In this document: positions 1 through 64,000 of the stretch, one piece after another
Layout of the letters: each line of letters starts with the position of its first letter
Numbering within the stretch: position 1 is the stretch's first letter
Assembly: GCA_021323165.1 (NCBI GenBank)
Contig: JAJTCJ010000017.1
Span: 1 to 64,000, forward strand
DNA length: 64,000 nucleotides
From: Bacteroidota bacterium
GTDB taxonomy: Bacteria > Bacteroidota > Bacteroidia > 2-12-FULL-35-15
Direction: 5' to 3'
Translations under genes and position numbers: made by a program
The notes under the pieces: model-generated
What the model was told of the DNA's origin: nothing
What the model saw: the letters and a program-made list of their open reading frames with translations, nothing else
Database searches by the model: none

Positions 1-369
1 TGATACTTTTACAGGCTTAATATCCTTTTTAGCAGCGGGTTTAACTGCTTTTTTCAGAACTTTTGCTGCTTTGCCGCTTGTTTTGATACCTTTTTTAAGT
101 GTCAACGGTTTCGCAGACTTGGTTGCCTTAGCGGATTTTTTCGCTACAGGTTTTGATATTTTTTTTATTACGGTTTTTTTGGACACAATTTTCTTTGTTG
201 CGGTTTTAGCAACGGGTTTTGGAGAAGGCTTGGAAGCCTTCTTTGTTTTAACTGGTTTTACGGCTTTCGCTGACTTTGTCAGCCCTTTTTTCGCAGGTTT
301 TGCCGAAGCTTTTGTTGAAGCTTTAGACGCTTTCTTTGCCGGTTTTTTCATAATTTGTTTCTTGCTCAT
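1..369 (-). CDS. Lysine/alanine-rich histone H1-like basic protein (C-terminus runs off the left edge)
   Basis: Not in ORF track. Reverse strand reads MSKKQIMKKPAKKASKASTKASAKPAKKGLTKSAKAVKPVKTKKASKPSPKPVAKTATKKIVSKK... open to position 1; the + ORF 71..382 is its antisense. Confidence 0.8.
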   Translation of the reverse strand, partial: MSKKQIMKKPAKKASKASTKASAKPAKKGLTKSAKAVKPVKTKKASKPSPKPVAKTATKKIVSKKTVIKKISKPVAKKSAKATKSAKPLTLKKGIKTSGKAAKVLKKAVKPAAKKDIKPVKVS

Positions 370-462
370 TTTTAGAAAATAAGAACAAAAATTTACGCAA
401 TATTCAATACCCTGCTTTTTTAAAAATATTTAAAGGTATATGACAATTGAAAAGATAAATAC

Positions 463-470
463 TATATTTG
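463..470 (+). promoter_or_regulatory. Bacteroidota -7 box (TATATTTG, fits TAnnTTTG) upstream of tRNA-Met
   Basis: TATATTTG about 18 nt before the tRNA 5' end. Confidence 0.5.
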
Positions 471-487
471 CGCCCTCAAAAACCAAT

Positions 488-561
488 GGCGAGGTAGCTC
501 AGATGGTTAGAGCGCAGGATTCATAACCCTGAGGTCTCGGGTTCAACTCCCGATCTCGCTA
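488..561 (+). tRNA. tRNA-Met (CAT)
   Basis: Cloverleaf read by eye: acceptor GGCGAGG/TCTCGCT, D-stem GCTC/GAGC, anticodon loop TTCATAA, T-arm TCGGG-TTCAACT-CCCGA; CCA only partly encoded. Confidence 0.93.
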
Positions 562-570
562 CAAAGGAAA

Positions 571-592
571 GCCCCGATTCGGGGCTTTTTTT
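571..592 (+). terminator. Rho-independent terminator after tRNA-Met
   Basis: GCCCCGATTCGGGGC followed by TTTTTTT. Confidence 0.85.
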
Positions 593-859
593 ATTTAATC
601 CTTTACCCCATTAATGGCCCTTTTATTCTTAAAACCAGCCTTCTTCTAAGGTCCTTGATATTGCTACCGACTCATTACTATTCGTTAATTGTGCAATAAT
701 TACCACACTCACAACTACGTATTAATAGCCTTAGAAAACTGAATATATTGATTTTACTATATAAAGTTACCTTCTGCACAAAACAGGCACGTTTATCATA
801 TGCAATTTCTCTTAAACTATGGATCATACAATAATTAATATTAACTAAAAACTAAAAAG

Positions 860-1306
860 ATGAAAACAGTCAGCACAATTTGTACAGGTTTATTTATTTC
901 TACAGCATTACTTCTAACTTCATGCGATGGGGACGGTACCCGTAATGATCGTCATGATGATACAAGAGAAGTGAATAACGTAGATGTAGACCGTACTACT
1001 TCCGGCAACGTTGAAATTGAAACAAGAGATTACAGAAAAGAAAGAGATGACTACAATGTAAGAATGAATACAAGACTTGGTGAACTAGACAGTGAGATCG
1101 AAGAATTAAGAAAAGAAAGAGCTGCTGAAAAAGACAAAGTTCGTGTTAAAGAATACGATATTAAAATTGAACAGCGAGAAAGAAGCAGAAAAGGCTTAAA
1201 AGAAAGATTGAACAATGCTGCTAACAAAGCTGATGCTGAATGGGATGAGTTCAAAAGAGATGTAGACAATTTCTTTGATGGTGATCTTAATAATGATGGT
1301 AAATAA
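860..1306 (+). CDS. Hypothetical lipoprotein with charged coiled-coil region
   Basis: Signal peptide and lipobox LLTSC; C-terminus DGDLNNDGK. Confidence 0.75.
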   Translation: MKTVSTICTGLFISTALLLTSCDGDGTRNDRHDDTREVNNVDVDRTTSGNVEIETRDYRKERDDYNVRMNTRLGELDSEIEELRKERAAEKDKVRVKEYDIKIEQRERSRKGLKERLNNAANKADAEWDEFKRDVDNFFDGDLNNDGK

Positions 1307-1332
1307 TCTGAATATTATTTTTCCAAATTAAT

Positions 1333-1380
1333 AAATGACCTGATAATTTTAGAATATGTTCTAAAATTATCAGGTCATTT
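1333..1380 (+). terminator. Long perfect inverted repeat / probable terminator
   Basis: AAATGACCTGATAATTTTAGAA-TATG-TTCTAAAATTATCAGGTCATTT. Confidence 0.7.
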
Positions 1381-1405
1381 TCATTTTGCTTATCAGAAAA
1401 TATTT

Positions 1406-2635
1406 ATGGCTGAAACTAAATTAAGAAGAACATTAGGCCTTGGAGAATGTATTTTCTTTGGAGTAGGTTCTATCCTCGGTGCGGGGATCTATGCTTTAAT
1501 AGGAAAAGTTGCGGGTCACGGAGAAAACATGACCTGGCTGGCATTTTTGATTGCATCTATCACTGCGCTATTTTCAGCATTTTCTTATGCTGAGCTTACT
1601 TCAGCCTACCCTTCTGCCGGAGGTGAATTTGTTTTTGCGAAGAAGGCAATGGGAAAAAAAATGGGCGGTGTTCTTGGAACAATGATCTCCTTTAATGGAA
1701 TAATCAGCGGAGCAACCGTTTCTTTAGGCTTTGCCGGATATTTTTCTAAATTAATTGACGTACCACTTCTTGTTGCCGCGATTGGTATCATCCTTATAAT
1801 TTTTGCAGTTAACATTTCGGGAATAAAACAATCATCTGTTATAAATATAATCTTTACCATCATTGAAGCTTTGGGTTTAATACTGGTTATTTATTCAGCT
1901 TATAACTTTATAGGTAAAGTGAACTATGTTGAAATGCCTTCAGCAGGAATTAATGGATTACTTCTGGCAAGCGCTCTGAGCTTTTATGCCTATATCGGTT
2001 TTGAGGATATTATAAAACTTGCTGAAGAAACGAAAAAACCCGAACGAACTATTCCTAAGGCACTATTCTCTGCCAACGCAATCGTAGCGATCATATATAC
2101 AATAATTGCAGTTTGTGCTGTAAGTGTTATTCCCTGGAATGAGCTGGCAAATTCAAAAAGTCCACTCGCGGATGTTGTAGGTAGCAAATTAGGACAAACA
2201 GGTATTTTAATTATATCGTTTATCGCTTTATTTTCTACATCCAATACAATTCTTTCAAATATGATGAGCAGTTCAAGAGTTGTTCTTAAAATGTCGAACG
2301 AAATATCATTCTTTAAAAAGTTGTCTTATGTTTCTCCCAAACGTAAAACGCCAATAGCTGCTCTCATTTTTATTTTAATAACGATGATCATGTTTGCATT
2401 TATTGGGAAGATAGAAACGGTAGCCATGATTGCAAATTTCTTTATCTTTTTTACCTTTTTAATGGTCAATGTTTCTGTAATAATTCTGAGAGTGAAAGAT
2501 AAAAAACTGATACGTCCTTTCCGCATCCCAATAAACATTAAAAACATTCCTGTTTTAAGTGTTATGGGTGTGTTAATGACTGCTGTGCTGATGGGTTATA
2601 CCATTTATGGGTTAATAAAGAACGGAATCGAATAA
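1406..2635 (+). CDS. APC-family amino acid permease
   Basis: N-terminal GVGSILGAGIYALIG motif, ~12 hydrophobic segments. Confidence 0.88.
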   Translation: MAETKLRRTLGLGECIFFGVGSILGAGIYALIGKVAGHGENMTWLAFLIASITALFSAFSYAELTSAYPSAGGEFVFAKKAMGKKMGGVLGTMISFNGIISGATVSLGFAGYFSKLIDVPLLVAAIGIILIIFAVNISGIKQSSVINIIFTIIEALGLILVIYSAYNFIGKVNYVEMPSAGINGLLLASALSFYAYIGFEDIIKLAEETKKPERTIPKALFSANAIVAIIYTIIAVCAVSVIPWNELANSKSPLADVVGSKLGQTGILIISFIALFSTSNTILSNMMSSSRVVLKMSNEISFFKKLSYVSPKRKTPIAALIFILITMIMFAFIGKIETVAMIANFFIFFTFLMVNVSVIILRVKDKKLIRPFRIPINIKNIPVLSVMGVLMTAVLMGYTIYGLIKNGIE

Positions 2636-2656
2636 TTAAAAATTTGCACCTTTTAA

Positions 2657-4180
2657 TTATAATCTCACTCCTATCACGCACACATCATCGATCTGATCGA
2701 GATCACCTTTCCAGGTATTGAAGCTTTCGTCAACCAATTGTTTCTGATCAGGCATATTCTTATCACTAATAGCTAGTAGAAGCTCTTTAAATTTGCTGTA
2801 TTTGAATTTTTTCCCTTTCTCTCCACCAAATTGATCAGCATAACCATCAGTAAAAAGATATAAGATATCACCTTTATTTAAATGAAGATGATGTGTGGTA
2901 AAAGGTTTTTGAAACTCATGCTTACCAATCGGCTGTTTATCTGCTTTGATCTCTCTTATCTCATTCCCTGTAAAATACCAAAGAGGATTGTTTGCTCCTG
3001 CCCATTGTATTTCTTTTTTACTATTATTAATTACGCATAAAGAAATATCCATCCCATCTTTCACTTCACTTTCGCTTTTTTCAAACGTTTCGATCACTAG
3101 CTCTCTCACTTTATCCAATATATTCCCAGGATCAGTTAATCCAAACTCTTTTACTGTTCTGTTTAATGCATTTGAGCATACAACCGAGATCATAGCACCC
3201 GGAACACCATGCCCGGTGCAATCAGCTGCTGCAATAAAAACTATATCACCTTTTTTCTCCATCCAGTAAAAATCTCCTGCGACAACATCCTTTGGCTTAT
3301 AAAGGATGAATGAATTCTCAAGAATTTCCCTCACAGATCTCTCCGATGGTAGGATTGCTTGCTGCAAACGTTTAGCATAATTTATACTATCTGAGATATC
3401 ACGATTTTTAGCTTCAACTAATTCTTTTTGCTGAGCGATTATTTTATGAGACCGTTTCTTATTTCTATAACTCCTGTATGTAACGCCAGCCAGGGCAAGC
3501 ATTAGTACGAATCCACCAATGAAAGCATTACGCTGCATCTTTTGCTTTTCTAATTCTTCAGTCGCCAATGCATCTCTTTTATCCTGCTCATGCTTTGCTG
3601 CCTGCTCTTTCTTTTCAAAGGCAAAGTTCATTTCCGATTCAACCACTTTATTCCGGGCTTCTTCATTAAATATGCTGTCTTTTAATAATGTGAATTGCTT
3701 ATGATGATTGTAGGCAGACTTAAAGTCACCTATCGCTGAATCTAATACAGATAAAGCTTGATAAGCTTTCACAATATCAGGCCTGGATGCAATTGATTTG
3801 GATACAGCTAAACTTTTAGCCTGATATTTCCTTCCTTCACTGATATTTTTCAGTTGGAAATATAGGAGACCGATATTATGATAAGAAGAAGCTATTCCTT
3901 TTTTATCACCCATCTCCTCCTTCATAATTAATGATTTTGAAAAAAACTCAAGCGCCTTTTTATAATCACCAATATGCTTATACGTATTTCCCATATTTCC
4001 ATAAGAAAGAGCGAGGCCTTTTTTATCTCCCGACTCCTGTTTGATCGCAACCGATTTTAACTGATATTCCAATGCTTTCGAGAAATCTCCCTTGTCATCA
4101 TAAATAATCCCAATGTTATTGAATGAAGAAGCCAACCCTTTTTTATCACCTATTTCTTCCCGTATTTTAACAGCTTTCAT
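2657..4180 (-). CDS. TPR repeats + SpoIIE/PP2C-type serine phosphatase (3' part of a frameshifted gene)
   Basis: ~40-aa TPRs, TM, then KPKDVVAGDFYWMEKKGD...AADCTGHGVPGAMIS; frame is open upstream to about 4258. Confidence 0.85.
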   Translation of the reverse strand: MKAVKIREEIGDKKGLASSFNNIGIIYDDKGDFSKALEYQLKSVAIKQESGDKKGLALSYGNMGNTYKHIGDYKKALEFFSKSLIMKEEMGDKKGIASSYHNIGLLYFQLKNISEGRKYQAKSLAVSKSIASRPDIVKAYQALSVLDSAIGDFKSAYNHHKQFTLLKDSIFNEEARNKVVESEMNFAFEKKEQAAKHEQDKRDALATEELEKQKMQRNAFIGGFVLMLALAGVTYRSYRNKKRSHKIIAQQKELVEAKNRDISDSINYAKRLQQAILPSERSVREILENSFILYKPKDVVAGDFYWMEKKGDIVFIAAADCTGHGVPGAMISVVCSNALNRTVKEFGLTDPGNILDKVRELVIETFEKSESEVKDGMDISLCVINNSKKEIQWAGANNPLWYFTGNEIREIKADKQPIGKHEFQKPFTTHHLHLNKGDILYLFTDGYADQFGGEKGKKFKYSKFKELLLAISDKNMPDQKQLVDESFNTWKGDLDQIDDVCVIGVRL

Positions 4181-4653
4181 GTGGTATTCAAGTGCCTTAG
4201 TATAATCTCCCGTAGAATAATAGATCCCGCCAATATTTCCGTAAGAACCAAACCTATGTTATTATATACTGAACCCATACTTTTGTTATCTTTCAGCTCC
4301 TCGAGGATAGGAAGCGATCTCAGATAAAACTCAAGAGATTTAATGTAATCACTCTTATAATAATGGATTATACCAAGATTTATAAAAGCTCTCGCCTTTT
4401 CATGCTCAAAGAAAAGTGATTTCTCCGCATTATTTATCATGTCCAGTGCTTCATTTGAATATTTTATTCCTGAGTTATAATCCCCGGTAATAGCATATTC
4501 CCAGCTTACTAAATTTAGAGCCTTCACCTTGGTTGTATCGGGCACAGTTGATGTATTTAAAACAATCTGAAGGGAATCTATAACAGAAACCTGGGCCATG
4601 GAGGTTAACTGATGAAAACTTATTAAAATAAAAACGAGAAACGATCTGTTCAT
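4177..4653 (-). CDS. N-terminal TPR fragment of the same gene (signal peptide + TPRs)
   Basis: Signal peptide and TPRs; frame lost after VYNNIG at about 4252. Confidence 0.7.
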   Translation of the reverse strand: MNRSFLVFILISFHQLTSMAQVSVIDSLQIVLNTSTVPDTTKVKALNLVSWEYAITGDYNSGIKYSNEALDMINNAEKSLFFEHEKARAFINLGIIHYYKSDYIKSLEFYLRSLPILEELKDNKSMGSVYNNIGLVLTEILAGSIILREIILRHLNTT

Positions 4654-4823
4654 TAATTATATCTGTTTTAAATTTATTTCAATCAAAGGGAATCGATGAC
4701 TATTAAGATCGAGAAGTAAATTTAGTATTAAAATTCAGATGCTAAACTGCATCTTCAGTATCGAAACAAACTCCATATTTGGAACGATTTTTTATCTGCT
4801 ATTGCATATTTGAACAAAATCAT

Positions 4824-5273
4824 ATGAAATCAGCTTCCTTAATAACATGCGGAATTTATCTGTACGATAAAACATCGAATAAGATTCTGATCTGTCATGC
4901 AACCAACTCATCCTGGAAAACCTGGTCGATTCCCAAGGGAATAAAAGATGAAGGTGAAGAAGAGCAGGATGCTGCCATTCGGGAATTGGAAGAGGAAACA
5001 GGAATTAAGAAAAATGAATTGGATTTAAATTCTGTTATAAAATTGGAACCTGTCAAATATAAAAAACAGAATAAGTTCCTGCAGCCTTTTTTTATACTGA
5101 CTGCAACTTCATTAGAGGACAAAGAATTCACATGTTCAACAATGGTCAAAGAAGGTGTTCCTGAAATAGATAAATGGGCCTGGGTTAATCCGGAAGTAAT
5201 ATTAAACAAGCTGCATGAAAGCCAACAGCATCACTATTCGACTATCCTCCAGCTGATAGAAAGATCACACTAA
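4824..5273 (+). CDS. NUDIX hydrolase
   Basis: Nudix box (G)...EEEQDAAIRELEEETGI; start chosen at MKSASLITCG, ORF track start 4779. Confidence 0.88.
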   Translation: MKSASLITCGIYLYDKTSNKILICHATNSSWKTWSIPKGIKDEGEEEQDAAIRELEEETGIKKNELDLNSVIKLEPVKYKKQNKFLQPFFILTATSLEDKEFTCSTMVKEGVPEIDKWAWVNPEVILNKLHESQQHHYSTILQLIERSH

Positions 5274-5276
5274 TAA

Positions 5277-8015
5277 TTATTCCTTTTCAAAACCTGCGAT
5301 CACTTTTTCCAGATTGATCCCTTTTCCGATAACAGGCTTAAAGATATCTCCTTCACTCTTTACCCTGTCCAATGCATTGTGAATTGTAAAATCAGTCATC
5401 TTCAATCCTTTTTTAACTTCCTCCCAGTGCAAAGGCATTGAAACCGTAGCTCCCGGTTTCGGCCTTACAGAATATGGTGCTGAAACTGTTGCCTGGGCCC
5501 TATTCTGAAGGAAATCGATATACATCTTTCCTTTACGTGCTTTTACGGCCCGTTCAATACTTGTAAATTCAGGGATTGTCTGATGAACCAACCGCGCAAT
5601 AACCCGTGCAAATTCTTTCGATTGCTCATAGGTGTATTTTGTTCCCAAAGGAATATAAATATGTATTCCTGTTGATCCGCTTGTTTTGGGATAAGAAGGA
5701 ACACCCATACCATCGAGAACATCTTTGGTTACTCTTGCGGCTTCAATAACCTGATCGAAGGTGTTTTTAGCAGGATCCAGATCAATGATGCACCAATCGG
5801 GATAATCCTCAGTTTCAACCCTGCTGTGCCATGGATTCATTTCAATGCATCCTAAAGAAGCCATATACAATAAGCTTGCATCATCCTTAGCAACCAGATA
5901 GTTCCTATCTCTGTCATCCGCATCGCTATGATATAAAAATGTTTCAACCCAATCTGGCGCTTTACCTGTTACATCTTTATAAAAGAAATGTTGTCCGTTG
6001 ATCCCATCCGGATGCCGGTTCATTGACTGAGGCCGGTCTTTTAAATAGGGTAAGATGTAGGGAGCCATCTGATAATAATAATTCAGAAGATCGCGTTTGG
6101 TGATCTTTTCTTTTGGCCAGTAAAACTTACTCAGATTAGTGAATTTCAATTCATGACCATTCACTTTCCTTACTTGTGTTTCATCGGTCGGGTTTAAAAG
6201 AGTCTTTCTCTCTTTTTTTCCTGAAGGAACAATTATCTTCTTGCCAGAAATTTTTTCAGATGCAATTGCTTTAGAAGTTGATTTAGGTTTTTCGCGGATC
6301 ACATCGCTTGATTTTTTATCGATTCGCATACCTTCAAAAGATGGATGACGCATAATTCCGTCACTTGTCATTTCAGTGAAACTCACTTCGCATACCAACT
6401 TTGGTTTCAACCATGTTGCTGTAGCATTGGGAGGATTTGGCCGGAAACGCGAAGGTTTATTTATATCCGGAAGTTCTGTAAAAGGTGGTTTGTTGGTGAT
6501 CAATGGTTTGAACAACTTCATCATTTCCTGCTGGGTTTTATCACTGAATCCGGTTCCAATTTTTCCGGTATAGATCAGTTTACCATCATCATAAACCCCA
6601 ACCAGCAAAGCACTGAACTTTTTTCTGGAATCATCATTCAGCGTAAATCCTCCAATCACCATTTCCTGACGTTGGTTCGCTTTGATCTTAAGCCACTCTG
6701 TATTACGCACACCTATCTTGTATGTACTGTCGGCCTTCTTTGCGATAATCCCTTCAAGGCCCATTTTTTTTGCGGCTTCGAAGAATTCTATACCGGAACT
6801 TCCAAAGCTCTCACTGTATTTTATAATGCTATTTTCAGGTATTATTGATTGAAGAACAGCTTTTCTCTCTGTAAGCGGTAAACCGGTAAGATCTTTTCCT
6901 TCATACCACATAACATCAAACACATAAAATAATAATTCTCCATCCGCTTCACTTCTCCAGTTCTGAAGATCTCCGAAATTAGAGATGCCATTCTCCCCAA
7001 CCACCACAACTTCTCCATCTATCACGGCATCAACACCCCAGCCTTTTAAGGTTTTAACAACCGGATAAAATTTATCGTTGAAGGATTTATCATTTCTTGA
7101 TTTCAAATCAACCTTCTTTTTATTACAGAAAGCTACCGCACGATATCCATCCCATTTCACTTCATACACCCACCCTTCTTCTTCAAAAGGCTTGTCAACC
7201 AAAGTAGCCAGCATAGGTTTCAATGCTGACGGAAATTTTCCTTTTGGAGCACTCTTTAAAATTTCATCAGCATCCTTTTCTACTGATTCATCCTTTCCTT
7301 TTTTTTTTGCCGCCTTGGCGGCTCTTTTTACAGTTTTCTTAACAGCTTTTTTTGCAGAAGCTTTTTTAGATTTGGTAGTCTTCACTGCTTCCTTTTCTTT
7401 TTTAGAACTGTCATGTCCATTTGACCCATAAAAATGGGTGCTTGTTTTTGCAATTTGTTCCAATGTTTTTTTAGATATCACTGATTTATCTTTAAGGGTT
7501 ATATCATCTGAAGATGCATGCTCATCCTTAACTTTAAATAATAACCATCCATTCTCTCCTCTTCCGTGAGCTTTAACCAAGGCATATTCGCCTTTTAATT
7601 TTTTACCGTGAATATTAAAATGAAGTTTTCCTGATTTTAATCCCTGAAGGAAATATTTATCCTGCTCTTTTTTATTCTTGAATTCTCCTTTTGCCGGTTC
7701 ATAAAATCCTTCATCCCAAATTATAACAGTACCTGCACCGTAACCACTCGGAATGATGCCTTCAAAATTCCTATAATCATAAGGATGATCTTCCACCATC
7801 ATAGCCAGGCGCTTAACTTTAGGATCTGTTGATGGACCTTTTGGAACAGCCCAGCTTTTTAAAACGCCTTCCATTTCAAGTCTGAAATCATAATGCAGAT
7901 GAGAAGCGGCATGCTTCTGTATCACAAATCTCAGCTTATCATCTTTGGGTTTACCACCTGTAGGTTCGGGGCTTTCTTTAAAATTACGTTTTGCTTTATA
8001 TTTTGTTAATCCCAT
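5277..8015 (-). CDS. ligD: ATP-dependent DNA ligase LigD (phosphoesterase-ligase-polymerase order)
   Basis: PE domain (FVIQKHAASHLHYDFRLEMEGVLKSWAVPKGPS), K-rich linker, ligase (YEVKWDGYRAVA), primase-polymerase domain (LSKFYWPKEKITKRDLLNYYYQMAPYILPYLKDRP). Confidence 0.96.
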   Translation of the reverse strand: MGLTKYKAKRNFKESPEPTGGKPKDDKLRFVIQKHAASHLHYDFRLEMEGVLKSWAVPKGPSTDPKVKRLAMMVEDHPYDYRNFEGIIPSGYGAGTVIIWDEGFYEPAKGEFKNKKEQDKYFLQGLKSGKLHFNIHGKKLKGEYALVKAHGRGENGWLLFKVKDEHASSDDITLKDKSVISKKTLEQIAKTSTHFYGSNGHDSSKKEKEAVKTTKSKKASAKKAVKKTVKRAAKAAKKKGKDESVEKDADEILKSAPKGKFPSALKPMLATLVDKPFEEEGWVYEVKWDGYRAVAFCNKKKVDLKSRNDKSFNDKFYPVVKTLKGWGVDAVIDGEVVVVGENGISNFGDLQNWRSEADGELLFYVFDVMWYEGKDLTGLPLTERKAVLQSIIPENSIIKYSESFGSSGIEFFEAAKKMGLEGIIAKKADSTYKIGVRNTEWLKIKANQRQEMVIGGFTLNDDSRKKFSALLVGVYDDGKLIYTGKIGTGFSDKTQQEMMKLFKPLITNKPPFTELPDINKPSRFRPNPPNATATWLKPKLVCEVSFTEMTSDGIMRHPSFEGMRIDKKSSDVIREKPKSTSKAIASEKISGKKIIVPSGKKERKTLLNPTDETQVRKVNGHELKFTNLSKFYWPKEKITKRDLLNYYYQMAPYILPYLKDRPQSMNRHPDGINGQHFFYKDVTGKAPDWVETFLYHSDADDRDRNYLVAKDDASLLYMASLGCIEMNPWHSRVETEDYPDWCIIDLDPAKNTFDQVIEAARVTKDVLDGMGVPSYPKTSGSTGIHIYIPLGTKYTYEQSKEFARVIARLVHQTIPEFTSIERAVKARKGKMYIDFLQNRAQATVSAPYSVRPKPGATVSMPLHWEEVKKGLKMTDFTIHNALDRVKSEGDIFKPVIGKGINLEKVIAGFEKE

Positions 8016-8070
8016 ACTTCAAGAATATTTTTGATCTTTCATCTTTACTAAAAATTAAGTGCCAGTATAA

Positions 8071-8096
8071 ATAAAAAGCCGGCTTTCACCGGCTTA
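8071..8096 (-). terminator. Rho-independent terminator for 8100..8873
   Basis: Minus: AAGCCGG-TGAAAG-CCGGCTT then T-rich. Confidence 0.8.
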
Positions 8097-8099
8097 CAT

Positions 8100-8873
8100 T
8101 TATCTTGAACCATAACGGCCTTTGCCTCTTTTTACAGGCGCTTTGCCATCACGGTAATCATCCTGGTCTTCCCAACTTTGTCCTCGCTGCTGTCCATCCC
8201 TATGTCCGAAACCTTCAGTTTGGCCTGAACTCTGGTAACCACTGTTTCTGAATTCATGGTCATCCATCTCATCTTCATAACTATCTCTGTTATCATAACC
8301 TGAGCGGTTGTAACGATCCTGTTCATTCTGACTTGTATATGTTCCGCGTCTTCCTCCATCACTGTTAAAACGAAGATCTCTTGTTGCTCCGTTATAAACA
8401 TCTGCAACATAGTCATCAGGACCTATACCCGGATGTCTTTTATTACTACCACGATATTCTTCTGCTCCACGGCTTTCAGGATGCTCACCATACAAATTGC
8501 GTGAATTACGTCCTCCGCCTTGTCTTTCATTATGGTCGTTTCTATATTGACCCTCGGATGAAGAACCGTATTGACGTGAACGCATTTCATTCTCATAGGC
8601 TTTTCTTCCTTCGTAATATCCTCTTTCAAATTCTGACATTTGAGAAGACCTGCCGCCATCATTTCCATCAGAATTCTTTATTGAACCAGATCGCTGATTA
8701 GCTCTTGGCCAGTCGGATCCATTTTCCATTCTTAGATCATCTTCATCCTCACCCATATCAGTATTTTTACTGTTCGTTTTTTGTTTGCGTCCCAGCTGGT
8801 CTTTACCATTTCGTTTAAGGCTGGAACTGCCTGTCTTTGGCGATTGTGTGGCTTTGTCGGATTTGTTTTTCAT
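8100..8873 (-). CDS. Low-complexity hydrophilic R/G/S/N/D-rich protein, probably disordered
   Basis: 257 aa, no hydrophobic segment; own terminator. Confidence 0.65.
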   Translation of the reverse strand: MKNKSDKATQSPKTGSSSLKRNGKDQLGRKQKTNSKNTDMGEDEDDLRMENGSDWPRANQRSGSIKNSDGNDGGRSSQMSEFERGYYEGRKAYENEMRSRQYGSSSEGQYRNDHNERQGGGRNSRNLYGEHPESRGAEEYRGSNKRHPGIGPDDYVADVYNGATRDLRFNSDGGRRGTYTSQNEQDRYNRSGYDNRDSYEDEMDDHEFRNSGYQSSGQTEGFGHRDGQQRGQSWEDQDDYRDGKAPVKRGKGRYGSR

Positions 8874-9089
8874 GTTGTAATATTTATGAATTAATATAAA
8901 TTGAAATACTATCGTTATTCCACTAATATTTTATGCCAAAGGCCGATTTTTTGCCGGAGAAGGTTATTTTTTTGATTTCAATTCTATAAATGAAGCTCTG
9001 ATTAATCTTAAATAATAATTCATAAATAGAAATTTCCCGTTTGCAGGTGGCATTCTTTTTAACTCTTTTATCATTAAAGATTTAAAAAA

Positions 9090-9752
9090 ATGAAACGTAC
9101 GATTATTTACTCCCTGTTGCTAATGATTATACTGGCAGGCTGTGCACCTACAACCTACATTACAGGATCATGGAAAAGTCCCACCGCAGCTGCCAAACAG
9201 TATAAGAGTATCCTTGTTGCTGCTTTTACCAATAATACAATTGCGCGTTCAACACTGGAAAAGGACATGGCAGCAATTCTCTCTAAGAATGTAACTGTTC
9301 TGAAAAGTATAGATGAATTTCCTCCGACTATAAATAATACAGATTCGAGTAAAGCAGCAATTATTGATAAAATGAAAGGAAGGATAGATGCTATTCTTGC
9401 CATCTCTATTATCAGCCGTGAAACAGAAACGAGATATATACCGGGAGAAAGACCTTATGATCCATTAAATTATATGTATTACAGTGATTTCTGGGGATAT
9501 TATAATTATCGTTATCCAACTTTGTATCAACAGGGATATTATGAACAGAACAAAGTCTATTATATAGAAACCAATTTATACGATGCCGAAAATGAAAAAC
9601 TGATCTGGTCTGCACAATCAAAAACATATAGTCCTGATGACCTTGAACCATTTTCAAAGGAATTTGCTGCAGTTATCGTAACGAAGATGCAGGAAGAGAA
9701 GATCATTTCAGGTTATCAGAAAAAGAAAGACACCGCTTTTGATGGATATTAA
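9090..9752 (+). CDS. Hypothetical lipoprotein
   Basis: MKRTIIYSLLLMIILAGCAPTT lipobox. Confidence 0.75.
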   Translation: MKRTIIYSLLLMIILAGCAPTTYITGSWKSPTAAAKQYKSILVAAFTNNTIARSTLEKDMAAILSKNVTVLKSIDEFPPTINNTDSSKAAIIDKMKGRIDAILAISIISRETETRYIPGERPYDPLNYMYYSDFWGYYNYRYPTLYQQGYYEQNKVYYIETNLYDAENEKLIWSAQSKTYSPDDLEPFSKEFAAVIVTKMQEEKIISGYQKKKDTAFDGY

Positions 9753-9767
9753 TACTATCTAATTTTC

Positions 9768-12767
9768 TTATTGCTTGATTATCTTTTCTGACCGGGTTTC
9801 ATTGTCGGTCCTTATAATTATAATATAAATACCATTGGTATAAGAAGACATATCAATCACTTCTTTTGAAGAGATATTTCCAGATCTCACACACTCACCT
9901 AAAACATTATATATTTCCATAATAATATTTTTCGACTTTGAAGTCTCGGTTACGATGGTGATTAGATTCTGAGTAGGATTCGGAAATATTCTCATCATCT
10001 TTTGTTCTGCACCGGGAATATAATTTACTGATGTAACAAGCGGGACTCCATCAGGATAAAAAGCATATAAACCAGTACCTCCGCCCTGATAAAGATCATT
10101 GTAACCTCCTGTATATACTACATTCTGCGAATTTACTTTAATACTATTATAAGTAACACTGATCAGAGGAGAATTGGTAGAATCATATGCAGTAAAAGTG
10201 TTTCCATCAAACATGAATATTCCATTCTTATGTGCACACCAGACATTATTACTTGTATCAACATCCAATGCAGCTATTCCTTCTGCAGGAATTGCACTGT
10301 TGGTTGAATCAAAATATGTAAACCCTGAAGCAGAATACTTAAGCAAGCCTTTTCCTGTGGCCATCCAGGTATTGCCTGACTTATCATTGACTATTTCAGC
10401 GATACGTTGTCTTCCCCAGTGATACGGAATGCCATAATTTCCGCCTTCGTAATTAACCCATGCTGAACCATTGAAGACGTTAACACCGGAATCCAAAGTT
10501 CCTACCCAGATCTCGTCTGTGATATCATTGTAAGCTACACTGATAGGAATTGCACCTTTAAAACCCGGAGTATTTAACCTGTTATACTGCGCAAAAGTGC
10601 TTCCATTAAACTTATGCACTGAAAGATTCGAAGCTATCCACTTGTTATTAGCTGAATCTACAGCAATATCCTTGGCCGGATTTGGAGTGCTGTAAAATGT
10701 ATTGGGTCCGGGATTGAATTCAATTAATCCTGATTGAAATCCTCCATAAAGCTTATTGGAATTGTCTGTCTTTACAGAATAAACTTCTAATCCTCCGGAA
10801 CCACCGGTTGTATCAAACACCCAGGTGTTGTTTGTTTTTAAGGTAGAGATATCACTTCTTGTACCTATTACAACATCATCGTTAGAATGAATATCAATAT
10901 CAGTAACGTAATTGTAATTTAACTGAAGGTCACTTGTACCTGTATATGTCCCCCAGAATTGCCTGTCATAAGTTGTAACCCCAATTCTTGTAGCTATCCA
11001 GATAAGGTTGTTCTTATCCAGATCAATACGATTCACATAATTATTATTTAAACTCGCGGTTGTATTATAATGATCCCAAACCGCACCTCCGTTTAATCGT
11101 GAAATCCCCAATGCTGTAGGAGATGTGGTATAGCTTATCCAAATATTATCCTGCTTATCACAACGAACCTGCATTACTTCATTCTTCTTAATGGTGGAAT
11201 TTGAAATAGAATAATTAGTCGCTGTTGTTCCGGATAATTTACTGATACCGTCATAAGCCCAGCCTATCCATAAGTTTGCAGCTGAATCCGTTGACAAAGA
11301 ACGCACGTAGCTGTTTGGCAAGGAAGTGTTGGCATAGTTATAAATTTGCCATGTGCTGCCGGTATATTTTGCAACTTTATCTGCACATCCTGCCCATAAC
11401 ATTCCATTTTTATCTGTCGTAACCGCTCCAACGATAGAAGAAGTAAAACCGATAGTCGCTGATGGAGTATTTGTGAAAACACCGGAATTGTATGCAGATA
11501 ATCCTGCACCATGACCTAAATACATAGTATTGGTTGGTTTGTGACAACAGATATCGTAAATGAAATTATTAGGCAAAGTTGAATTAGATGTGCCGAGTAA
11601 TGTAAAAGTAGATCCGTTGTAAATAAGTAAACCAAAATTTGTCCCTACATACAATAGACCATTGGTATCTGTCGCCATGGAAAGCATATTCAGTGAAGCC
11701 GGCAGATTAGAATTAGATGTGGTTATATTCGTAATATTATCAGAACCATCCATCTTTGAGATTCCATAAGGATTTCCGGTTGTACAATATCCCATCCACT
11801 TTACACTGTTCTTTTCATCTACACAAAATGCATCTGCCCTGCTTGATAAAAATGTATATGGTGGATTTAAATAGGTAAAGAAGCCTGCTCCTTTTTCTTT
11901 GTGCAAGGTATTGATTGAACTCATCCACACAAAATCCGAAACTGAATCCAATACAATTTTATACATATAAATGCTGTTCAGAAAAGTGCGTGCTGTGTTT
12001 TTATACAACATTACAAATCCTCCTCCTGTAGCGAGGCAAGGAATATCCTGACTGTTAACAACAAGCGAATTGACCTGGATAACATTACTGATCCTTACCC
12101 ATGAAGCACCGCCAGAATATTCAAATACACCATTCTGACCACCCACTAATAAATTCCCGTTTGATTTTTTTGCAAATTCATGTGCCATCCCCGAAGCAAA
12201 ATTCGCGTTGCTGATCTGCCATGTTGATCCGGTAAGTTTGTACATACCGGTATAAGAAGCAATGAACATATCTCCGTTTGAATATTGAATGATATCTTCG
12301 ATCGGGCCGCCTGCAGGAGAAGAGAACTGATCAAAAGTCGTCCATGAAACTCCATCGAATTTATAAACCGTCTGTATTCCCCCTACCCACATATTATTCA
12401 AATTATCAAAGAAAATACTGCTGGCTGTGAATGGAACATTTGAACCATAAGGCCCGTCCAAAGAAGTAAACTGATCATTTGAAATAGTTACGATACCACG
12501 GCCGGTAGCAATAAATAGCTGCCCGTTATTTTTTTTGATATCGTACACTTTGTTGTGAGGGATAGTAGAATTCGCCTTATTAAATTCCTTTCTAACACCT
12601 GTTGAAATAATATATTTAATAAGACCGCCATCGGTACCAACCCACATTGTATCATTATCTTTTAATAATGCATTTACATTTCTGTCATTGGTATAATTGA
12701 TCCAGTTATTCTGAGAATAACCTATTATAGATATCAGAATAAAACTAATTAAGGAAAGTTTTTTCAT
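9768..12767 (-). CDS. Secreted beta-propeller (two-component-regulator-propeller-like) protein with T9SS type A sorting domain
   Basis: Repeated 'WIGT..GL.KY' type blades; C-term MMRIFPNPTQNLITI...SYTNGIYIIIIRTDNETRSEKIIKQ; start chosen at MKKLSLISF. Confidence 0.85.
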   Translation of the reverse strand: MKKLSLISFILISIIGYSQNNWINYTNDRNVNALLKDNDTMWVGTDGGLIKYIISTGVRKEFNKANSTIPHNKVYDIKKNNGQLFIATGRGIVTISNDQFTSLDGPYGSNVPFTASSIFFDNLNNMWVGGIQTVYKFDGVSWTTFDQFSSPAGGPIEDIIQYSNGDMFIASYTGMYKLTGSTWQISNANFASGMAHEFAKKSNGNLLVGGQNGVFEYSGGASWVRISNVIQVNSLVVNSQDIPCLATGGGFVMLYKNTARTFLNSIYMYKIVLDSVSDFVWMSSINTLHKEKGAGFFTYLNPPYTFLSSRADAFCVDEKNSVKWMGYCTTGNPYGISKMDGSDNITNITTSNSNLPASLNMLSMATDTNGLLYVGTNFGLLIYNGSTFTLLGTSNSTLPNNFIYDICCHKPTNTMYLGHGAGLSAYNSGVFTNTPSATIGFTSSIVGAVTTDKNGMLWAGCADKVAKYTGSTWQIYNYANTSLPNSYVRSLSTDSAANLWIGWAYDGISKLSGTTATNYSISNSTIKKNEVMQVRCDKQDNIWISYTTSPTALGISRLNGGAVWDHYNTTASLNNNYVNRIDLDKNNLIWIATRIGVTTYDRQFWGTYTGTSDLQLNYNYVTDIDIHSNDDVVIGTRSDISTLKTNNTWVFDTTGGSGGLEVYSVKTDNSNKLYGGFQSGLIEFNPGPNTFYSTPNPAKDIAVDSANNKWIASNLSVHKFNGSTFAQYNRLNTPGFKGAIPISVAYNDITDEIWVGTLDSGVNVFNGSAWVNYEGGNYGIPYHWGRQRIAEIVNDKSGNTWMATGKGLLKYSASGFTYFDSTNSAIPAEGIAALDVDTSNNVWCAHKNGIFMFDGNTFTAYDSTNSPLISVTYNSIKVNSQNVVYTGGYNDLYQGGGTGLYAFYPDGVPLVTSVNYIPGAEQKMMRIFPNPTQNLITIVTETSKSKNIIMEIYNVLGECVRSGNISSKEVIDMSSYTNGIYIIIIRTDNETRSEKIIKQ

Positions 12768-12829
12768 GTTGAGGAATTTAAGTCTAAGATAGAACAATTA
12801 TGAAAATACACAAGACTTAGAGGACTAAA

Positions 12830-14050
12830 CTAAAACAAGCTCAGCTGCTCATTTCCCGGAGGCTGTGCTTTTCCAAACACTGTTCTTCCACCGTACTTAT
12901 ATGATTCCGCTCTTTCTTTAGCGATCACTTTATCAAACGCATTTTCATCCGGCTCAAAGCTTTGTTCCATTAACTGAGAAACCATTGTAAGGTTTTTTAT
13001 TGCCTGCTGTTTGTCAGTATTGCCAAGTTTTGCTTTTTGAATAGCGTTGTTCAAAAGCTCGATCGTTTCATCATAAGTATTGACAGGAACAGGAAAGGGA
13101 TGACCGTCTTTTCCTCCATGTGCAAAAGAAAATCTTGCAGGATCCGAGAATCGTGATGGTGTTCCGTGGATCACTTCACTTACCAGAGCAAGAGATTGAA
13201 TTGTACGAGGACCCACACCTTCCAGTAAAAGTAATGATTCAAAATCCCGTAATTCTTTATCATGAGCTAAAGCCAGAACACTTCCAAGTCTCTTCAAGTT
13301 AACATCCTTCGCTCTTACATCATGATGTTTTGGCATTACGATCTTTTGTATTTCCGGCATCATTAAAACAGGATCTTCTTTAACAATTTCAAGCATTGCG
13401 GATTTTGTCTCAGCAGCCTGAATATCTGCAAGATTCAGGATCACGCCCTGATTCTTTCCATAAATGGAAGTATGCGGATTCTCAACAAATGATTTGACCT
13501 GTTCAGAATGCCAGTGATATCTCCTTGCCATTCCGCTGGCATCATTCATGCCCTGCTGAACTACAGCCCATTCTCCTTTGTCGGTGACAATAAATGTATG
13601 AAGATAGATCTGGAAACCATCCTGAATTGCAGTATTATCAACCTTTGCAGTTAATTTACTGGACCTTACCAGGTCGTTGCCGTTTAGACCTGTCCTTTCG
13701 CCAAAGGCAATAAGCTCGGAAGGTGTTTGTCGTGAATATTTTCCTTTTCCTCCGCAGATATAAATTCCGAGTTCTTTGTACTTCGGGTTAACCGCCCTTT
13801 TTAAGGCACCCATCACTGAAGTGGTTATTCCGGATGAATGCCAGTCCATGCCCATTACACAACCCAAAGACTGAAACCAGAAAGGGTCACTTAACCTGCT
13901 TAACACAGCTGACTTGCCATATTCAAGGACTATTGACTCAACGATGGCACCTCCGAGCAAACTCATGCGTTCAGCAAGCCATGGGGGAACTTGGCCATAG
14001 TGAAGAGGCAGATCGGCAGTTCGCCTGTTATTAAAATACAGCTTGGGCAT
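12830..14050 (-). CDS. DUF763-like protein with helix-hairpin-helix-like motif
   Basis: MPKLYFNNRRTADLPLHYGQVPPWLAERM..., GKYSRQTPSEL, LLLLEGVGPRTIQSLALVSEVIHG. Confidence 0.8.
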   Translation of the reverse strand: MPKLYFNNRRTADLPLHYGQVPPWLAERMSLLGGAIVESIVLEYGKSAVLSRLSDPFWFQSLGCVMGMDWHSSGITTSVMGALKRAVNPKYKELGIYICGGKGKYSRQTPSELIAFGERTGLNGNDLVRSSKLTAKVDNTAIQDGFQIYLHTFIVTDKGEWAVVQQGMNDASGMARRYHWHSEQVKSFVENPHTSIYGKNQGVILNLADIQAAETKSAMLEIVKEDPVLMMPEIQKIVMPKHHDVRAKDVNLKRLGSVLALAHDKELRDFESLLLLEGVGPRTIQSLALVSEVIHGTPSRFSDPARFSFAHGGKDGHPFPVPVNTYDETIELLNNAIQKAKLGNTDKQQAIKNLTMVSQLMEQSFEPDENAFDKVIAKERAESYKYGGRTVFGKAQPPGNEQLSLF

Positions 14051-14272
14051 AATCTTAAATTACAAAAAAAACACATTAGAATTTTCACATTTCGACCAAG
14101 TCAAAAGAATATTCTTTATATTCGTCCCTTGACTGTACGAGGCAAATCCAGTATAAGAGATAATTAAGTTAATACAACGAATTTGTTTAACAAACACAGA
14201 TTCGTAATTCGTTAAGATTCGTTATCCGTACCTGGCACAGCCTTTTTAAATTGAATAATTAACCAATAATAT

Positions 14273-14578
14273 ATGATCATGAAAAATTCAGGATTAAAAA
14301 CATTTTTTGCTGCCATTGCTGTTACAACGGCTTGTGTTCCGGATGAAAACGGAGATAACATCGGAAATGATGAGATCACCGAAAACAGAAGTATGGGCAG
14401 CGATTGCAACCCAAACAATGTAATGTGGGACGGATATACTTCTCCTGAAGAAAGAGTTGGTGATGTACCATGTGCTGAAAAGTGTAACAATGGTGATAAG
14501 CATGATGCTCATGGTGAAGGCCATGACAAAGGACATGCTGAAGAACCTAAAGAAGATGCAGGCCACGGACATCACTAG
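14273..14578 (+). CDS. Small His/Asp/Glu-rich exported protein, putative metal binder
   Basis: Hydrophobic N-term ending AVTTAC; C-term HDAHGEGHDKGHAEEPKEDAGHGHH. Confidence 0.6.
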   Translation: MIMKNSGLKTFFAAIAVTTACVPDENGDNIGNDEITENRSMGSDCNPNNVMWDGYTSPEERVGDVPCAEKCNNGDKHDAHGEGHDKGHAEEPKEDAGHGHH

Positions 14579-14596
14579 TCCTGAACATTAATATTT

Positions 14597-14614
14597 GCCG
14601 CAGATTTACAGATT
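14597..14614 (+). repeat. GCCGCAGATTTACAGATT dispersed repeat unit
   Basis: Matches units at 14658-14675, 14707-14724 (inverted) and 16140-16157. Confidence 0.75.
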
Positions 14615-14657
14615 AGAAAATTTTATTGTTTCGAATAAAAATCAACAAATAAAATCC

Positions 14658-14675
14658 AATCTGCAGATCTGCGGC
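14658..14675 (-). repeat. GCCGCAGATCTGCAGATT dispersed repeat unit (inverted)
   Basis: AATCTGCAGATCTGCGGC on + strand. Confidence 0.75.
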
Positions 14676-14706
14676 TATTTTTTCTACCTACAGCTTAAAT
14701 CCTGAT

Positions 14707-14724
14707 AATCTGTAAATCTGCAGC
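14707..14724 (-). repeat. GCTGCAGATTTACAGATT dispersed repeat unit (inverted)
   Basis: AATCTGTAAATCTGCAGC on + strand. Confidence 0.7.
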
Positions 14725-14792
14725 TATAAACCTTTCTACTTCACGGCAGCCAAGCTGCTATGAATTCTTAAACATCTCCCGCCCAAAATTGT

Positions 14793-14800
14793 TATCTTTG
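14793..14800 (+). promoter_or_regulatory. -7 box TATCTTTG upstream of ribBA
   Basis: TAnnTTTG match about 20 nt before ATG. Confidence 0.5.
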
Positions 14801-14819
14801 TATCTCTAATAAATCAAAG

Positions 14820-16037
14820 ATGCAATCAGTATTAAATACCATTGAAGAAGCCATTGCCGACATTAAAGCAGGGAAAGTAATTATAGTTGTTGATGATGAA
14901 GGACGTGAGAACGAAGGCGATTTTTTAACCGCTGCACGTAACGTTACTCCTGAGGTGATCAATTTTATGGCGACTCACGGGCGCGGACTTATCTGCGCTG
15001 CAATCACTGAAGTGCGTTGTGAAGAGCTTGGCCTCGAAATGATGGTCAGCAATAATACAGCTGAACACAGCACTGCATTTACTGTTTCTGTTGATCTTCT
15101 CGGTTATGGATGTACTACAGGAATTTCTGCTTCTGACCGCTCCAAAACAATTCAGGCACTTATCAATCCTAATATTAAACCGGAAGAATTCGGTAAGCCG
15201 GGACATATATTTCCTTTAAAAGCAAAAAACGGTGGCGTTCTTCGCAGAGCAGGACATACTGAAGCAACGATAGATCTTGCACGTATAGCAGGTTTTGAGC
15301 CTGCAGGTGCGCTCGTGGAGATCATGAATGAAGATGGCACCATGGCTCGTTTGCCTCAGTTGCTTGAGATCGCTAAAAAACATGATCTTAAAATAATATC
15401 TATTGAAGATCTTATTGCTTACAGACTGAAGAACGAAAGTATAATCACTAAAGATGTTCAGGTGAAAATGCCAACCGAATGGGGTAATTTTGAACTTGTT
15501 GCTTATCGCCAGACAACCAATGACCAGGAACATCTTGCATTAATAAAAGGAACATGGGAAAAAGATGAACCGGTTTTGGTTCGTGTTCACTCATCTTGTT
15601 TAACAGGCGATATTTTTGGTTCATGCAGATGTGATTGCGGTCATCAACTTCACCGCTCAATGGAAATGATTGAAAAAGCAGGCAAAGGTGTTATTGTATA
15701 TATGAACCAGGAAGGCCGCGGAATAGGACTACTTAATAAATTAAAAGCATACAAACTCCAGGAAGAAGGCCGTGATACTGTAGAAGCGAATGAAGAGCTT
15801 GGATTTAAATCAGATGAGCGCGATTACGGAGTTGGAGCTCAGATCATACGCGACCTTGGGATCACCAAAATAAAACTGATGAGTAATAATCCGAAAAAAC
15901 GTGCGGGATTAATTGGTTACGGATTAGAGATAGTGGAAAATGTTGCTATTGAAATTCAATCGAATGAGCATAATAAATTTTATCTGCAAACAAAACGGGA
16001 TAAGTTAGGGCATTCGATAAAGGTTGATCATAAGTAG
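14820..16037 (+). CDS. ribBA: Bifunctional 3,4-dihydroxy-2-butanone-4-phosphate synthase / GTP cyclohydrolase II
   Basis: [51 protein letters not shown]. Confidence 0.95.
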
Positions 16038-16090
16038 GAGTCGGGAGAGCTTAGTTAATCAAGAGGTTAACCTAATTTCACTTTCGTAGC

Positions 16091-16112
16091 GTCATCCCGT
16101 GCTTGACACGGG
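16091..16112. repeat. Short palindromic intergenic repeat
   Basis: GTCATCCCGTGCTTGACACGGG. Confidence 0.5.
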
Positions 16113-16139
16113 TCTTCATTAATGCTTGCAGAATCTTAA

Positions 16140-16157
16140 GCCGCAGATTCGCAGATT
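16140..16157 (+). repeat. GCCGCAGATTCGCAGATT dispersed repeat unit
   Basis: Same family as 14597-14724. Confidence 0.7.
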
Positions 16158-16214
16158 CTATTTCTAAATATTTAGAGGCAGATTATCACTTCGCGATTTG
16201 ATTAGTAATCTTCT

Positions 16215-19200
16215 TTAATTATCCTGAGGCAATGGATCTGTCTTCGTAGAATTCTGCTTGTTCTTTTTGCGTTCTCTCAGATTTCCTAAGTAACGTTTAT
16301 ATAATTGTCCGATCGTATCAAACTCCTCTCTGTATAAAACCCCTACTCCCTGAGTGTACGGGCCTGCGGTATAGATCTGGTTATTATCGTTTGCCTTATT
16401 GAAAGCCTTGATCCTGAACTTCCCGTCATCAGTGATCTTATAATCCACATTAACATCTCCTACAATGTTGTTTGTATTATTGGTAGTTGCATTGTTATTA
16501 TTGTTCACACCGAGATTACCATCAATACTTAACCGGTCATCGAAAAGCTGGGTTGAAAGCGCGACACCAAGTTCTTCTTTACTGATCTCATCTCCCGGAC
16601 GGTAATTAACACCAATATCAAAATCGTTACTGATCTTACTAAGCATATTACTCAGCTGATTGGATAAAAGCTCACTGGTATTAGCATATGTCGCAGAAGC
16701 AACACCCGGACCTGTTCCGGCACCTGTTAATTGAGGTGGTGTCACAAAGCTATTGAGGATCAGTAAAGAGAAAACCTGCCTGTTCATCTCCGCATCCGTA
16801 TTGATATAACTCATGACCTGCTGACGAATACCGGCATCTACCGTAGGAATATTAATATCAAAATTAATTTCCGGAGACAAAAGATCATCCGTCATTGCAA
16901 GCTTCAGATCTACGGGATAGCGTCTCTTATAGGTGCTGGAAGAGTCCGTAGGGAAAAATGGTTTTAGAGAAGCACGGGCTTTATAAACCGCATTGATATT
17001 AACATCTGCTTTATAAGGAACTCCGCTCCATTTAATCACACTTCCTTTTTCTATATCGAATCTCTTATTAATAATATTCTGAAGCGTGAATAAATAATCT
17101 CCATTCTCTATCACATAATCACCATACATTTTAAACTCACCTCTTGAGCTGATCTGAAGCTTAATATTACCCTCTCCTCTTGCCTTGATAACATCACCCA
17201 CCTTCTGATCAAAGATCAGCTGAACCTCTGCATCCGGAGTTACTTCCAGGTCAAAGTTCAAAGCAAGTCCGCCCAGTTTAACATTATAAATATTCTTATT
17301 AGTGGATACAGAATCCTTTTTAACGAAGGTGATAAAATTATTTTCACTTACTTCAGCAGGACCGGAAAGAGGAATAAAGAGTTTTGTTATTTCTGTTTTA
17401 GAAAGTAAAGAAACCTTGTCTGACTTATCATTCGAGGTGATCTTTTCGGTCTTCACATTAGCATCAATTCTTAATTCATCCTTCACAAAACCAAAGATGT
17501 TTATGATCCCAGTTACATAAGCTTTCCCGTAATACAGGTTATTCTCTGCCTCCGTGGTGTTGAGACACATAAACTTAGTTGCCCTGATATCATAATCCAG
17601 CTGAAAATCTTTGAAATTATCATGGTAAAGTTTTCCGGTGGCAATAGCTTTATTATTATTGATATCATACAACACCATATCTTCTATGCCAAATGAATTA
17701 TTCTCAATGATTATATCATGATTAAAATGATAGGAAGTATTCAGATAACTTACAGTCACCTTTTTTGCATTCACGTTTAATTTCCCCGCAACCAAAGGCT
17801 TTTTAACGGAGCCCTTCAAAGTCATGGCCCCTGAAAACTGTCCTTTAAAGTCAGAACAATAATCCTGGATATAAGGTTCGAAAACTCTCATTTGTATTGC
17901 CTGAAGGTTCACTTCCATATCCAGATTCTCTTCCTGTCTTTTCGGATAATAATAGCCTGAAAATAAAATGTTAGGTATAATTCCTAAAGTAAATGTACCA
18001 TGCAGATACAATGCTTCTTTAGCTTTATCCCATACACTTTCCACATCTCCATCACCAATCTGTTCATCATTCAGAAATAAGGAATTAAAAGTTGTATTGC
18101 TGGTGAAGATCATATTATTATAAGCATCCTGAACACGTGATTGCCCTGTCACTGTTCCTCTTAGTTTAAGTCCCAGAGGTCTGGTGATCACATTCAGATT
18201 AGCGAGATTAAAATTATTGAGGTCCAGCACAACCTGATCCTGCTTATTTTTGGATATTATGCCATTCACAGCAATTGATTGCTTATCATGTTCAAACATC
18301 AGATCGCGAATACTTATCCGTGAAGAATCAACGAGAACCTCATTGGTTTTACTTACATCCCATATAGAGTCTGAAATAACAAACACAGAAGGAAGTATCT
18401 TAAATTGTATCTGCTGATCAGAGTTGAAGCGTAAAAAAGCATTGAGATCTCCTTTATACAATTTCGTTTTCGCCTGATTATCCCATGTTACCTGGAGATT
18501 TACGCTATCATCAAGGGTGCTTGTATTTAATGAAAGATCAGTAAGCCATAAGCTGTCTGTCAGATAAAACCTATCTGAGGTCATTCTTACATCGAGTTCT
18601 TTGAACTTTGTTTCCGCATCAATATTCCAATTCTGTAATACATATCCATATAATTCTAATCTTGAGGAATTGCCTTTTAATGACAAATCACTTAAAGAAG
18701 AATTATAATTTCCGGTGATAGAAGTTCTCGGAGCTATCTTTATTTCAGGCGCAAATAGTCTGGTAACTGCTTCAGTCATTTTGAAAAGAAAACTGTATTC
18801 AAAGATCTGCAGAGGATTGCTCTTGGATTTTGATTTTTTCACATAAGCAGGTAAATAGTTATTCATCAGGTTTTGCAATGACGAAGGAAGCTCAAGAATC
18901 TTAAAGCTTCCTCTTATTCTTGCGTCACAAAAATCAGAGAATAGTTTAATCGATTTAACTCCATTCTCTTCCTCTGAAATAAGATTGAAAACACTAAGCT
19001 TATACACATCATCATTTTCTTTATAAACCGTGTTATCAAAATTGATCTGTCCGATAAGGTTATCAATATTGTTTCCCGTAACATTAATGATCACCTGCGT
19101 TGAAAGATCTGTCTTCTTATCTGTTTTAACAAAATGCAATGCACCAAGATCAGCTTTATTAACTGTTGCAATAAAATCAAGATTCGGGAGCTTTTTAGTA

Positions 19201-20801
19201 AAATCAACCTTTCCTATGAAATCGAAATCAATGTTATCATCCTTTACAGCAAGCTTTCCTTTAAAGACTTGTTTTGCAACATTTCCTTCTATTGCAACAT
19301 TGCTGTAGGTGTAATTATTAAAATCTATAGTTGTGATTGTTCCGCTGAGCTTTGCAGCTACATCTTCAAGAGTAAAACCTTCACCATCCACTACAACATT
19401 GGCAGTTACTTTTCCTAAAAGAGGAGCGTTGAAAAAACGCCCGAAATCAAAACCATATGAACGGATCTTCCCTTTGTACAATTCTTTATCCTTTTTATCA
19501 TCATGTCTTAATGAGAGATCCGTTGATAATCTTCCTAATGCCGAAGAAAAATCCCCATAAGCATAAAAATCGTTATACAAACCCGTAAATGTTCCTTTGA
19601 ATTTGATATTTCCAAGCTTCTGAATATTGGCTGGCAGATCAAGCCTGTGATATTCTGTAAAAGGCGGCAGAGGAAATGCTTTCAGATCTTCGTAGTTCGT
19701 TGACAAATTTTCAACGTTAAGATGGATAAGTGTTTCATCAAAATTCGGTAATCCTGTAAAAGCAAAATCACCGATGTAATGTGTGCTTCCTCCAAGATAA
19801 ATATCCATTTTTTTTCCTCTTAGATCACTCACTTTTCCGGTCACTTTTCCCGTTACCGTAATAGCTTTATAAAGTCCTTTTAATCCGGGAGCAAAATATG
19901 CCAGATCATTCATTTCAAGTACAGATTGATCAAACTCCGCACTCAGCTTTACTTTATTGATGAAATTATTGAAATCGCTGTATTGATCATACTTAAAAGA
20001 AAGATCTGTTGCAATATTGCTTTCTGCGGTCCTTAACTTTAGCGCATCCATTTTCACTCCAACCGGGCTAACATTCACGAATGAGCTTAAGCTTTTAAGA
20101 ATGAATCCGCTTTTTTCAATAGCTGAAAGATATTCAATGGTACCACGGATAGTATCATGATCAAGCTTGATATCAGTAAACCTTCCGTTGATATGATTTA
20201 CTCCAAGATCAATAAAGTTGATCCCTGTTGTGATCATAGTATCATGCTCATTCCTGTAGTTAAATGTTGTATTAACACAAGTAATCTCAGATACTTGAAT
20301 ATCCCAGTATGGTTTAACCGTTTTCGCAGTATCCCAGGAGGTGAACGCATCTATTATGAACTGCAGGTTCAGGTCTTCATCTTCCCTGTATTTGATGAGT
20401 GAAGCGTTTGTATTCAAAAGAACTACATTGCTTATCAAAAGCTTATGTTTTTCAAAATCAAGCTCCCCTAGATCCACTTTAAGCTTTTTAGAATAAAGAA
20501 GAGTATCTTTATGCAGATCTTCTATATAAACATCAGTAAGTACAACAGTCTTGACAAATTCAATATCAACACTTCCGATCTCTACCTTTGTATGAAGTCT
20601 TTTAGATAAATAAGCTGCGGCTTTATGACCTGCAAAGGTTTGTATGCTTTTGACCTGGATAAGTAAAAATAAAAGTACTGACAGAAATATCAGTATGGAG
20701 ATAAGACGAAATAATATGTTTGTTAGTTTTTTAATACCTTTGAATTTTAAGAGCCGTCCCGCTGAAAGGCGGGACGAAGTTAACGATAATGAGTAAACCA
20801 A
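16215..20801 (-). CDS. TamB-like translocation/assembly module protein (start uncertain; ORF track start is TTG)
   Basis: 1528 aa, N-terminal TM anchor, long beta-helical region, C-term DUF490/TamB-like region (ISSRGEFKMYGDYVIENGDYLFTLQNIINKRFDIEKGSVIKWSG). Confidence 0.88.
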   Translation of the reverse strand: MVYSLSLTSSRLSAGRLLKFKGIKKLTNILFRLISILIFLSVLLFLLIQVKSIQTFAGHKAAAYLSKRLHTKVEIGSVDIEFVKTVVLTDVYIEDLHKDTLLYSKKLKVDLGELDFEKHKLLISNVVLLNTNASLIKYREDEDLNLQFIIDAFTSWDTAKTVKPYWDIQVSEITCVNTTFNYRNEHDTMITTGINFIDLGVNHINGRFTDIKLDHDTIRGTIEYLSAIEKSGFILKSLSSFVNVSPVGVKMDALKLRTAESNIATDLSFKYDQYSDFNNFINKVKLSAEFDQSVLEMNDLAYFAPGLKGLYKAITVTGKVTGKVSDLRGKKMDIYLGGSTHYIGDFAFTGLPNFDETLIHLNVENLSTNYEDLKAFPLPPFTEYHRLDLPANIQKLGNIKFKGTFTGLYNDFYAYGDFSSALGRLSTDLSLRHDDKKDKELYKGKIRSYGFDFGRFFNAPLLGKVTANVVVDGEGFTLEDVAAKLSGTITTIDFNNYTYSNVAIEGNVAKQVFKGKLAVKDDNIDFDFIGKVDFTKKLPNLDFIATVNKADLGALHFVKTDKKTDLSTQVIINVTGNNIDNLIGQINFDNTVYKENDDVYKLSVFNLISEEENGVKSIKLFSDFCDARIRGSFKILELPSSLQNLMNNYLPAYVKKSKSKSNPLQIFEYSFLFKMTEAVTRLFAPEIKIAPRTSITGNYNSSLSDLSLKGNSSRLELYGYVLQNWNIDAETKFKELDVRMTSDRFYLTDSLWLTDLSLNTSTLDDSVNLQVTWDNQAKTKLYKGDLNAFLRFNSDQQIQFKILPSVFVISDSIWDVSKTNEVLVDSSRISIRDLMFEHDKQSIAVNGIISKNKQDQVVLDLNNFNLANLNVITRPLGLKLRGTVTGQSRVQDAYNNMIFTSNTTFNSLFLNDEQIGDGDVESVWDKAKEALYLHGTFTLGIIPNILFSGYYYPKRQEENLDMEVNLQAIQMRVFEPYIQDYCSDFKGQFSGAMTLKGSVKKPLVAGKLNVNAKKVTVSYLNTSYHFNHDIIIENNSFGIEDMVLYDINNNKAIATGKLYHDNFKDFQLDYDIRATKFMCLNTTEAENNLYYGKAYVTGIINIFGFVKDELRIDANVKTEKITSNDKSDKVSLLSKTEITKLFIPLSGPAEVSENNFITFVKKDSVSTNKNIYNVKLGGLALNFDLEVTPDAEVQLIFDQKVGDVIKARGEGNIKLQISSRGEFKMYGDYVIENGDYLFTLQNIINKRFDIEKGSVIKWSGVPYKADVNINAVYKARASLKPFFPTDSSSTYKRRYPVDLKLAMTDDLLSPEINFDINIPTVDAGIRQQVMSYINTDAEMNRQVFSLLILNSFVTPPQLTGAGTGPGVASATYANTSELLSNQLSNMLSKISNDFDIGVNYRPGDEISKEELGVALSTQLFDDRLSIDGNLGVNNNNNATTNNTNNIVGDVNVDYKITDDGKFRIKAFNKANDNNQIYTAGPYTQGVGVLYREEFDTIGQLYKRYLGNLRERKKNKQNSTKTDPLPQDN
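20755..20776. repeat. Hairpin CGTCCCGC-TGAAAG-GCGGGACG
   Basis: 8-bp perfect arms between tamB-like and tsaD. Confidence 0.7.
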
Positions 20802-21693
20802 GGAACTGGCTTCACGCGCTCATCAGCAGAATATAATTCCTGTTGTTGATCAGGCCATTCAAAAAGCCGGTATTAAAAAAGAAGATATAAGCGCCATTGC
20901 TTTTACAAGAGGCCCCGGATTAATGGGCTCACTCCTCGTTGGAACATCATTTTCAAAGGCTTTTGCTATGGGATTACAAATTCCTCTCATTGAAGTTAAC
21001 CATATGCAGGGGCATATTTTAGCTCATTTTATTGACACTCCCGAAGAAACACCTAAGAAGCCGTCTTTCCCTTTTATTTGTCTCACCGTTTCCGGAGGAC
21101 ATACCCAGATAGTTGTTGTTAAAGATCATTTCGATATGCAGGTGATCGGAGAAACCATTGATGATGCCGCTGGTGAAGCTTTTGACAAAGCAGCTAAAAT
21201 AATGGGACTGCCATATCCCGGAGGTCCGCTGATCGATAAATATGCTAAAGAAGGTAATCCGAAAGCTTATAAGTTTACCAAGCCTCATATCCCGGAATTG
21301 AATTTCTCTTTCAGTGGATTAAAAACGGGATTTATGAACTTCATTAATAACGAAAGTGCCAGAGATTCCGGTTTTGTGGAAAATAACAAGGCTGACATCT
21401 GCGCATCCATTCAGTTTACTATCATTACTATATTAATGGATAAGCTTAAAGCTGCCTCGGAACAAACCGGTATAAAACAAATAGCCATTGCAGGGGGTGT
21501 TTCTGCAAACTCAGGTTTACGCGATACTTTAAAAAAACTTGAAAAAGAATTAGCTTGGGAGGTTTTTATTCCGAAATTTGAATATTGTACCGATAATGCT
21601 GCAATGATTGCCATAACCGGATATTATAAATATTTAAAGAAAGATTTTACAAGCCAGGCAGCAACACCATTGGCCCGGTATGAATTAAAATAA
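20797..21693 (+). pseudogene. tsaD: tRNA N6-adenosine threonylcarbamoyltransferase TsaD, 5' end missing/broken (ORF-track ATG at 20923)
   Basis: In-frame ELASRAHQQNIIPVVDQAIQKAGIKKEDISAIAFTRGPGLMGS from 20803; ATGAGTAAACCA at 20789 is out of frame; ESSCDDT N-terminal segment absent. Confidence 0.85.
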
Positions 21694-21694
21694 A

Positions 21695-22408
21695 TTGAAT
21701 AAAAAACTTACATACTATATTTTATTTATCAGCACTGTTCTTCCGCTCTGTATGAACGGAATGGAAACAGATACTATCATTCGGAAGAAGCCTGTTAAAA
21801 CCGACAATTTAAAAGAGAGAATTTTCAATTCTCCAATGGTTCTTAAAACCAGCCCTACCGCGTTTCTTTTAGGGGCTATGTTTCCTCCTTTTACAGCAGA
21901 GTACAGATTAATGATGGAAATCAGTTCCGGAAAAAGACAATCTGAACAGCTTGGAATATCTTATCTTGGAAAGAACATCTTCGTGAATGCTATTGAGAAA
22001 GCAGCAAACATTCCTGCCGAATATCATTATAAAGTTGAAGGCTGGAGAATACAATACGCTCATAAATTTTATCTTGTAGGAAGAAGAGGTTATGCTCCAT
22101 TTGGTTTTTTTGTGGGGCCATCCGTTTCTTATGCAAATGCGAGGATCGCGATCGGCCGCAAAAGATATTATGAAGAAGTGTATTTTGATTTCAGGCACTT
22201 TAACGTGAATGCTATAATTGGCGTGCAGGTAGGAAAAGCAAACAGTTTAACTTTTGAAGTTTATGGCGGTATTGGATATAAATCAAATAAGGTTTATTAC
22301 CACTCAAGTTCTGCCAATATTACCCCATACGATACAGAAGATTTCGGTCTTATCTACCAAACGAATCTGAACCTATTATTTGGGATAAATATAGGATATG
22401 CCAGATAA
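21695..22408 (+). CDS. Hypothetical secreted / outer-membrane beta-barrel-like protein (TTG start)
   Basis: Signal-like N-terminus; alternating hydrophobic/Gly-aromatic pattern. Confidence 0.6.
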   Translation: MNKKLTYYILFISTVLPLCMNGMETDTIIRKKPVKTDNLKERIFNSPMVLKTSPTAFLLGAMFPPFTAEYRLMMEISSGKRQSEQLGISYLGKNIFVNAIEKAANIPAEYHYKVEGWRIQYAHKFYLVGRRGYAPFGFFVGPSVSYANARIAIGRKRYYEEVYFDFRHFNVNAIIGVQVGKANSLTFEVYGGIGYKSNKVYYHSSSANITPYDTEDFGLIYQTNLNLLFGINIGYAR

Positions 22409-22409
22409 A

Positions 22410-22439
22410 AAAAGCCGCCTCTATTCAGAAGCGGCTTTT
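22410..22439. terminator. Bidirectional terminator between convergent genes
   Basis: AAAAGCCGCCTCTATTCAGAAGCGGCTTTT. Confidence 0.8.
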
Positions 22440-22456
22440 AAATTTTTCAATAAATG

Positions 22457-24871
22457 TTATTTCATTTTTATTATTCTAAGCTGTGCATTTCCCTCATCAC
22501 CATTAATAACATTAACCAAATACATTCCTGAGCTGAGGCCATCAATTGTGAAAGATCCTTTCAGCTGTGAGATCTTAATTGATCTGATCACTCTTCCTGT
22601 AACATCCATGATTTCAATTCTTGAATCAGAAGTTATTTTAGTCAGATCATAAGAAACCGTTGTTTGATCTGAAAATGGATTCGGATACACATTTAAGATT
22701 GTATTCGTTTTTACATTTTCTTCTACCCCAACTACATTGCCTTCGGTGATCTGAAACTGATCAAACGCTGCTTCAACGAGATGACCACTTGCAATATCAG
22801 CCGTCCTTACAATTAATTTCATGGTAGCCGTAACAGCTATTATTGAATCTATAGGGAATGATCTATAAACCCAGCTTGAATTTCCCGGACTATTATATAT
22901 TAAAGAATCCACTGTGACAGTTGTAATTCCATTATTCAGGCTGATCTTTAAATAATCATTAGGAACACCTGATCCACCTGCATTATAAAACCAATGAGTA
23001 TAGTTCAAATAAGGATTTGAATAATTTGAAAGATTAAATATAGGGGATGTTAAGAGTGTAGAACCGTTATCGACATCATCGGAAGCAGCACTTCCACCGC
23101 CATTACCTGTAACATATGCACGGTTACCGCAATCTAAACTATCATCCATACCAGGATTTGAAAAAGCCGTTCCATTCATTGTTCCTACAGGAACCCCTCT
23201 CTCCCAATCTCCTGTAGATGCACTTCCGGTAACTGTCCATCCGAAGTTAAAAGTGAAATCATCATAATAACCCGGAGAGACTTCAAATATCAAATCTCCT
23301 GAAGTAGAATTGATCACCATATTACGGGCGCAGTTCGTCAAATATCCCCACTTTCCTCCCGCAACTTCATAATTTCCAGGGTATATTCCGGGAATAGTAA
23401 AATTACCTGATGCATCGGTTACTGTCGAATAATTGAAATCATTATTTCCAATGGAAACATTCGCACCTGCAACACCAGTTGTGGTACCGGTTTCAATTAC
23501 CCTTCCGTTTAATGAAATCACCTGAATAGGAATTAAAGCAACATCCCTGATAGTAACACTTGCCGGAACCAAAGACACTCCAGTGATAGTTTTAGAATAA
23601 TATCCAGGCTTAGAATAAACAACTGTGTATAAACCTCCCGGTGAAGGAAGTCCTGTTCTATATGTACCGGTTATGTCTGAGTTGTCTGAAACGTTCGATG
23701 ACATGATCTGTACGCCTGCTCCTGTGATCGGCAGACCGGTAACAGAGTCCGTAACCATACCTTCAAGATAACAAGCACGTTCGTAAGTTGGAGTGAAAAC
23801 AAATAATCCATCTTCCATATTCGAAACGACAATAGTTCCGGAAGGAAGATAAGGATATACTCCCCAGGTTCCTTCAAAACCACCACCGCTAGCTGCATAA
23901 GTATCATAATTTCCAACCTGAACTAAATTTGAAGGACGGCCTGCATCTACAATTGTAAAACCGTCTTTATACCAGGACGTAACTGCATAATCATTTCCTC
24001 CAACACGGATGATATGCGTATTATGCACAACCGACTGAGATCCTGGATTAGATTGAATTCTGTCTAACTCTACAATATTGGTTGGATCTGTAACATCATA
24101 AGAAGTAAGAAATGAATTATCTACCTCATCAGTAGTAAATAATGTTTTACTGTTAGTAGAAAGCCAGGTATTATGAGTGAAATTGCTGGGAGTATACTTT
24201 ATTGAAAGTTCAACCGGTGTAGCTTTATTAGTAAAATCTACAACTGAAAAATATCCTGCATAGATATGTCCGGCCCACAAAGTATCATTTCTTACATAAC
24301 CATCATGAACGTAAGCCTGTTGGCCCGCTCCTACTTCATATTTACCAGCAAAAGTCGGGTTCCATGGATCTGTAAGATCCGCAGCAATTGCTCCTCCGTT
24401 AAACAAATTACTTCCATATAAATATGCAAAATGGCCATCAATATGCAATGCATGGATTGTATTTAAAGCTCCGGCAATAGTTCCGTCACCCGTCCAATTT
24501 TTATAAACTATTCCTGTAACATCCGGAAGACTTCTCATATTAACGATCTGCAATCCTCCCCCACCTTCAGTTGTAACATAAGCATAGTTACCATAAACCT
24601 TAATTTCTTTCCAGAGATTATTTACATTCGGGATCTTTTTTACCTCAACAGGAGTTGATGGATTTGTTACATCAACAATTGACATTCCATCCTCTACACC
24701 AACTAGAGCATATTCATTTCCTAATGAATCCACATACCCGCAGATATTAGCACAGGTTTTACCTGGATATGCCAGCTGGCCACGTAAAACAACATTCAGA
24801 TTCTGTGCGATAACACTTGCTGATATAGAAAGAGCAAGTGTAACGCAAGTAAACAACATTCGTAATTTCAT
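22457..24871 (-). CDS. Choice-of-anchor-B-like (LVIVD-type repeat) protein with carboxypeptidase-regulatory-like domains and T9SS sorting domain
   Basis: Signal peptide; SIVDVTNPSTPVEV..., repeats; C-term ILNVYPNPFSDQTTVSYDL...GMYLVNV. Confidence 0.85.
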   Translation of the reverse strand: MKLRMLFTCVTLALSISASVIAQNLNVVLRGQLAYPGKTCANICGYVDSLGNEYALVGVEDGMSIVDVTNPSTPVEVKKIPNVNNLWKEIKVYGNYAYVTTEGGGGLQIVNMRSLPDVTGIVYKNWTGDGTIAGALNTIHALHIDGHFAYLYGSNLFNGGAIAADLTDPWNPTFAGKYEVGAGQQAYVHDGYVRNDTLWAGHIYAGYFSVVDFTNKATPVELSIKYTPSNFTHNTWLSTNSKTLFTTDEVDNSFLTSYDVTDPTNIVELDRIQSNPGSQSVVHNTHIIRVGGNDYAVTSWYKDGFTIVDAGRPSNLVQVGNYDTYAASGGGFEGTWGVYPYLPSGTIVVSNMEDGLFVFTPTYERACYLEGMVTDSVTGLPITGAGVQIMSSNVSDNSDITGTYRTGLPSPGGLYTVVYSKPGYYSKTITGVSLVPASVTIRDVALIPIQVISLNGRVIETGTTTGVAGANVSIGNNDFNYSTVTDASGNFTIPGIYPGNYEVAGGKWGYLTNCARNMVINSTSGDLIFEVSPGYYDDFTFNFGWTVTGSASTGDWERGVPVGTMNGTAFSNPGMDDSLDCGNRAYVTGNGGGSAASDDVDNGSTLLTSPIFNLSNYSNPYLNYTHWFYNAGGSGVPNDYLKISLNNGITTVTVDSLIYNSPGNSSWVYRSFPIDSIIAVTATMKLIVRTADIASGHLVEAAFDQFQITEGNVVGVEENVKTNTILNVYPNPFSDQTTVSYDLTKITSDSRIEIMDVTGRVIRSIKISQLKGSFTIDGLSSGMYLVNVINGDEGNAQLRIIKMK

Positions 24872-24997
24872 TTCAATAAGAGAGATTTAGTTTAGAGGGA
24901 TGATTATCTGTCTAAGTACGGTATTTTATTCTGAAAAACCAAGAATATAGCAGGTGGAAATCAGGATCAGAAAGACCTGAATCATGAGTATATGGCA

Positions 24998-25032
24998 AAA
25001 AAAAATCCCGTTCTTTCAAACGGAATCTTTTT
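24998..25032 (-). terminator. Terminator for parC
   Basis: Minus: GATTCCGTT-TGAAAG-AACGGGATTTTTTTT. Confidence 0.7.
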
Positions 25033-25033
25033 A

Positions 25034-27742
25034 TTAATCGAAATCAAGTGTCAGATCTTTTCCATCATCCTTACCTTTTTTTCTCTTTTTCTTTTCTTCT
25101 GAAGGAAGCTTTATTTCAGCATTGATCATTTGGTCAATTGAAAGCATATTCTTTTCTTTTGCCGGCTCTTGCGCTTTTTTTATTGCTTCGAGCGGTGACA
25201 TACCGCTTTCTTCAAACTCTTCCAGAACATCTTCTTCAATATGGACCTCAACAGGAGGAAGTAAGTTGATCTCTTTCACCTTAGCATAGGACAATTTATT
25301 GCCTTTTGCCTTAAGTCCTTTAACTTCTATGAACTCATGAAGCTTGATCTGCTCAGTAGGAACTTCCTTATCTTTTACCTTTGAGAATTTCACCTCTACT
25401 ATCGGTAATTCTTCAGTAGTCACAACTTCAATGCGTGATCCTTCAGCTTCTGAAATAAAGAGTGTTTTCTTATCATTGACCTCAACCATAAAACGTTTTA
25501 CAAAATATGTTTTACTTTCTCCGTCAAGGTATATTGCCGAAACAGGTTTTTTCGGATTGAACTTCTCTATCAGAACCATATCCTGATCGAAATGTGTGGA
25601 AACATCAAAACCTGTAAGCTTGTAATATCCATTCTGTGTTACTGTCAGGATCTTATCTTCAGGGCCGAAGCTTCCTAAAAACTGACCGCGCTTGTCGGTA
25701 TTTAATCTGTGAACAGTGTCATCAAACCAGATGTCACGCGCTCCTAAAGTTGATACGCCTTTTTCTTTAAGAATGATCTTTCTTACAGCATATTTGGTAA
25801 CCACATTTCCTAATGAATTCCGTCCTTTTACAGCTAACTCAGAGAAATTAAGGTCCCACTGAACCTTTCTTAATCCCGGCATAGGCTTTAACTGGACCTC
25901 AACAACTTCAGCTTCTCCATTTGGATTTGCAGTAAAATATAAGACTTCAGAACCTTTCGTTCCTTTGGTAAGATCATATTGCTTATCGCGTGTAACCCCC
26001 GTAACCGGGAAGCGTTTCATAAACACGCTGCCTGATTTCCCATCACGATAGATCATATTATAAACAGTGCGTTCATCATTCTTTTTGAACACTGCAATAT
26101 GTATGAGGTCTTTTCCTACGAAAGCTTTATCTGCAACCTTGGAAACCTGCATGGTTCCATCCTTACGAAAGACAATGATATCATCTATATCAGAACACTC
26201 TCCAACAAATTCATCTTTCTTTAATCCGTATCCGGCAAAACCTTCTTCACGGTTCACATATAATTTTTCATTTGCAACAACAACGCTTGTCGCGACAATT
26301 GTTTCAAAAGACTTGATCTCAGTTTTACGCTCGCGGCCCGGACCATATTTCTTTTTTAGGTTCTTGAAATACTCGATCGCGTAATCTGTAAGATGTGCCA
26401 GGTGGTGATCGATCTCTTTGATACGGGCATCCAGTGATCTCATTTTTTCATCTGCTTTTGCAGAATCGAAACGAGTGATACGAATCATTGGAATTTGTGT
26501 AAGCTTTTCGAAATCCTCATTTGTGATCTCGCGGATGAACTGTTTCTTATATTTGGCGAAACGTCCGTCAAGATATCCAAATAAACTTGCCTTGTCGGAA
26601 TAATTCTTAAAGTCAATATACATTTCATCCTTGATGAAGATCTTCTCAAGAGAAGCAAACATATAAGATTCCTGCAATTCACCTTTTTCAATCTCGAGCT
26701 CGCTCTTTAAGAGACCTAAAGTCTGATGAGTGGAGATCTTGAGTATTTCATTAACCCCAATAAATCTCGGTTTGTCATTTTCAATGATACATGCATTCGG
26801 AGAAATTGAAACTTCACAATCAGTGAAAGCATACAATGCATCAATTGTTTTATCAGGAGAGATGCCGGGAACAAGATGAACAACAATTTCAACATTTTCA
26901 GCTGTATTATCTTCTACCTTTTTTATCTTGATCTTTCCTTTGTCGTTCGCAGCAACTATTGAATCTATAAGCGATCCTGTGGTTGTACCAAAAGGGATCT
27001 CATTGATCACAAGCGTCTTTTTATCCAGCAATGATATCTTTGCTCTCACTCTCACCTTACCACCACGCAATCCATCATTGTAATTACCGAAATCAGCCAT
27101 CCCGGCAGTAATAAAATCAGGAAGAATATCAGTTCTCTTACCCTTAAGGATTGCTACTGAAGCATCACATAATTCATTAAAGTTATGAGGAAGCATTTTG
27201 CAGGCTAAACCTACTGCAATACCTTCTACTCCCTGAGCCAATAATAATGGGAATTTAACGGGTAACGTCTCCGGCTCTTTGTTTCGGCCATCATAACTTA
27301 AAAGCCAGGTGGTTGTTTTAGGATTGAACACAACTTCCTGAGCAAACTTGGATAAGCGGGCTTCAATATAACGAGGTGCTGCTGCTCTGTCACCTGTTAA
27401 AATATTCCCCCAGTTTCCCTGTGTATCTATTAAAAGATCTTTTTGTCCTAATGCAACAAGAGCATCTCCAATACTCATATCCCCGTGAGGATGATATTTC
27501 ATGGTATGCCCGATAATGTTCGCAACCTTATTATAGCGTCCGTCATCAAGGTCATTCATAGAATGAAGGATCCTTCTCTGAACGGGTTTTAAACCATCTT
27601 CCACATAAGGTACCGCTCTTTCCAGGATTACATAAGAAGCATAATCCAAAAACCAATTCTGGTACATTCCCGATACGTGAGTGATGTTATGCAGCTCCTC
27701 ACCTCCACCGGTGTTTTCTTCGTTTATATTTTCTTCGCTCAT
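25034..27742 (-). CDS. parC: DNA topoisomerase IV subunit A
   Basis: YASYVILERAVPYVEDGLKPVQRRILHSM; GDRAAAPRYIEARLS; downstream of parE. Confidence 0.93.
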   Translation of the reverse strand: MSEENINEENTGGGEELHNITHVSGMYQNWFLDYASYVILERAVPYVEDGLKPVQRRILHSMNDLDDGRYNKVANIIGHTMKYHPHGDMSIGDALVALGQKDLLIDTQGNWGNILTGDRAAAPRYIEARLSKFAQEVVFNPKTTTWLLSYDGRNKEPETLPVKFPLLLAQGVEGIAVGLACKMLPHNFNELCDASVAILKGKRTDILPDFITAGMADFGNYNDGLRGGKVRVRAKISLLDKKTLVINEIPFGTTTGSLIDSIVAANDKGKIKIKKVEDNTAENVEIVVHLVPGISPDKTIDALYAFTDCEVSISPNACIIENDKPRFIGVNEILKISTHQTLGLLKSELEIEKGELQESYMFASLEKIFIKDEMYIDFKNYSDKASLFGYLDGRFAKYKKQFIREITNEDFEKLTQIPMIRITRFDSAKADEKMRSLDARIKEIDHHLAHLTDYAIEYFKNLKKKYGPGRERKTEIKSFETIVATSVVVANEKLYVNREEGFAGYGLKKDEFVGECSDIDDIIVFRKDGTMQVSKVADKAFVGKDLIHIAVFKKNDERTVYNMIYRDGKSGSVFMKRFPVTGVTRDKQYDLTKGTKGSEVLYFTANPNGEAEVVEVQLKPMPGLRKVQWDLNFSELAVKGRNSLGNVVTKYAVRKIILKEKGVSTLGARDIWFDDTVHRLNTDKRGQFLGSFGPEDKILTVTQNGYYKLTGFDVSTHFDQDMVLIEKFNPKKPVSAIYLDGESKTYFVKRFMVEVNDKKTLFISEAEGSRIEVVTTEELPIVEVKFSKVKDKEVPTEQIKLHEFIEVKGLKAKGNKLSYAKVKEINLLPPVEVHIEEDVLEEFEESGMSPLEAIKKAQEPAKEKNMLSIDQMINAEIKLPSEEKKKRKKGKDDGKDLTLDFD

Positions 27743-27767
27743 AGATTATTAAAATTCTGTAAAAGAT

Positions 27768-27854
27768 GTCATCTCGACCGCAGTGGAGAGATCTTTTTAT
27801 TAAAAAACAATATTTCAGGAACAAGATTCCTCCGCTTCGGTCGGAATGACAGAA
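27768..27854. repeat. MITE/REP-like element between parE and parC
   Basis: Ends GTCATCTCGACCG ... CGGTCGGAATGAC, inverted at 11/13. Confidence 0.6.
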
Positions 27855-27864
27855 ACACTTATCT

Positions 27865-28605
27865 CTATTTCACCCCAACTTCTTTCTCTATCTTCTCGAT
27901 CTCCTCTATAAGATCTTTCTCTACAACAAGATTGTCAATAATAAAATCCTGTCTTTCAGGAGTGTTCTTACCCATAAAATAACTTAACATTTCAAAGATC
28001 TTGTCTTTACCAATAATCACAGGATCTTTACGCATATCTTTTCCAATGAACAATTTAAATTCGTCAGGCGAGATCTCTCCTAAACCCTTAAATCGTGTGA
28101 TCTCCGGTTTAACACCAAGCTTTGCAATAGCTGCTTTTCTTTCTTCGTCACTATAGCAATAGATCGTTTCTTTCTTGTTCCTTACACGAAATAAAGGAGT
28201 CTGCAGAATGTAAACATGTCCGTTCTTCACCAGATCCGGAAAAAACTGAAGAAAGAATGTCATTAACAGTAAACGGATATGCATTCCATCCACATCGGCA
28301 TCGGTTGCAACCACTATATTATTGTAACGAAGATTCTCAATACCATCTTCAATATTTAAAGCTGCCTGAAGAAGGTTAAATTCTTCATTTTCATAAACTA
28401 TTTTTTTTGTAAGTCCGAATGCAAGTGATGGATCCGCTTGCAGAATCTCCCTCACAGATGAATAAAGTTGTATCCAGCTTACGTTCATCATTCGAGTTAA
28501 AATGAACTCTGCAGTCACGTAATTTTTTATTATGAAGATTTGATTTCTTAGCGCGTTCACGTGCAAGCTTTTGAATTCCCTGCAGATCCTTACGCTCACG
28601 TTCAC
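27865..28605 (-). pseudogene. parE: DNA topoisomerase IV subunit B, C-terminal fragment (ParE-like from about 28419 down)
   Basis: [56 protein letters not shown]; residues before FGLTKK are the out-of-frame reading of the upstream part. Confidence 0.85.
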
Positions 28606-29689
28606 TTTGCTGAATCTTCTGTAAAATAGACTGAGCTACTTCCGGATTCTTATGAAGGAAGTTATCAAGCTCCGTTTTCATAAAATCACCAATAAAACTT
28701 TTCACAGATGGTCCTTTTGGCCCGATCTCCTGCGATCCAAGTTTTGTTTTGGTCTGTGACTCAAATACAGGCTCCTGAACTTTAATGCTGACTGCAGCAA
28801 TAATAGATGTTCTTACATCAACCGCTTCAAAATCTTTCTTAAAGAAATCACGAATAGTTTTTACAACGGCTTCACGAAATGCTCCCTGGTGTGTACCACC
28901 CTGTGTTGTATGCTGACCGTTAACAAATGAATAATACTCTTCACCATATTGTTGGTTGCTGTGGGTCATCGCCACTTCAATATCATAACCTTTCAGATGA
29001 ATGGTAGGATATAAAATAGGACCATTAATGTTTTGGGTAAGAAGGTCAAGTAAACCGTTTTCCGAATGGAACTTTTGACCGTTATAGTTTATAGTCAGAC
29101 CGGTATTCAGGTAAGCATAGTTCCATAACATCTTCTCCACATACTCATTGATAAAATGGTAATTTCCAAAAATTGCCTCATCAGGAGTAAAGGTTACGAG
29201 TGTTCCTTTGCGGGCATCAGATGCCGTGAGCTTATCTTCTTTTACTAACTTACCTTTTGTGAACTCAGCAGATTTGGTTTGGTTATCACGGTAAGCCTGA
29301 ACTACGAAATAGCTTGATAATGCATTTACCGCTTTAGTACCTACTCCGTTCAGACCAACAGATTTTTTAAATGCTTCAGAATCGTACTTTGCACCAGTGT
29401 TAATCTTGGACACAACATCCACCAGCTTACCTAATGGAATACCACGGCCATAATCACGTACCCGAACGGTTTTATCTTTAATTGTGATGTCAATGGATTT
29501 TCCATTCCCCATCACAAACTCATCGATACAGTTATCAAGAGTTTCCTTTAAAAGGATATAGATACCGTCATCCGGTGAAGAACCATCACCCAGCTTACCG
29601 ATATACATTCCCGGACGAAGGCGGATGTGTTCATTCCATTCCAGCGTCCTGATACTGTCTTCGTTATATTTTACTTCTTTTTCTGCCAT
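28391..29689 (-). pseudogene. parE: DNA topoisomerase IV subunit B, N-terminal fragment (ORF-track start 29719; MAEKEVKY start preferred)
   Basis: [43 protein letters not shown] then frame lost. Confidence 0.88.
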
Positions 29690-29714
29690 TTTGTTTTCTG
29701 TTTTGTGTGTTGCC

Positions 29715-29772
29715 GTCATCCTGAACTTGTTTCAGGATCCGCGCGCAGATTTTGAAACAAGTTCAGAATGAC
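29715..29772. repeat. MITE/REP-like element upstream of parE
   Basis: GTCATCCTGAACTTGTTTC ... GAAACAAGTTCAGAATGAC, 18/19 inverted match. Confidence 0.75.
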
Positions 29773-29794
29773 CTTCGCACAATTAACAATCTAT

Positions 29795-30895
29795 TTACAC
29801 ATTAAACCTGAAATGCATCAGGTCACCATCATTAACCACATATTCTTTTCCTTCTACTCCCATCTTACCTGCTTCCTTACAAGCCGCTTCAGAACCCAAT
29901 CTTACGAAATCTTCGTACTTGATCACCTCAGCACGGATAAAACCTTTTTCAAAATCCGTGTGAATAACTCCGGCTGCCTGTGGTGCTGTCATTCCCTTTT
30001 CAATTGTCCATGCACGTACTTCTTTAACCCCTGCAGTAAAGTAAGTCTGAAGATTAAGTATACGATAAGCAGCTTTGATCAGATGATTTACACCTGGTTC
30101 TGACAAGCCCATCTCTGCTAAGAACATTTGTCGTTCCTCAAAGGTTTCAAGACTTGCTATTTCTGCTTCCATTGCTGCAGTTATTATAAGCACTTCAGCA
30201 TTTTCATCCTTAACAGCTTCCTTCACCTGGTCAACATATTTATTTCCAGTTTTCACTGAAGCCTCATCAACGTTACAAACATACAATACCGGCTTCACGG
30301 TTAATAAATGACAATCAGCAATATATTGCATATCGTTTTCATTCAGATTTGCTGATCTTGCAGATTTACCTTGTTCAAGAAGATTTTTCACATTCACCAA
30401 CACGTCATATGCTTTCTTAGCTTCTTTGTCATTTCCAGTCTTGGCCATTTTCTCCACACGCTTGATCTTTGTTTCAACTGATTCAAGATCCTTTAACTGC
30501 AATTCGGTATCAATGATCTCTTTATCCCTTATCGGATTAACAGAGCCATCCACATGTATGACATTGTCATCATCAAAGCAGCGCAATACATGAATGATCG
30601 CATTTGTCTCACGAATATTGGCAAGGAACTTATTCCCAAGGCCTTCTCCTTTACTGGCTCCTTTTACCAGACCTGCAATATCTACTATTTCCACTGTAGT
30701 TGGAACCACTCTCTCCGGTTTTACCAAACCTTCCAAAACAGCTAAACGCTCATCAGGAACGGTGATCACCCCTACGTTCGGCTCTATAGTACAAAAAGGA
30801 AAATTAGCCGCCTGGGCTTTTGCATTCGATAAACAATTAAACAAAGTTGATTTCCCCACGTTTGGTAAACCCACTATTCCACACTGTAAAGCCAT
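29795..30895 (-). CDS. ychF: Redox-regulated GTPase/ATPase YchF (OLA1 family)
   Basis: GIVGLPNVGKSTLFNCLSNAKAQAANFPFCTIEPNVGV; C-term TGS-like domain. Confidence 0.96.
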   Translation of the reverse strand: MALQCGIVGLPNVGKSTLFNCLSNAKAQAANFPFCTIEPNVGVITVPDERLAVLEGLVKPERVVPTTVEIVDIAGLVKGASKGEGLGNKFLANIRETNAIIHVLRCFDDDNVIHVDGSVNPIRDKEIIDTELQLKDLESVETKIKRVEKMAKTGNDKEAKKAYDVLVNVKNLLEQGKSARSANLNENDMQYIADCHLLTVKPVLYVCNVDEASVKTGNKYVDQVKEAVKDENAEVLIITAAMEAEIASLETFEERQMFLAEMGLSEPGVNHLIKAAYRILNLQTYFTAGVKEVRAWTIEKGMTAPQAAGVIHTDFEKGFIRAEVIKYEDFVRLGSEAACKEAGKMGVEGKEYVVNDGDLMHFRFNV

Positions 30896-31094
30896 ATTTT
30901 CTTAATTAATGATTTGGTAAATTAGAGATTTGGAGAATTATTGATTTCGAATTAAAACATGAATTATCAGGTAAACACAAGTACACTTCAACAATTCTCT
31001 ATTTCTCCAATTTTTAATCCCCTTAGATTTCAGCCCGCAAATATAGCCAACTAAGCACTTTTAAAAAACCCTTATCCCCCTTAATTTCCTTGAG

Positions 31095-31128
31095 TTTTCA
31101 ACAATACACCTATATTTTCAACAATACA
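31095..31128 (+). repeat. Direct repeat TTTTCAACAATACA x2, start-to-start 20 bp
   Basis: 31095-31108 and 31115-31128. Confidence 0.85.
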
Positions 31129-31149
31129 TGAAAGGCTTGCAAAAAGTGG

Positions 31150-31157
31150 TACTTTTG
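31150..31157 (+). promoter_or_regulatory. -7 box TACTTTTG upstream of transketolase N-terminal gene
   Basis: TAnnTTTG match. Confidence 0.5.
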
Positions 31158-31195
31158 AACGCTTAGAACAAAAACCGACAATAATCCAAGTTTAT

Positions 31196-32047
31196 ATGGC
31201 ATCCACAGCAGAATTAGAAAAGATTGTATCTCAGGTAAGAAGAGACATTGTTAGAATGGTACATGCAGTAAATTCAGGTCATCCGGGTGGTTCACTGGGA
31301 TGTGCCGAGTATTTCACTGCTCTCTACTTCGAAATTATGAAACATGAACCTTCTAAATTCAATATGGATGGCAAAGGAGAAGATGTTTTTTTCCTTTCAA
31401 ATGGACATATCTCACCGGTGTTTTACAGTGTTCTTGCCAGATCAGGATATTTTCCCGTAAAAGAACTTGCTACATTCCGTAAACTGGATTCTCGTTTACA
31501 GGGACATCCTACAACTCACGAAGGACTACCGGGAGTTCGTGTTGCATCAGGCTCTTTAGGCCAGGGACTTTCGGTGGGTATCGGTGCTGCATTGGCGAAA
31601 AAACTGAATAAGGATAATAGCATTGTATATACTCTCCACGGTGATGGAGAACTTCAGGAAGGACAGATCTGGGAAGCTGCAATGTATGCTTCCGCAAAAA
31701 AAGTGGATAACATCATTTCAACAGTTGATATGAACGGACAGCAGATTGATGGCTCAACTGATCAGGTATTACCAATGGGAAGCCTTCGTGCAAAGTTCGA
31801 AGCTTTTGGCTGGGATGTACTCGACCTTGAAAGAGGAAATAATATTTCTTCTGTTGTTGCAGCTCTTAAACAAGCAAAAGAACATACAGGAAAAGGAAAG
31901 CCGGTTATGATCCTTATGAAAACAGAAATGGGCCATGGAGTCGACTTCATGATGGGAAGCCACAAATGGCACGGTGTTGCGCCTAACGATGAACAATTGG
32001 CACAGGCTTTGACCCAAAACCACCTCGATGACGAAAAGGATTACTAA
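31196..32047 (+). CDS. Transketolase, N-terminal (TPP-binding) subunit
   Basis: SGHPGGSLG; GSLGQGLSVGIG; GDGELQEGQIWEAAM. Confidence 0.95.
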   Translation: MASTAELEKIVSQVRRDIVRMVHAVNSGHPGGSLGCAEYFTALYFEIMKHEPSKFNMDGKGEDVFFLSNGHISPVFYSVLARSGYFPVKELATFRKLDSRLQGHPTTHEGLPGVRVASGSLGQGLSVGIGAALAKKLNKDNSIVYTLHGDGELQEGQIWEAAMYASAKKVDNIISTVDMNGQQIDGSTDQVLPMGSLRAKFEAFGWDVLDLERGNNISSVVAALKQAKEHTGKGKPVMILMKTEMGHGVDFMMGSHKWHGVAPNDEQLAQALTQNHLDDEKDY

Positions 32048-32096
32048 TCTTCATTAAAAAATTCCTAAGTCAAAATTCAAAGTTAATAACCCAAAT

Positions 32097-33500
32097 ATGC
32101 ATTTCAGAAAAAAACCATTGCTTTTCAATAAGATGAGAACCGTTTTTCTTCTGACTTTTGCCTTACTCACTTTTATCTTACCGGCCCAGCCAGCAAAACC
32201 TCTTACCAGAATTGAGTTTGTCTTTGATGCATCATTCAGTATGTTCGGACAATGGCAAAGCGGAATGAAAATGGATATTGCCAAGAAAATGCTTACCGAA
32301 TTTCTTGACAGTTTAAAAACAGTGAACAACTTAGAAATTGCTTTTCGTTGTTACGGCCACCAGGTTCCTTTACGCCCCGAAAGAAGCTGCACTGACACAA
32401 GATTAGAAGTACCTTTTCATCCGAATACGCGAAACAACGTTCTTCTGATAAAGAATAAGTTAAAAACGATACTTCCAAAAGGAACTACCCCGATCGCCTA
32501 CACACTTGAACAATGCGGTGGCGACTTTCCTACTCCTTCAAATCCTAATCTAAGAAACATCATCATTCTGATCACTGACGGAATTGAAGAATGCGATGGC
32601 GACCCTTGCGCTGTTTCGCTAGCTCTCCAGAAAAAAGGGATCATCCTCAAACCTTTTGTTATTGGTATTGGTATGGACCAAAGCTATCTGAATACATTTG
32701 GCTGCATGGGAAAGTTTTATGATGCTTCTACTGAAGCCAGCTTTAAGAATATCCTGAATATTGTCATTTCTCAGGCAATGAACAATACAACAGTGCAGGT
32801 AAATCTGAATGATCAGATTGGAAAACCAACTGAAACAGACGTGAATATGACCTTTTACGATGAGAACTCAGGTTTGATCAGATATAATTACATGCACTCT
32901 ATTAATAATAAAGGCGTTCCGGATACAGTGGGTATTGATCCTATCGGAACCTACAAAATGGTTGTTCATACCATTCCTCCGCTAGAAAAGAAAGGAATCG
33001 AACTTATACCAGGAAAACACAATATTATAGCTGTTGATGCTCCTCAGGGCTATATAAATCTTAAAACCTCTGGAAATTATCCTCCTGCATGCATAATCCG
33101 AAAGCATGGAGATATGCAGACCATTCACCTCCAGCAATTCAATACCACCGAAAAATTCATTGTTGGCAAATACGATCTTGAGATCCTGACTCTTCCCCGG
33201 ATAAAGCTCAACAAGACGGATGTTTCTCAAAGCAAAACAACTACCATCGAAATACCTCAGGCTGGTATAGCAACTATTGCAAAACCCAGTGAAGGCCCCG
33301 GCAGCTTATATGTTGAAGAGAATAATGTATTGGTCTGGATCGCCAATCTTAATAGTTCACTTACCCAGGAAACCTTTATCTTACAACCAGGAAAATATCG
33401 GGTTGAATACCGTCCTAAAAGTGCAAAAGAATCGATTTATACAGTTGAAAGAAGATTTAAGATCGACTCAGGAATCTCAACTCCTGTAAAATTATACTAA
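32097..33500 (+). CDS. Secreted von Willebrand factor A domain protein
   Basis: Signal peptide FALLTFILPAQPA; MIDAS DASFSM; ITDGIEECDGDPC; start may be M at 32133. Confidence 0.85.
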   Translation: MHFRKKPLLFNKMRTVFLLTFALLTFILPAQPAKPLTRIEFVFDASFSMFGQWQSGMKMDIAKKMLTEFLDSLKTVNNLEIAFRCYGHQVPLRPERSCTDTRLEVPFHPNTRNNVLLIKNKLKTILPKGTTPIAYTLEQCGGDFPTPSNPNLRNIIILITDGIEECDGDPCAVSLALQKKGIILKPFVIGIGMDQSYLNTFGCMGKFYDASTEASFKNILNIVISQAMNNTTVQVNLNDQIGKPTETDVNMTFYDENSGLIRYNYMHSINNKGVPDTVGIDPIGTYKMVVHTIPPLEKKGIELIPGKHNIIAVDAPQGYINLKTSGNYPPACIIRKHGDMQTIHLQQFNTTEKFIVGKYDLEILTLPRIKLNKTDVSQSKTTTIEIPQAGIATIAKPSEGPGSLYVEENNVLVWIANLNSSLTQETFILQPGKYRVEYRPKSAKESIYTVERRFKIDSGISTPVKLY

Positions 33501-33544
33501 ACTGATTAACAGCAAAATATACAACTTATTTAAACATAAAAACA

Positions 33545-34501
33545 ATGAAAAAATTTACTTACACCGAAAAAAAAGATACACGTTCAGGTTTTGGAGCCGG
33601 TTTGTCAGAATTAGGAAAAACCAATCCTAATGTTGTAGCTCTTTGTGCTGATCTTACCGGATCATTAAAGATGGATGCATTTGCAAAAGATCATCCGGAG
33701 CGCTTTTTTCAGGTAGGTATAGCGGAGGCGAATATGATAGGAATTGCTGCGGGTTTAACGATTGGTGGTAAGATTCCTTTCACCGGAACATTTGCTAATT
33801 TTTCTACCGGAAGGGTCTATGATCAGATCCGGCAATCTGTTGCATATTCAGGCAAAAATGTAAAGATCTGCGCCTCTCACGCAGGTTTAACTCTCGGAGA
33901 GGATGGAGCAACCCATCAGATACTTGAAGATCTGGGACTTATGAAAATGCTGCCTGGAATGACCGTAATAAATCCCTGCGACTTTAACCAGACAAAAGCG
34001 GCAACCATTGCAATAGCAGACCATGAAGGGCCGGTTTATCTCCGTTTTGGCCGTCCAACAGTTCCTAACTTCACCCCTGCTGATCAGAAGTTTGAAATTG
34101 GAAAGGCCGTGATCTTAAATGAAGGGACCGATGTAACTATTTTTGCTACAGGCCACTTGGTTTGGAAAGCAATTGAAGCTGGAGAGCAGCTTTCTGCTAA
34201 AGGTATCAGTGTTGAAATAATAAATATCCATACAATTAAACCATTGGATAATGAAGCAGTCCTAGCATCGGCTAAAAAGACCGGATGTGTGGTTACTGCT
34301 GAAGAGCACCAGATGAACGGAGGATTAGGTGACAGTATTGCTCAGCTTCTGGCACGTGAACTTCCTACTCCACTTGAGATGGTTGCAGTGAATGATAGTT
34401 TCGGAGAAAGCGGGACACCGGATCAGCTGATGACAAAATATGGTTTGGATGCCATTAATATCGTTAATGCCGTTGAGCGAGTAATAAAAAGAAAAAGTTA
34501 A
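33545..34501 (+). CDS. Transketolase, C-terminal subunit
   Basis: FFQVGIAEANMIGIAAGLTIGGKIPF; SHAGLTLGEDGATHQ. Confidence 0.95.
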   Translation: MKKFTYTEKKDTRSGFGAGLSELGKTNPNVVALCADLTGSLKMDAFAKDHPERFFQVGIAEANMIGIAAGLTIGGKIPFTGTFANFSTGRVYDQIRQSVAYSGKNVKICASHAGLTLGEDGATHQILEDLGLMKMLPGMTVINPCDFNQTKAATIAIADHEGPVYLRFGRPTVPNFTPADQKFEIGKAVILNEGTDVTIFATGHLVWKAIEAGEQLSAKGISVEIINIHTIKPLDNEAVLASAKKTGCVVTAEEHQMNGGLGDSIAQLLARELPTPLEMVAVNDSFGESGTPDQLMTKYGLDAINIVNAVERVIKRKS

Positions 34502-34560
34502 AGGTTGCCCGTTAAAAGGTTAGGTACGTACCCATTAACTTTTAACCTTTAACGAATAAC

Positions 34561-35103
34561 ATGAATTCCGATAAAGAGCTTTTAATAAAATTCAGAGATC
34601 CCGAAACACGTAATTACGCGTTTAACCTGCTCGTCCGCGAATATCAAAAAAGGCTTTACTGGCACATCAGAAAAATCCTCATCGACCACGATGACAGTAA
34701 TGATGTGCTTCAGAATGTATTTATCAAGGTCTGGAAAAATCTCGATGCTTTCAAAGAAGAATCCCAGCTCTATACCTGGCTTTACAGAATAGCCACCAAC
34801 GAATCTATCACTTTTTTAAATCAAAAAAAGAAACGAGCCGGCATTCCAATGGATGATGTTTCTGATTTCTTAGCGGCTAACCTGGAAAGCGATCATTACT
34901 TCAAGGGCGATGAGATCCAGGCTAAGCTTCAGAAAGCAATTCTCACCCTGCCCGATAAACAGCGCATTGTTTTTAACATGAGGTATTTTGATGAGATCAA
35001 ATACGAAGAAATGAGTGAGATCCTTGAAACATCCGTAGGCGCATTAAAAGCATCCTATCATCATGCAGTAAAAAAAGTGGAAGATCATTTAAAGAACCAT
35101 TAA
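34561..35103 (+). CDS. ECF-type RNA polymerase sigma factor
   Basis: DVLQNVFIKVWKNLDAF; LPDKQRIVFNMRYFDEIKYEEMSEILETSVGALKASYHHA. Confidence 0.93.
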   Translation: MNSDKELLIKFRDPETRNYAFNLLVREYQKRLYWHIRKILIDHDDSNDVLQNVFIKVWKNLDAFKEESQLYTWLYRIATNESITFLNQKKKRAGIPMDDVSDFLAANLESDHYFKGDEIQAKLQKAILTLPDKQRIVFNMRYFDEIKYEEMSEILETSVGALKASYHHAVKKVEDHLKNH

Positions 35104-35135
35104 ACCTTTATCAATATTAAGGCTCAAAGAATCAA

Positions 35136-35702
35136 ATGAATCCTAACATAACAGATAACAATTTTAATGAAGGACCTGGTCCTTCTTTCGGAGAAGGAAA
35201 CAAAAACCCCTTCAGAACTGAGGCGGACTATTTTGAGAACTTTGCAGAAAGTATTTCAGGTAAGATCGAAATTCATGAAGAATTGAAAAATGAAGCGCCT
35301 CTTTTAAGCAGCATCCCTAAATACAATCCATTTATAACTCCAAAAGGTTATTTTGATGAGCTTCCATCATCTGTTCAGGAAAAATGCCTCATCACGACCT
35401 CCGGTTATTCTTTTTTTGAAATATTGAAATTGATCTTCCGGCCTAATTTTGCTATTCCGGTAGTTCTGGTAATCGTTTTGGCTTTTACAGCTATTCGCTA
35501 CATAGATAATGACCCTATAGAAAAAGTAGTGGCTCAAGAATTAAATATTGATGATCATCTACTTAATATTGATGAATCGGTTATTATTGAAGCCCTTGCT
35601 TCTGCTTCCACAAAAGAAATGGAAATGGATCCTGAAAATGAGCTCATAAAAGATTATCTGCTGGATAATAATATAGAAGAAGATCTTAACAACGAATTAT
35701 AA
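35136..35702 (+). CDS. Putative anti-sigma-like membrane protein
   Basis: Follows sigma gene; single TM (FAIPVVLVIVLAFTAI); two NPFxTxxxYF motifs. Confidence 0.55.
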   Translation: MNPNITDNNFNEGPGPSFGEGNKNPFRTEADYFENFAESISGKIEIHEELKNEAPLLSSIPKYNPFITPKGYFDELPSSVQEKCLITTSGYSFFEILKLIFRPNFAIPVVLVIVLAFTAIRYIDNDPIEKVVAQELNIDDHLLNIDESVIIEALASASTKEMEMDPENELIKDYLLDNNIEEDLNNEL

Positions 35703-35717
35703 AAAACAATATCCCCT

Positions 35718-36209
35718 ATGAAAACAATATTATTAAGACATTGCATCATTATTTCATTGATTTGCTTTTCTGCTCCTTCTTTCGCACAGCTTACCACGTC
35801 TAAAAATAAAGTCGCACGGGAAGAAAGACGGGATAATATTGAATCAATGAAGATCGCTTTCCTGACTAAAAAACTGGATCTGACTCCCGAAGAAGCACAA
35901 CAGTTCTGGCCTGTATATAATCAGTATACTGATAAACTGCAGGAATTGCGCAAAAAGCACCGTTTGGAAAACAAAGATGCGAAGCACAATTTTGATATTA
36001 TGACTGATAAAGAAGTTGAGCAAACCGTAGACAATGAAATGGCTTTTCGTCAAAAGGAGATCGATATTCAAAAAGACTATCATTCAAAATTCAAAGCAGT
36101 ACTCCCAATCAAAAAGGTTGCAAAACTATATCAGGCGGAAGAACAGTTTAAGCGTGTACTTCTTGATAAATTAAAAAGAGATCAGCCTCCGGTGAGGGAA
36201 AATAATTAG
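35718..36209 (+). CDS. Spy/CpxP-like periplasmic protein
   Basis: Signal peptide; IAFLTKKLDLTPEEAQQFWPVYNQYTDKLQELRKKHR. Confidence 0.65.
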   Translation: MKTILLRHCIIISLICFSAPSFAQLTTSKNKVAREERRDNIESMKIAFLTKKLDLTPEEAQQFWPVYNQYTDKLQELRKKHRLENKDAKHNFDIMTDKEVEQTVDNEMAFRQKEIDIQKDYHSKFKAVLPIKKVAKLYQAEEQFKRVLLDKLKRDQPPVRENN

Positions 36210-36347
36210 TTAATGGTTAATTGGTTATTAGGCTGTGTATCAATTTGAGAACAATCGTATTAGTGGTTTTACTTTTCGTGACGGTAATAAGATCCTCAAT
36301 TTTTAAATATGGCCTAAATAACTATTAACTAATTAACCATTCTCCAA

Positions 36348-37247
36348 TTAAGAGCGGGGATGAAACTGAATTATTGCCGACCTTAAATATTCCCTGTCAA
36401 GGTGCGTATAAATTTCAGTTGTTGTTATTGATTCATGCCCCAGCATTTCCTGAACAGCTCTCAAATCAGCTCCGCCTTCAATTAAATGGGTAGCAAAAGA
36501 ATGTCGGAAGGTATGCGGACTAATATGTTTTTTTAGTTGCGCTTTAGCGGCAAGCCGCTTTATTATAGTAAATATCATCACCCTTGTCAGCCTGGCCCCC
36601 CTTCTGTTAAGAAATAAAAAATCCTCATGATCCTTTTTAACTGGAATATGCACGCGGATCTCATCCTTGTAAATATTGATCTGCTTAATTGCCACGCTGC
36701 CTATAGGAACCAGCCTTTCTTTATCCCCTTTCCCTGTAACTTTTATAAACTCATCATTAAAATACAAATGAGATATCTTAAGATTAACCAACTCGCTCAC
36801 CCTTAAGCCGCAGCTGTAAAGAGTTTCAATCATCGCTTTATTCCGTTGCCCCTCATTCGAACTTAAGTCGATTGCCTCAATAATTTTGTTGATATCATTC
36901 ACACTAAGCGTATCAGGAAGTTTTCTTCCAAGCTTTGGAGCTTCAAGTAATGTTGTTGGATCATTGCTAACAACATTTTCAAGCAGCAGGTACTTGTAAA
37001 AACCCTTGATTCCGCTTATCATTCTTGCCTGTGAATGCGCAGCCATACCAAGCTCATTCACCCACTTTACAAAATCCTGTAAATGCTGGAGCTCCAATTC
37101 CTTTGGAGAGATTTCCATTTTTTTATATTCGAGAAACTGCAGAAGCTTGTGTACATCATGAAGGTATGCTTCCACCGAATTACCCGAGAGTGAGCGCTCC
37201 AGTTGTAAAAAAGATTTATAGCCCTGTATGTATGGTTTCCAGTTCAA
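36348..37247 (-). CDS. xerD: Site-specific tyrosine recombinase XerD-like
   Basis: YSCGLRVSEL; HTFRHSFATHLIEGGADLRAVQEMLGHESITTTEIYTH. Confidence 0.9.
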   Translation of the reverse strand: MNWKPYIQGYKSFLQLERSLSGNSVEAYLHDVHKLLQFLEYKKMEISPKELELQHLQDFVKWVNELGMAAHSQARMISGIKGFYKYLLLENVVSNDPTTLLEAPKLGRKLPDTLSVNDINKIIEAIDLSSNEGQRNKAMIETLYSCGLRVSELVNLKISHLYFNDEFIKVTGKGDKERLVPIGSVAIKQINIYKDEIRVHIPVKKDHEDFLFLNRRGARLTRVMIFTIIKRLAAKAQLKKHISPHTFRHSFATHLIEGGADLRAVQEMLGHESITTTEIYTHLDREYLRSAIIQFHPRS

Positions 37248-37342
37248 ATGATGCGTATATTCAGTTTAAAATTACAACAGAGAATTTTACTTTATCTTTA
37301 CATGCAATAATTTAACGAACAACCAATAACTCATAACTCATT

Positions 37343-37762
37343 ATGAAGCTCATCATCATCAACGGCCCTAACCTTAATTTATTAGGCACAAGAGAAACAG
37401 ACGTTTATGGTTCTCAAACCTTTGATGAATATTTTTCCTCTCTGAAAACCAAATTCCCATCGATCGAATTAACAAACTATCAAAGTAATGTGGAAGGTGA
37501 ATTAATAAACAAGATCCATGAAACTGGGTTTGATCATAATGGTATAATATTAAATGCAGGAGGGTATACACATACCTCTGTCGCTTTACGCGATGCCATT
37601 GCTTCAGTAAAAACTCCTGTGATAGAAGTCCATATCTCAAACATTTTTGCCAGGGAAGAGTTTCGTCACGTTTCCCTTATCGCACCCAAATGCAAAGGAT
37701 CAATCTCCGGATTCGGACTGGATTCATACAGACTTGCCGTTGAAAGTTTCCTGTGTAAATAA
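37343..37762 (+). CDS. aroQ: Type II 3-dehydroquinate dehydratase
   Basis: IINGPNLNLLGTRE; NAGGYTHTSVALRDAI; EVHISNIFAREEFR. Confidence 0.96.
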   Translation: MKLIIINGPNLNLLGTRETDVYGSQTFDEYFSSLKTKFPSIELTNYQSNVEGELINKIHETGFDHNGIILNAGGYTHTSVALRDAIASVKTPVIEVHISNIFAREEFRHVSLIAPKCKGSISGFGLDSYRLAVESFLCK

Positions 37763-37857
37763 ACAGATTTCTCAATTTAGAGAAACGGAACAAATTTTGC
37801 TTTTCGGTTAAACCTTTTATATTAAGGAAGGTCATAATCCAAATAAATCATAAAAAC

Positions 37858-38769
37858 ATGAAAGCAATTAAACTCTTTGCCTTATTTTTTCTTGCAAGTA
37901 CAGGCCTATCTGCTTCTCCCCTCATTCAGGATTCCCTTGGCCTGCCAGGAGATAATTTGGATCTCTATGGTGTACTGGAACTCTTTAAAAAATCAGAAAG
38001 TCCGGAAGAATTTGAAAAAGCTCTCAACACTCAGGATAATAAGCTTAATAATCTCGATCTGAATAACGATCAAAAGACAGATTACATTTATGTGATCGAC
38101 AAAACAGAAAGCGATGCACATGCTTTAATACTACGTGTGGCAACAAGTGATACAAAAACACAGGATGTTGCCGTAATTGAGATCGAGAAAAAAGGTGAAG
38201 AAAATGCTGTTGTTCAGATCGTTGGGGATGAAGCATTGTATGGTAAAGATTATATTATCGAACCTGCTGATGAAAAAGCTCCTGTTACTAAAACAGAGAA
38301 AACAGAAGATTCCAAATCAACAGTTATTGTGAATGTTTATCATTGGCCCGCAGTAAGGCATATTTACCGTCCAACATATGTTCGTTATGTTTCTCCCTGG
38401 GGTTTCAGTCATTACCCTGATTGGTGGAATCCATGGCCACCAATGCTATGGGCTTACTATCATCCTCATTGGTATCCGTTTCGTATATATCACCGCAGAA
38501 CATCCTTTTACCGTACACATCATGCCCATAAAGTTTACCATAATCATGTTCACAGAAGTGTTAGTCCGGCACCACACCGCACAAATAATAAAAATTTGAA
38601 TAGCTCTACGCGCAAAGGCACTGAACAGGCGCCAAGAAAACAGAAACCTGTTGTGAAAGGAAGTCAGTCAAGGCCGAAGCAGAACCCGGGAGTTAAAGGA
38701 CAATCAAGGCCAAAACAAAGTCCTGCTCCTAGACAGAAAAATCAAGGTTCTAGTGGCAGAAGAAAATAG
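37858..38769 (+). CDS. Secreted protein with His/Trp/Tyr/Pro-rich segment and basic Q/K/P-rich tail
   Basis: Signal peptide; DLNNDQKTDYIYVIDKTESDAHALILRV; WNPWPPMLWAYYHPHWYPFRIYHRR. Confidence 0.65.
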   Translation: MKAIKLFALFFLASTGLSASPLIQDSLGLPGDNLDLYGVLELFKKSESPEEFEKALNTQDNKLNNLDLNNDQKTDYIYVIDKTESDAHALILRVATSDTKTQDVAVIEIEKKGEENAVVQIVGDEALYGKDYIIEPADEKAPVTKTEKTEDSKSTVIVNVYHWPAVRHIYRPTYVRYVSPWGFSHYPDWWNPWPPMLWAYYHPHWYPFRIYHRRTSFYRTHHAHKVYHNHVHRSVSPAPHRTNNKNLNSSTRKGTEQAPRKQKPVVKGSQSRPKQNPGVKGQSRPKQSPAPRQKNQGSSGRRK

Positions 38770-38774
38770 TAAAA

Positions 38775-38806
38775 TAAAAAAGGGAAGCATGCGGCTTCCC
38801 TTTTTT
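38775..38806. terminator. Bidirectional terminator
   Basis: AAAAAAGGGAAGCATGCGGCTTCCCTTTTTT between convergent genes. Confidence 0.85.
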
Positions 38807-39839
38807 ATTTTAAAAATCTTTCAGGTTTATCGATCTCTGAAAATGTTTTTTTGCCTCTTAAATAAAAATCAGCGATCACTGAATGAAGATAAACCGCAGA
38901 AGTTGTGTAATATTTGATCTCTTTTTTTAATGCATTTCTCTTCGCCCTGGTAGATGAATGAGAATTATAAAAATTAAAGTGAGCCTTAATGATGGCTATA
39001 ATATGACCGAACTCTCCTGACAAAAGAAATTTCATTCCTGCGATTCCATCAAGTATCATTCTCCAGAAAAATTTAATGAAAAAATACTGAGGAGGATGAT
39101 TTTTATAAATAAGCATGAGGTTATTCCGGAAATTCAAATATGTTTTTTTCGGACTGATCTTGTTCAGGGTCCCTCCTCCTACATGATATACTGTAGAATC
39201 CGGGCAATACATTATTTTATGACCAAAATTCTTTAGCCTCCAGCAGAGGTCTATTTCTTCCATATGAGCGAAAAAGTCTGCATCGAAACCATTTATCCTG
39301 TGAAAGCATTCAGCACGAATAAACATGCATGCTCCTGTCGCCCAGAATATTTCACGTACATCATTATACTGGCCTGTATCTTTTTCCAGATGATCAAACA
39401 TACGCCCCCTGCAAAAGGGATATCCGTATTTATCTATAAAACCACCGGCAGCACCGGCATATTCAAATGAATCTTTATCTTGATATGACTTGATCTTTGG
39501 TTGGCAAGCTGCAATATTTTTTTCGGAATCCATTAGACGAATAACGGAATCGATCCAACCGGGAGTTACTTCTACATCTGAATTAAGAAGAACGTAGTAT
39601 TCTGAATCAACGTGCTGTAAGGCATCATTGTATCCTTTTGCAAATCCTCCATTTGCAGAATTGATTATAATCTTCACATTCGGATAATTCTCTTTCAGGA
39701 ACGAAACAGAATCATCTGAAGAATTATTATCAGCAACAATTATTTCGGAGTCGGATGAATTGCAGGCAACAACGGACGGTAGAAATTTCTCAAGAAAATG
39801 TTTTCCATTCCAATTTAAAATAACTACCGCAACTTTCAT
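38805..39839 (-). CDS. Family 2 glycosyltransferase
   Basis: VVILNWNGKHFLEKFLPSV; VLLNSDVEVTPGWID; ATGACMFIRAECF. Confidence 0.92.
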   Translation of the reverse strand: MKVAVVILNWNGKHFLEKFLPSVVACNSSDSEIIVADNNSSDDSVSFLKENYPNVKIIINSANGGFAKGYNDALQHVDSEYYVLLNSDVEVTPGWIDSVIRLMDSEKNIAACQPKIKSYQDKDSFEYAGAAGGFIDKYGYPFCRGRMFDHLEKDTGQYNDVREIFWATGACMFIRAECFHRINGFDADFFAHMEEIDLCWRLKNFGHKIMYCPDSTVYHVGGGTLNKISPKKTYLNFRNNLMLIYKNHPPQYFFIKFFWRMILDGIAGMKFLLSGEFGHIIAIIKAHFNFYNSHSSTRAKRNALKKEIKYYTTSAVYLHSVIADFYLRGKKTFSEIDKPERFLK

Positions 39840-39862
39840 ATAATAATTGTTCGTCTTTATCC

Positions 39863-41371
39863 TTAACGCGGGTTGTTGAAATTATCTTTTGACTGTCCGC
39901 CAAAGTGATCCGGAGTTTTGTCAGCATCCATATCATTGGTTTGGGTATCACGCTTATGAAGAAGTAGATTCCAGCTTGTATTATAGATCTCCCCTTTTGC
40001 GTTTGAATGGATCAGCCTGTACTTATTGGTAACCAGATCCGGGTTATAGAAAACGAATTTTTTGCTGGATTGTTTATTATTAGGATTCGTAAATATCTGT
40101 TTTTTGTCGGTTAGCGTATAGTATTCCCATATCTCATATGGATAAGCACTGGGTTCATGTTCAGACATGGCACGCTGATCAGGAGTTCCGTATTGAAGAT
40201 AAACTCTGCCTCTGTCAGTATCATAACCTTTTAAGCCATAAGTCCCAAATTCCTTATTTACTTTCAAGACTTCCTTATAGTAATTCAACCAGCTTAATTC
40301 AGCATTATCAGGATATCTCGATTTCCAGAATACAAACAAAAACTGCTGCATCAAGGTCACATCTCTTTCTTTCAGCTGATTCTCCATAAAATCAATTTCG
40401 CTTGCACTTGCAATAGGACGCAGACATCTTAGGTACTCCATTAATGTATCTCTGCTTTTATAATTTCCTGTAAATGTTTTAGATATATCCAGCGTTTTCA
40501 AATCTTCCACGCTAAGCTGCAGCGATTTATTCTTCCGCTGAATAAAACATTTCTGTTCTGCATGCAGCATATTATCCTTATCACGGACTTCTAAAACAAG
40601 ATTATAATTACCGGTAGGCAACTCTTCTATATTAAATTCAGCTAGTATTATATTCACATCATTTGGCACCTGTTTGGAAAAAGCCCCGTATTCGCTTAAT
40701 TTAACTTTAGTTTCATAATTCTCAATAAAATAGGAGATCAGGATCTTCTGCCCTTCACCAATTATCTTTTTAGCATTATATATCTCTGTATAAAAGCGAA
40801 GTTTGGAAATGTTTTCCGGGTAATATGTTGATACATAAGGTAAAAGATCATAACCGCTTTTTGTCAAAGGTCCGGATGTAACACTTTTTGTATATGATTC
40901 AAGTAATTCAATGTCGGAAACGGAGATCACTTCATCAGGGAAACGAATATTGATAGGCATTTTTGTTATCATTGGTGCAGACAAAGGCAAATTTTTATCT
41001 GCAATAGATATTTCAACATCATATAATCCATTTGGCAGCGTATATCGCTGCTGGTCAATAAAATTTGGAAATCCTTGAAGAGTATCATTTATTTCAGGAC
41101 TATTCAAAGAGTACTTCTGAGCATTTTTTAATTCTCCATTCTGGGAAAAACTGATGGCTATATCCACAGTTCCCTGATACTTTCCATTGGCATTCCTGAT
41201 GAATTTTACAGAATTCCCAATAACGGAAAGGTGTGTTTCATAATATGGAACTTTTCCGGGAACGTTAAAAGCAGCCGATGTAAGATAAGCAACAACATTG
41301 GCTGATGTTGTATTATGCACTAACATACAAATAGTTAGCACAAATAATAATGATATTTTTTTCATTAGCAA
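39863..41371 (-). CDS. GWxTD-domain-containing protein
   Basis: Signal peptide; C-term KGYDTDRGRVYLQYGTPDQRAMSEHEPSAYPYEIWEYY. Confidence 0.8.
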   Translation of the reverse strand: MLMKKISLLFVLTICMLVHNTTSANVVAYLTSAAFNVPGKVPYYETHLSVIGNSVKFIRNANGKYQGTVDIAISFSQNGELKNAQKYSLNSPEINDTLQGFPNFIDQQRYTLPNGLYDVEISIADKNLPLSAPMITKMPINIRFPDEVISVSDIELLESYTKSVTSGPLTKSGYDLLPYVSTYYPENISKLRFYTEIYNAKKIIGEGQKILISYFIENYETKVKLSEYGAFSKQVPNDVNIILAEFNIEELPTGNYNLVLEVRDKDNMLHAEQKCFIQRKNKSLQLSVEDLKTLDISKTFTGNYKSRDTLMEYLRCLRPIASASEIDFMENQLKERDVTLMQQFLFVFWKSRYPDNAELSWLNYYKEVLKVNKEFGTYGLKGYDTDRGRVYLQYGTPDQRAMSEHEPSAYPYEIWEYYTLTDKKQIFTNPNNKQSSKKFVFYNPDLVTNKYRLIHSNAKGEIYNTSWNLLLHKRDTQTNDMDADKTPDHFGGQSKDNFNNPR

Positions 41372-41481
41372 CTATATTTTAATGATTACAATGGCTATGG
41401 GGAGTCTTACAAAGTTACGGAATAAATATATTTTTTACAGATTTTTTGATGTGGAAATAAAAAAAATAGTACTTTCGCAGC

Positions 41482-41566
41482 GGAGAGCTGGCAGAGTGGT
41501 CGATTGCGGCAGTCTTGAAAACTGTTGAAGGTAACACTTCCGGGGGTTCGAATCCCTCGCTCTCCG
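41482..41566 (+). tRNA. tRNA-Ser (TGA)
   Basis: Acceptor GGAGAGC/GCTCTCC, discriminator G, anticodon loop CTTGAAA, long variable arm, T-arm GGGGG-TTCGAAT-CCCTC. Confidence 0.93.
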
Positions 41567-41579
41567 CTGAAATCAAGCT

Positions 41580-41607
41580 AAAGTCCCGAAGAGATTCGGG
41601 ACTTTTT
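41580..41607 (+). terminator. Terminator after tRNA-Ser
   Basis: AAAGTCCCGAAGAGATTCGGGACTTTTT. Confidence 0.8.
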
Positions 41608-41627
41608 GCTTTTACAACCTTTATCTA

Positions 41628-42674
41628 ATGTTAAATCACATCAACTCCAGCATTGAAAAATTAAGCGTTCACAGGATCGGAAATAAAAATAATGATGAAG
41701 ACCTGGTACTTTCTAAGGACGTTCTTGATATTGCAAATGAGGAATTAAAAGGATTATTGATAAAATTCTTTCTTCAGCCTTTTGTTAATCCGGAGTATTA
41801 CAACTTTACATTTTCCAATAAGGATGTAACACTTAATCCCATGTATCGCTTTGCGACTGCTATATTTGAGAACCAGATCGACTTTCATATCAACAGTGAG
41901 TACATTGCAAAACAGCTCTATGAATTATCGAATCATCCCCAGATAAAATCCGGAGATCTTTTTGTAGTTTACTTTACTGATATAATGCTGGACAACATAG
42001 CTTATGAAGCAGTAGGTGTATTCAAATCTGAGAACAAACACGCATTTCTGAAGATTGAAGAAGGTAAAGACTTCTTTTCAATTAATTCTGAAGAAGGAAT
42101 AAATATTGAAAAGCTCGATAAAGGCTGTCTTATACTTAATATTGATAAGGAAAATGGTTATAAGGTTTGTATTGTTGACAAATCAAACAAATCTTCCGAA
42201 GCTCAGTATTGGAAAGATCAGTTTTTACTTCTGACTGTTTGTAAGGATGATTATCATCACACAAAACAATTCATGAATATCACCAAGAACTTTGTTGCAA
42301 AACAATTAACGGAAGATTTTGATGTTACAAGGACTGATCAGATCGAGCTCTTAAAAAAATCCGTTGATTATTTTAAAAAGAAAGACACATTTGATATTAA
42401 AGAATTCGAGGAAGAAGTATTTCAGGATAAAGCCGTTATTAAATCATTCCGCAGCTTTGATAACGAATACAGAACTGACAACAATCTTGAAATAGCCGAT
42501 ACATTTGAGATTTCTGATCAAGCCGTAAAAAAACAGGCAAAGATCTTCAAAAGTGTTTTAAAGCTTGATAAAAATTTCCATATCTATATACATGGTGATA
42601 ACAGGATGATAGAACAGGGTGTTGACGATGACGGGAGAAAATTTTATAAGATCTACTATAAAGAAGAACAATAA
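41628..42674 (+). CDS. Nucleoid-associated protein NdpA/YejK family
   Basis: SGDLFVVYFTDIMLDNIAYEAVGVFKSENKHAFLKI; family-like length and architecture. Confidence 0.75.
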   Translation: MLNHINSSIEKLSVHRIGNKNNDEDLVLSKDVLDIANEELKGLLIKFFLQPFVNPEYYNFTFSNKDVTLNPMYRFATAIFENQIDFHINSEYIAKQLYELSNHPQIKSGDLFVVYFTDIMLDNIAYEAVGVFKSENKHAFLKIEEGKDFFSINSEEGINIEKLDKGCLILNIDKENGYKVCIVDKSNKSSEAQYWKDQFLLLTVCKDDYHHTKQFMNITKNFVAKQLTEDFDVTRTDQIELLKKSVDYFKKKDTFDIKEFEEEVFQDKAVIKSFRSFDNEYRTDNNLEIADTFEISDQAVKKQAKIFKSVLKLDKNFHIYIHGDNRMIEQGVDDDGRKFYKIYYKEEQ

Positions 42675-42687
42675 TTTGTTATTCTGA

Positions 42688-43116
42688 TCATTCGTTATAA
42701 TCACTTGGAGCTATGCATGTCTTCCAGTATTCAACGATCTTTTTCATTGTATCTTCAAGCTCCTGGATCTCACTGGGTTTACGAAAAAATCCCTGAACAG
42801 ACATTGCATAAGCATCAGCAACTGAAGTCTTATCCGCACCTGTACTGAAAAACAAAAAAGGCACGCACTTTAATGCCAATGCTTTATTTTCATGGATCTT
42901 TTGTCTGAGCTCAAATCCATTGATCTTCGGCATATTGATATCGGAGATTATCAGGAAAGGAGTCTTATCAGTTTTATCAAGGAATTCAAGCGCATCATTA
43001 CCATCAGTAAAAAACTGCAGCTCATTAGAATAATCCAGATTTTTAAATATTTCAGTTAATATCCTTTGATCGCCCTGATTATCCTCAATTACGATTATTG
43101 GTCCGTGTTTGTCCAT
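42688..43116 (-). CDS. Response regulator (receiver domain only)
   Basis: IIVIEDNQGDQRI; FLIISDINMPKINGFELRQ. Confidence 0.92.
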   Translation of the reverse strand: MDKHGPIIVIEDNQGDQRILTEIFKNLDYSNELQFFTDGNDALEFLDKTDKTPFLIISDINMPKINGFELRQKIHENKALALKCVPFLFFSTGADKTSVADAYAMSVQGFFRKPSEIQELEDTMKKIVEYWKTCIAPSDYNE

Positions 43117-43301
43117 TCTCTTTTTTATTCCTTCCTTCTAAACATTCATACCCGGGTATATTATTTGTAAATAAACTAATGATAATAAGAACCAAAGAAA
43201 AGCGGACATCCCGGTCAGATGTATGGGGGAAAAACTTCTACATGCTTTTTTTCTGAATATTAAAATCAATAAATATCTTTATTCAACAGTAAATTTAAAT
43301 T

Positions 43302-43682
43302 ATGCCGTATCACCATTTACTACTTATTGATGACGATGATGATGATCAGGAGATCTTTCTAACCGCACTTGAAAAAGTATCAAAATCAGTAAAATGCACA
43401 ACATTCAATAATGCCAAGGAAGCTTTAGAAGCCCTCATAAATAAAGAAGTTGAGCCGGATGTTATTTTCCTTGATCTCAATATGCCTTTGATGAACGGAC
43501 AGCAATTCTTAATGGAAATAAAGAAAATCGATAGCCTCAAAAAGATCCCGGTGATCATTTTTTCAACTTCTTCTCATTCAGGAACCATTGAGCTTACAAA
43601 GGAACTTGGTGCTCACGATTTTATAACTAAGCCCGATAAGTTTGATGATCTTATTAATATACTGAAGCCTCTTATCAATTAA
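43302..43682 (+). CDS. Response regulator (receiver domain only)
   Basis: LLLIDDDDDDQEIF; VIFLDLNMPLMNGQQFL; VIIFSTSSHSG. Confidence 0.93.
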   Translation: MPYHHLLLIDDDDDDQEIFLTALEKVSKSVKCTTFNNAKEALEALINKEVEPDVIFLDLNMPLMNGQQFLMEIKKIDSLKKIPVIIFSTSSHSGTIELTKELGAHDFITKPDKFDDLINILKPLIN

Positions 43683-46177
43683 TGAGTACAATACTAATTC
43701 ATTTGGAAAAAGAAATTACTAAAACCAAGCATCAATTCCTCCAGGGTGGCGGAGAGATGGGAGAATTAACCAGGGAATACGACTGGGCTAATACACCGAT
43801 CGGAGAGCCCGACAAATGGCCACAAAGTTTACGGACAACTGTCGCCATGATACTGAATTCTAAATTCCCCATGTTCCTGTGGTGGGGAGAAGATCTGATC
43901 CAGTTTTATAATGATGCTTACCGACCGAGCCTTGGTAATGAAGGTAAGCATCCGACAGCATTAGGACAAAAAGGAAAAGACTGCTGGCCTGAGATCTGGG
44001 CTGTTATTTATCCACTGATCAAGCAGGTAAGAGAAACAGGAGAAGCAACCTGGAGTGAAGATCAGCTTATCCCCATCTATCGAAACGGAAAATTAGAAGA
44101 TGTTTACTGGACCTTTGGTTACAGTCCGATCAGAGGTGAAACCGAAGAAATAGAAGGAGTTCTGGTAGTGTGTAATGAAACTACTGAGAAAGTTCAGAAC
44201 AATCAAAAGCTTGAACAATCAGAAAAGCGTTTTCAAAATCTCATCAGGGAAGCAACCGTTGGAATTGTTGTCTTAACAGGTCAAGACATGGTCGTGGAGG
44301 TTGTTAATGAATCATACGGAAAGCTGATCGACAGAAAACCAGAAGAGCTGATAGGAAAAAAGCTCTTTGAAATTATCCCGGAAACCGGACCATATTTTAG
44401 GAAAATGATGGAAGGAGTCAGGGATACCGGAAAACCTGTATTCTTATATGATCATCCGTATTTTGTGTATTCAAAAGGAGAAAAGATCGAAGGGTATTTG
44501 AACATCATTTATCAGCCATACCGTGAAGAAGATGGAAGAACAACCGGAGTAATGGCTTTATGTCATGATGTTACGGAGCAGGTTCTCTCAAAGAACAGAT
44601 TACAGATAAGTGAAGAACGGACAAAAAGCCTTGTAGAAAGTGCACCATTTCCTATAGGTGTATATATCGGAAAAGATATGGTGATCGAACTTGCTAATCA
44701 GGCGATTCTTGATGTGTGGGGAAAAGGGAATGATGTTATTGGCAAAAAATATTCTGATATTCTTCCGGAACTTGAAAATCAGAAGATCTTTGATCAGCTG
44801 GAAAGTGTTTATACAACCGGAATGCCTTTTCATGCAAAGAACCAGCGAGTGGATCTAGTCGTAGATAATAAAATGCGGATCTATTATTTCAATTACAGCT
44901 TCACACCTCTTTACAACAGTCATGGAGATATCTATGGCGTAATGAATACTGCTGCCGATGTTACTGACCTTGTTAAAATAAAAACTCAGCTGGAAAAAAG
45001 TGAAGATAATTTAAAGAACACCATTCTGCAGGCACCAGTTGCTATGTGTCGTTTACGTGGGGCCAATCACCTTGTTGAGATCGCAAACATACGAATGCTG
45101 GAGCTGTGGGGAAAAACAGGAGAAGAGATCATTAACAAGCCTTTGTTTGAAGGGTTGCCCGAAGCCAAGGATCAGGGCTTTGAAGCTATGCTTGATAATG
45201 TTTATCAGAACGGAGCAACCGAGATAGCGCAGGCTGTCCCGGTTACCTTACCCCGTAACGGGACCCTTGAGGTAGTTTATGTAAACTTTGTTTACGAAGC
45301 TTATCATGAACCTGATGGAAGCGTTTCTGGGATCATGGTTGTGGCTTCCGATGTAACAGCCCAGGTAATAGCAAAAAATAAAATTGAAGAAGTTGTTGCG
45401 AAACGCACAAAAGAACTTGCTGACACTAACAGTGATCTTCAGCGTTCGAATGCGGAGCTTGCTCAGTTTGCATATATCGCCTCACATGACCTTCAGGAAC
45501 CTTTGAGAAAGATAAGCACTTATACGCAAATGCTTGAGAATCAGCTTGAGAATATTGATGACAAATCAAGAAACTATTTTAATAAGATCACAAGTGCTTC
45601 CTCAAGGATGAATAAACTTATCCGTGATGTACTTACCTATTCTGAACTGGTAAGGGAAAACGATGTGTTTGAAAAAGTAGATCTTAATAAAATTGCAGAT
45701 GCAATCACTAACGATTTCGAGTTATTGATTGAGCAAAAGCAGGCTGTGATAAAATATCATGATCTTCCTGTGATTGAGGCAATACCATTACAGATGTCTC
45801 AGCTCTTCAGTAATATGCTTTCAAATGCGCTGAAGTTTTCCAAACCCGGTGTAAAGCCAGTTATTACTATCTCATCAAAACAATTATCTTCCAATGAAGT
45901 TAAACTGATTCCTGATCTCGACCCTAAAAAATTATATTATAAAATAGTGTTTAAGGATAATGGAATTGGATTTCGCTCGGAACACGGAGAGCAGATCTTT
46001 AATATCTTTCAGCGCCTTCATCGCAAATCCGAATATGAAGGAACAGGTATAGGATTAGCTATGTGTAAAAAGATTGCAAAGAATCACAATGGCGATGTTA
46101 ATGCTGATGGAACATCCGACAAAGGGGCAATATTCAACATTATCCTGCCGGCAACACATGTTTCGATTAAAAAGTAA
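43682..46177 (+). CDS. Multi-PAS sensor histidine kinase
   Basis: Repeated PAS; FAYIASHDLQEPLRKISTYTQML (H-box); FKDNGIGFRSEHGEQIFNIFQRLHRKSEYEGTGIGLAMCKKI; overlaps preceding stop by 1 nt. Confidence 0.93.
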   Translation: MSTILIHLEKEITKTKHQFLQGGGEMGELTREYDWANTPIGEPDKWPQSLRTTVAMILNSKFPMFLWWGEDLIQFYNDAYRPSLGNEGKHPTALGQKGKDCWPEIWAVIYPLIKQVRETGEATWSEDQLIPIYRNGKLEDVYWTFGYSPIRGETEEIEGVLVVCNETTEKVQNNQKLEQSEKRFQNLIREATVGIVVLTGQDMVVEVVNESYGKLIDRKPEELIGKKLFEIIPETGPYFRKMMEGVRDTGKPVFLYDHPYFVYSKGEKIEGYLNIIYQPYREEDGRTTGVMALCHDVTEQVLSKNRLQISEERTKSLVESAPFPIGVYIGKDMVIELANQAILDVWGKGNDVIGKKYSDILPELENQKIFDQLESVYTTGMPFHAKNQRVDLVVDNKMRIYYFNYSFTPLYNSHGDIYGVMNTAADVTDLVKIKTQLEKSEDNLKNTILQAPVAMCRLRGANHLVEIANIRMLELWGKTGEEIINKPLFEGLPEAKDQGFEAMLDNVYQNGATEIAQAVPVTLPRNGTLEVVYVNFVYEAYHEPDGSVSGIMVVASDVTAQVIAKNKIEEVVAKRTKELADTNSDLQRSNAELAQFAYIASHDLQEPLRKISTYTQMLENQLENIDDKSRNYFNKITSASSRMNKLIRDVLTYSELVRENDVFEKVDLNKIADAITNDFELLIEQKQAVIKYHDLPVIEAIPLQMSQLFSNMLSNALKFSKPGVKPVITISSKQLSSNEVKLIPDLDPKKLYYKIVFKDNGIGFRSEHGEQIFNIFQRLHRKSEYEGTGIGLAMCKKIAKNHNGDVNADGTSDKGAIFNIILPATHVSIKK

Positions 46178-46216
46178 TAGAAGAAAAGCTCCTTCCAGTG
46201 CTTTTCTTCTATATAA

Positions 46217-48553
46217 TTATTTCAGTTCTTCAATTTCCATTTTGAGAGGATCTTTAACCTCATTATAACATTTTTCTATCTCATTATATTTGAGACGTAT
46301 CTCCTCTATAGGATATTTATTATCTGCCAAACGCTCCACCTGCTTGATTATATCACCAGTTTCTTCAATACCCAAAGTAAGAAATAAGCCCTTCATACTA
46401 TGCGCGTATATTTTAATATCCCCATAATTTTTCTGATCTATTGAGGACTTTAGTTTTGTAAGTGCCTGCGGAACATCATTAATAAACAAGGTGATCATTT
46501 CAATGATAAATTCCTTATCACCATCAGCATGATCGATGAGGTAATCAAGATTAAATAAAGGCTTCCCTTTAGATACATTTTTAACAACCACTTTTTCAGG
46601 TTTGCCGGACTTATTCATTAGCTGCATGATCACTTTTTTTAAGTAGTTTGCATTAAAGGGTTTTGACACATATGCATTCATCCCGATATTGATACATCTC
46701 TCAGCCTCAGAATTGGACGCATGCGCAGTAATAGCAATTATCGGAATGTTCTTTTTACGATAATCCTTCATGTCCCTGATAATACGAGTGGCAGTATAAC
46801 CATCTATTTCAGGCATCTGAATATCCATCAGTATAAGATCATAATCCTTCTCTTTTAATTTTTCTATCGCTTCTGCTCCATTGTTAGCAATATCAAGTTT
46901 ATACTTCCACTTGGCCATTATCTTCTGAACAAGCCTTTGATTCAAAGGAATGTCCTCTGCAAGCAGAACTGAATATGATTCATTACTATCTGAAGTTACA
47001 CCAACATTTTTCGTTATATCCACGCTTGGTTTTTCGGTGGTCTTCTTAAATCGCATAATAAAGTTAAAAGTAGAACCTACTCCTTCTTTGCTTTCTACTT
47101 CTATCTTTCCGCCTTGAAGTTCTACCAATTGCTGAACAATTGTCAAACCCAAACCAGTACCACCATATTTCCTTGTTGTATCTGAAGAGCCCTGCGTAAA
47201 TCTTTCAAATATCAATTTGATCTTTTCAGGAGGAATTCCAATGCCTGTATCTTTAATACTGAACTTATATTTAATATCAAGCCCGGTATCTTCCAAAACT
47301 TCTGTACTGATGCTCACCTCACCTTTTTCTGTGAACTTGATGGCGTTACCAATAAGGTTCAGGAGTATCTGACTTAATCTTGCTGAATCACCCATTAAAT
47401 ATTCAGGAGATGCCGGATCTATTTTAATACTGATCTGAATATCTTTTTCCTGAGCTCTGTGTTCAACCAATTCAACAACTGATCTAATAATTTCAGTCAC
47501 ACTGAAACTCGCTTCTTCAAAAATAAATTTTCCTGCTTCTATTTTAGAAAGATCAAGTATATCATTAATGATTACGAGCAAGTTTTTACCAGCAAAATCA
47601 ATAGATTCAACATATTCTCTTTGCTCAGGATTCAATTGTGTTTCTTTAAGAAGCTCCTGAAAACCAAGGATCGCATTTAAAGGAGTGCGGATCTCATGGC
47701 TCATACTTGCCAGGAATTGTTCTTTTACGGTTTTAGATTCTTCGGCTATTTTTTTAGCAGCGATAAGCTTTGCATTTTTTTCAACGAGTTCCTGGGTTCT
47801 TTCTTTAACTCTTAATTCAAGCTGATTATTAGTTTCAGATAATGTATGATCATGTTTTTCAATCTTCTCAATCATTTTATTAAAGGCCATAGAAAGTTTC
47901 GCTACTTCATCCTTTCCTTTAAAACGGGAACGCAGACTGAAATTCCCGCTTTTCATTACATCTTCCATTACATTAACCAGATCAATGATTGGAGTTGAAA
48001 TATATTTCTGTAAGAAATATGCAAGGAAGTAAGCTAATAATCCGCCTATAAAAATGATCAGTAGCGCGAGTTTCATTTTTTTATAAAGCTGTGCTTGAAT
48101 ATCTGAAAGATCAACCTTCAGGCATACTGTACCAAGCCACTCCTTATTACTGAATATTTTATAATAAACGAACAGATCATTTCCACTTGTATGAGAGAAC
48201 ATGTTCATTTTAGGTACATACGAAAATGTAAACGGGTCTGCCTGTTTGCGCGTAAATGCAGCGAATACTTTCCCTGTAGTGTCAATAATACTGGCGTTGG
48301 TTATTGTTGATTCAACATTAAGATCGGTAAGTGTTTCATAAGCAGTTTCTGTATCACCAAAAAGGATTGGAGCTACTGTATTTGAACCAATAACCTGTGC
48401 AATGGAAGAACTTGATTTGATCTTATTCTCACGCATTGCCTTATAATCGATGACCACAAATGTAAGGGAACATAAAACGATCACTACCACAGCAGTGGTA
48501 AGCTGCATTAAGATCAGCTTACGGTGAATCGATATATTAGTTAACAATCCCAT
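46217..48553 (-). CDS. Hybrid sensor kinase: CHASE8-like periplasmic domain, HAMP, HisKA/HATPase, receiver, HPt
   Basis: N-term IAQVIGSNTVAPILFGDTETAYETLTDLNVESTITNASIID; SMSHEIRTPLNAILGFQELL; LILMDIQMPEIDGY; IYAHSMKGLFLTLG. Confidence 0.92.
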   Translation of the reverse strand: MGLLTNISIHRKLILMQLTTAVVVIVLCSLTFVVIDYKAMRENKIKSSSSIAQVIGSNTVAPILFGDTETAYETLTDLNVESTITNASIIDTTGKVFAAFTRKQADPFTFSYVPKMNMFSHTSGNDLFVYYKIFSNKEWLGTVCLKVDLSDIQAQLYKKMKLALLIIFIGGLLAYFLAYFLQKYISTPIIDLVNVMEDVMKSGNFSLRSRFKGKDEVAKLSMAFNKMIEKIEKHDHTLSETNNQLELRVKERTQELVEKNAKLIAAKKIAEESKTVKEQFLASMSHEIRTPLNAILGFQELLKETQLNPEQREYVESIDFAGKNLLVIINDILDLSKIEAGKFIFEEASFSVTEIIRSVVELVEHRAQEKDIQISIKIDPASPEYLMGDSARLSQILLNLIGNAIKFTEKGEVSISTEVLEDTGLDIKYKFSIKDTGIGIPPEKIKLIFERFTQGSSDTTRKYGGTGLGLTIVQQLVELQGGKIEVESKEGVGSTFNFIMRFKKTTEKPSVDITKNVGVTSDSNESYSVLLAEDIPLNQRLVQKIMAKWKYKLDIANNGAEAIEKLKEKDYDLILMDIQMPEIDGYTATRIIRDMKDYRKKNIPIIAITAHASNSEAERCINIGMNAYVSKPFNANYLKKVIMQLMNKSGKPEKVVVKNVSKGKPLFNLDYLIDHADGDKEFIIEMITLFINDVPQALTKLKSSIDQKNYGDIKIYAHSMKGLFLTLGIEETGDIIKQVERLADNKYPIEEIRLKYNEIEKCYNEVKDPLKMEIEELK

Positions 48554-49092
48554 TAATTTTTAATATTCAATGCTAATTTTAATAGCTGAGAACTCGCCTT
48601 AATATTGTTTCTGTTGAGTGAATTAAGATTCACTTCAAATTTTATCTTGTTATTTACAATAAGGAAGTTGATCGCGGATCCTAAGTCCAGATCACCTTTT
48701 TGTTCGCTTACAATAAGTGCATTCTTTATAGAAGGGGCTTGTAAAGACCTCTTAATGTGTTCAGGAGAAATATGTTCAGGAATAAATAGCATATGACAGG
48801 TTTTAATATCTCCTGCATCACTGTATTTAGTTATGTTGATCTTCTTATTGTTGATCTTTTTATTTGCTGCCAGATCATTTAAAGGGCTGACTATTGGCGA
48901 ATCACCTAAAACACAAATATTGAAAGTTGAAGCATTGTTCAATGAATTATCTTCCCACTCTACAAATTTCGTAAAATTGTACATGAAGGCTGCCTTTGCC
49001 TGATACTCTTCAACCTCTGTTTGAATCATCACAAAGGATGAACCTAACAGGAGTAATAGAAACATAAATAAGCAACAGGCTTTTCTTTTCAT
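48553..49092 (-). CDS. YfiR/DUF4154-family periplasmic protein
   Basis: EYQAKAAFMYNFTKFVEWED...FNICVLGDSPIVSPLNDLA...CHMLFIPEH; 1-nt overlap with kinase start. Confidence 0.85.
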   Translation of the reverse strand: MKRKACCLFMFLLLLLGSSFVMIQTEVEEYQAKAAFMYNFTKFVEWEDNSLNNASTFNICVLGDSPIVSPLNDLAANKKINNKKINITKYSDAGDIKTCHMLFIPEHISPEHIKRSLQAPSIKNALIVSEQKGDLDLGSAINFLIVNNKIKFEVNLNSLNRNNIKASSQLLKLALNIKN

Positions 49093-49132
49093 AAACTGGA
49101 ATTGAGAAAATAATTCTTAATTTCTCTGTTTG

Positions 49133-49885
49133 TTATTGAAACTTTATTCGATTTTCGATTAAAGGAGTAACAGGAGTATTTAATATTATATATTCTTTAA
49201 TTGCATTTGATTGATTCTCCTGAAGATTTTCTTTCATTGAAGATGAAATATTCTTAAGAGTAACATAACCATCATTTCCATCGGCAATGAAGGCAGGAAA
49301 CGCCACAGTATAAACTGTATTCGAATCAAGCATAGCCTCCTGGATCTTAACAGATGTAATTCGGTTGCCCGGACTTATTATTACAGTTCCTTCTATATTA
49401 ATGACCTGAGGTGACTGATTAGTATCGATAGTAATTTCAAGTTCTTTTGAGAGTTGCAGAAAGGGTCCTTTGGTTAATGGATATTGTGCAACAGAGCGTT
49501 CAAATACCGATTTAAGATCTTTGCCATTCAGTTTGATCAAAACTGTAGGATCCCCGAATGGAAGCATTTCATCAATCATTTCAGCAGTAATAATTCCACT
49601 CGGATAAATTCCATTTGGTCTTTTTGAAGCGCTGTAACGGATACTTCCCGCATTTACCACAGCACAATCAATTAACTTTCCTTTACTAACCACATTATTA
49701 AAAATAGCATCACATATAAGGTTTCCGATCACAGATTCTTTTTTCCTGATTACATTTTCCCTGGCATCCATATCCACAGTAACCGTTCCCAATGCTGTAG
49801 GTTCAGGTAAGTGCTCATCTTTACGGCAGGCATCCGCCAATAACAGAAGTAAAATGAAACTTGAAATTTTCAGAACTGTTTTCAT
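49133..49885 (-). CDS. Lipoprotein consisting of a stand-alone 5'-nucleotidase C-terminal domain
   Basis: Lipobox LADAC; ESVIGNLICDAIFNN, CAVVNAGSIRYS, ITAEMIDEMLPFGDPTVLIKLNGKDLKSVFE; no metallophosphatase domain. Confidence 0.8.
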   Translation of the reverse strand: MKTVLKISSFILLLLLADACRKDEHLPEPTALGTVTVDMDARENVIRKKESVIGNLICDAIFNNVVSKGKLIDCAVVNAGSIRYSASKRPNGIYPSGIITAEMIDEMLPFGDPTVLIKLNGKDLKSVFERSVAQYPLTKGPFLQLSKELEITIDTNQSPQVINIEGTVIISPGNRITSVKIQEAMLDSNTVYTVAFPAFIADGNDGYVTLKNISSSMKENLQENQSNAIKEYIILNTPVTPLIENRIKFQ

Positions 49886-49890
49886 TTTCC

Positions 49891-52023
49891 TTATAATTTA
49901 TAAATTACATTCAGCAGTAATGAAGGCCCGGGCTGAATAAGTCCCTTTAATCCAAATGCATTGATATTTGTGGATTCTTCAGGATCACTGTATTTTTGTG
50001 TCCCAAGATTATTTCCAATAATATTGATATTTAAATGCTTATTAACACTATACCCTAAGGTGATATTTCCCTGTAAATAATAAGGGATACGAACATAGTG
50101 ATCGGTTTCCAGATAAAAGCGTTTATTATTTTCGGCTTCGTTACCATAGTTAATTCCAATAGCTATGAATACTTTTTTTATTGTGTAATCAAATCCTCCG
50201 TTTAATTTTAAGGTTGGGACATTCCTAAGCTCTTTGTAATAATCCGGCTGCTTATCATAAAACGCAACATCAGATGCTCTTACATTATTTTCATTCCACT
50301 TGAACGTACTTAAGAACTGAGAATAATTTGCAAAAACATGGAATTCAGGTGCAAGAGCTAGTGTAATTGTTCCCCCATTTCCGTAAGTTTCGACATCCCC
50401 GATATTCTCGTATATACCAATACTTCCTCCCCCATGTGGATCATAAACTCTTATTAAATTTCTATTCTGAATGTAATACAGGTTGTATTTTATCTGCAGC
50501 TTTTTATAATTGATCACTGTACCTATTTCGACTGTATTAATATCTTCAGGAGTGAGCTTAGTATTGCCTTTTACCCCATACTCATTGCCAATTGTTGAAT
50601 TATCATATAACTCCTGGAATGAAGGTGCCCGGAATGCTTTTCCGTATAAACCTTTAAAATGAATATGCTGGGTAGCTTTATAAGTAATGCCCAAACGCGG
50701 GTTAACAGACTGACCAAAATCATTATAGTCATCATATCTCAATCCTGCTGTTACTGTAAATTTCTTTATACGGAAATTAGTTTGAAGGAAATATGCAAAA
50801 ACGAATCTTCTTTTTTTATCCTGAGTAAATTCAATATTATCATAATTATTAAAAGCTCCTTGATATTCATCTCCCACAATTTTATAATTACGTGACAGAT
50901 CATATTTCGCCAGAGAAAGATCTTCGAACACGCTGCCTGTTAAGATATCAAAATGTTCATTGGCTTTAATGTAAATATCAAGAGAACTTCCGTAGGTCAC
51001 TCCAGTGTATTTTTCTCGTGTAAGCTTACCATCTGGAAAGAGATCTCCTGAAGTAGCTGATACATAATTATCAGGTGCCTCCTGATTAAGAAAATCATGC
51101 GTATTTGAATTATAATAAAGTTTAGGAGTTATTATAACATTATCGCCAATCCTGTAGTCATAAAAAATATTTGCTGCAAGCTGATTGGTAATTAATTTGG
51201 AATCAGGTGACGCAATAAAAACCGGACCGACCCAACTCCCTTGCTGCCTGTAAATATTAAATAAATTAAAGTGCAGATTATTAGAAACTAAATTACAATT
51301 TACATATCCATCCTTATTCCAACGGTTAGTTCTATAATTTTTATCCATGTAAGTTAAGCTCCATTCCTGATCTTTTACTTTATCACTTTCGATCAGTTGT
51401 GAGTTACCATCGCTCTGATAATATCCTAGTGAAAGATCAAGTTTAACTTTCTCGTTTTGAACAGTATAATTTGCGTTTGCATTTAGTGTCGAATTCAATC
51501 CACCGGTAACGCTAACGGAGGTCTGACTTATAGTAAAGATGTTTATTACGCCAGCCATTGCGTTACTTCCGTAAATTGCAGATCCGGGTCCACGGATAAT
51601 TTCGACTTTCTCTATAAAATCTAATGGAAGATCATAAATAGCCCTTCCATTATAAAAATCATTTATCTGTTGGCCATTTATCAAAACCAATATATTACCA
51701 TCTTTGCGGCCTCCGCGTAAAGAAATCCGATATTGTCCATCTGTTCCCATACTCGTTTCGATTCCCGGGATAAATTTCAAGAGATCAATAAGTGTGATCG
51801 CTCCAAAATTCTTAAAATCGGAATGTTCAATAACAGAAATAATTGCGGGTGCTTCTGTTTCTAATTGTGGTTTTTTAGCCGCGCTGAATACTTTCAACTC
51901 TAGAAGTTCTTCAAGAGAAAGGTCAGCGATATCACCGTTCTTTCCCGTTGAATCATTTTGGGAAAATGAAATCAGAGGAAAAAAGAGTATTATGACAAAA
52001 AGTATTGTGTTTCTATTAACCAT
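49891..52023 (-). CDS. TonB-dependent receptor
   Basis: Signal peptide; DLSLEELLELKV; plug VEIIRGPGSAIYGSNAMAGVINI; C-term barrel. Confidence 0.92.
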   Translation of the reverse strand: MVNRNTILFVIILFFPLISFSQNDSTGKNGDIADLSLEELLELKVFSAAKKPQLETEAPAIISVIEHSDFKNFGAITLIDLLKFIPGIETSMGTDGQYRISLRGGRKDGNILVLINGQQINDFYNGRAIYDLPLDFIEKVEIIRGPGSAIYGSNAMAGVINIFTISQTSVSVTGGLNSTLNANANYTVQNEKVKLDLSLGYYQSDGNSQLIESDKVKDQEWSLTYMDKNYRTNRWNKDGYVNCNLVSNNLHFNLFNIYRQQGSWVGPVFIASPDSKLITNQLAANIFYDYRIGDNVIITPKLYYNSNTHDFLNQEAPDNYVSATSGDLFPDGKLTREKYTGVTYGSSLDIYIKANEHFDILTGSVFEDLSLAKYDLSRNYKIVGDEYQGAFNNYDNIEFTQDKKRRFVFAYFLQTNFRIKKFTVTAGLRYDDYNDFGQSVNPRLGITYKATQHIHFKGLYGKAFRAPSFQELYDNSTIGNEYGVKGNTKLTPEDINTVEIGTVINYKKLQIKYNLYYIQNRNLIRVYDPHGGGSIGIYENIGDVETYGNGGTITLALAPEFHVFANYSQFLSTFKWNENNVRASDVAFYDKQPDYYKELRNVPTLKLNGGFDYTIKKVFIAIGINYGNEAENNKRFYLETDHYVRIPYYLQGNITLGYSVNKHLNINIIGNNLGTQKYSDPEESTNINAFGLKGLIQPGPSLLLNVIYKL

Positions 52024-52298
52024 AAATTAAAAACGACTAACTAGTCAAATTTATAGATAAATCGACTCTCGCGCAACAAAAACTTTAATATGTTTATAAT
52101 CTGGAAAAAAGGGAAAATATATCCCCGACCAGTACTTACATATAAGTTCTAATAAGAAATCTCGGAAACCGGCTTCTGACAATATACTCGATAAGAGACA
52201 AATGTAATTTTCTTCATTGGCAGATTATTTTACCGGGATTCTCGATCAGCTATTAAAACTCCCTGGATAGCATATTATTAAACTATAATTTTCTATGC

Positions 52299-53948
52299 AT
52301 GAAAAAAAGCTACTTTGTTTTTATAATCAGTTTTGTATACTGTAACTGTTTTGCCCAGGATTTTCTATGGTCAAAAGTCGAAGGAAAATATGCTTACGAT
52401 TACGGTTATGGTATCGCTACAGACAATTCAGGGAACGTTTATGTGACCGGTAAGTATGAAGAGCTTGCAGATTTTAGCGGAACCATCTTACCAAATCAGG
52501 GTAACCATGATATTTACCTTGCTCAATATTCCCCTTCTGGAAATTTAAACTGGATAAGGACCGGTGGAAGTTATACCGGTGACTATGCCCGTATTCTTGC
52601 CTGCGATAAAACAAGTCATGTATATATAGCAGGGGAAATAGAAGGAGTTAATTCTACCATAGTATTTCCGGGCTCTTCCATAACAATTACCGGACATGGT
52701 GAAAATGATGTGTTTGTCGCTTCGTACGATCTTAATGGAAATTTATTATGGGCCAGAAGTGAAGGTGGAATTTATAATGAAAAAGCTTTGGGTGTTGCCT
52801 ATGATATGTTGGGAAATGTAATAATATGTGGATTTTTCAATGACACAACCAACTTTGGAGGAACTACATATGTAGGAAATGGAGGCAAAGATCTTTTTGT
52901 TGCGAAATATGATTCTAATGGAAATCTTTTGTGGATGAAACACGCTGGAGGTCCTGGGGAAGAAGAGGCAAAATCTGTAGTATGTGATGATGATGGAAAT
53001 ATTTACATCTGCGGCAAATATTCAGATGGAGTAATTTTCGGAGATGATGATTATTCAACAGCAGTAACTCAATACGGACAATTCTTTAATGGATATGTCG
53101 CAAAATACTCATCTGATGGGACCTTTCTATGGATGAAAAATATAGATGGTGATTATGACGATATTGCTTGGTCAATAACAAAGGATAACAATCATAGAAT
53201 TTATGTAACCGGGGAGTTCAGCGGTGCGGTATTCGATTCTCTTACATTATATACCTATGGGAAAGCTGATGTATTTGTTGCATGTTATGATGAAGAAGGC
53301 GTTATTCAGTGGGCGGTGCACGGAGGAGAATTACTTGCTGACAGAGCAAGAGGCATTGGTACTGATGGAGACAAGATTTTCATTACCGGTCAGTTTGCCG
53401 GAACTGCCGTGTTTGGTGATCATACAATTTCTGCAATTGACAGTTCAGATATTTTTGTGGCCGGACTCGACAATACAGGTCAATTCCTATGGGCAAGATC
53501 TGTTGGTGGAATAGCTGACTCTTATGAGCCTGATGGTTATGAATCCGGAATTGCAGTGTGCGGTGACACATCCGGGGTAGTATATTTCACAGGAGCGTTA
53601 TTAAATGGCGGTGTCTTCGGAAATACAAGTCACTACGGATATACAAGAACGGATGTTTTTATATCAAAATTATCTACTGTTGTTGGCCTTGACGAGAGAG
53701 TAAACAATAAGAATCAACTCTTGATCTATCCTAACCCCGGAACCGGAATATTCAAAATCTCCACAAATCAGATCAAAGGACATGACACGGAAGTTAGTGT
53801 ATATAATTACCTGGGAGAACTTGTTAAACCGGCAGATATTACAAACTCTGAAATGCATATCGACCTTTCAGATCAGCCAAAAGGAATTTACTTTGTTCAT
53901 GTTAATTCAGGGAATAATTCATTCATTGAAAAGATCATCCTGAATTAA
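52299..53948 (+). CDS. SBBP-like repeat protein with T9SS sorting domain
   Basis: Repeats 'A.D..GN.YV.G.F....FG'; C-term LLIYPNPGTGIFKISTN...GIYFVHVNSG. Confidence 0.85.
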   Translation: MKKSYFVFIISFVYCNCFAQDFLWSKVEGKYAYDYGYGIATDNSGNVYVTGKYEELADFSGTILPNQGNHDIYLAQYSPSGNLNWIRTGGSYTGDYARILACDKTSHVYIAGEIEGVNSTIVFPGSSITITGHGENDVFVASYDLNGNLLWARSEGGIYNEKALGVAYDMLGNVIICGFFNDTTNFGGTTYVGNGGKDLFVAKYDSNGNLLWMKHAGGPGEEEAKSVVCDDDGNIYICGKYSDGVIFGDDDYSTAVTQYGQFFNGYVAKYSSDGTFLWMKNIDGDYDDIAWSITKDNNHRIYVTGEFSGAVFDSLTLYTYGKADVFVACYDEEGVIQWAVHGGELLADRARGIGTDGDKIFITGQFAGTAVFGDHTISAIDSSDIFVAGLDNTGQFLWARSVGGIADSYEPDGYESGIAVCGDTSGVVYFTGALLNGGVFGNTSHYGYTRTDVFISKLSTVVGLDERVNNKNQLLIYPNPGTGIFKISTNQIKGHDTEVSVYNYLGELVKPADITNSEMHIDLSDQPKGIYFVHVNSGNNSFIEKIILN

Positions 53949-53951
53949 AAT

Positions 53952-53985
53952 AAAAAAGATCCGGCTGAAAACCGGATCTTTTTTT
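53952..53985. terminator. Bidirectional terminator
   Basis: AAAAAGATCCGGCTGAAAACCGGATCTTTTTTT. Confidence 0.85.
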
Positions 53986-53987
53986 GT

Positions 53988-56192
53988 TTAAAGTGAATAT
54001 CTCACATTTAAATAAAAACTTCTTCCCCTGGTTCTGAATCCGTTGATCTCAGAGTATTTCTCATCAAGCACATTTGCAACTCTGAGGCCTGCGCTTAAAC
54101 CTTTCCAGATCTTAACATTTGCAGACAGATCAAGAAGTGTATATTGTTTTACATTTACAGTTCCCAATGCACCATATGGTCCCAGAGCCGGATCATAAAC
54201 AACATCACCGCGTCCTCCGACATAACGAACATCTGCTCTAAGCATGAGTATAGTTATTGGGCGATATGTTAAAGAAATGTTAGCTGTGTTCGGCCTGCGT
54301 GATAATCCTAAAACCTCTATATCCTTATCATTGATGAAAGAACCATTGCTGTATATCTGAACATGGTTTCCTCCTGTCTGAGCCGTATCAATATTTTCTT
54401 TAGTATATTTTAATTTACCGCTTGTTAAACTTAGGTTTGCCGATACCGTAATCTTTCCAGAGATCTTACTGCTGATCCCCAACTCCACTCCTTCAGTGGT
54501 CATGGAAGCAGCATTAATATATGTATCACCGCGGTAATCATCTCTTCCCCAGTTTTGTCCTAATGTATCCGTTCCAATATTTTTATCCCAGAGATAAACA
54601 TATTCAATTACATTTTCAACAACTGTTTTATAATATGCGGCAGAAAGCTCAATATTATTTATTCTTTGTTTAAATCCCACTTCAAATGTTTTAGAAGTTT
54701 CCGGGTTCAGTTTTTTATTCCCTCTGTTCAAACCTGTTGAAGGTTGTCCATCCCATGGCTTATATGCAGTAGGATCATACAACTGATAAAGAGAAGGAGC
54801 ATTATAACCCGTGGAATAAGTCATGTAAAGCAACGCTGTTTCTGTGATCTTAAAAGACGGATTAATCTCGTATGTTATATTACTTCCAAATATACTGTGA
54901 TCACTGTATCTCAACCCTCCGGATAAATTCAGCCAATTATATTTATCATTGATCAACTCCCCTCCGATATCAGCATGCATAAATATGCTTCCTGTAGTAG
55001 ATTTCGGATCAACAGAATCAACGGATGTTTTTATTTCTTCGTAACCAGCCGGAAAACTCCACATATTGTAATAATAAAGGCTTGTATTTATTCTCATTGA
55101 TTCAGAATACACACCACCGCCAACAACAGCACTCAGACCTTTGATCTTGTAATTGGCCTGGAGCTCTTCGCTTTCTAATTTCCCTTTGTAAGTATTCTTG
55201 ACATATTGTCTGTCATTATCCCCATTGCTATTGATACGGGATGAATCATCTATCGCGATCCTTTTCATATCCGACATCCCGCCAATATATGAAACGCTTA
55301 ATTTCTCATTCACTTTATATGATGCACCAAAAGTGAACAGATTTCTTTTAAAGTCTAATGTATAATTATCATCATCACGATAAGCCCCTTTATCTATTTC
55401 GGTGAATTGATTCGTTTGTTTGAATGAAGCATATACATCAATTTTTTTATTATTAAAACCTGCTTTAACAAGCCAGTCAAGCTTATCAAAATCATCGCTC
55501 ATATCGGAATGTTTATAGGCTGTAGTGCTTTTGACAGTATCTTCTGTCGCATTCATGCCTTGAACATTGGTATTATAAAGCTCAGCAGAAACATACAGTC
55601 CGTTCTTTAAAGCATAATTCAGATATACATTTTCTGAGATCTCTGAAGTATTGTTACCGAAAGTACCTCCCAAAATAGATACATCTGCTGAAAGACCCGC
55701 CTTCTCAGACTTTTTAGTAATGATATTTATCACTCCCCCGATAGCTGCTGACCCATATAAAGTGCTGTGGGAACCTCTTACAATTTCAATTTTCGAAATA
55801 TTAGCAAGAGATAGTTCTGAAACATCAATCGCATTATTAATTGCGGAAGGATCGGTGATACGCACACCGTCAATTAAAATAACAGTTTGATTACTGTTGG
55901 CCCCACGTGTAAATATACTGGAGGTTAGACCCGGATTCTGACCTGCTCCAACAGCATACATTCCTTCCTGCACTGTTAGTAATTCGGCAACAGACGTTGC
56001 ACCGGATCTTTTAATCTCTTCAGAAGTGATTACACTAATACTTCTGCCAACATCATTGGGATCTTGTTCACTTCGTGTTGCTGTAATAACAACTTCCTTT
56101 AATTCTTTTTTCTTTAATGAATCCTGAGCGGATACACTCATTGATAAACACAGAAAGGTGCTTACCGCAATAAAACATTTTTCCTTTTTCAT
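53988..56192 (-). CDS. TonB-dependent receptor, probable cobalamin uptake (BtuB-like)
   Basis: Plug IEIVRGSHSTLYGSAAIGGVINI; preceded by cobalamin riboswitch. Confidence 0.9.
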   Translation of the reverse strand: MKKEKCFIAVSTFLCLSMSVSAQDSLKKKELKEVVITATRSEQDPNDVGRSISVITSEEIKRSGATSVAELLTVQEGMYAVGAGQNPGLTSSIFTRGANSNQTVILIDGVRITDPSAINNAIDVSELSLANISKIEIVRGSHSTLYGSAAIGGVINIITKKSEKAGLSADVSILGGTFGNNTSEISENVYLNYALKNGLYVSAELYNTNVQGMNATEDTVKSTTAYKHSDMSDDFDKLDWLVKAGFNNKKIDVYASFKQTNQFTEIDKGAYRDDDNYTLDFKRNLFTFGASYKVNEKLSVSYIGGMSDMKRIAIDDSSRINSNGDNDRQYVKNTYKGKLESEELQANYKIKGLSAVVGGGVYSESMRINTSLYYYNMWSFPAGYEEIKTSVDSVDPKSTTGSIFMHADIGGELINDKYNWLNLSGGLRYSDHSIFGSNITYEINPSFKITETALLYMTYSTGYNAPSLYQLYDPTAYKPWDGQPSTGLNRGNKKLNPETSKTFEVGFKQRINNIELSAAYYKTVVENVIEYVYLWDKNIGTDTLGQNWGRDDYRGDTYINAASMTTEGVELGISSKISGKITVSANLSLTSGKLKYTKENIDTAQTGGNHVQIYSNGSFINDKDIEVLGLSRRPNTANISLTYRPITILMLRADVRYVGGRGDVVYDPALGPYGALGTVNVKQYTLLDLSANVKIWKGLSAGLRVANVLDEKYSEINGFRTRGRSFYLNVRYSL

Positions 56193-56284
56193 TTTTTTTG
56201 AATGATTTAAATAGTAAATAAAAAGGAATAAAAAGTGAACGGATTAGATTGTTCTGAGGATCTTTTTCCATTCTTAGCTCTTTA

Positions 56285-56480
56285 CCCGAAAGCATTGAAT
56301 TATTGCAAAATGGCAGGTCTCCTGACTTACTCTTGTGCGCCTTCCCATAACGCATGTGCGGTACAGTGGCTTTTGGGGAACACTTTTCTGAATGATACAG
56401 AATGAGCTTACAGTTGCGGGAACAGTCCTTGAATTTAACAAGGTTCCCTTTTAACCCTTCCACTGATGGAAAGGACCAAA
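56285..56480 (-). ncRNA. Cobalamin riboswitch
   Basis: Minus strand: GGGTTAAAAGGGAAC ... GGACTGTTCCCGCAACTGTAAGC ... GCCACTGT ... ATGGGAAGGC ... AGTCAGGAGACCTGCC. Confidence 0.93.
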
Positions 56481-56570
56481 ATTGCGCGGCAAAGATAGAA
56501 AAATATTGAAGTAAATATCTTAATTTTTAAATTGCTATTTTTAAACGGTAATATCTATTCACCATATTTT

Positions 56571-57809
56571 ATGACTAAACAAACCACTCATTCGGTTTTC
56601 AATATAATTGTAATTGTAGCTGCCCTGGGCTATTTTGTTGACATATACGATCTCCTTTTATTTAGTGTGGAGAGAATTGACAGCCTTAAAGAAATTCTGG
56701 GTGCTTCCGCAACTACTGATCAGCTTCAAAGTGTCGGAAAACAATTGCTCAACTGGCAGATGGGCGGAATGTTGGTAGGTGGTATATTCTGGGGGATTTT
56801 AGGAGATAAGAAAGGGCGCCTTTCAGTTTTGTTTGGTTCTATTTTGTTGTATTCACTTGCAAATATCGCGAATGGCTTTGTCCAATCGGTTCCTCAGTAT
56901 GCAATTCTAAGATTTATTTCCGGTTTCGGCCTGGCAGGTGAACTTGGTGCAGGAATTACCCTGGTAAGTGAAACTATGAGCAAAGAAAGACGTGGGATCG
57001 GAACAATGATAGTTGCCACGATAGGTGTATTTGGTGCTGTGGTAGCTGGTTTCATGGGCACTGTTATCGAGAACTGGAGATATTCCTTTTTTATAGGTGG
57101 CGGAATGGGGTTGTTGTTATTGATCATGCGAATAGGTGTTTTTGAATCAGGGATGTTTGAACAAACCCGACAAACAAATGTAAGCCGCGGAAATCTTTTA
57201 AGTTTATTCTCATCGCGAAAAAAAGCTTTTAAATATCTTAGTATAATAATGGTTGCAATCCCAGTATGGTATGTAATGGGGGTTCTTATAACTTTTGCTC
57301 CTGAAATGATGGAGCGTCTTGGAGTTACAGCCTTTAAACCGAATCCCGGGAAGTGTGTGATGTTTGCATATCTGGGAATAACCATTGGTGATTTCGCAAG
57401 TGGAATGCTGAGTCACTTTCTTAAAAGCAGAAAAAAAGCACTTGCTACATTTATGTGTCTGACTCTCATAGCTATCCTCATGTACTTCACAATAGCCAAG
57501 GAATCTGAAACAATGTTCTACACCGTGGTTACTTTCACAGGATTTGCGACCGGATATTGGGCTGTGTTCATGAGCACAGCATCAGAATTATTCGGAACGA
57601 ATATCCGATCTACAGTTACCACCACTTCACCCAACTTTGTAAGAGGATCACTTATTTTTGTTACTATGCTTATAGATCTGGCAACAATTTTTACTGGTAA
57701 GGTTGAAGCCGTCATCTTTGTTGGTGGATTTATTTTCCTTTTGGCTTTTTTAGCCCTTAGGAATCTTGAAGAAACATTTGGAAAGGAATTAAACTATATA
57801 GAAGAATGA
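56571..57809 (+). CDS. MFS transporter
   Basis: ~12 TM; GILGDKKGRLSVLFG; start chosen at MTKQTTHS. Confidence 0.88.
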   Translation: MTKQTTHSVFNIIVIVAALGYFVDIYDLLLFSVERIDSLKEILGASATTDQLQSVGKQLLNWQMGGMLVGGIFWGILGDKKGRLSVLFGSILLYSLANIANGFVQSVPQYAILRFISGFGLAGELGAGITLVSETMSKERRGIGTMIVATIGVFGAVVAGFMGTVIENWRYSFFIGGGMGLLLLIMRIGVFESGMFEQTRQTNVSRGNLLSLFSSRKKAFKYLSIIMVAIPVWYVMGVLITFAPEMMERLGVTAFKPNPGKCVMFAYLGITIGDFASGMLSHFLKSRKKALATFMCLTLIAILMYFTIAKESETMFYTVVTFTGFATGYWAVFMSTASELFGTNIRSTVTTTSPNFVRGSLIFVTMLIDLATIFTGKVEAVIFVGGFIFLLAFLALRNLEETFGKELNYIEE

Positions 57810-58174
57810 GCAAAAAAACTGTCGTTATAGGAGCATCAGAAAATCCGGAACGTTATGCATATAGAGCTACTGTTTCATTAGATAGATATAATCATCCGGT
57901 AGTTCCGGTGGGTCTAAAAGAAGGTCACATCCAGGATATAAAGATTCTTAGTGTGAAAGACAAACCGGCTATCGAAGGTGTTGATACAGTTACTATGTAT
58001 GTGGGACCATTGCATCAGCCTTCGTGGTATGATTATATCCTTTCATTGAAACCTTCACGTGTGATCTTTAATCCGGGAACAGAGAACGAAGAATTCTATA
58101 AAATGCTTAAAGAAAAGAATATTGAACATATTGAAGCTTGTACATTAGTAATGCTTTCGGTCGGTAATTATTAA
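57806..58174 (+). CDS. CoA-binding domain protein
   Basis: KTVVIGASENPERYAYRA; PSRVIFNPGTENEEF; 4-nt overlap with MFS gene. Confidence 0.88.
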   Translation: MSKKTVVIGASENPERYAYRATVSLDRYNHPVVPVGLKEGHIQDIKILSVKDKPAIEGVDTVTMYVGPLHQPSWYDYILSLKPSRVIFNPGTENEEFYKMLKEKNIEHIEACTLVMLSVGNY

Positions 58175-58177
58175 AAG

Positions 58178-58203
58178 AAAACCTCTCCTGTTAAGGAGAG
58201 GTT
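58178..58203 (-). terminator. Terminator (minus orientation T-tract)
   Basis: ACCTCTCC-TGTTAA-GGAGAGGT; minus side followed by TTTCTTTT. Confidence 0.6.
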
Positions 58204-58266
58204 CTCATCACAACTGGTGATTTTACACCATCGCGGTTCCCGCAACTAAAACAAACAAACCAACTT

Positions 58267-58473
58267 TTAATATTCTCTTTCTGAAGTCGCGTAAGAATAA
58301 CTTTGTCCTACCGAGCTTCGTGTTTTGTGATCATTTAATTTGTTCGTTGATGTTTTATCAGTTTTACCTTCTACAACTTTAGAAACCATATTTTTTAAAC
58401 CTGAAAAACCACCTCTTGCGTATATAGCGCTTGAAACTAGTCCAAGTACAGCTACTAATAATAACTTTTTCAT
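58267..58473 (-). CDS. Small secreted hypothetical protein
   Basis: MKKLLLVAVLGLVSSAIYARGG signal peptide. Confidence 0.5.
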   Translation of the reverse strand: MKKLLLVAVLGLVSSAIYARGGFSGLKNMVSKVVEGKTDKTSTNKLNDHKTRSSVGQSYSYATSEREY

Positions 58474-58522
58474 AATCTTCCGTTTTATTGTTTCTTATAA
58501 AACGTCAAACAACAAACAAAAA

Positions 58523-58702
58523 TTATTTTGAAACTGCAATTGCAGCTTTTAGCGGTTTCTTTATAACGGCCTTCTTTACCATTTTTTTGTCCCGGACAAT
58601 TTTAGTTTTTGAAATTTTTGGCTCCTGAGGATAATAATTTGCCGCATCCACTGCTGTTGTAGTTATAGAAGTAAGAGCGAGCATTAAAATTAATCTTTTC
58701 AT
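58523..58702 (-). CDS. Small secreted basic hypothetical protein
   Basis: MKRLILMLALTSITTTAVDAANYY signal peptide, Lys-rich tail; ORF-track start 58750. Confidence 0.45.
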   Translation of the reverse strand: MKRLILMLALTSITTTAVDAANYYPQEPKISKTKIVRDKKMVKKAVIKKPLKAAIAVSK

Positions 58703-58776
58703 CTTTTCGGATTTAAAATTACAGACGGCATTCAGCAATTGGAATGCCAAATAACTTATTGAATTGCCAATAGATG

Positions 58777-59964
58777 TTAATTTATCTCGGAAAGGCTGGA
58801 TAGAATTATGTCGCAGGAAGTTCTTATTTCTTCATGTGAAATTGTTAATGGTGGAGCTATTCTCATTGAATGAGAATTAAAAAGGAACCAGTCTGTTAAA
58901 CAACCATTCTTTATACACTTATCAATGATCATTTTATTTTGTTCATAATTCTCAAATTCAACCGCTAGCAAAAGTCCTTTCCCATTTATTGATCTGATCA
59001 AAGGATGAATTAAAAGTGATCTGAATAACAATTCCTTTTCATGAACAGAATCAACAAGCTTTTCATCCAGCAAAACATTCAATGTTGCAAGGCTAGCTGC
59101 ACAGCTTACTGGATGACCTCCAAAAGTTGTAATGTGACCTAACACCGGATTATTGGTAAGTACATTCATTATTTTTTGTGAAGAAATAAATACCCCAATA
59201 GGCATACCTCCGCCAAGTCCTTTAGCAAGACATAAAATATCCGGAGTGAAATCATATTGCTCAAACGCAAACATTGACCCTGTACGTCCAAATCCGCACT
59301 GGATCTCATCAGCAACCAACAGGGCTCCTACCCGATCACATTGTTCACGCAATTTTTTAAGAAAATTATTTTGCGGGATAACAGCGCCTGCTTCTCCCTG
59401 AATAGGTTCAACAATTACACAGGCTGTTTTTTCAGTGATGTATTTCAGATCTTCTTCCGAATTAAATCTGATTGATCTTGTATCCGGTAAAAGCGGGCGG
59501 AATGCATTTTTAAATTCCTCGCTTCCCATAATACTCAGGCTTCCCTGGGAACTTCCGTGATATGCATGTTTAAAGGAAATAATCTCCGTTCTTCCTGTGG
59601 CTCGTTTGGCAAGTTTCATAGCCCCTTCAATTGCTTCAGTTCCTGAATTAACGAAATAAACAGAAGTTAAATTATCAGGAAGTATCGCAGCTAATGCTTT
59701 GGCTAATCGGGTTTGCGAAGTTTGTATAAACTCACCATAAACCATCAGGTGCATATATTTATCAAGTTGATCCTTAATTGCAGTCACAACCTTAGGATGT
59801 CGATGCCCCACATTGCTCACAGAAATTCCTGATATAAGATCAATGTATTTTTTACCGTCAGCATCAAACAGATGAACTCCTTCCGCTTTTACAATTTCAA
59901 GTGCAAGAGGAGAATCACTTGTTTGTGCAACGTGATTAAAAAAGATCTGACGATTGGTAAGCAT
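58777..59964 (-). CDS. Class III PLP aminotransferase (acetylornithine aminotransferase-like)
   Basis: YFVNSGTEAIEGAMKLAKRATGRTEIISFKHAYHGSSQGSLS; VADEIQCGFGRTGSMFAFE; LAKGLGGGMPIG. Confidence 0.92.
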   Translation of the reverse strand: MLTNRQIFFNHVAQTSDSPLALEIVKAEGVHLFDADGKKYIDLISGISVSNVGHRHPKVVTAIKDQLDKYMHLMVYGEFIQTSQTRLAKALAAILPDNLTSVYFVNSGTEAIEGAMKLAKRATGRTEIISFKHAYHGSSQGSLSIMGSEEFKNAFRPLLPDTRSIRFNSEEDLKYITEKTACVIVEPIQGEAGAVIPQNNFLKKLREQCDRVGALLVADEIQCGFGRTGSMFAFEQYDFTPDILCLAKGLGGGMPIGVFISSQKIMNVLTNNPVLGHITTFGGHPVSCAASLATLNVLLDEKLVDSVHEKELLFRSLLIHPLIRSINGKGLLLAVEFENYEQNKMIIDKCIKNGCLTDWFLFNSHSMRIAPPLTISHEEIRTSCDIILSSLSEIN

Positions 59965-59975
59965 TGCGCAAAGTT

Positions 59976-61382
59976 ATGTTTTTTAGGTATCAAAAAAAAT
60001 TCGTTAATTGCAGTATGCTTTATGGAATATTGAAACTATTAATGAAAGGAACTACACAGGTTTTCTTTCGAAGCATTACCATAAAAAATAAAGATACTGT
60101 TCCTGCAGAAGGTCCGGTAATTTTTCTTGCAAATCACCCCAGCACCTTTATGGATCCTATTGTGATCGCAAGCGTCCTGAACCGGGAAGTATTTTTTCTT
60201 GGCAAAGGAGAACTCTTTAAAAACGGTTTGGCAAAATGGCTTCTTCCAAAACTCAATATGATCCCGGTTTACAGAAAACAGGATGATCCAACCCAGATGA
60301 ACAAGAATGCAGAAACTTTCAATAAATGCTTTGAACATCTCGAAAATGGAGGTGCAATCCTTATTTTTCCAGAAGGCATAAGCATTACCGAACGAAAGCT
60401 TAAGCCAATAAAGACAGGTGCTGCGCGAATTGCACTTGGGGCTGAATCAAGAAATAATTTTTCTCTCGGAGTTAAGATCGTCAATATCGGTTTGAATTAT
60501 GCTGATCCGCATAAGTTCAGTCGTGACCTTTTCATTAATATACAAGATCCTTTCAGAGTAGCGGATTATAAAGAACAATTTGTGCAGGACGAGTTTGCTG
60601 CTGCCGAAAAACTAACGGAAGAGATTCGCATGCAATTGGAAGGCGTTGTCATTTCCATTCAGGATTCAAAAACAGAAGAGCTTGTTAAAGATATTGAGAC
60701 ACTTTATAAATATGACCTGAAAAAAGCCAGAGGAGTATCTGGCAAAGATAGCGAAACGGAATTTTCGATAACTCAGAATATAATAAAAGCTGTTGATTAT
60801 TTTTCTGAATCGGATCCGGAGTTCGTAAAAAACATGAGAACAAGGATCAGAAATTACATTGAGAGTCTCAAAGAATTAAATATTCATGATGAGGATATCA
60901 GCCGTAACAGATCAAACCCAAGTTTTATAGGAACCAATATCCGCTCACTGTTATTTCTGATCCTTGGCCTGCCTGTTTATCTTTATGGACTCATTAACAA
61001 CTTTCTACCATTCGAAATTCCGGGATTGTTAGCTGGAAGAATAGCACAGAAAGATTTTCGCGGGGCAATCGGAATGGTACTTGGAATGTTTACCTTCATT
61101 ATCTTTTATAGTGTTCAGATAGCGCTTGTACATCATTACTTTAACCAAACTATAATAACCATTTCATATGCTTTAAGTCTTCCCTTAAGCGGGTTCTTTA
61201 CTTACTATTATTGGCACACGTTTGATAAAATAAAAGCAAAATGGCTTCTTATTTCTTTGTTCTTCACGCGCAGCACCGCAATCGCGACAAGGATCGCAGA
61301 AAGAGAAAGTATTATAGCAGAATTCAATAAAAGAAGAGAGGAATTTTTAAAGAAATTTCCAGACGCAATTGCAACGAATTGA
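59976..61382 (+). CDS. PlsC-like 1-acylglycerol-3-phosphate acyltransferase with C-terminal TM region
   Basis: FLANHPSTFMDPI (NHxxxxD); LIFPEGIS; start uncertain (ORF track 59964). Confidence 0.88.
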   Translation: MFFRYQKKFVNCSMLYGILKLLMKGTTQVFFRSITIKNKDTVPAEGPVIFLANHPSTFMDPIVIASVLNREVFFLGKGELFKNGLAKWLLPKLNMIPVYRKQDDPTQMNKNAETFNKCFEHLENGGAILIFPEGISITERKLKPIKTGAARIALGAESRNNFSLGVKIVNIGLNYADPHKFSRDLFINIQDPFRVADYKEQFVQDEFAAAEKLTEEIRMQLEGVVISIQDSKTEELVKDIETLYKYDLKKARGVSGKDSETEFSITQNIIKAVDYFSESDPEFVKNMRTRIRNYIESLKELNIHDEDISRNRSNPSFIGTNIRSLLFLILGLPVYLYGLINNFLPFEIPGLLAGRIAQKDFRGAIGMVLGMFTFIIFYSVQIALVHHYFNQTIITISYALSLPLSGFFTYYYWHTFDKIKAKWLLISLFFTRSTAIATRIAERESIIAEFNKRREEFLKKFPDAIATN

Positions 61383-61671
61383 ATACAATAATGATTAGAA
61401 AATAAAATACTTATTTAAACTTTTTGAAGGCAAAAAGTTACAAAAACCTTTTCTTTTCATTAGGGGATTTCTTCTTTCGCTTTGCTACAGAAGAACCGCG
61501 GTTAAATTGATTGCAAACACATTCCGCTCCGCAATGTTTATTCTTGCTACAATCATTTCCCGCTATCCCTGAATAAAAAGAAATCTCCACCTTAAGAGTA
61601 CAAACTCCATTTTTAATAATTAAAATTATTAATGATATCAAAGGTCAAATCCGGAGCAGCGCGCGCGGCCT

Positions 61672-61794
61672 GACTGAATACGATGCCATTTAGCGGTGAA
61701 CGTGATTTTTTCAGAAAATCATAATGAGAGCTTCAGTTCTCGTAGTTTAGATTTTCGAAAAAAATCATGAGAGGCGGGAAGGAATTATTCAGTC
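61672..61794. repeat. Nested imperfect inverted-repeat element
   Basis: GACTGAATA...TATTCAGTC outer arms; TGATTTTTTCAGAAAATC / GATTTTCGAAAAAAATCA inner arms. Confidence 0.6.
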
Positions 61795-61805
61795 TTGATT
61801 TTTTG

Positions 61806-61831
61806 TTTCTTTTGTATCAAGACAAAAGAAA
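61806..61831. repeat. Palindrome TTTCTTTTGT-ATCAAG-ACAAAAGAAA
   Basis: 10-bp perfect arms. Confidence 0.7.
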
Positions 61832-61880
61832 GAAGCAAGAGAAAGAATACACCACTATACCTCTTTGCATAAAAGACAAG

Positions 61881-61912
61881 AAAAATAAAAAGCTCAGGCT
61901 TTCACCTGAGCT
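61881..61912 (-). terminator. Terminator for DUF4349-like gene
   Basis: Minus: AGCTCAGG-TGAAAG-CCTGAGCTTTTTATTTTT. Confidence 0.85.
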
Positions 61913-61917
61913 ATGAT

Positions 61918-62814
61918 TCATTTTTTCGTGTTTCTTTTGATGAACTTATAAAGAAGATATCCTCCTGCCGTAAGGATCAACCATAAAGGCCATGCATACA
62001 TCATTCCAACAAGAAACGATAAGAATCCATTCCAGCCATTACCGAAAGCATTACCCATTCTACCAAAAAATCCGGGGCGAGCTTCCGGAGTGTATTCAAA
62101 ATCCTGGTGAAAGCTAAGATTTATAGTGCTGTAGTCTACCTGATCATTCAGAAACTTTAACTGGCCTTCTTTTGCTTCTATTTCTTCACGGATAACTCTC
62201 AGCTGATCTTCTACTTCAAGAATATCACTCACTTTATTTGCTTTCTGTAGAATTTCAAGATATCGTTTCTCCACTTCTTTCTTGCTTTTTAATCTTGCTG
62301 TAATATCAACAAACTCTGCAGTCACATCTTCTGTGTAAACATTCTTAGAATTAACATTTCCTTTAATGAAGGAAATATTGCTTACCATACTATCAAAATC
62401 TTTATTCGCTACGCGAATTACCATCGAATTAGAAATGTTGTAGGTATTGTTTTGTTCGTTTTCCCCGCTAATATAGGCTCTGCCAGACTTCACTATTTTT
62501 TCAATTGAAGCTCTGGCCTGATGGTAATCGTCAACTGTAATATTAAGATCCGCAGTTTTCCGGATCTTCTCCACTATCTTTTCTTTTGGAGTTGAGCCGT
62601 TTAATTCCAATTGCTTTTTATCATTTTCACTGTTCCCTGCAAAATCAGAAGTAACAGGTGGTGTAAAACTGACCTTTTCTGACATTGGAGCAGGTTCTGT
62701 ATCCAAAGAAGAGATAGATTCTTTAGCTTCGTGACGGTAATTACCCTTGTCACATGCAACAAGGAAAACCGCTGAAAGAAGAAATAAGCGTGCAAAAAAT
62801 TTGATTGATTTCAT
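61918..62814 (-). CDS. DUF4349-like lipoprotein
   Basis: Lipobox LVAC; KTADLNITVDDYHQARASIEKIVKSGRAYISGENEQ; EVEDQLRVIREEIEAKEGQLKFLNDQVDYSTINLSF; C-term TM. Confidence 0.88.
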   Translation of the reverse strand: MKSIKFFARLFLLSAVFLVACDKGNYRHEAKESISSLDTEPAPMSEKVSFTPPVTSDFAGNSENDKKQLELNGSTPKEKIVEKIRKTADLNITVDDYHQARASIEKIVKSGRAYISGENEQNNTYNISNSMVIRVANKDFDSMVSNISFIKGNVNSKNVYTEDVTAEFVDITARLKSKKEVEKRYLEILQKANKVSDILEVEDQLRVIREEIEAKEGQLKFLNDQVDYSTINLSFHQDFEYTPEARPGFFGRMGNAFGNGWNGFLSFLVGMMYAWPLWLILTAGGYLLYKFIKRNTKK

Positions 62815-62946
62815 GGTTTGTGTTTTTGGAGGTTAGAACGACTTGTATGATTAAATATTACAAACAAAAGATGCATTGTTTAAAATATTCCATAAACATG
62901 CTTAAAGGCATATTTGCTTTTAGTAATTTTAGAAAAAATAGAGATC

Positions 62947-63381
62947 ATGAGTATTTGGTTCAGGGACTATAAAATTGAAGATCTTCAGTGGATGCTGAAA
63001 GACAATATGTGTGAAAGGATTGGTATCGAGATCACAGAGATCACCGAAAATTCACTTAAAGGAAAAATGCCTGTTGATCATCGTACAGTGCAGCCGATGA
63101 ACATTCTTCACGGAGGAGCTTCAGTCGCATTGGCCGAATCGCTTGGAAGTATTGCATCCAACCTCATAATAGACAACAGTAAATTTGCCTGCGTAGGGTT
63201 GGATATTAATGCAAACCATCTCAGGCCTGCCAGCAGCGGATATGTTTACGCTGAAGCCAAAGTGATACACATGGGAAAGAAAACCCATGTTTGGAGTATT
63301 GAGATCAAAAATGAGAAGGAACAACTTGTTTGTATCAGCAGACTAACAATGGCTGTAATTGAAGTTGTTGGAAAAGGTTAA
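62947..63381 (+). CDS. Hotdog-fold PaaI-type thioesterase
   Basis: MPVDHRTVQPMNILHGGASVALAESLGS; start chosen at MSIWF. Confidence 0.9.
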   Translation: MSIWFRDYKIEDLQWMLKDNMCERIGIEITEITENSLKGKMPVDHRTVQPMNILHGGASVALAESLGSIASNLIIDNSKFACVGLDINANHLRPASSGYVYAEAKVIHMGKKTHVWSIEIKNEKEQLVCISRLTMAVIEVVGKG

Positions 63382-63534
63382 GTTTAATAGGTTATTGGTT
63401 AATTTGGGGAATCATAATAAAAAAAAGACGGAAAGATAAACAGGAATAAGTCAAAGGATAGTACACTAAAATTTGAAATAATAGAAGTATCCTACTTCTA
63501 AAATTCAACAAATCTCTAAATCAACAATTGTATT

Positions 63535-63771
63535 ATGTGGAAAGAAGAAAACAATACATTAAACAGAAGCTTTGAATTCAGTAATTTTATTGAAGCATTT
63601 GCTTTTATGACCAAAGTGGCATTCCTGGCGGAGAAAGCTAACCATCATCCAAATTGGAGTAATGTCTATAACAAAGTAAATATTTCACTGAATACACATG
63701 ACGCAGGAAATATAGTCACTGAAAAAGACAGAAAGCTGGCAGAAGCTATTGATAAGATCTATGGGAAATAA
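63535..63771 (+). CDS. phhB: Pterin-4a-carbinolamine dehydratase
   Basis: [33 protein letters not shown] matches PCD active-site pattern. Confidence 0.92.
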
Positions 63772-64000
63772 TAAGAAATTTCAGATTTCAGATTCCAGAT
63801 TAAGTGCCTTGCTTTCAGTAGCTTTTATTTTTATAAGCCAGATCCTTTTTTCTCAGAGCTTTTTAAAATTAAAAACAGAAACAGAATTCCTAAAAAAAGA
63901 TCCGGCTCTTAAACATGCAGCCTGGAGTGTATGTGTGATGAATTCTAAAAAGGATACTGCTATCTTCGAATATAACAGTGAAGCAAGTCTTATACCCGCA
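63761..64000 (+). CDS. D-alanyl-D-alanine carboxypeptidase/PBP4-like, 5' part, runs off right edge
   Basis: Not in ORF track. Frame from ATG 63761: [80 protein letters not shown]. Confidence 0.75.

Follow-up and report, generated by a model that had tools for sequence, protein, structure and literature searches.

A TonB-dependent receptor–YfiR–CHASE8 hybrid kinase operon of a Bacteroidota bacterium as a candidate outer-membrane-to-cytoplasm signalling system

In a 64,000-nucleotide stretch of Bacteroidota DNA, the whole of which we call the window, four genes encode a TonB-dependent receptor (TBDR), a 5'-nucleotidase C-terminal-domain lipoprotein (N5C), a YfiR protein and a CHASE8 hybrid histidine kinase. 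We propose that they form an outer-membrane-to-cytoplasm signalling operon, in which a signal would pass from the TBDR through YfiR and the CHASE8 kinase to a phosphorelay, and put the probability of this reading as a whole at roughly 55%. The core trio of outer-membrane protein, YfiR and CHASE8 kinase is distributed over many phyla and seems little studied: in the open-access literature (most subscription journals lay outside our search) we found no description of TBDR-YfiR-kinase operons or of the LSLEELM segment reported here.

Results

The four open reading frames are tightly packed on the minus strand (Table 1): 5 nt separate the TBDR stop from the N5C start, 40 nt lie between the N5C and YfiR genes, and the kinase start and YfiR stop overlap by one base (TAATG). 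This layout had been described in a first-pass annotation, and its coordinates were confirmed; the same annotation had assigned CHASE8 to the kinase and YfiR/DUF4154 to the adjoining gene, and HMM searches bear out both, the CHASE8 match reaching 48.4 bits against a cut-off of 27. The named domains of the four genes all exceed curated Pfam cut-offs. A promoter-like pattern is aptly positioned upstream of the receptor gene, and the Bacteroidota promoter pattern occurs in the 64-kb window at chance level (4 found vs. 4.4 expected).

Table 1. Positions in the window of the four genes and of features within and near them
Feature	Position	Strand	Basis
TonB-dependent receptor (TBDR), 710 aa; signal peptide, Plug and barrel, without STN	49891..52023	minus	Pfam
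Receptor segment LSLEELLELKVFSAAK, residues 35-50, directly before plug	51874..51921	minus	Held-out profile
N5C lipoprotein, 250 aa; 5'-nucleotidase C-terminal domain without catalytic metallophosphatase domain	49133..49885	minus	Pfam, 5e-30
N5C probable lipidated Cys20 and following RKDE; matches C-X-K-(D/E)2	49814..49828	minus	Sequence
YfiR/DUF4154 periplasmic protein, 179 aa	48553..49092	minus	Pfam, 3e-40; NF053591; AlphaFold model
Hybrid histidine kinase, 778 aa; TM-CHASE8-TM-HAMP-HisKA-HATPase-REC-HPt	46217..48553	minus	Pfam; phospho-acceptor residues
CHASE8 periplasmic sensor domain, kinase residues 46-145	48119..48418	minus	Pfam, 1.2e-12; AlphaFold
APILF, kinase residues 61-65, counterpart of YfiN AAVVF	48359..48373	minus	Phe65 invariant in sensor alignment
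Promoter-like TTTG-N23-TAnnTTTG, upstream of receptor gene	52046..52080	minus	Pattern match, position apt

The kinase carries CHASE8, HAMP, HisKA, HATPase_c, Response_reg and Hpt domains, and its phospho-acceptor residues H286, D577 and H718 are all intact in the sequence. Its HisKA-HATPase-REC-HPt architecture is BarA-like; however, it misses the BarA equivalog cut-off (461 of 890), and its sensor falls below that of NF053592 (163 vs. 194). The CHASE8 domain is modelled by AlphaFold with a pLDDT of 94 in a Cache/PAS-like fold. Phe65 of its APILF motif is invariant in 63/63 sensors and corresponds to the Phe in AAVVF, the YfiR-binding motif of YfiN (PMC3375315). The earlier proposal that a YfiR-CHASE8 pair here has a phosphorelay output agrees with these domains and with an assembly in which we found no GGDEF domain, the same search being positive in 8/14 control genomes. 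A c-di-GMP output of the operon in this host is therefore unlikely, although the absence of GGDEF from an assembly that is ~90% complete is no proof.

The AlphaFold model of YfiR resembles YfiR crystal structures (TM about 0.7); the next-best structures are the substrate-binding proteins 8wgl, 6k1x, 3lkv and 3lft (E 5e-5 to 6e-3). The protein passes NF053591, the TOL_0243 YfiR-like family (126.3 vs. 125; trimmed domain 127.1), but not the equivalog for sequestering YfiR, NF053586 (44 of 85 bits). In alignment, matching residues are retained at the YfiN-contact patch; the Cys145-Cys152 pair of Pseudomonas YfiR is replaced by Asp/Asn, and only the equivalents of Cys71-Cys110 are kept.

A search with the kinase sensor alone recovered 25 loci in 295 Bacteroidia genomes. 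YfiR lies directly upstream of the sensor kinase in 17 of them, and in 17/17 such loci an outer-membrane protein gene precedes YfiR (12 TBDR, 5 OmpA-type); the class also holds several CHASE8 kinases without an adjoining YfiR. Among the 77 YfiR-CHASE8 pairs in the fetched loci, the gene directly upstream encodes a TBDR in 58, N5C (itself after a TBDR) in 4 and an OmpA-type protein in 5, and the gap from YfiR to the sensor gene is mostly <20 bases. As the OmpA-type rows form one clade beside the TBDR rows in the tree (support 98), OmpA, which has the YfiB fold, and the TBDR fill one slot.

YfiR also occurs in natural fusions. At L239, directly after a TBDR, a single protein joins YfiR to a coil, a TM segment, PAS, GAF and a kinase, and at L159-L162 YfiR-coil-TM is joined to SpoIIE as a YfiR-phosphatase. 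Given that CHASE8 is missing in fusions such as L239, YfiR can act via another contact. An apparent single TBDR-YfiR-sensor-kinase frame at L131 crosses unknown bases and was rejected as a fusion.

The first-pass annotation had expected all four genes to co-occur in related genomes, with the receptor and lipoprotein together in the place of YfiB. The trio of TBDR, YfiR and kinase does co-occur, in the cultured relative Niastella vici (L080) for example, and the receptor holds the YfiB position, but the four-gene form with N5C is rare. The N5C subfamily was found in 3/395 genomes of the class, in 3/3 inside the YfiR cluster, and one copy has decayed while the other three genes of its locus are intact; as the trio also occurs elsewhere without it, N5C is no general substitute for YfiB. 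Judged from this distribution, N5C is a rare, lineage-specific accessory and an unusual addition to the trio.

The receptor matches only Plug and barrel models in Pfam; STN was not detected, and no FecR/FecI or sigma factor genes lie beside it. It falls outside the TOL_0244 TBDR family NF053590 (135 vs. a cut-off of 645 bits), which is passed by the TBDRs of L043, L085, L143, L149 and L155, loci with the same gene order as the window operon, and it does not reach the SusC/RagA signature TIGR04057 (17.3 vs. 46.2 bits). Models for heme, B12 and siderophore receptors all scored far under cut-off, and assignment of a ligand from sequence was abandoned.

Just ahead of the plug, YfiR-linked TBDRs have in common a segment, LSLEELMNIEVTSVSK, which is new here. 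Scored with a cross-validated profile, it was recognized in 60/62 held-out linked TBDRs vs. 0/19 other TBDRs of the same genome; earlier regular expressions had been too strict (27/63 and 31/63). The segment is not exclusive to YfiR linkage, since it occurs without a neighbouring YfiR at L229, L237 and L240; at L230, L231 and L234, YfiR is a neighbour and the segment is not strongly matched. It is a candidate site of contact with YfiR and/or TonB. More tentatively, YfiR might dock on this LSLEELMN-type stretch of the periplasmic N-terminus, in which case the receptor would directly capture or free YfiR according to its ligand or TonB state.

Discussion

Co-occurrence, gene order, the shared segment and natural fusions together suggest that the ligand state of the receptor may reach YfiR. 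For the direct contacts, the sign of regulation, the ligand and the role of N5C, we infer the following scheme. Periplasmic YfiR would bind the CHASE8 domain of the kinase around Phe65 and fix the kinase in one state, presumably off by analogy with YfiN. The TBDR would take the role of YfiB, presenting ligand occupancy or TonB engagement to the periplasm via LSLEELLELKVFSAAK, and its state would either pull YfiR off the kinase or hand YfiR to it; the kinase would then feed a His286-Asp577-His718 phosphorelay leading to a response regulator encoded elsewhere. N5C probably acts beside the receptor and may bind nucleotide-like ligands.

The closest known relative is YfiBNR (Pseudomonas aeruginosa; AwsXRO, TpbB; E. 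coli DgcN/YfiN). Both systems have a periplasmic YfiR, an inner-membrane TM-CHASE8-TM-HAMP protein with an AAVVF-type YfiR site and an outer-membrane partner gene alongside. They differ in output (GGDEF in YfiBNR vs. a hybrid kinase carrying REC and HPt domains in the window), in the partner (OmpA/Pal-like YfiB vs. a TBDR with the N5C lipoprotein, OmpA-type proteins occurring only at other loci) and in the Cys145-Cys152 disulfide, which is missing from the window YfiR. The NCBIfam trio NF053590 (TOL_0244 TBDR), NF053591 (TOL_0243 YfiR-like) and NF053592 (sensor kinase near YfiR-like) shares gene order and partners with the window operon, whose TBDR and kinase sensor are nevertheless under the cut-offs and which has N5C in addition. 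Malone et al. (2012) reported YfiR/YfiN sensor modules coupled to outputs of several types (kinase, HPt, GGDEF-EAL and MCP), among them YfiR with PAS/HAMP joined to a kinase output without YfiB, as in the window; TonB receptors are absent from the main text of that study, and N5C is likewise undescribed there (PMC3375315). Given that report and the curated NCBIfam families, a partner of the kinase type has precedent.

LuxP-LuxQ pairs a periplasmic substrate-binding-like protein with a hybrid kinase that has a PAS-like periplasmic domain; it has no outer-membrane receptor, and YfiR is not known as a ligand binder. By comparison, YfiR could itself be the ligand sensor: the receptor, a transporter only, would import a ligand that YfiR binds, switching the CHASE8 kinase and, through it, uptake genes. 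The substrate-binding proteins that follow YfiR structures among the matches to our model, the operon shared by TBDR and YfiR, and the similarity of the CHASE8 model to Cache-type sensor domains all fit such a role, which we nonetheless consider unlikely: an OmpA-type protein, which is no nutrient receptor, takes the TBDR place at five loci, and a shared N-terminal segment is unexpected for a plain transporter, except purely as a contact for TonB. Moreover, Pseudomonas YfiR is under protein sequestration control (PMC3375315, PMC4655355).

It is also possible, although we judge it rather improbable, that N5C and the receptor together capture nucleotides at the cell surface, in a SusC/SusD-like role, and that the system senses extracellular nucleotides or nucleosides; this is compatible with signalling from the TBDR through YfiR to the kinase. 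PF02872 (5_nucleotid_C) is the sole N5C domain over cut-off, with CD73 and UshA as relatives, and the metallophosphatase domain is absent from N5C and from adjacent genes. (A split nucleotidase pair is encoded elsewhere in the genome.) N5C keeps equivalents of CD73 R354, N390, R395, F417, F500 and D506 (R47, N78, R83, F110, F199 and D205, respectively), and its subfamily is confined to the YfiR cluster, both of which favour nucleotide capture. For CD73 N390, the counterpart of N78, we presume a role; the roles of the other five are described (PMC7508162). Also in favour, CRKDE at the lipid Cys conforms to C-X-K-(D/E)2, the signal for surface export in Bacteroidota (PMC5080379). However, the L040 copy has Leu at the F417 position, the L047 copy has Ile at the N390 position and a decayed C-terminus, the export signal is lost in the other N5C copies, the receptor is not SusC (17 of 46 bits), and most clusters lack N5C.

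Finally, YfiR might inform the kinase of redox conditions or envelope stress, with receptor and lipoprotein merely co-expressed kinase targets; envelope stress is the presumed input of YfiBNR (PMC3375315) and the operon packing fits simple co-regulation, but this is improbable given the outer-membrane protein, of TBDR and OmpA classes, before YfiR in all 17 sensor-found loci and the loss of the structural Cys145-Cys152 pair, only Cys71-Cys110 equivalents remaining.

As in FecA-FecR-FecI, we propose an outer-membrane receptor as a trans-envelope signaller; in the window, however, the receptor lacks STN and a FecR or sigma factor neighbour, YfiR would serve as the relay, with a histidine kinase at the receiving end. 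If the docking proposal is true, the segment would mark a second, phylum-crossing TonB-receptor signalling route besides the STN-FecR-sigma factor one.

In conclusion, the likely input partner of YfiR systems is a TBDR in most of the lineages sampled, which speaks to the long-standing question of what these systems sense and narrows it to one segment, one Phe and one fusion. If the proposed signalling is true, TonB receptors would gain a second general way of signalling across the envelope, in many phyla, including bacteria that seemingly lack c-di-GMP synthesis.

Results

The first-pass annotation had read four minus-strand genes as one receptor-lipoprotein-YfiR-kinase operon, and analysis confirmed all four at the positions tabulated below. 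The domains it named pass Pfam cut-offs, including CHASE8 in the kinase (48.4 bits vs. a cut-off of 27) and DUF4154 in YfiR (E=3e-40). The genes for the TonB-dependent receptor (TBDR) and the lipoprotein N5C are 5 nt apart, those for N5C and YfiR 40 nt apart, and those for YfiR and the kinase share one base (TAATG); the kinase (CHASE8-HAMP-HisKA-HATPase-REC-HPt) has all its phospho-acceptors, H286, D577 and H718. A divergent gene (52299-53948), whose product combines SBBP beta-propeller repeats with a type IX secretion sorting domain, has an upstream region in common with the receptor gene.

Table. Genes of the window cluster and natural YfiR fusions
Locus	Position	Strand	Feature
Window	49891-52023	minus	TBDR
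Window	49133-49885	minus	Lipoprotein N5C
Window	48553-49092	minus	YfiR
Window	46217-48553	minus	CHASE8 kinase
L159	450-2831		YfiR-coiled coil-membrane helix-SpoIIE-type phosphatase
L160	4933-6813		Same architecture
L161	5237-7111		Same architecture
L162	4398-6320		Same architecture
L239	7192-10407		Single ORF: YfiR, coiled coil, one membrane helix, PAS-PAS-GAF, histidine kinase

The trio of receptor, YfiR and kinase is conserved, and its conservation is not a product of query choice: with the kinase sensor as sole query, 295 Bacteroidia genomes yielded 25 loci (in 21 genomes), 17 of which have YfiR directly upstream of the sensor gene, and all 17 encode an outer-membrane protein before YfiR (12 a TBDR, 5 an OmpA-domain protein). 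Of these five, the one that was scanned with Pfam (L041) also carries TPR and PD40 repeats. Among the other eight loci, L171 is cut at a contig edge, L174 is rearranged, and the remainder have no adjacent YfiR. The co-occurrence in related genomes expected of all four genes stands for the trio; the full four-gene form is rare. N5C follows the TBDR in 3 of the 12 TBDR-type loci and has orthologues in 3 of 395 genomes, every time inside the four-gene cluster.

Scanning named genomes with a YfiR alignment returned 80 loci from Bacteroidota, Acidobacteriota, Nitrospirota, Desulfobacterota, Gammaproteobacteria, Armatimonadota, Verrucomicrobiota, Neomarinimicrobiota and others. Of 77 YfiR-CHASE8 pairs across all fetched loci, 58 have a TBDR directly upstream, 4 have N5C after a TBDR and 5 an OmpA-type protein, proportions that are not a census because the loci were drawn by similarity to such YfiRs. 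The OmpA/TBDR exchange is visible on the YfiR tree. In several distant members, either the CHASE8 protein itself bears a GGDEF motif or a REC-GGDEF regulator adjoins the kinase (motif only). In one cluster (L140:1040-12634), a CHASE8 hybrid kinase and a REC-GGDEF regulator are accompanied by two YfiR genes and three for TBDRs.

The region between the signal peptide and the plug of YfiR-linked TBDRs contains LSLEELMNIEVTSVSK, whose last part lies at the presumed position of a TonB box. With half of the receptors as training set, a profile of this segment detected 60 of 62 held-out YfiR-linked TBDRs and none of 19 other TBDRs in the window's genome; the window receptor scored 28-30 bits, and at least two linked receptors (L093, L100) have N-termini cut by contig ends. 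The link to YfiR is strong, though with exceptions in both directions: in three relatives the segment occurs with no neighbouring YfiR, and three YfiR-linked receptors lack it. A further TBDR in the window (53988-56192), closest to B12/heme receptor models yet below cut-off, is without the LSLEEL segment.

N5C corresponds to the C-terminal half of a 5'-nucleotidase, the part that binds substrate; by alignment it retains equivalents of the CD73 residues that hold ribose, phosphate and adenine (PMC7508162), and the metallophosphatase domain is absent from it. A proper split nucleotidase is encoded elsewhere in the genome (L178). From its probable lipid Cys, the window N5C reads CRKDE, matching the Bacteroidota surface-export signal C-X-K-(D/E)2 (PMC5080379), which the other copies do not fit. 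At L047:8100-8769 the N5C gene is decayed, its C-terminal part lost, with TBDR, YfiR and kinase intact; L079 has a tandem N5C pair, additional to the three genomes. Given its rarity, this decay and the unshared export signal, N5C is a lineage-specific accessory.

Discussion

In Pseudomonas, mapping placed YfiR binding at the AAVVF stretch in the periplasmic domain of YfiN and, in YfiR itself, at hydrophobic C-terminal residues (Malone et al. 2012, PMC3375315). CHASE8 was detected in 63 of 63 sensors from YfiR loci, and their sole invariant column is the Phe of this stretch (Phe65, in APILF, in the window); equivalents of YfiR I160, F162, E163 and L183 are also retained. The window YfiR lacks the second disulfide present in the Pseudomonas protein. 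AlphaFold models of YfiR and sensor both reach pLDDT 94, the former matching crystal structures of YfiR (TM about 0.7) and the latter being Cache/PAS-like. The best reading of the genomic evidence is that the receptor would control YfiR, and YfiR in turn the kinase.

On the output side, the window's assembly (about 90% complete) yielded no GGDEF protein in a search that gave hits in 8 of 14 control genomes, and no CHASE8 protein other than the window kinase was found in this genome. Convergent with the gene for this kinase, at 43302-46177, a gene for a receiver-only protein overlaps that of a four-PAS histidine kinase; the two products are a possible phosphorelay partner.

Malone et al. had noted YfiR modules with kinase output in 2012 (PMC3375315). 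All three partners of the trio have NCBIfam families, with the window's receptor and kinase scoring below the family cut-offs. In the openly accessible literature we found no description of TBDR-YfiR-kinase operons or of the receptor segment. We regard as new the N5C variant, the shared receptor segment and its test, the OmpA/TBDR exchange and the YfiR-kinase fusion.

YfiR relatives are present in 115 of 295 Bacteroidia genomes, and their most frequent context in the fetched Bacteroidia loci is YfiR-TPR protein-HAMP-SpoIIE phosphatase (L046:8451-11684 and about 35 similar loci). We know of no described counterpart of such a YfiR-to-phosphatase system. The window's genome has another YfiR (L035:7901-9806), with a lipoprotein-like N-terminus, adjoining an HWE/HisKA_2-like kinase without evident membrane helix. 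Natural fusions join YfiR to SpoIIE-type phosphatases and, in an ORF that begins at the end of a TBDR gene (L239), to a histidine kinase, which points to a role for YfiR as the input unit of membrane signalling proteins that are not cyclases.
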